Origin: a virus
DNA: 23,643 nt
Virus record (IMG/VR): IMGVR_UViG_3300013010_000074
Span: 1 to 23,643 of that record
Direction: 5' to 3' (one strand)
Made by a program: the position numbers and the translations under genes. Of the stretch, positions 1-23,643 are shown in pieces. The notes beneath the pieces are model-generated. The model worked only from the letters and a program-made list of their open reading frames with translations. It did not search any database and had not been told where the DNA came from. Every line of letters starts with the position of its first letter. Position 1 is the stretch's first letter.

Positions 1-2
1 AA

Positions 3-119
3 AAGAAAAAGAAGAAAAGGAAAAAGGCTCCGAAAGGCTATCACTATATGCCCAACGGTAAACTCATGAAAGGCTCTTCTCACCCTAAGAGGAAAAAGAG
101 AAAGAAGCGTGGCAAGTAG
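3..119 (+). CDS. small lysine-rich protein, 5' partial
   Basis: This is the C-terminal 38 residues of a gene that begins left of the window; the frame is open from base 3 to the TAG at 117-119. The visible part is extremely basic, with Lys/Arg clusters at both ends around a non-basic core reading KGYHYMPNGKLMKGSSH. I have the impression that similar short 'GYHYMPNG' proteins occur in marine phage genomes beside basic proteins like the next two, but I cannot name a function. A DNA-binding, capsid-internal or head-associated role is only inferred from the charge. It overlaps the following GTG-initiated gene by 11 nt, so the two are probably translationally coupled. Confidence 0.6.
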   Translation, partial: KKKKKRKKAPKGYHYMPNGKLMKGSSHPKRKKRKKRGK

Positions 120-285
120 ACGTAAGTCTCCAGCCAAGAAAAGAAATATACCCGTAAATAAAAAGCTGTATGCTAGAATAAAAGCAAAGACAAAGAGAAA
201 GTTTGCAGTTTATCCCAGCGCTTATGCGAACGCTTACCTGGTAAAAGAATACAAGAAAGCGGGTGGGAGGTATAGACGTGGCTAA
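109..285 (+). CDS. small basic phage protein, 58 aa
   Basis: A GTG-initiated frame of 58 residues fits between the partial gene on the left and the next basic gene. The N-terminal 30 residues are rich in Lys/Arg. The C-terminal half contains VYPSAYANAYLVKEYKKAGG, a pattern I recognise as recurring in short uncharacterised phage proteins (YPSAYAN followed by an amphipathic Lys/Glu helix). It starts 11 nt inside the upstream gene and its TAA at 283-285 lies inside the next gene, so all three basic genes form an overlapping chain. The start is preceded only by a weak AAGAGG-like purine stretch. The function is unknown; a structural or nucleic-acid-binding role is an inference from composition. 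Confidence 0.65.
   Translation: MASRRKSPAKKRNIPVNKKLYARIKAKTKRKFAVYPSAYANAYLVKEYKKAGGRYRRG
265..270 (+). promoter_or_regulatory. ribosome binding site deciding the start at 278
   Basis: GGGAGG at 265-270 lies 7 nt before the GTG at 278. A possible GTG at 263 overlaps this Shine-Dalgarno itself and has no site of its own, so 278 is the better start for the next gene. Confidence 0.7.
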
Positions 286-547
286 GACCGGACTGAAGAG
301 ATGGTTTGGAGAAAACTGGGTAGACATCTCAAGACCAAAGAAAGGTGGAGGGTTTAAGTCCTGCGGCCGTAAGAAAGCAAAGAAAAGCCGGAAAGGCTAT
401 CCAAAGTGTGTACCAGCAGCTAAAGCTGCAAGAATGAGCAAAAGTCAAATACGTTCAGCTGTAAGACGAAAACGTGCAAAGCCACAGGGAGTCAAAGGCA
501 AACCAACGTATGTAAGAACGAAGGCTCGTAGAAGAAGGAAAAAGTAA
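278..547 (+). CDS. small basic protein with WVDI/CGR/YPKC motifs (DUF5872-like)
   Basis: The chosen product is 89 residues from GTG 278. It reads LKRWFGENWVDISRPKKGGG, then CGRKKAKKSRKGYPKCVPAA, then a tail dominated by Arg/Lys. The combination of WVDI, CGR and YPKCVPAAKA matches my memory of a viral family of unknown function annotated as DUF5872; this assignment is from recall and not from a search. The two cysteines could bind metal, but no complete zinc motif is visible. It ends in TAA directly abutting the next ATG. Its neighbours are two other basic miniproteins and a membrane protein pair, which gives no clear functional context. Confidence 0.75.
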   Translation: MAKTGLKRWFGENWVDISRPKKGGGFKSCGRKKAKKSRKGYPKCVPAAKAARMSKSQIRSAVRRKRAKPQGVKGKPTYVRTKARRRRKK

Positions 548-1126
548 ATGGTTGATATACTCTTAACTTTCTGGCAGTGGACTGTCTTTGCAATACTTGT
601 TTTAGTAGGGTATGTGTTTAGTAAGTTTGATGGCCAAGGAGAGTATAGGGTCGGTTTTGAGTTTAAAGAGATGCCTCACATGAAGCCGATTACTATTGAA
701 ACCAAGAATAAAGGTTTCTGGAAAGGAATCGCAATGTGGTTACTTAGTACTCGTAGGTGGGAAATCTGCGATAACTTTTACTATAAGCTAGAGGGCGGAA
801 CGTACATGATACCAGCAGGCTTTCAGTTTGATGGTGCATCGGTACCTAAGTTTCTAGCTATGTGGTTGTCTCCCACCGGAGTTCTTTTAATGGGTGGGTT
901 GATTCATGACTACGGGTATAAGTATGGTACTCTCATGACTACAGACTATAAGAATGTTGGTCCGAAGAGTCAGGCATACATGGACAAACTTTTCAGAGAC
1001 ATTTGTATTGAAGTTAATGGTTTTAAGTTTTTAAACTATCTTGCTTACTGGGCATTAGCCGCTGTAGGCTTCTTAGCGTGGAATAAGCACAAGAAAAATG
1101 GAACACACTTAGAGGAGGATACATGA
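548..1126 (+). CDS. DUF1353-type protein with N-terminal membrane anchor
   Basis: This 192-residue protein starts with a hydrophobic segment at residues 3-24 that looks like a single membrane anchor. The core carries the DUF1353 signature: IPAGFQFDGASVP at residues 88-100, then LIHDYGY at 118-124. A second hydrophobic stretch occupies about 160-178, followed by a short charged tail. DUF1353 proteins are common in phage genomes, frequently near structural or lysis genes, but their biochemical role is not established. The ATG directly follows the TAA of the previous gene, and the stop overlaps the next start as ATGA, so it is translated as part of a chain with the holin-like protein. Extra membrane segments around a DUF1353 core suggest envelope localisation (inference). 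Confidence 0.75.
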   Translation: MVDILLTFWQWTVFAILVLVGYVFSKFDGQGEYRVGFEFKEMPHMKPITIETKNKGFWKGIAMWLLSTRRWEICDNFYYKLEGGTYMIPAGFQFDGASVPKFLAMWLSPTGVLLMGGLIHDYGYKYGTLMTTDYKNVGPKSQAYMDKLFRDICIEVNGFKFLNYLAYWALAAVGFLAWNKHKKNGTHLEEDT

Positions 1127-1491
1127 GTGATATGAACAAGTTTTCTGGGGATATGTCCCGGAACGAAGTTGAACTAGACTTAAGTAAGTTTATGGAGCTA
1201 CTTCAAGAAGCAAACACTTTAAAAGAGCGTATACGCGAGCTAGAAGACCAAGACACTAGAAATCCTTGGCAGAAATTAATCTTCTTGGCTCAGGCCGTAG
1301 ATAGCTGGAGAATCTTTCCTCGCGCTTTCTTAAGTGTTTATATTTTCTTACTGTACTATGCAACAATGTGGTTTATGGACTTACCAGACCCTACTATGGA
1401 GCAGTCAGGACTTATATCAGTAATAGTAGGAGCAGGGGCTGCATGGTTTGGATTGTATGCAGGAACTAGTAAAGGTAAAACTGACCATTAG
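1123..1491 (+). CDS. small two-helix membrane protein, candidate holin
   Basis: This 122-residue product has a charged, helical N-terminal half (about residues 15-48, likely coiled coil) followed by two hydrophobic segments at 66-84 and 96-113, separated by a short acidic loop (DLPDPT). The tail is short and polar. Its size, two transmembrane helices and the glycine/alanine-rich second helix (VIVGAGAAWFGLYAGT) resemble class II-like holins and similar small proteins in marine phages, but no endolysin is adjacent, so the holin label remains a hypothesis. Translation is coupled to the upstream gene through an ATGA overlap, with a purine-rich GAGGAGGA ribosome binding site just before the ATG. 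An alternative is a membrane-associated virion or superinfection protein. Confidence 0.6.
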   Translation: MSDMNKFSGDMSRNEVELDLSKFMELLQEANTLKERIRELEDQDTRNPWQKLIFLAQAVDSWRIFPRAFLSVYIFLLYYATMWFMDLPDPTMEQSGLISVIVGAGAAWFGLYAGTSKGKTDH

Positions 1492-1498
1492 GTAATTC

Positions 1499-2803
1499 AT
1501 GGCAATAGAAATAAGCAGAAAGGATATTGTATCGGATACGATACACGATTTACAATCTGAGACAAGGTTTCTCAAATTACCAGTAAATCCATACTTGGAG
1601 ATGCTCGGCGTAGAACCTCTTGCCTCACAGAAGGCTATAATAAATGCAATAAATAATCCTAAGTACCGTTTTGTATGTGCGGCCGTCTCTAGGAGACAGG
1701 GTAAAACCTATATTGCAAATATTATCGGGCAGCTAGTCTCACTAGTTCCCAATTCAAACATACTGATCATGTCCCCGAACTATGCCTTGTCTCAGATTTC
1801 TTTTGATTTACAACGAACACTGATTAAACACTTTGACCTTGAAGTTACAAAAGATAACGCAAAAGACAAAGTGATTGAAATGTCCAACGGCTCTACTATT
1901 CGTATGGGTTCGGTTAATCAGGTTGACTCCTGTGTTGGTCGCTCCTACGATCTCATTATATTTGATGAAGCAGCCCTAGCGGATGGAAAGGATGCCTTTA
2001 ACGTAGCCCTACGTCCTACACTGGATAAAGAAAATTCCAAAGCAATATTTATATCTACGCCACGAGGCAAAAACAACTGGTTCTCTGAATTCTTCTTCAG
2101 AGGCTTCCAAGACGACTTCCAAGAATGGGCATCTATTAGAGCGACTTATAGAGACAATCCTCGGATGTCTGAAAGCGATATTCAGGAAGCTAGAAAATCG
2201 ATGTCTGAATCCGAGTTTAAGCAAGAGTACGAAGCAGACTTTAACACCTATGAAGGTCAAATATGGAACTTCAATCACGAAGAATGTATCTTCAACGGGA
2301 GTGAATTGGATACGTCAAAGATGGATGTATTTGCGGGGTTGGATGTAGGTTACAGAGATCCGACTGCGTTCTGTGTAATCGGTTACGACTGGGACGAGCA
2401 GAAATACTACTTACTTGACGAATACTTAGACGCAGAGCAGACAACAGAGAAGCACGCCCAAGAGATACAGGTTCTAATTAAGAAGTGGGATATAGACTAC
2501 ATTTATATTGATTCCGCGGCACAGCAGACACGATTCGACTTTGCTCAGAACTACGATATTTCAACTATTAACGCAAAGAAGTCCGTACTAGACGGTATAG
2601 CACAGGTTGCTGGAATCGTAGATAATAATACTTTGTTTGTAGAACAGGCATGTAAAGAAACGCTCTCTGCGTTAGATCAATACCAGTGGGATGCCAACCC
2701 TAACCTTGCAAGAGAGAAACCGAAACACAATTACGCATCGCACATGGCGGACGCGTTAAGATACGGACTCTATTCATTTGAGACTTCGGCAACAAGTTTT
2801 TAG
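1499..2803 (+). CDS. terL: terminase large subunit (ATPase-nuclease)
   Basis: The 434-residue protein is the DNA-packaging motor that docks on the portal and cuts concatemeric DNA. The ATPase half shows a Walker A-type motif SRRQGKT at 64-70, a Walker B LIIFDEA at 152-158 with acidic D156/E157, and the coupling motif STPRG at 186-190. The RNase H-like nuclease half shows GLDVGYRD at 280-287 (D282), IYIDSA at 335-340 (D338) and HMADALRYGL at 415-424 (D418), which supply the acidic metal ligands. The length is normal for the family. The ATG follows the holin-like gene by 7 nt with only a short AGGT as ribosome binding site. I find no recognisable small terminase subunit in the window. Confidence 0.96.
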   Translation: MAIEISRKDIVSDTIHDLQSETRFLKLPVNPYLEMLGVEPLASQKAIINAINNPKYRFVCAAVSRRQGKTYIANIIGQLVSLVPNSNILIMSPNYALSQISFDLQRTLIKHFDLEVTKDNAKDKVIEMSNGSTIRMGSVNQVDSCVGRSYDLIIFDEAALADGKDAFNVALRPTLDKENSKAIFISTPRGKNNWFSEFFFRGFQDDFQEWASIRATYRDNPRMSESDIQEARKSMSESEFKQEYEADFNTYEGQIWNFNHEECIFNGSELDTSKMDVFAGLDVGYRDPTAFCVIGYDWDEQKYYLLDEYLDAEQTTEKHAQEIQVLIKKWDIDYIYIDSAAQQTRFDFAQNYDISTINAKKSVLDGIAQVAGIVDNNTLFVEQACKETLSALDQYQWDANPNLAREKPKHNYASHMADALRYGLYSFETSATSF

Positions 2804-2825
2804 GATACCTGGTCAAAAATAGTTA

Positions 2826-2854
2826 TTGACATAGTACCTCAAAGTAGATATAAT
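2826..2854 (+). promoter_or_regulatory. consensus sigma70-like promoter of the head unit
   Basis: In the 86-nt gap after the terminase gene, TTGACA at 2826-2831 and TATAAT at 2849-2854 are separated by exactly 17 nt, a perfect match to the bacterial housekeeping consensus. Transcription would start near 2861, giving a leader of about 29 nt before the HNH gene ATG at 2890. That leader is A-rich and contains no clear Shine-Dalgarno. No operator-like inverted repeat is evident. The gap contains no other feature I can support. Confidence 0.88.
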
Positions 2855-2889
2855 TCTTCTAATCGAAAATAGAAATCCAAAAAAACCCG

Positions 2890-3258
2890 ATGGCTAAATT
2901 AAAACGAGATATAGTAAAATATATTCGAGATAAGGCAAAGAATAAATACCAGAAGGGTTCGGCTTGTGAGATTTGTGACGCTACAGAACGATTGGATTTT
3001 CACCATTTCTATAGTCTTGCACCTTTAGTGCATAAGTGGATACGCGAAAACAAACTTAACCCAGAGTACATTCTGGCAATAAGAGAAGACTTCATAGAAC
3101 AGCATGAAGCAGAACTTTACGAGCATACTGCAACACTGTGTCATAAACATCACATGCAGTTGCACAAAGTATATGGAAGAGACCCCGGACTAGGAACGGC
3201 AAATAAACAAATGCGGTGGGTCGAGATTCAAAGAGAAAAACATAATGGCATGGTATAA
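2890..3258 (+). CDS. HNH-family endonuclease
   Basis: This 122-residue protein has the layout of a small zinc-bearing HNH nuclease: CEIC at residues 26-29, LDFHHFY at 35-41 supplying the first histidine pair, and LCHKHHMQLHKVYG at 83-96. The CxxC (C26, C29) and CxxH (C84, H87) pairs could bind structural zinc, while H38/H39 and H92 would form the active site. HNH proteins near terminase and portal genes in HK97-type phages often assist packaging-associated DNA cleavage, so a packaging role is plausible. A homing-type stand-alone nuclease is the alternative. It is the first gene behind the promoter at 2826 and its end overlaps the portal gene by 14 nt. There is no obvious Shine-Dalgarno before the ATG. 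Confidence 0.82.
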   Translation: MAKLKRDIVKYIRDKAKNKYQKGSACEICDATERLDFHHFYSLAPLVHKWIRENKLNPEYILAIREDFIEQHEAELYEHTATLCHKHHMQLHKVYGRDPGLGTANKQMRWVEIQREKHNGMV

Positions 3259-4435
3259 TAATATTTTTGGCGGGAAAGCTGTAGAAGAAAAACTAAATCC
3301 TGCCCAGGAATACTTAGGTATCTCTACAGAAATGTCAAGAGAACCTACTGTCAGCTACGAGCGGCAGTACGAAGAGTTAGAAATTGTTAACCGTGCTGTG
3401 AATATGATTGTAGATGACGCAGCTGAAATTCCTAGTATTATTACTGGTTCCGCAAGACTAAACGGGGTTATCAAAGGCATAAAGAGAACGAAAGTAGACA
3501 GCCTCTTAAATTACGAACCTAACCTTTTTCAAGACGTTAATACCTTTAAGCGTAATCTCATAACAGACTTTATACTTGACGGAAACATATTCATATACTA
3601 CGATGGAGCGCATCTGTATCACCTTCCTTCTAGCAAAGTAGCTATACACGGAAGCAGAGACACTTTTGTTGAGAAGTATACTTTTTCTCAAACAGTAGAC
3701 TATTCACCTAAGGAGATAATTCATATAAAAGAAAACTCCTTTTACTCAATTTACAGAGGAGTACCAAGACTAAGCCCAGCCCTACGAACTATGCAGCTTA
3801 TGGCTTCTATGCGTAAATTCCAAGATAACTTCTTTAAAAACGGAGCCGTCCCAGGCTTAGTACTTAAAAGCCCGAATACCTTATCCGAGAAAATCAAAGA
3901 ACGTATGATTCAGTCTTGGGGTGCACGATACAAGCCGGATGCAGGAGGCAGAAGACCTTTGATTCTTGATGGTGGAATAGACATAGATTCTCTTTCAAAC
4001 ACAAATTTTAAAGATTTAGACTTTCAAAACTCTATAGCAGAAAATGAAAAGATAATTTTGAAGGCGCTCGGAGTCCCTCCAATACTTTTGGACTCTGGTA
4101 ACAACGCTAACATTCGCCCGAATTTACGACTCTACTATTTGGAGACTATACTACCTATAGTACGAAAATTAAACTTTGGGCTCGAGAGATTTTTTGGCTT
4201 CACAATAAAAGAAGATATAACAGATATACCAGCTCTGCAACCTGAATTAAGAGACCAGTCAGCTTATTACACTTCATTAGTAAATGGTGGAATCATCTCC
4301 ACAAATGAAGCGAGAGAGCAACTTGGCTTTGAAGCTATAGAGGGCGGAGAAGAGGTACGAATACCAGCAAACATAGCAGGAAGTGCTGTAAACCCTGACG
4401 TGGGCGGACGCCCAGTCGAAGAAGAGGAAGAATAA
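3245..4435 (+). CDS. portal protein (HK97 family)
   Basis: The product of 396 residues forms the dodecameric vertex channel through which DNA is packaged and to which the connector binds. HK97-family portal features are visible: the stem/wing region with YRGVPRLSPAL at 170-180, FFKNGAVPG at 196-204, then GVPPILLDSGNNANIRP at 276-292 and the long helix RLYYLETILPIVRKL that follows. The length is close to that of HK97 gp3-type portals. The C-terminus ends in a Glu-rich tail. The ATG lies inside the 3' end of the HNH gene in another frame, indicating translational coupling, and the stop abuts the next ATG. Confidence 0.93.
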   Translation: MAWYNNIFGGKAVEEKLNPAQEYLGISTEMSREPTVSYERQYEELEIVNRAVNMIVDDAAEIPSIITGSARLNGVIKGIKRTKVDSLLNYEPNLFQDVNTFKRNLITDFILDGNIFIYYDGAHLYHLPSSKVAIHGSRDTFVEKYTFSQTVDYSPKEIIHIKENSFYSIYRGVPRLSPALRTMQLMASMRKFQDNFFKNGAVPGLVLKSPNTLSEKIKERMIQSWGARYKPDAGGRRPLILDGGIDIDSLSNTNFKDLDFQNSIAENEKIILKALGVPPILLDSGNNANIRPNLRLYYLETILPIVRKLNFGLERFFGFTIKEDITDIPALQPELRDQSAYYTSLVNGGIISTNEAREQLGFEAIEGGEEVRIPANIAGSAVNPDVGGRPVEEEEE

Positions 4436-4750
4436 ATGGCGGGATCGTCAAAGCAAAAGAAAGAGATGGCAGTAAAGATGGCAATGTATTTTGCAGAGAA
4501 TGGATACATTCCTGACCCAAAAGAGTTTGCTGTTGATGTTAAAAGACCTTCAATGTACAAGCTGTCCATTATTAGGAAAATATTTGGATCCTGGTCTATC
4601 ATGGTACAATATACGAAATCTTTTTGTCCCGAAGTAATGCGTGGGATAACTGGTAAAAAGCCTAAGCCTGAGGTTGATCCCTTAGAAGCATTAAAGGCAA
4701 AGCCCGCTGAAACAGCGGAAAGCGAGGTGGTAGATGGAAAAGATATTTAA
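4436..4750 (+). CDS. small protein resembling a homing-endonuclease-associated repeat
   Basis: This 104-residue protein has one helical domain at about residues 10-65 with the pattern NGYIPDPKEF (22-31), then RPSMYKLSIIRKIFGSW (37-53). The arrangement 'G-x-IP ... P-S ... I-x-x-x-FGSW' closely resembles the helix-turn-helix-like repeat found in HNH homing endonucleases and some DNA-binding phage proteins. No HNH or other nuclease motif accompanies it. The C-terminal third is Pro/Lys/Glu-rich and probably disordered. It starts directly after the portal stop with GAGG at 4424-4427 as ribosome binding site, and its end overlaps the protease-capsid gene by 17 nt. A DNA-binding regulatory or head-assembly role is possible; the function is not known. 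Confidence 0.72.
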   Translation: MAGSSKQKKEMAVKMAMYFAENGYIPDPKEFAVDVKRPSMYKLSIIRKIFGSWSIMVQYTKSFCPEVMRGITGKKPKPEVDPLEALKAKPAETAESEVVDGKDI

Positions 4751-6704
4751 TCTCACCTCTACTTTTAAGTCTCATACTGATGATGAAGGCAGCATCATGA
4801 TTCGAGGTATGGCAAGTACTGCTGATTTTGATCGCGCGGGCGATTCTATTTCGGCAGACGCATGGACTAAAGGTGGATTGAATAATTTTGAGAAGAATCC
4901 AATTATTCTTTTCAATCACGATTATAACCGACCAATAGGCAGAGCTACAGGTTTAAAGGCTTCTGGTGAAGGGTTGGAACTTACTGCTAAAATCAGTAAA
5001 GCTGCTAAAGATGTAGCAGAGTTAGTTAAAGACGGTGTTCTTGGGGCCTTTTCTGTTGGTTTTCGAGTCAAGGACGCTGATTATTTAGAGGAAACCGACG
5101 GATTAAGAATAAAGGACGCTGAGTTGTTTGAGGTATCGGTAGTATCAGTACCATGTAATCAATCAGCTACTTTTTCACTAGCGAAATCTTTTGACTCGAT
5201 GGCTGAGTACGAGGATTTCAAAAAAACTTTCACTATTAGTGACGGGACGCAAGTCCAAAAGGAGATACAAATGTCTGAAGAGACAAATCAACCCGTTGAC
5301 TTGGAAGCTTTTGCTAAAAAAGTAGCTGAGGAAACTGCTGCTAAAATTGCAATGAAGCAAGCCGAGCAAAAAGCAGCCGAAGAGGCTGTACAGAGAGAAG
5401 TTGCTGAGAAAGCCGCTGTAGAAGCAGAAGCTAAAGCAGAGCAAGACAAGCAAGTTCAATCAGCAATCGTAACTGGCATTGAGTCAGGTGCAGAACGCCT
5501 CATGGCTGACGTCGAATCTAAAATGTCTGAAAAGGACGCGCAGATCGATGAAATTATGAAGCAACACGAGTCTGACCTCAAAGAGAAGTCTGACGAAATC
5601 GCTAAGATGCGTGATTCCAAGCGAGTTTTTGAAAACCGTGGCGGAAGTGACATGACTAAGTGGGGCAAAGATTTACTCGGCGCTCATATTCTTGGTAAAG
5701 TTACTAAGAAAGGCTGGAATACACAGTATGCCCAGGACATCTTGCAAAAAGCTGGCGTAACTTATGACGCTACTAGCGCAGCTGGTATCGACGTAAACGT
5801 TTCACAAGCATTCGAAGAAGAAGTACGACTTGAGCAGAAGGTTGCTCCTCTCTTCCGAGAAATTCAGGTAGCATCAGGCGCAACTGTAATGCCTATCGCT
5901 CCTGATACCGAGCTTGCTAACTGGAACGGTACAGGCCTTGAAACTGCCAATAACCTTCTCGAAGAGTCAGGTGCATCGGATAACAACTACAATGTTAACC
6001 GAGTATTGCTCCAGGCTTACAGACTGGTTTCTGGTACCTTTATTGCGAATGACACGGATGAGCAGGTAGTTATTAGTATGCTTCCTATCATCACTTCAGC
6101 CATCGCACGAGCACACGCTAAAGCAATTGATTCCGCTATTATGATCGGAAACGGTTCCTTTGCAGGTCTCGTAGGTGGAGCAGGTACTGACGGCGCAGGT
6201 TCATTCCTTGCTGCTGATACAGCTCTTGTAACTGACCCTGATGCATCTGGTACTTCTGATGCGATCACAGGTGCTAACCTGTTGTCAATCCGCTCTGAAA
6301 TGGGCAAGTACGGCATGAATCCTACTGATGTTGCATACATCGTTGGAATTGACCAGTACTACAACCTGATTGCTGATGCAGCCTTCTCTGATGTTTCAGA
6401 AGTTGGTTCAGATACAGCAATGAAGCTGGTTGGACAAGTTGGAAGCATCTACGGTTCACCTGTAATTGCTACTGACGCATTAGCACAAGGTACTAAAGAA
6501 GGCGGCGCCTTCACTGGTACAGCAGCTTGTGCTGTAAACGTACGTAACTATGTTATGCCCCGATTGAAGGGTGTTAGCATCGAGACTGACTACGAAGTAG
6601 CTGGTCAACGCACGGCTATCGTTGCCGCTCAATCACTCGGATTTAACGAGTTGGTTGCTGGCGTAACAAACAACGAGCCTGCAGTACGAATCGAGTATCA
6701 GTAA
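4734..6704 (+). CDS. prohead protease-scaffold-major capsid fusion
   Basis: A single frame of 656 residues combines functions that are separate genes in HK97. Residues 1-150 form an HK97 gp4-like serine protease: LFNHDY with H62, GAFSVGF with S107, and LFEVSVVSVP with E133 match the usual His-Ser-acid pattern. Residues about 185-300 are a highly charged Ala/Glu/Lys coiled coil equivalent to a scaffold or delta domain. From about 305 the sequence is an HK97-fold major capsid protein (DLLGAHIL, then SQAFEEEVRL at 357-366, ending in NEPAVRIEYQ). Cleavage near 300-306 would release a capsid of about 350 residues (inference). The ATG has GAGGTGG at 4724-4730 close upstream. An internal start at 5271 is listed separately. 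Confidence 0.93.
   Translation: MEKIFNLTSTFKSHTDDEGSIMIRGMASTADFDRAGDSISADAWTKGGLNNFEKNPIILFNHDYNRPIGRATGLKASGEGLELTAKISKAAKDVAELVKDGVLGAFSVGFRVKDADYLEETDGLRIKDAELFEVSVVSVPCNQSATFSLAKSFDSMAEYEDFKKTFTISDGTQVQKEIQMSEETNQPVDLEAFAKKVAEETAAKIAMKQAEQKAAEEAVQREVAEKAAVEAEAKAEQDKQVQSAIVTGIESGAERLMADVESKMSEKDAQIDEIMKQHESDLKEKSDEIAKMRDSKRVFENRGGSDMTKWGKDLLGAHILGKVTKKGWNTQYAQDILQKAGVTYDATSAAGIDVNVSQAFEEEVRLEQKVAPLFREIQVASGATVMPIAPDTELANWNGTGLETANNLLEESGASDNNYNVNRVLLQAYRLVSGTFIANDTDEQVVISMLPIITSAIARAHAKAIDSAIMIGNGSFAGLVGGAGTDGAGSFLAADTALVTDPDASGTSDAITGANLLSIRSEMGKYGMNPTDVAYIVGIDQYYNLIADAAFSDVSEVGSDTAMKLVGQVGSIYGSPVIATDALAQGTKEGGAFTGTAACAVNVRNYVMPRLKGVSIETDYEVAGQRTAIVAAQSLGFNELVAGVTNNEPAVRIEYQ
5258..5273 (+). 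promoter_or_regulatory. internal Shine-Dalgarno and ATG for a nested capsid gene
   Basis: AAAGGAG at 5258-5264 stands 6 nt before an in-frame ATG at 5271-5273 (Met180 of the fusion). This is a stronger ribosome binding site than that of most genes in the window, and it lies exactly between the protease domain and the scaffold coiled coil. Confidence 0.75.
5271..6704 (+). CDS. predicted nested scaffold-major capsid protein (internal start)
   Basis: Initiation at Met180 would give a 477-residue protein consisting of the delta/scaffold coiled coil (about 120 residues) and the HK97-fold capsid, the same design as the separate capsid gene of HK97. Evidence is the strong AGGAG site at 5260-5264, the position at the domain boundary, and codon choice: none of the 29 isoleucines from here to the stop uses ATA, whereas 4 of 11 upstream do. 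That fits high expression of this part alone. Nested in-frame head genes with internal starts are known, for example lambda C/Nu3. Whether the full-length fusion, the nested product or both are made cannot be read from sequence. Confidence 0.68.
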   Translation: MSEETNQPVDLEAFAKKVAEETAAKIAMKQAEQKAAEEAVQREVAEKAAVEAEAKAEQDKQVQSAIVTGIESGAERLMADVESKMSEKDAQIDEIMKQHESDLKEKSDEIAKMRDSKRVFENRGGSDMTKWGKDLLGAHILGKVTKKGWNTQYAQDILQKAGVTYDATSAAGIDVNVSQAFEEEVRLEQKVAPLFREIQVASGATVMPIAPDTELANWNGTGLETANNLLEESGASDNNYNVNRVLLQAYRLVSGTFIANDTDEQVVISMLPIITSAIARAHAKAIDSAIMIGNGSFAGLVGGAGTDGAGSFLAADTALVTDPDASGTSDAITGANLLSIRSEMGKYGMNPTDVAYIVGIDQYYNLIADAAFSDVSEVGSDTAMKLVGQVGSIYGSPVIATDALAQGTKEGGAFTGTAACAVNVRNYVMPRLKGVSIETDYEVAGQRTAIVAAQSLGFNELVAGVTNNEPAVRIEYQ

Positions 6705-6718
6705 GATTGATACCGGAG

Positions 6719-6747
6719 ACTGGGGGTGGTTCGCCACCCCAGTTTTT
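6719..6747 (+). terminator. Rho-independent terminator after the capsid gene
   Basis: CTGGGGGTGG and CCACCCCAG pair around a TTCG loop (6730-6733), with one bulged G in the left arm, followed by TTTTT at 6743-6747. No promoter is visible before the next gene at 6760, so downstream genes probably depend on read-through. This would make capsid mRNA more abundant than connector and tube mRNA. Confidence 0.87.
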
Positions 6748-6759
6748 ACTAATTAACTT

Positions 6760-7347
6760 ATGGCTGATTTAATAACATTACAAGAGTATAAAACGGCGGA
6801 GGGCATCACTCAACCGAAGGATGACGCTCGCCTGAACGCTTTAATACCTTCTGTAAGTCAATTAGTAAAAACTTATTGTGGAAACAGTTTCGTAGACTTT
6901 TATTCCAGCAATAAAACGGAGACGTTCACTATTGACTGGGGAACTTACATAGTACAACTAACCGAGAGTCCCGTAAACGCAATAGTAAGTGTACAAGAAA
7001 GAAGCTCGTACAGTTCTTCCTACGTAACTCTTACTACAGGCGCACAAGAATTCATACTTAATAGCACTACGGATAGTATATTCAGAACAACTGATTCTGG
7101 GTATAAAAACTGGGCAACTGGTGTAGAGTCCGTAAAAGTAGTATATACTGCTGGCTATACGGCAATTCCTGGAGACCTTAAGTTGGCGGTACTTGACTTA
7201 ATTACATACTACTTGAAAGACGAGCACAAGCTTAGACAATCAATAGCTGGTGCTAGTTTACAGAATCAAGGTAGTTCTACACAAAGAGATAATGTTGGCT
7301 TTCCTGACCACATTAAGCGAGTCTTAGACTTGTATAAGAACTTTTAA
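6760..7347 (+). CDS. head-tail connector (gp6-like adaptor)
   Basis: The 195-residue protein begins with an LxxYKxxxGI-type helix (ITLQEYKTAEGI) followed by a second helix with a Cys-Gly turn (LVKTYCGNSF), then beta-rich sequence, and ends with VVYTAGYTAIPGDLKLAV and a helix. The YTAGY-x-x-IP-x-x-L pattern is typical of HK97 gp6 / SPP1 gp15-like adaptors that form a ring under the portal. Its position straight after the capsid gene agrees. The family is usually shorter (about 100-110 residues); here a longer central beta segment and a C-terminal tail account for the difference. No clear Shine-Dalgarno precedes the ATG. The stop overlaps the next start as TAATG. Confidence 0.8.
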   Translation: MADLITLQEYKTAEGITQPKDDARLNALIPSVSQLVKTYCGNSFVDFYSSNKTETFTIDWGTYIVQLTESPVNAIVSVQERSSYSSSYVTLTTGAQEFILNSTTDSIFRTTDSGYKNWATGVESVKVVYTAGYTAIPGDLKLAVLDLITYYLKDEHKLRQSIAGASLQNQGSSTQRDNVGFPDHIKRVLDLYKNF

Positions 7348-8669
7348 TGGCTGTTGCTGGTTTAGCAAAAAGAGTGCTTGCAGGGATGACATCCCGAGAA
7401 TCCGAGTTAGCTCGACGAAAACTTGTTAGGCAGAAAGGACAGATTCTAGTTATAGACCATAAACGCTTTGGTGAGATACTAAAAGAAATATTTGCTAAAG
7501 ATATTAAAAAACGAGATATTGATAAAATTTGGAAAGGTTGGAGTGCTTACCTTAATACCCAGATTAACAATGTAAAAGATGTAGCTCGTAAAAATGAATT
7601 AATAAAGGCTCAAAAAACTATAAAACTGAAAGCTACCGAAAAATCTTTTATAATTGGCTCTTACAATACTATAAAAAGAAATAAAAGGGGTAAAGGTAAA
7701 TTAGGGCAAATAGTAGCGGAAGTACTAAAATTAGATTATGAGACAAATAAAGACTCAGAAACCTTTAAGTTATTAGGGGGGCAAGGGTCTAAGTTCGGAG
7801 CGCAGTTAGGCCATGAAGAAGAAGGGAGAGGCTTAGCCAGCTCAGCTGTTAATGCTTTAAAAGCAGAAAACCTTGTAGCCAGAAGTAGTATTGAGGATAC
7901 TGCTAAAATAGATGAAGCAATTATCAAGTACAAAAACACAATGAAATTGAGAATAGACCATACTCAAGTAATTGATAGTAAAGGTAATTTAAAAAAGGGC
8001 TATATCCCTGTTCTTACTTGGCAAAAATCTATTTCTAATCAGGAAGCAAAGGAAGCAGAAGAGACAGCTGTACGAGTATTAAATCAACAGCTACAAGGAA
8101 TAGCTGATATGGAGGGCTCCACTCCTTTAGTCAGTGCAATAGCTCAAGTTACCCTTGCTGCTGTTTCCCCAACAAAAAAGCGCAGGGGCCTAAAAGTAAC
8201 AGGAAAAAGAAAGAAAAAGATAAATGAACATACTACAGGCACTTCTAATAAAAAGACTACTAGAAAAGAAAAAGTACCCCTTGTTAGGGATACCGGAATT
8301 GATAGGAGGTCTGTTGCTACAAGGAAGGCCTCTAGAACCGGCGCAACAGTAAGTCCTTTCTCTTATATGGCAATGATAAACAAAAAGTTGCCTCAAACTG
8401 TAAGAAAAAATATGACACCGCCGCGTCTAGAAAATACTACTGGAAGGTTTGCAAGTAGCGTTAAAATACAAGACGTAAATATGACAAAGCAAGGCCACCC
8501 AAGTTTTGGGTACACTTATGCTAAAGATCCTTATCAGGTGTTTGAAGTTGGAGAAGGGCAGACTCCTTGGGCTAACTCCCAGAGAGACCCAAGAAGATTA
8601 ATTGACAAGTCGATTCGTGAAGTAGCGGCAGAGTTGGCTATAGGACGGTTTTATACTAGGAGACTGTAG
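7347..8669 (+). CDS. large neck-region protein, function uncertain
   Basis: This 440-residue protein lies where HK97-type phages encode head-closure and tail-completion proteins. Residues 1-275 are mainly helical, charged and not recognisable to me. Residues 277-310 form a very basic linker with Lys/Arg runs. The C-terminal part, about 335-440, looks like a compact domain: PFSYMAMINKKLPQTVRKNM, then NTTGRFASSV at 363-372, GYTYAKDPYQVFEVGEG, and PRRLIDKSIREVAAEL. That domain resembles neck or tail-completion proteins of other phages and probably carries the conserved function, with the N-terminal part as an extension. It overlaps its neighbours by one base on each side, so translation is coupled. 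A minor capsid protein is the main alternative. Confidence 0.6.
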   Translation: MAVAGLAKRVLAGMTSRESELARRKLVRQKGQILVIDHKRFGEILKEIFAKDIKKRDIDKIWKGWSAYLNTQINNVKDVARKNELIKAQKTIKLKATEKSFIIGSYNTIKRNKRGKGKLGQIVAEVLKLDYETNKDSETFKLLGGQGSKFGAQLGHEEEGRGLASSAVNALKAENLVARSSIEDTAKIDEAIIKYKNTMKLRIDHTQVIDSKGNLKKGYIPVLTWQKSISNQEAKEAEETAVRVLNQQLQGIADMEGSTPLVSAIAQVTLAAVSPTKKRRGLKVTGKRKKKINEHTTGTSNKKTTRKEKVPLVRDTGIDRRSVATRKASRTGATVSPFSYMAMINKKLPQTVRKNMTPPRLENTTGRFASSVKIQDVNMTKQGHPSFGYTYAKDPYQVFEVGEGQTPWANSQRDPRRLIDKSIREVAAELAIGRFYTRRL

Positions 8670-9121
8670 TGGCAAATGAAAGAGCATATACGTCTCGTAG
8701 AGCGGGGATAACGCAAGCCCTGGCAGATATGTTTGCAAAAATAGATGGTAGAGGGTTATACTACCAGTCTATAGCGGAAACTAGCCCTAGATTGAAATTC
8801 TGGGATGAAGTGGAAGAGTTTCCTGCTATTCATTTGAACGCAGGATCAGAAACACGACAGTATCAGACAGCAGGGTATAAGGATAGGTTTCTAAATGTAA
8901 CAGTACGTTGCTATGTAAACCAAGAAGACTCAGTAGCTGCATTAGACGAATTATTGGAAGATGCAGAAACTGTTCTGGAAGAAAATAGTCAGTTGCTTTA
9001 CTATGATAGAAATGGGTTGGAGCAGCATACACATCAAATTACTATTCTCAGTATTGATACTGATGAAGGTGTACTAGACCCTCTAGGAGTTGGAGAAATT
9101 CTAATAGAGGTTCGTTACTAA
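8669..9121 (+). CDS. tail terminator-like protein
   Basis: A 150-residue product starts at GTG 8669, overlapping the previous TAG, with AGGAGA at 8658-8663 as ribosome binding site. It begins with a helical region (ITQALADMFAKI), then beta strands including FWDEVEEFPAIHLNAG, RFLNVTVRCYV, a helix LDELLEDAETVLEE, and a final strand pair ILSIDTDEGVLDPLGVGEIL. This alpha-beta order is that of lambda gpU/HK97 gp10-type tail terminators, which cap the tail tube and join it to the head. Its location immediately before the tail tube gene supports this. The sequence similarity is structural in pattern rather than strong, so the label is probable and not certain. Confidence 0.72.
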   Translation: MANERAYTSRRAGITQALADMFAKIDGRGLYYQSIAETSPRLKFWDEVEEFPAIHLNAGSETRQYQTAGYKDRFLNVTVRCYVNQEDSVAALDELLEDAETVLEENSQLLYYDRNGLEQHTHQITILSIDTDEGVLDPLGVGEILIEVRY

Positions 9122-9184
9122 GAAGATACTGACACGAACAAACGTTCACGATTCAGTCTTTTCAAGATCATAGGGAGATAAACT
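9122..9184 (+). promoter_or_regulatory. intergenic leader and strong ribosome binding site of the tail tube gene
   Basis: This 63-nt gap holds a strong GGGAG at 9173-9177, seven bases before the ATG at 9185, which suits a protein made in many copies. I see no convincing promoter or terminator in it; a GAAC/GTTC inverted repeat at about 9137-9146 is too short to interpret. Confidence 0.6.
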
Positions 9185-10897
9185 ATGGCACAACAATTAT
9201 ATTTCAGCCGTGATACTCGGATGTTTATTCAGTTTAGAAATACGACTGAAAATACCGAAGATCCGGGTGATTTAGGAAAAGGGGCTTTGTGGGAGATTCC
9301 TGTATTGGACGGATACAGCTTTTCGCAAACAACAAACACATCAGAGATTGCTCTGGCAGAAATGGAAAGTAGTGCAGGTATTAGTAGACGAGGCCGTCGT
9401 ATGTTTACTGACTCTCTTGCACCTGCAGAATGGTCGTTCAGCACTTATGCACGTCCTTTCGCATCAGTTGGACAAACAGCACTAGGAACAGCAGCTGATG
9501 GTACTAAAGGCGCAGAAGTTGGTTCAGGAGTAGATGTACACGCAGTAGAAGAGGTTTTATGGGCTTCTATGTTTGGTTCAGATACGTATACTGCATCGAA
9601 CAGCACTTTTACAAGAGCTACACAAGCTGTATCAGGAGCTGTAATTACTCCTTCTACTACCACAAGCACTATTGGTATAGCTGAATCTAATAGATCAGCT
9701 TTGCACGCATTTACTTTGTTCTTCTTAATTGATACAGCAACTTCTAATCCTTTGCTTTATAGAATGCCAGAAGCTATTGTAAATGAAGTGTCTGTAGATT
9801 TTGATGTTGATGGTATTGCTACTCTTAACTGGTCAGGATTTGCGAAAGAGATTCAAGATAATTCTGAGAAATTGTCTGTATCTGCTCGTCATGACGCTAC
9901 TGTTTCTGGTGGCCGAGTTGGTGGAGGAAACCTCGTAATAGGTGATATCGTCATTGATACTGGAAACTCAAGAGCTGTTCATATAGCTACTGGTGTTAGC
10001 TCTACTCAAGCAACTGTAACACAAGCTATTGATGAAGCTATTACTAGTACTAAGAACTTTATTCGAAACCGATTGACTGGTGTAACTATTGAAACTGCGG
10101 ATGCAGCGGACAAAGTACAGGGTACATTCCCTGGGCAGTTTGCTACTATTTCAGCTATAGATGTTACTAATGAGGTTCTTACAACAAGTACAGCTCATAA
10201 CTTAAGTACAGGTGACCAAGTTCATATTACTGGGTGTACTGGAAATACAGACTTGAACGGAACACATCACTTTGTTCGTGTAGGAGATGAGACAAGTACT
10301 TATGCAGGTACTACTAATGCTACTACTGAGTTTGCTCTTTTTGGTACTAAAGCACAAGCTGAAAACTTAGGCAATGCAACAGGTCTAGTAGCAATCGGAA
10401 CAGGTAGTTATAATGCCAACACAGGTACAGTAGCAAACGGTAAGTATAGTTTGACACTGACTGGTGGTAGCTTTAACATCGGTAATAACATTACTTATCT
10501 TGTTCCAGAAGAACTTGGTGCAATTAACAAGCCGCTTGAACACGTAACAGGAACACGAACTGCTACGGGTAATGCAACTTGTTACTTAACACTTGAAGAT
10601 ACTGATAGCAGTAATGGTACTTCTCGACAGTTCTTTAATGACTTGGTAGGAACCGGAGCTATGGCTAAGGTTGTGAACAAGTTTAAAGTAATTATGGATA
10701 TTGGTGGAACGGCGGCGGCAGCAAATACTACTGACCCTGCACTTTCTATTACTTTCCCTACAGCACATATTGAGGTGCCTTCACACTCTATCGAAGATGT
10801 GATATCGCTTGAAACTAACTTCACTGCACTCCCCACGGACTTCGGTACCGCGGATGAGATAACCAGTGTTGTTTACAGGCCACCCTCTACGTACTAA
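9185..10897 (+). CDS. major tail tube protein with inserted FCCH-like domain
   Basis: The 570-residue protein starts with a tail-tube pattern: LYFSRDTRMFIQF, then WEIPVLDGYSFSQTT, and later AIVNEVSVDFDVDGIATLNW at about 197-216, which resembles the strand pair of the tube fold. It is roughly twice the usual tube length. Residues about 318-388 (FATISAIDVTNEVLTTSTAH, LSTGDQVHITG, NGTHHFV) match a beta module often annotated in phages as FCCH-like, with the pattern 'AHNLSTGDQVHITG...LNGTHHFV'. It probably projects from the tube surface as decoration. The tube fold resumes towards the C-terminus (FKVIMDIGG, VPSHSIEDVISLETNFTALP). It has its own strong ribosome binding site and is followed directly by a terminator, consistent with high expression. 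Confidence 0.83.
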   Translation: MAQQLYFSRDTRMFIQFRNTTENTEDPGDLGKGALWEIPVLDGYSFSQTTNTSEIALAEMESSAGISRRGRRMFTDSLAPAEWSFSTYARPFASVGQTALGTAADGTKGAEVGSGVDVHAVEEVLWASMFGSDTYTASNSTFTRATQAVSGAVITPSTTTSTIGIAESNRSALHAFTLFFLIDTATSNPLLYRMPEAIVNEVSVDFDVDGIATLNWSGFAKEIQDNSEKLSVSARHDATVSGGRVGGGNLVIGDIVIDTGNSRAVHIATGVSSTQATVTQAIDEAITSTKNFIRNRLTGVTIETADAADKVQGTFPGQFATISAIDVTNEVLTTSTAHNLSTGDQVHITGCTGNTDLNGTHHFVRVGDETSTYAGTTNATTEFALFGTKAQAENLGNATGLVAIGTGSYNANTGTVANGKYSLTLTGGSFNIGNNITYLVPEELGAINKPLEHVTGTRTATGNATCYLTLEDTDSSNGTSRQFFNDLVGTGAMAKVVNKFKVIMDIGGTAAAANTTDPALSITFPTAHIEVPSHSIEDVISLETNFTALPTDFGTADEITSVVYRPPSTY

Positions 10898-10901
10898 ACT
10901 G

Positions 10902-10927
10902 ATAAGGGGCTTCGGCCCCTTATTTCT
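10902..10927 (+). terminator. Rho-independent terminator after the tail tube gene
   Basis: ATAAGGGGC (10902-10910) and GCCCCTTAT (10915-10923) form a perfect 9-bp stem closed by a C-TTCG-G tetraloop, followed by a T-rich tail (TTTCTTT). It begins 4 nt after the tube stop codon and precedes a fresh promoter, so it closes the transcription unit. Confidence 0.88.
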
Positions 10928-10949
10928 TTCACCAACTTAAAAATACTTC

Positions 10950-10978
10950 TTGACATTTATTGTCTTATACCGTATAAT
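10950..10978 (+). promoter_or_regulatory. consensus sigma70-like promoter of the tail unit
   Basis: TTGACA at 10950-10955 and TATAAT at 10973-10978 are separated by 17 nt, again a perfect consensus. Transcription would begin near 10985, about 22 nt before the chaperone ATG at 11007. An AGGA at 10992-10995 may serve as ribosome binding site at somewhat long spacing (11 nt). The spacer sequence differs from that of the promoter at 2826. Confidence 0.88.
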
Positions 10979-11006
10979 TTAACTTTTACACAGGACATTC
11001 TAACCC

Positions 11007-11450
11007 ATGACAGAGCCAAAAACAACAGATATTAAACCACAAGTTTCATTAAAGAGTCTTATGACTCCGAGCAAGACAGTTACCATGGACTTCCCACGAT
11101 TTGAGGGAATGACAGTAGATTTATGCTACTTAGCCCGTGAAGAACTTGTAAAATTGCGGAAAAGGTGTCTTAGTACTAAATGGGATAAGAAGAGTCATCA
11201 GCCAGTTGAAGAAATGGATGATGATAAGTTCATTGTAGAATATTGTAAAGCAGTTATAAAAGGATGGAAAGGCCTAAAATATTCATATCTAGAAGAGCTT
11301 CTATTAGTGGATGTCAGTGACCTTGATCCCGAAGACACTTTACCCTTTACTCCAGATAATTGCGAGCTGTTGATGAAGAATGCAACGGACTTTGATACTT
11401 GGGTAACTGAAATGGTAGGTGACCTCGAAAATTTTACCAAAAACAAGTAG
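11007..11450 (+). CDS. tail assembly chaperone (lambda G-like)
   Basis: This 147-residue acidic protein sits directly upstream of the tape measure gene, where long-tailed phages encode the G / G-T chaperones that coat the tape measure before tube polymerisation. It contains SLMTPSKTVTMDFPRFEGM near the N-terminus, then a helical and acidic C-terminal half (EELLLVDVSDLDPEDTLPF). Identification relies on position, size, acidity and the frameshift signal at its 3' end more than on a sequence motif. It is the first gene behind the promoter at 10950. Confidence 0.85.
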   Translation: MTEPKTTDIKPQVSLKSLMTPSKTVTMDFPRFEGMTVDLCYLAREELVKLRKRCLSTKWDKKSHQPVEEMDDDKFIVEYCKAVIKGWKGLKYSYLEELLLVDVSDLDPEDTLPFTPDNCELLMKNATDFDTWVTEMVGDLENFTKNK

Positions 11451-11471
11451 TAGAGATACAAAAGCTACTTG
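11429..11471 (+). promoter_or_regulatory. programmed -1 ribosomal frameshift signal
   Basis: In the G frame, A_AAT_TTT at 11429-11435 is a canonical X_XXY_YYZ slippery heptamer. Eight bases later CAAGTAG (11444-11450) can pair perfectly with CTACTTG (11465-11471) across a 14-nt loop, a typical stimulatory hairpin; the G stop codon is in the 5' arm. The -1 frame is open from 11423, just after a TGA at 11420-11422, to 11860, so only a shift within this short overlap joins the two frames. Confidence 0.85.
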
Positions 11472-11860
11472 AAAGGTATATACAAGAACAAGGTAGCATA
11501 GACTTAGAGAAATACCTAAGAATATGTGAGCAATTGGGTGAAGAACCGGATCCCGCTAGAATGCCGCTCGACTCTTCTGAATTTCCGGAGGAAGTCCAAG
11601 TGGCATTTTTTATGTTCTCACTTTTATCAGATAGCTGGGATGGAGCCTCGGCATCTTACTTAGGAAAGGAGTGGTCACAGTGTCCTCAACTATTTGCATT
11701 ATATGAAGTAGAAGACCCAAGAACTACAATGTATTTTATGAAACTATACGAAAATTTACTAGTAAAATACAGAATGGAAAAACAAGAGGAAAAAAGAAAA
11801 CAAGCAGAGCGCAGGTCTCAGCAAGGCGGTAAATCATATACCCATAATGTACAGGGCTAA
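11435..11860 (+). CDS. tail assembly chaperone T part, made as G-T frameshift fusion
   Basis: The -1 frame adds 141 residues, beginning YQKQVVEIQKLLERYIQEQG, to the first 143 residues of G, giving a predicted 284-residue G-T protein. T has a long helix, an SSEFPEEVQVAFFMFSLLSD segment and a Lys/Arg/Glu/Gln-rich C-terminal helix; in lambda the T domain recruits tube protein to the tape measure-chaperone complex. The first candidate start codon noticed in this frame is a TTG at 11534 with no ribosome binding site, and well over 30 residues upstream of it in the same frame are intact and protein-like, so expression by frameshifting is far more likely than independent initiation. The TAA overlaps the tape measure ATG as TAATG. 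Confidence 0.82.
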   Translation, partial: YQKQVVEIQKLLERYIQEQGSIDLEKYLRICEQLGEEPDPARMPLDSSEFPEEVQVAFFMFSLLSDSWDGASASYLGKEWSQCPQLFALYEVEDPRTTMYFMKLYENLLVKYRMEKQEEKRKQAERRSQQGGKSYTHNVQG

Positions 11861-14800
11861 TGGCAAAAAATCAAGTATTTATCGATATTGTAATCGACGA
11901 CAAGGGCACAACTAAGCGAGTAGCTGTAGATGCTAAAAAGCTGGGGGTAGAACTTGATAAATCTGCTGCTGCCTCCGAAAAAGGCACGAAGAATACTGAT
12001 AAACTATCCAAATCTACGAAAGACTTAGATAGAAATATGCGTGGAACGGCAAAAATGTCGGGAAACCAAACTAAAGAATTTTCCAAAATGCAACAAGGAA
12101 TGGGGGGTCTTGTAGGTGCTTATGCAACTCTAGCTGCTCAAGTATTCGCCGTATCCGCAGCCTTTCAGTTCTTATCCTCCGCAGCAAATCTTAACAATCT
12201 AATAGCAGGCCAGGAAGCTATGGGATCTGTAACAGGTAGAACATATAAAACTATAACGCAAAGTATTATTGCAGCTACTGATGCACAGCTCAAATATGCT
12301 GATGCAGCAAAAGCTGCGGCAATAGGTTCAGCAGCAGGACTAACAACAGGGCAGCTTACTAAACTAGGTACTGTAGCTAAAAACGCCTCCTTCGCCTTAG
12401 GAAGAGACCTTACTGACTCTTTTAATCGACTTATTCGAGGTGTGACAAAAGCAGAGCCAGAACTACTAGATGAATTGGGTATTATTTTACGCTTAGAGCC
12501 TGCTACTGAAAAATACGCACGTTCTATAGGAGTGGCCAGAACAGAGCTTAATGCTTTTCAAAGAACTCAGGCAGTTACAAATGAAGTGCTTGAGCAAGGA
12601 GAGGTAAAGTTTGCAGCAATAGAAGCAATGATGAGTAAAGATGCTGCTGCTTTAGCACAGTTTACAAAATCTTTTGATGAACTAATAAATACATTAAAAA
12701 GAGGATTAATACAAGGTTTAAATCCTGCACTTAAGTTTTTGAGTGAAAATACTCTGGCACTAGTAGCTGTTCTTGGTTTAGTGGCTATACCTATTGTTAA
12801 ATCTATTTTACCTAATATGGATGCTTTTTTAGATAGAACTAAAAAATTGCAGAGGGCACAAAGTATCGCCCATACAAAACGAAAAAGAGAACTTAAAGAA
12901 GAACAAGCAGCAATAAAAAAATCTATGGTGTCTAACAAAGAGCTTCTTGCTAGTCAGCAGCAACAAGCAGCAGCTACAGCTTCTGATCGTGGTTCAAAAG
13001 TAGGAGCAGGCTTAGGGTTTTTAACTGGTGCAGAAAGTGGAATGGGGGGCAGAGGACAACAGGCTTCTAGAAAAATGTTAGATGATGCCAAAGCTCAAAT
13101 GGTAGAATATGGAGAGATACGAAGAGGACAATTACGTCAGTATAGCGCAGAGGAGCTTAATCAAGCTGAGGCAACTTATCAACAAAAAATAGCAAACGCT
13201 AAAATGAGTGAAAAAGAACTACAGGCGCAAAAGAAACTTACAGCTGCTGAATCTGCAAAACTTAACAAAAAGATGGGAGATGGGTACCAGTCATTTGGTA
13301 CTAGAGTCGTAGGGATTGGGCGTTTGATGGCAAAAGGATTAAATGCTGCTTTTGCAGCTGTTGCTATATTTGGTATGCTTAGTTTAGCTTTTGAGCTTAT
13401 AAAGAAACTTATATCTGTTATGAATCCGCTTACGGAAAAACAAAAAGAAGAGGAAGAGCAAGCAAAAAAGCTTACCGCCGTATACAAACAGTTAAACGAA
13501 GAACTTGAAAGAAATGCAAATGTAAGAAGAGATATGTTGGGCACGGGTGCCAGTCTACAGAATAAAGGTCAAAGCATGCAGGGTATAGACATGAAGAACC
13601 TTATAAATAATATAAATTCGCAAGCTATAGCTGAGGATCAGGGTAGCGAATCATTTTTAGCTGCGCAGAAGCAGATAGAGACGACTATTCAAAAAGCGAT
13701 AGACTTAGATTCTAGGTTTGCAGCCCTTAAAGGAGACTATAAAGATGGTATAATACCTGAAGGTGTTGCTACAAACATGAGAAAATTTGCTAGTGATATT
13801 ATAGAGACAGGACAAAATTTAGGAAACTTACCACAGCAAACGGATAAAGCAGTTAAGAGTTTAGAGGCTTTTGGGGCAAAAGGAGTAAGCAATACTCCTA
13901 TAGAGCAAGCAATAAAGGATTTTACAAATGAAATAGCGTCCTATGATAAAGCGCTTACAGATGTAAGCACGGACGTTACGGCGACAAATGAATTAAAACT
14001 TAAGAAAACCGCCAGAGATACAATAGCTAATATAAAAACCCAAATTGCCAACCTTGATACAGAGTTGGCAGGTATACAAGATTTGGGTCGCGGTGAAAGC
14101 CAAACTAGAGCAGGCTTTAAACGTATCGCCGAAATAAAGAGAGAAAGCCTCGCTTTGAGCGTACAATTAAAAGAAGAAGAAGACGCCATAGGTAAAAATG
14201 TTGACGGACAGATAAAGCTTAAACAAAAAGGAATCGACCTTGATGGGAAGCAAACAGATGCTATAACAGAGAGGAAAACGAAAGCACAAGAAATACTTGA
14301 TATTCTAATAGCAGAAGATAAAAGACAAAAAGCTTCTGATGCAATGCGTAGAAGTCAAGATGCAGCTTTTATACAAACAAGAGCAAAAGGGTTAACTATA
14401 GCAAGTAAAATTTATAATTTAGAAGAAGAGCGTAACAAACTTCAAAAACCTGCTGAAAAAGCATTTGATGACCTAAAAGCAGCAGAGGCGTTCTTAGCTA
14501 CAAGTAATGAGGCAGACGTGAAAGCAAAAAAAGCCGCAGTTAAAGTGGCAAGAGAGAGATTCGAGATTGCAGAAGCTACAAGAGACGAAGGTGAACGTTT
14601 ACTAGACGACAAGGAACGTGAGCTAGAGATAGAGCTTAGTCTACTTAAAATAGCTCAAAAGAGAATAGAACTCTTGGACAAACGATCAAGTTTGCAAAGA
14701 CAGCTTTCATATTCTGAAGGAACTTCAGGCGGTAGTTTAGAGTCTAGGAGTAATATAAGAGATATACAAGGACAATTACTAACCAATGCTCAAACTGAGG

Positions 14801-15852
14801 CTCAAGCAAATTTTAATCTAAAAGCCCCAGGCGAAGCCCTTGTACGAGAACAAATGCTAGCAGATGAGAGATTAGCAAACGGGGGTAGGGCGCTAGATAA
14901 GGAGCAAATAGCAAATGTTGAGACTCAGTTACGACTGAGAGACGAAAGCGCCCATGCAGAAAGAATAGCATTAGAGAACGCTACAAACAATCTTAACATA
15001 CACAACGATGTAAATAAGGCTATCCACGATACAAACAAAGCAAAAATAGAAGGACTAGAATATGATGCTAAAGGGGCAGGCTTTTTAGGAGAAGCAAAAA
15101 TACTTAATGAGCTAATGAGAGATGCTAGATTAGCAAACCCTGACTATGTTTTTAACGAAGCAAACTTAAATAACCTTAAAGAACAAGCGGCAAAAATAAA
15201 CGAATTGACAACGCTAGAGAGTCAAAGGTCTGAGCTTGCTTTAAGTATACAAGGAGGAATGGAAACAGCATTTATGTCTATAATTGATGGAAGTAAGAAT
15301 GCTAAACAAGCCTTCGGAGATATGGCTAGATCTATACTTGCTTCTATAGCTCAAATGATAGTTCAAATGCTGGTGCTTAAAATGTTGCAAACTGCGATGC
15401 CCAGTTTATTTGGTAAATCAGGAGGAACTACTACACCAGACGGGGTCCCTATGGGTAGGGGGGAACAATACGCAGGATACGCAAAAAAGGGAGGAATATT
15501 TGGTCCGTCTTACGCAGGTGGAGGTTATGGATTAAAGAAAAATAACTTCTCAAGAGGCGGAATGGCAAGAGGAGCCCAGTCGGGGTATGCAGCAACTCTT
15601 CATGGAAACGAAGCAGTAGTCCCACTTCCTGACAATCGCAGTATTCCTGTAACTTTAAACGGTGCAGGAGGGCAAAACAATAATGTAACAGTAAATGTTG
15701 CTATGGATTCTTCTGGAAATGTTTCTCAGAATTCACAGCAAGATGGAGCACAAGCAGGTAAGTTAGGCAGTATGATAGCTGCTGCAGTACAGCAAGAACT
15801 CCAGTTCCAGAAACGATCAGGCGGTATACTTAATCCGTACGGAGTATCATAA
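11860..15852 (+). CDS. tail tape measure protein
   Basis: At 1330 residues this is the longest complete gene. It sets tail length: at about 0.15 nm per residue it predicts a tail near 200 nm. Long stretches are Lys/Glu/Ala/Gln-rich helix or coiled coil (for example 330-480 and 520-1150). Hydrophobic segments at about 83-107, 299-317, 494-520 and 1155-1185 could enter the host membrane during DNA injection. The C-terminus is typical of the family: glycine-rich GGGYGLKKNNFSRGGMARGA near 1217-1236, then HGNEAVVPLPDNRSIPV near 1248. No peptidoglycan hydrolase motif is evident. It is translationally coupled to the chaperone region upstream and to the minor tail gene downstream (TAATG at both ends). 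Confidence 0.95.
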   Translation: MAKNQVFIDIVIDDKGTTKRVAVDAKKLGVELDKSAAASEKGTKNTDKLSKSTKDLDRNMRGTAKMSGNQTKEFSKMQQGMGGLVGAYATLAAQVFAVSAAFQFLSSAANLNNLIAGQEAMGSVTGRTYKTITQSIIAATDAQLKYADAAKAAAIGSAAGLTTGQLTKLGTVAKNASFALGRDLTDSFNRLIRGVTKAEPELLDELGIILRLEPATEKYARSIGVARTELNAFQRTQAVTNEVLEQGEVKFAAIEAMMSKDAAALAQFTKSFDELINTLKRGLIQGLNPALKFLSENTLALVAVLGLVAIPIVKSILPNMDAFLDRTKKLQRAQSIAHTKRKRELKEEQAAIKKSMVSNKELLASQQQQAAATASDRGSKVGAGLGFLTGAESGMGGRGQQASRKMLDDAKAQMVEYGEIRRGQLRQYSAEELNQAEATYQQKIANAKMSEKELQAQKKLTAAESAKLNKKMGDGYQSFGTRVVGIGRLMAKGLNAAFAAVAIFGMLSLAFELIKKLISVMNPLTEKQKEEEEQAKKLTAVYKQLNEELERNANVRRDMLGTGASLQNKGQSMQGIDMKNLINNINSQAIAEDQGSESFLAAQKQIETTIQKAIDLDSRFAALKGDYKDGIIPEGVATNMRKFASDIIETGQNLGNLPQQTDKAVKSLEAFGAKGVSNTPIEQAIKDFTNEIASYDKALTDVSTDVTATNELKLKKTARDTIANIKTQIANLDTELAGIQDLGRGESQTRAGFKRIAEIKRESLALSVQLKEEEDAIGKNVDGQIKLKQKGIDLDGKQTDAITERKTKAQEILDILIAEDKRQKASDAMRRSQDAAFIQTRAKGLTIASKIYNLEEERNKLQKPAEKAFDDLKAAEAFLATSNEADVKAKKAAVKVARERFEIAEATRDEGERLLDDKERELEIELSLLKIAQKRIELLDKRSSLQRQLSYSEGTSGGSLESRSNIRDIQGQLLTNAQTEAQANFNLKAPGEALVREQMLADERLANGGRALDKEQIANVETQLRLRDESAHAERIALENATNNLNIHNDVNKAIHDTNKAKIEGLEYDAKGAGFLGEAKILNELMRDARLANPDYVFNEANLNNLKEQAAKINELTTLESQRSELALSIQGGMETAFMSIIDGSKNAKQAFGDMARSILASIAQMIVQMLVLKMLQTAMPSLFGKSGGTTTPDGVPMGRGEQYAGYAKKGGIFGPSYAGGGYGLKKNNFSRGGMARGAQSGYAATLHGNEAVVPLPDNRSIPVTLNGAGGQNNNVTVNVAMDSSGNVSQNSQQDGAQAGKLGSMIAAAVQQELQFQKRSGGILNPYGVS

Positions 15853-16448
15853 TGGCTATAGGATTTACAGCAACAAATGTATCTACACAGGTTGTACCCG
15901 ATAGAACTCTTTCTGGAAGTAGTACGGCTAATGTTCGTACTGCTACATTTGGAGACGGGTATGAGCAAAGAGCCTCAATAGGTATCAACAACGTAGGTAG
16001 AGATTATAGTATAAGTTTTGCTAATCGATCTAAGACCGAAGTTGATGATATTGTTGCGTTTTTTGAGTCAAAAAATGGAGTAACTGCTTTTAACTTCACT
16101 ATACCAGATACTAATTCTACCTCAGTAACTACAGGGGCTACCACCGGAGGAAATACTTCTAGTTCTACTACTATTACTTTGAGTGCGGCTAATCTAGATA
16201 TAAGTCTGGATTCAGTAGTTACTCATGTAGGAGGAAGTCAGATAAGCGGCACAGTTACAGTTACAGCAATATCAGGAACTACGATAACCTTAAGCACTGC
16301 ACAAAGTATTGATAATAATACTACTTTAACTTTTACTAATCAGAATGAAAGAACTATAAAAGTTGTATGCGAAGCATGGAATGTGGTATACGGAAGTAAA
16401 AACTTTTATTCTATAGACACTAACTTCAGAAGAGTTTATGAACCATGA
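15852..16448 (+). CDS. minor tail protein M-like with inserted beta domain
   Basis: The 198-residue protein has the lambda gpM-family N-terminal half: TFGDGYEQRASIGINNVGRD (32-51), ISFANRSKTEVDDIVAFFES (54-73) and NGVTAFNFTIPD (75-86). The family C-terminal part, ERTIKVVCEAWNVVYGSKNF and FRRVYEP, resumes only after an insertion of about 75 residues (88-163) made of Thr/Ser/Val-rich repeats such as SSTTITLSAANLDISL and SGTTITLSTAQSI. gpM-type proteins form part of the tail-tip complex beneath the tape measure. The insertion probably folds as a small beta module. The stop overlaps the next start (ATGA). Confidence 0.85.
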   Translation: MAIGFTATNVSTQVVPDRTLSGSSTANVRTATFGDGYEQRASIGINNVGRDYSISFANRSKTEVDDIVAFFESKNGVTAFNFTIPDTNSTSVTTGATTGGNTSSSTTITLSAANLDISLDSVVTHVGGSQISGTVTVTAISGTTITLSTAQSIDNNTTLTFTNQNERTIKVVCEAWNVVYGSKNFYSIDTNFRRVYEP

Positions 16449-17635
16449 GTAACGAATTAGCAACCGACCAGCTAAAACAAGAAATAGATAGCGGTCTTTT
16501 AGAATTTTTTGAGCTTACCATAGGAGCAGGTAGTAATAATACCCTGTACTTTCATGATGGGAAAAAAGAAAACTTAGATGATGTTACTTTTGACGGCAAT
16601 ACCTATGTAGCTTTACCAATTATGATGGAGGGGATGGAATTAAAAGCGGATGGAGCAATGAGCCGACCTACTCTTACAATAGCAAATGTAGAGTCAATTT
16701 TAAAGTCCGGGTCTAAGTTCAAAACTCAAATGGAAGACGGTACTTGGGGAGCCACAGTAAATAGTGAGCCTCTGGTAGCAACCGATTTTAAATTAGACCA
16801 TTTAGTCGGAGCAACTATCGTAAAAAGAAAAACCTTAGAAAAGTATTTAAGCAGTAGTCCTATAATAGAGTTTGAAAAAGACGAATATATTATTGATCGA
16901 ATTAGTGAAAAGACTAATACTTTTGTAACTTTAGAGCTTGCCTCTCCTTTTGACTTAGGAGGAATAAGAGTCCCAAATAGAGTTGTAATAGGAAAATACT
17001 GTCCCTGGGTATATCAAGGTGCCCGTCCAGATGTTGCTGAAGCAGACAGAGTAGGCGCATGTAACTGGAAAAAAGAGAATCAAAAGCTAAACGGCAGTTC
17101 AAGAGTAAGTGTGTTTGTGTCACAAAATGACGAGCCTATGTTTCTTAAAAGTGCGGTAGAAGGGCTTGGTACAGGAGTGTACCATACTAGTAAACAAACT
17201 TCTCATGATTTAGATGATTTTGTTAAAACTGGAGATTTATATTATCAGTCACGCGACGATAGCAATACAGCTGCTTTAACAAGTACAGCGCTGTGGAAAG
17301 TAGTTATAGTATATACAGAGTGGTCAAGTGACTCAGGAAGTGCAAATTATACTATAGATATTGACCAAAGAAAAAACTCTTATGTGTACCATGCAAATAC
17401 TGTTTGGAAATGTGTAATTGCACATACTAAAAATAGTAACTTTGAGCCCGCTTTAGACTCTCGACATTGGGTACGCGCAGATCTTTGTGGTAAGTTACTA
17501 GCTTCTTGTAAGCAACGATACCAAGCAAAGGGCATAAATAATGCTTCAGGAAGAAACTTTATAGCATCAGACAAAGCAAATACACAGGCAATTTTACCTT
17601 TTGGAGGCTTCCCAGGAAGTAGAAAGTTTAGATAG
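16445..17635 (+). CDS. minor tail protein L-like, Fe-S type, with inserted binding-like domain
   Basis: This 396-residue protein is a lambda gpL homologue, a tail-tip protein that binds a [4Fe-4S] cluster through four cysteines. The N-terminal beta domain (LEFFELTIGAG, YVALPIMMEGMEL, RPTLTIANVES) and VTLELASPFDLGGIRVPNR at 161-179 are characteristic. Candidate cluster ligands are C186 (GKYCPWVY), C206 (GACNWKK), C348 (LCGK) and C355 (ASCKQR), ending in LPFGGFPGSRKF. About 140 residues lie between the second and third cysteine, much more than usual. They include YVYHANTVWKCVIAHTK and EPALDSRHWVRAD (about 313-346), which looks like a carbohydrate-binding (CBM5/12-like) module. C323 belongs to this insert and is not expected to bind the cluster. 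Confidence 0.88.
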   Translation: MSNELATDQLKQEIDSGLLEFFELTIGAGSNNTLYFHDGKKENLDDVTFDGNTYVALPIMMEGMELKADGAMSRPTLTIANVESILKSGSKFKTQMEDGTWGATVNSEPLVATDFKLDHLVGATIVKRKTLEKYLSSSPIIEFEKDEYIIDRISEKTNTFVTLELASPFDLGGIRVPNRVVIGKYCPWVYQGARPDVAEADRVGACNWKKENQKLNGSSRVSVFVSQNDEPMFLKSAVEGLGTGVYHTSKQTSHDLDDFVKTGDLYYQSRDDSNTAALTSTALWKVVIVYTEWSSDSGSANYTIDIDQRKNSYVYHANTVWKCVIAHTKNSNFEPALDSRHWVRADLCGKLLASCKQRYQAKGINNASGRNFIASDKANTQAILPFGGFPGSRKFR

Positions 17636-18333
17636 TGAAATTTTTAGAAGATATACGAGAACATTTTGAAAAGGAATATCCACGCGAAGGCTGTGGTATT
17701 ATAACAGTTAAAAAGGGAAAGAAAAGGTGGATACCTTGTAACAATATAGCAGAAGGCGACGAGCATTTTATAATTGATGTTCAGCAGTATTTAAAAGCTC
17801 TAAGAACAAGTGATATTATAGGAATAGTGCATAGTCATCCAGATGGCACTAGCGAAGCGAGCGAAATGGATATTAATAACTGTAATACTTTAGGAAAAGA
17901 TTATTACATTTTTAGCTACCCAGAAATGGATTTAAATATAATACACCCTGAAGTTTCTACTATGGATCTATATGGCAGAGAGTACGAATTTGGTGTTACT
18001 GATTGTTTTGAAGCAATGAGAGATTATTTAATGCAGCAAGGTACAGAGATACCTACTCGTGCCTTATTTAAAGATGACTGGCTTGATAAAGGATATGATT
18101 ATTTTTCGGACGAAACTATTGAATACTGGAACCATTATCCCGTCAGCTTAAATGATATACAAGAAAACGATGTTTTAGTTTTCTCAGTATTGTCGGATAA
18201 AAACAACCATTGTGGAGTTTATATTGGAAATGATATATTTTATCATCATGCAGACAATAGACTCTCGTGTAGAGAAAACTTATACCCTTTGTGGCACAAA
18301 TACTTAAGAGGAGCTTACAGACATGCAGCGTAA
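17635..18333 (+). CDS. tail tip peptidase K-like (JAMM + NlpC/P60)
   Basis: The 232-residue protein is organised like lambda gpK. The N-terminal JAB/MPN+ domain shows YPREGCG with E18 and the metal motif HSHPDGTSEASEMD at 66-79 (H66, H68, D79 with the exact H-x-H-x10-D spacing). The C-terminal NlpC/P60 domain shows VTDCFEAMRDYL with catalytic C124 and NNHCGVYIGND with H192. In related phages such proteins take part in tail-tip assembly or cleave cell-wall peptides at infection. The start is GTG, overlapping the L stop as TAGTG; there is only a weak purine stretch upstream, so coupling is likely. All key residues are present in both domains. Confidence 0.92.
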   Translation: MKFLEDIREHFEKEYPREGCGIITVKKGKKRWIPCNNIAEGDEHFIIDVQQYLKALRTSDIIGIVHSHPDGTSEASEMDINNCNTLGKDYYIFSYPEMDLNIIHPEVSTMDLYGREYEFGVTDCFEAMRDYLMQQGTEIPTRALFKDDWLDKGYDYFSDETIEYWNHYPVSLNDIQENDVLVFSVLSDKNNHCGVYIGNDIFYHHADNRLSCRENLYPLWHKYLRGAYRHAA

Positions 18334-19018
18334 TATATACTTAGAAGGCGATTTAGGAAGTAAATTTGGCACTCACATGTCTTTTAACGCACCTACTATT
18401 GCTGATGCTATAAAACTTATAGAAGTAAATAATGATGACTTTCGAGGCTATTTACTTGATGCTCATGAAAAAGGAGTCTCATTTCATATAGATGTTGCAG
18501 GTGAAGAGATAGAATATGATGAAGAACTTTTTCTTCCTCTACACGAAGGAGATGTGACTATTACTCCTGTACCTGCAGGTGCAAAAGGGGGAGGTAAACT
18601 TTTAGCCGCAGTACTGATTGTAGTTCTAATTGCGGCAACTGGAGGTTTTGCTGGGTTAGGGGCTGTTGGGACTACTTCAGCAACTGCTGGCTGGGCAGTA
18701 GCAGCAGGAGGAGGGCTCTCAATGACCGGAGCTCTAGTTTTAGGAGTAACAATGAGCCTAGCAATGTCAGGACTTGCCGAAATGATGGCACCAGACCCTG
18801 CAACTGACGCAGACCAACAAACTAGCTATTTATTTAATGGCAGTGAAAAAAATGTAATAGAAGGAGACCCAGTACCTGTGTTATACGGAAAATTAAGAGT
18901 TCCAGGGCAGCCCGTCAGCTTCGAAATAACTAACTTAGCGCCTTTCTACTCTCAAGCACAGCTAGCACAAATAAGAACTAGTATGTTACAGGCACAAGCA
19001 GAAGAGCTGGGCAGATGA
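18323..19018 (+). CDS. tail assembly protein I-like
   Basis: This 231-residue protein matches lambda gpI. The N-terminal half is a ubiquitin-like beta-grasp region (IYLEGDLGSKFG, APTIADAIKLIEVN, then LPLHEGDVTITPVPAGAKGG at 71-90). Two glycine/alanine-rich hydrophobic segments follow at about 92-112 and 131-150. The C-terminal part contains GDPVPVLYGKLRVPG (181-195), a strongly conserved feature of this family. gpI is needed for tail-tip assembly and is not always found in the finished virion. The ATG lies 11 nt inside the K gene. Confidence 0.88.
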   Translation: MQRNIYLEGDLGSKFGTHMSFNAPTIADAIKLIEVNNDDFRGYLLDAHEKGVSFHIDVAGEEIEYDEELFLPLHEGDVTITPVPAGAKGGGKLLAAVLIVVLIAATGGFAGLGAVGTTSATAGWAVAAGGGLSMTGALVLGVTMSLAMSGLAEMMAPDPATDADQQTSYLFNGSEKNVIEGDPVPVLYGKLRVPGQPVSFEITNLAPFYSQAQLAQIRTSMLQAQAEELGR

Positions 19019-19031
19019 GGAGCATAGGATA

Positions 19032-22000
19032 ATGGCGGATAAAAGTATAAAAGCTTCAGATAGAAGACAGGCACAAGAGAGTATCTTAGAGACTTCTCCG
19101 TCTGCAACTTCTCAGTCTATAAGTATAACAGATATTGTATCTGAAGGAGAAATAAAAGGCCTAGTCAACGGAGGAGAGAGTATATTCTTTAATGAAGACT
19201 CCTTATTTAGTAATGATGAAACAAACTATAGTTCAGGAGACTTAATAACTGCCACAGGAGCAACTAATAGCACTACTGTTTCAATTACTGGAGACACTAA
19301 ACAAACAATCACAACTGGTGGGGATAGATTTTTAATAGTAAAAGATGCCCTAACTGCACAAGTAAGTCTGTCGGCAGGTGGGTCTTTAGACGGTGGTTTT
19401 GGTACTAAGTTCACTCTTACTGCTTCTTCTGGCATATTTAACGCAGCTTTTGAGCACAATATAAATAACGGTCTCAGGTTTGATAATAGAGAACTTGTAC
19501 ATGGAGACGGTCTTTTTCGAATAGAAACTTTGTCAAAAGGTTTCCTTGTAGGAACAATAGCCTCTATAGCTAATGCTAACACTACCTGTGTTTTCAGTTG
19601 TCCTGATTCTGATTTTGAAGAATTTGAAAGTGAAACTTCAGGAACTCGTACTCTATTTATGGATTTATATCTAAAAATAGCAAGTATAAGCTCTAGCGCA
19701 ATTACTCTAACTGCTAACCCTACTCTGGCTTTTACAAATGCAGAATTTGGTATTACAGAATCTATATCTAATGGCTTAGGAAATGTGGAAGCTAAATATC
19801 CCGGTAGTAGGTATCAAATAGCTACAGGAACCCAGACTCAGCCTATGTTTACCTCTGGGGAAGGTACAGGATCTGTTACTGCGGGGTTAACAGTTTCAGG
19901 AGGTGGGACTCTAAAAAGAGGATCAAGTGCTGTAACTATTACTGGAAGCTCTACTTTGCAAGGTGGACAAGCCGCAGAAGTAGACGAAGTAGTTATGCTT
20001 TTTTCATACCCCTCTGGAATCTCCCATGCAGGAGGAAGTATAGGAAGAATTCACGGAAGTGCAGTAGCCTATAGAGTAGAAGTAGGGATAAAAAGAACAG
20101 GAGAAGGTAGCTTTTCTTATCAAAAACTTAAAGGTAATTACGGACCTAATCAGTATAGTACTAGTGGTAATGATATAGGAAGCGGTAACGACTCCGCAGG
20201 GGTTTCTAACTCTGGAGAGTTTGTACTAGGCCATATACCAAGAGGTCACAAAGGAGAGTCCGCTCAAAGACCTTTTACAACAGAAGTATCTATAGATTTA
20301 GTTCCTTATCAGCCTTTTACAGACTTTCAAATAAAAGTAACCCGTTTAACTAATCATGGTACAGAAGACGGAGGAGTAGACTATACTTCTTCAGTTGCTG
20401 GTCCTAGGGATGAGGATAATAAAATATTTTTTACCTATACTTCTTCTTCTGAACAGGATTATAATGAAACTAGCCCTGCTGTAATAAGTAGTTGTACTGC
20501 TTTCATAAAGGAAAAGTTAAACTACCCGTTTACTGCTCTTATAAACACTCAATTTAATTCTCAGCAGTTTGGCTCCGTTCCAAAGAGAAGCTATGAGCTT
20601 TATGGTATAAAAGTACAAGTTCCTTCCAACTATGTAACTAGAGAAGAGAACCCTGGCTCTACTTATTCTGGAATGGAGTCAAAGTATACTCGTAATACAT
20701 CTACAGGAGCTATTGAGAGCACTAATCAACCTTGGGATGGTAATTTTAGAGCAGAAAAAGTTTATACTAATAATCCTGCTTGGGTTTTCTATGATATATT
20801 GGTGAATAATCGATACGGTTTAGGAGGATTTCTTAAGGCAGCAAGTATAGATAAGTTTTCTTTGTATAAAATCGGAAAATATTGTGATGAACTTGTGCCG
20901 GACGGAAAAGGGAGCAAAGAGCCTAGATTTACTGCTAATCTGTACTTGCAAAAAGCTACAGATGCGTATAAAGTTCTTAAAGACATGGCTACTATATTTA
21001 GAGGTATGTTATACTGGATAAGCGGCGAAGTTCGTCCCGTTATGGATGAAAAAAAGTCTCCTGTATATAACTTTTCAAAAGCTAACGTAGTAGAAGGGCA
21101 GTTTTCTTATGAGGGAACAGGAAGTAAGACACGGGCTAATCAGTACGTAGTAACTTGGAATAACCCTGAAACAGGTTATAAGCTCGAACCCTTAATTGTA
21201 GAAGACAAGCAAAACATTGCAGAAACAGGCAGAATAATATCTCAACAGGCTGTTGCTTTTGGATGTACTTCTGAAGGCCAAGCTTTAAGGTACGGCCGTT
21301 GGAAGCTATGGACAGCAATTAATCAAACTGAAATAGTTACTTTTGCTACAGGAGAAGGAGGAGCTTTCTTAGTACCTGGCGATATTGTAAACATTCAAGA
21401 TGCAGATGATTTTGATATTCCCTTTTCGGGCAGAGTAAGCTCTTACTCCGAGGCAGGCAACCCTAAGATAACACTAGACAGAGATATTGATGCTTACTTA
21501 ATAAGTAGTGATCATACTTATACTATTTCTGTAATTGTTCCTAAAACTATAGCTATACTTAATCAAGATAGTGCAACTATAGGTACTGCATCTTATTCTA
21601 GAGGTGATACTGTTGTACAGGCAAGACTTGTTTCAGGAGGCAGTCAGGCTAATATAGTTGTATCTAATATGGATACTTCTGCCTTAAATGCAGCAAATGC
21701 TTTGGACGATAGTAATAACTCTATTGACTTAGTTTTGAGAGAGTCTACTATCGTACAAGAAAGACCTCTTGCGGGTTCGTTAACTGTAGATGGAGTTGCT
21801 TACACTGTACCTGCTGCAGCTGTTGACGGTAGAACTACAGTACAACTAGGATCGGCTCTCGATGAAGATGCAGCCGCAGACTTAGTAGAAACTTTATGGG
21901 TTATAAAACAAACTAAAACTTCTTTAAATAAGACAACCGCTAGCTCTCCAAAACAGTACAAAATAATATCTGTTTCTGACGATAACGATGGCACTTATGG

Positions 22001-23643
22001 AATAGCGGCAGTAGAGCACTATAATGAGAAGTTTGATAATATTGAAAACGAGTTTACAGTTGCTGTAGATGACCCAGTCTACCCTCCAGAGCCGTTGGCA
22101 ACTCCTCCTTCTCCTACAGGACTACGTATTCTGCGAGTGCCAGAAAGAACAATACCAGGAGAAGAAGTAATAGTACAATGGGATGCACCTACCTATGGGC
22201 ATATTAAAGAGTTTGAAGTTACTCATTTCTTTAACAAAGAAAGAGAAACCCAAACACGTATAGTACCTGTAGATCAAACTCAAATGGCTTTTGGAGGAAT
22301 AGAAGACGGAAGATATACTGTAACAGTAAGAACTATTAGTGAGTTTAATAAAAGATCAAAACCTATATCAACTGAAGTAAGTATAAAAGATATATTTAGT
22401 AACAATGTTCCTCGAGTAAATGGAATACAAAAAGGCTGTATATCTACTAGTCCTATGCAGATGGCTCTGGACTCAAACGATGATAAGACTGGAACAGTTT
22501 TCTTTGCAAATGGCTCCTATGCGTTAGCTCCTTTAAACGCCATCGAGGGAGATGGATACTTAAATGTTTTAAAGTCTAACAATACTTCTAATAATAATTC
22601 TATTAGTCAAAGTGTTGCAGAGCTGTCTGAAAGTGACTGGGCCGGAGAGTTTACCGGAGTAGGTAAGTTTGCAAGTGTATTTTACGATTTTTCACAAGCG
22701 GAAGGAAGCAACACCGATCCTTTAAAACTTATTTCGTGGAAGACAGACACTGCTTTAGGAGTTAACTACTGGTACGATGCGGATAAGTATGCTGCCAACG
22801 TAGACACTATATGGACGGCACTATCAGGAACTGTAGCTGTAGCAGCGGGAAGTAATAAAGTAGTAGGAACAAATACTACTTTTACTAACTTAGAAGTAAC
22901 AGATGTTCTTAAGCTTTCAGCTACCTTTGGGTCTAATATTGCTTTTATAGAAAGTGATACAGTAATGTTTATTAGTTCTGTTTCGGATACTGCTGTATCT
23001 GCCGGCACTACTATATATCGAGATGAATTAGATATAGACTACAGAAATGATTTCTTAGTGGGCGAAGCTACTTATATAAGTAGTGCCTATAATTTTACAA
23101 GCTATGTATCGGTGAGAAAAGACCAGATAGACGATGCAAGAGGCATAATTGTTACTTCTAATATGCCTGTATTAAGCTATGATGCAAGTAATAGTCAACA
23201 GAGTGCTTACTCCAACATTACATTAGATATTCAAGCACTTAACTATACAGACCCAGAAATAAAAGTAACTGGAGGAGGATACAGTCAAACTAATCAATCT
23301 GCTGAGTCTTCTTTTACTGCTGCCTCCTCAAGACAGGTAGTAGTTCATAATAACAACTCAGATATTGGATATTCGAGTGGAGCTAAGTTAGATTTTATAG
23401 TAGAAGCACGAGAAAGAAATAATACTAGTAGAACTAGAACAAGTACTTACTCAATTACTAAAACTATTGATGACGTTTTAGCAGGGTCAGGGTTCTCTGC
23501 AAGTGTATCAAATTTAGACCATACTTTTCGAATGGACTCTGCTGGAGCAGTTTCTAGTAACGATTATAACTCTATTGTTAGTGTTGTCAAAGCGGGCACT
23601 GCCTTTACTTTTGCAACAAGTGGAACATCAACCGGAACATATG
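19032..23643 (+). CDS. tail tip / host specificity protein J-like, 3' partial
   Basis: The frame is open from ATG 19032 to the window edge, giving at least 1537 residues; the C-terminus lies beyond the window. ISITDIVSEGEIKGLVNGG near residues 30-47 is the typical J-family start. Residues about 62-222 are an extra Thr/Ser/Gly-rich insertion. The central tail-hub region includes NPAWVFYDILVNNRYGLGG from about 582 and VLKDMATIFRGMLYW. A fibronectin type III-like domain begins near 1026 (PSPTGLRILRVPERT ... GRYTVTVRTISEFNKRS). Beyond it are repetitive beta segments (GTVAVAAGSNKVVGTNTTF). The protein contacts the host receptor, mostly through its C-terminal part. AGGA at 19026-19029 and GAGGAG at 19017-19022 provide ribosome binding. 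Confidence 0.92.
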   Translation, partial: MADKSIKASDRRQAQESILETSPSATSQSISITDIVSEGEIKGLVNGGESIFFNEDSLFSNDETNYSSGDLITATGATNSTTVSITGDTKQTITTGGDRFLIVKDALTAQVSLSAGGSLDGGFGTKFTLTASSGIFNAAFEHNINNGLRFDNRELVHGDGLFRIETLSKGFLVGTIASIANANTTCVFSCPDSDFEEFESETSGTRTLFMDLYLKIASISSSAITLTANPTLAFTNAEFGITESISNGLGNVEAKYPGSRYQIATGTQTQPMFTSGEGTGSVTAGLTVSGGGTLKRGSSAVTITGSSTLQGGQAAEVDEVVMLFSYPSGISHAGGSIGRIHGSAVAYRVEVGIKRTGEGSFSYQKLKGNYGPNQYSTSGNDIGSGNDSAGVSNSGEFVLGHIPRGHKGESAQRPFTTEVSIDLVPYQPFTDFQIKVTRLTNHGTEDGGVDYTSSVAGPRDEDNKIFFTYTSSSEQDYNETSPAVISSCTAFIKEKLNYPFTALINTQFNSQQFGSVPKRSYELYGIKVQVPSNYVTREENPGSTYSGMESKYTRNTSTGAIESTNQPWDGNFRAEKVYTNNPAWVFYDILVNNRYGLGGFLKAASIDKFSLYKIGKYCDELVPDGKGSKEPRFTANLYLQKATDAYKVLKDMATIFRGMLYWISGEVRPVMDEKKSPVYNFSKANVVEGQFSYEGTGSKTRANQYVVTWNNPETGYKLEPLIVEDKQNIAETGRIISQQAVAFGCTSEGQALRYGRWKLWTAINQTEIVTFATGEGGAFLVPGDIVNIQDADDFDIPFSGRVSSYSEAGNPKITLDRDIDAYLISSDHTYTISVIVPKTIAILNQDSATIGTASYSRGDTVVQARLVSGGSQANIVVSNMDTSALNAANALDDSNNSIDLVLRESTIVQERPLAGSLTVDGVAYTVPAAAVDGRTTVQLGSALDEDAAADLVETLWVIKQTKTSLNKTTASSPKQYKIISVSDDNDGTYGIAAVEHYNEKFDNIENEFTVAVDDPVYPPEPLATPPSPTGLRILRVPERTIPGEEVIVQWDAPTYGHIKEFEVTHFFNKERETQTRIVPVDQTQMAFGGIEDGRYTVTVRTISEFNKRSKPISTEVSIKDIFSNNVPRVNGIQKGCISTSPMQMALDSNDDKTGTVFFANGSYALAPLNAIEGDGYLNVLKSNNTSNNNSISQSVAELSESDWAGEFTGVGKFASVFYDFSQAEGSNTDPLKLISWKTDTALGVNYWYDADKYAANVDTIWTALSGTVAVAAGSNKVVGTNTTFTNLEVTDVLKLSATFGSNIAFIESDTVMFISSVSDTAVSAGTTIYRDELDIDYRNDFLVGEATYISSAYNFTSYVSVRKDQIDDARGIIVTSNMPVLSYDASNSQQSAYSNITLDIQALNYTDPEIKVTGGGYSQTNQSAESSFTAASSRQVVVHNNNSDIGYSSGAKLDFIVEARERNNTSRTRTSTYSITKTIDDVLAGSGFSASVSNLDHTFRMDSAGAVSSNDYNSIVSVVKAGTAFTFATSGTSTGTY

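Follow-up and report, generated by a model that had tools for sequence, protein, structure and literature searches.

The DNA analysed here, referred to as the window, is the whole 23,643-nt stretch of the virus record IMGVR_UViG_3300013010_000074, a fragment of a marine siphophage whose relatives are marine contigs. Its gene order includes terminase, portal, a protease-major capsid fusion, connectors, tail terminator, major tail protein, a chaperone pair, tape measure protein, and lambda-like tail tip genes. The chaperone pair is located between the major tail protein gene and the tape measure gene and consists of a short open reading frame, G, which is overlapped by a second frame, T; all features of the locus described below are on the plus strand. 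Gene G (11007-11450) encodes a tail assembly chaperone of 147 amino acids as its zero-frame product and ends with the TAG stop codon at 11448-11450. It matches phrog_313 (E 3e-11) and shares about 28-39% identity with its homologue in T5-like phages. The T frame lies at -1 with respect to G. It is open between 11423 and 11860, with a TGA directly before 11423, and overlaps G by 28 nt including the G stop codon or 25 nt without it. The T domain that would be read after a slip (11435-11860, 141 amino acids) matches phrog_3914 (E 7e-16). In the profile search, both families carry the label "tail assembly chaperone". Among solved structures, the G profile matched one chain only weakly (6m6z, named TMH4C4, E 3e-4), and the T profile matched ribosomal S24 only, with an E value above 0.01. 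The tape measure protein encoded next (11860-15852, 1330 amino acids, phrog_3779, E 3e-40) is the presumed client of G and the G-T fusion (GT).

Several further features of the window were recorded. The head maturation protease (Peptidase_S78) and the major capsid protein appear to be fused in a single open reading frame of 656 amino acids at 4734-6704. A protein of 192 amino acids at 548-1126 matches phrog_1158, which is also labelled tail assembly chaperone, and Pfam DUF1353; as its gene is remote from the tail genes, well upstream of them, this label is doubtful. The tail tip protein at 17635-18333, which carries JAB peptidase and NlpC/P60 domains, resembles lambda K, and its neighbours resemble lambda L and I. 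These genes are adjacent to T5-like chaperone and terminator genes, so that lambda-like and T5-like tail modules form a mosaic.

The slippery heptamer and the reading of T

A first-pass annotation, made from the sequence of the window, had proposed that G and T are joined by a -1 frameshift at an A_AAT_TTT heptamer within the only 25 bases in which the two frames overlap. We found the heptamer as described, at 11429-11435 and in the G register, with the Asn codon in the P site and the Phe codon in the A site. The residue count (143 + 141) likewise agrees with the 284-residue fusion and the F-Y junction that the annotation had predicted. The bare count of AAATTTT was rejected as evidence, as the window contains 10 copies compared to 10.7 expected and is therefore not enriched. 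Heptamers of the type X_XXY_YYZ in register occur 47 times in the 7432 codon steps of the window, i.e. about once per 158 codons, and about 0.05 would be expected by chance across the 8 steps of the overlap. Of these 47, the heptamer at 11429 alone leads into a long -1 frame, of 143 codons; the runner-up reaches 30. After the other in-register copies of A_AAT_TTT, at 4003 and 14808, a stop codon is reached within 2 codons.

In order to assess conservation, related loci were drawn from viral contigs, phages, and a few genome contigs, and duplicate sites were removed. Both G and T were present at 213 distinct sites, with T in the -1 frame at 176 and in the +1 frame at 37 of them. A_AAT_TTT was found at 175 of the 176 -1 sites. 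The codons GAA-AAT-TTT are invariant in all 175 of these sites, which are related to one another, so that their number overstates their independence; elsewhere in the same genes, GAA, AAT, and TTT account for 69%, 69%, and 80% of the synonymous choices, respectively. Unlike these three codons, a neighbouring invariant Leu is encoded by all six of its codons. The conservation of the heptamer settles that the observation is real and beyond chance. A scan of GTDB genomes returned only three MAG contigs with the locus; these are probably phage contigs binned with hosts, and we therefore make no host call from them.

An independent start of T, within the overlap or downstream of it, would turn T into a separate gene and the heptamer into a coincidence, and most records of T5-like phages do annotate T as a separate open reading frame with a later start. 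In the window, however, the T frame contains no ATG, GTG, or TTG before 11534 (only ATA), which leaves 37 codons of conserved sequence without a usual start codon, and no Shine-Dalgarno-like motif was found in 11401-11560. The conserved T sequence LEKYLRICEQLG precedes the first possible start at 11534, which itself falls within a conserved motif. A separate T gene would also leave the invariant synonymous codons unexplained. We therefore rejected an independent T start, and the idea of a separate gene, already largely refuted, retains hardly any probability.

The downstream hairpin and the proposed -1 shift

The heptamer is followed by a spacer of 8 nt, ACCAAAAA (11436-11443), and by a predicted stimulatory hairpin, whose 5' arm (11444-11451) contains the G stop codon and whose 3' arm (11464-11471) lies within coding sequence used by T only. 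The stem comprises 8 bp, of which 7 are Watson-Crick pairs and one is a G.U pair, and encloses a loop of 12 nt. The spacer length and the burial of the G stop codon in the stem had both been noted correctly in the first-pass annotation. The hairpin it had described as a perfect 7-bp stem is likewise present, but has 8 bp including the G.U pair. The stem, which it had called unusually clear, is a general feature of the clade rather than one of this phage alone. The region 11436-11500 folds with a minimum free energy of -9.2 kcal/mol (z -2.1), and equal stability was reached in 6 of 200 shuffles. As for protein coding alone, 1-3% of synonymous recodings match the stem of the window.

Across the 175 sites, the best stem begins after exactly 8 nt in 77, lies on one diagonal in 140, and overlaps the G stop codon in 168. 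When 1596 column pairs were ranked by paired double changes, the stem pairs 15-28, 16-27, and 14-29 came first, fourth, and eighth, and pair 15-28 again took first place by corrected mutual information. The stem is reflected in codon choice as well: TAA stop codons occur together with distant Leu codons beginning with T in 19 of 22 cases, TAG with Leu codons beginning with C in 110 of 139. The Leu codon at +32 is CTT in 129 of the 175 sites, compared to 19% of background Leu codons. When the T-only part was recoded synonymously, the natural structure proved the more stable, with a mean z of -2.83 over 147 sites. Finally, the stem has been relocated several times; the 3' arm is nearer in the group of locus L044, and both arms are further downstream in those of L181 and L162.

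These data bear on the question whether the frameshift is real while the hairpin is a mere by-product of dual coding and codon bias. The arms do encode conserved Gln/Val and Leu residues, A_AAT_TTT could slip unaided, and the +1 sites described below lack a conserved hairpin. However, the stem exceeds its synonymous recodings, compensatory changes form the strongest of all column pairs, and the hairpin has stayed present despite having moved several times, so that we regard a by-product as very unlikely. Rather, the covariation and the recodings support a hairpin that has been selected beyond coding and kept by compensatory changes. Whether sequestration of the stop codon is itself required is a further point: spacer length alone places the usual stop (at +12) within stems starting at +5 to +10, and the two effects are not separable. 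In most lineages in which the stop has moved to +21, the stem has moved too, which weakly favours sequestration as a plausible requirement.

On the basis of the protein families, the gene order, the invariant heptamer, and the covarying stem, the proposal of a -1 frameshift for the G/GT tail chaperone is well supported by sequence. It is very probable that a programmed -1 ribosomal frameshift yields two products from one start, G of 147 amino acids and, at lower yield, the 284-residue G-T fusion. The tRNA-Asn on AAT in the P site and the tRNA-Phe on TTT in the A site would slip back by one base to AAA and TTT, while the hairpin 8 nt downstream would hold the ribosome at the heptamer and bury the zero-frame stop codon. 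Shifted ribosomes would then continue along the T frame. By analogy to lambda, G and GT may coat the tape measure protein, with the T part recruiting tail-tube subunits. It is the occurrence of slippage, its efficiency, and the chaperone role that we infer here. A point against the mechanism is that P-site re-pairing from AAT to AAA leaves a wobble mismatch.

The fusion might instead be made by transcriptional slippage, considering that the site is a short A4T4 run, or by another route such as stop codon readthrough and re-initiation at the sequestered stop, which does sit in the stem. However, with only four A and four T, the runs are short ones for polymerase slippage. The X_XXY_YYZ register is exact, and in most sites the hairpin follows at a ribosome-like distance of 5-10 nt. 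In addition, a second -1 clade (see below) uses A_AAA_AAC, another classic ribosomal heptamer. Such routes thus appear highly improbable compared to ribosomal frameshifting.

The apparent +1 sites of T5-like and marine relatives

In T5-like phages (Demerecviridae), the G homologue can be read as far as NF or TF, after which comes CG(T/A), and the T sequence is continued in the +1 frame. Like the window, these phages have homologous G and T genes whose fusion alignment is co-linear between the clades, and the shift maps to the same Phe, which is invariant; unlike the window, they carry TTT_CG(T/A) and no conserved hairpin. The window itself, with TTT_ACC and T in the -1 frame, is a homologue only and does not belong to the T5-like +1 class. 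Six marine contigs of the first set have the same TTT_CGN with T in +1. In a further set of distinct marine sites, T was in the +1 frame in 66 of 66, always with TTT and always followed by CGN; AGA never follows TTT in this set, though it is the commonest Arg codon in those genes. The downstream structure also differs, with a mean z of -3.19 at A_AAT_TTT sites compared to -0.06 at the marine +1 sites, and the conserved hairpin was absent at the +1 sites.

Two GenBank records of this group, KP143763 (Shivani) and MH631454 (Sw2), contain a joined CDS annotated as "tape measure chaperone", and the arithmetic of their lengths indicates +1, as 832 - 1 and 835 - 1 are divisible by three. The T5-like records L151, L152, L155, and L250 show the conserved TTT_CGT/CGA followed by T in +1, and in most records T is entered as a hypothetical protein of its own. 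From the frame, the codon conservation, and the two GenBank joins, the T5-like phages appear to use +1 slippage at the homologous Phe codon, although a -2 shift would give the same frame. A comparable site is known from influenza A, where the +1 shift of PA-X at UCC_UUU_CGU was explained by slippage of the P-site tRNA-Phe from UUU to UUC, and a wider UUU_C class has been predicted (PMC3498833). UUU_CGN is common to both, while gene and host are unrelated, and the analogy holds for the T5-like side only and not for the window. According to the genome announcement of the T5-like phage Sugarland, neither this phage nor T5 has a predicted frameshift signal here (PMC6256483). With TTT_CGN, the T5-like phages now have a concrete, conserved +1 candidate where at least one paper had listed no predicted signal.

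Direction of the shift within the chaperone family

A further clade was reached from the related locus L275. Its genes belong to the same family (phrog_313 and phrog_3914), and 39 distinct sites in it show -1 at A_AAA_AAC. This site is shifted some codons downstream, and many of the sites have hairpins. In this clade (L322-L385), the stop codon often lies directly after the heptamer, with a downstream stem of the ACCTCC/GGAGGT type. The first-pass annotation had named homologues with G and T fused in frame without the heptamer as evidence against its proposal. Such homologues were generally not found, apart from two isolated contigs that read G and T in one frame and belong to the A_AAA_AAC group (L324:1501-2260 and L386:1501-2190). 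L324 is 93% like L275, and its in-frame reading is probably due to an indel; L386 is without about 25 residues of the G C-terminus. The two could be assembly errors or real fused forms.

In a tree of 42 representatives, each site type forms one side of a branch and the site type changes twice, while the direction of the shift changes once, with a support of 98/91. An earlier tree of 61 rows likewise showed one change of direction. The 42-representative tree was midpoint-rooted and does not fix the ancestral direction, so that to call +1 ancestral would be a guess. When the aligned fusions were inspected (YWEQ or YQKQ compared to VQEQ), the bases taken up by the first T residue after the zero-frame TTT numbered two in the -1 clade but four in the +1 clade; a net two-base change just after TTT would therefore interconvert the two directions. 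The most likely history is a single reversal of direction via such a change after the Phe codon, with the hairpin present on the -1 side. Taken together, it is likely that these orthologous chaperones reversed the direction of frameshifting at the same Phe codon, by a net two-base change after it. The T5-like phages and their marine sister clade would use a hairpin-free +1 P-site slippage on UUU_CGN and the clade of the window a hairpin-stimulated -1 tandem slippage on A_AAU_UUU, with the fusion remaining co-linear, while the third clade would shift -1 at A_AAA_AAC further downstream.

Frameshifting of the G/GT type is of a known kind, and many tailed phages use a backward slip by one base to produce their two tail chaperones. 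In lambda, gpG and gpGT are produced by a low-level -1 shift (Xu, Hendrix and Duda 2004, as reviewed in PMC5009743). As in lambda, the tape measure gene of the locus studied here is preceded by a short chaperone gene, close to the 3' end of which the shift leads into a fused T domain. The locus differs from lambda in its heptamer, A_AAT_TTT instead of GGGAAAG (lambda heptamer as given in the first-pass annotation), and in its hairpin, which is conserved, covaries, and encloses the G stop codon. In addition, the proteins of the window belong to the T5-like phrog_313/phrog_3914 family. Shifts of +1, -1, and -2 are also known in functionally equivalent phage genes, such as the capsid genes of PSA compared to A118/A500, the -2 of Mu, and the +1 of HSTV-2 (PMC5009743). 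Unlike in these cases, the switch described here is traced within one homologous family to one codon and one branch, and is coupled to the presence of the hairpin. The new part is this comparative switch of direction; in the open-access literature, we found no earlier description of a homologous gene in which the direction was reversed at one and the same codon.

Overall, the switch suggests that selection acts on having the fusion at a set ratio and not on the mechanism by which it is made. It also provides a natural series within one homologous gene, with +1 sites without a hairpin and -1 sites with a hairpin that holds the stop codon, and thus hundreds of sequences in which the determinants of frameshift efficiency can be tested.
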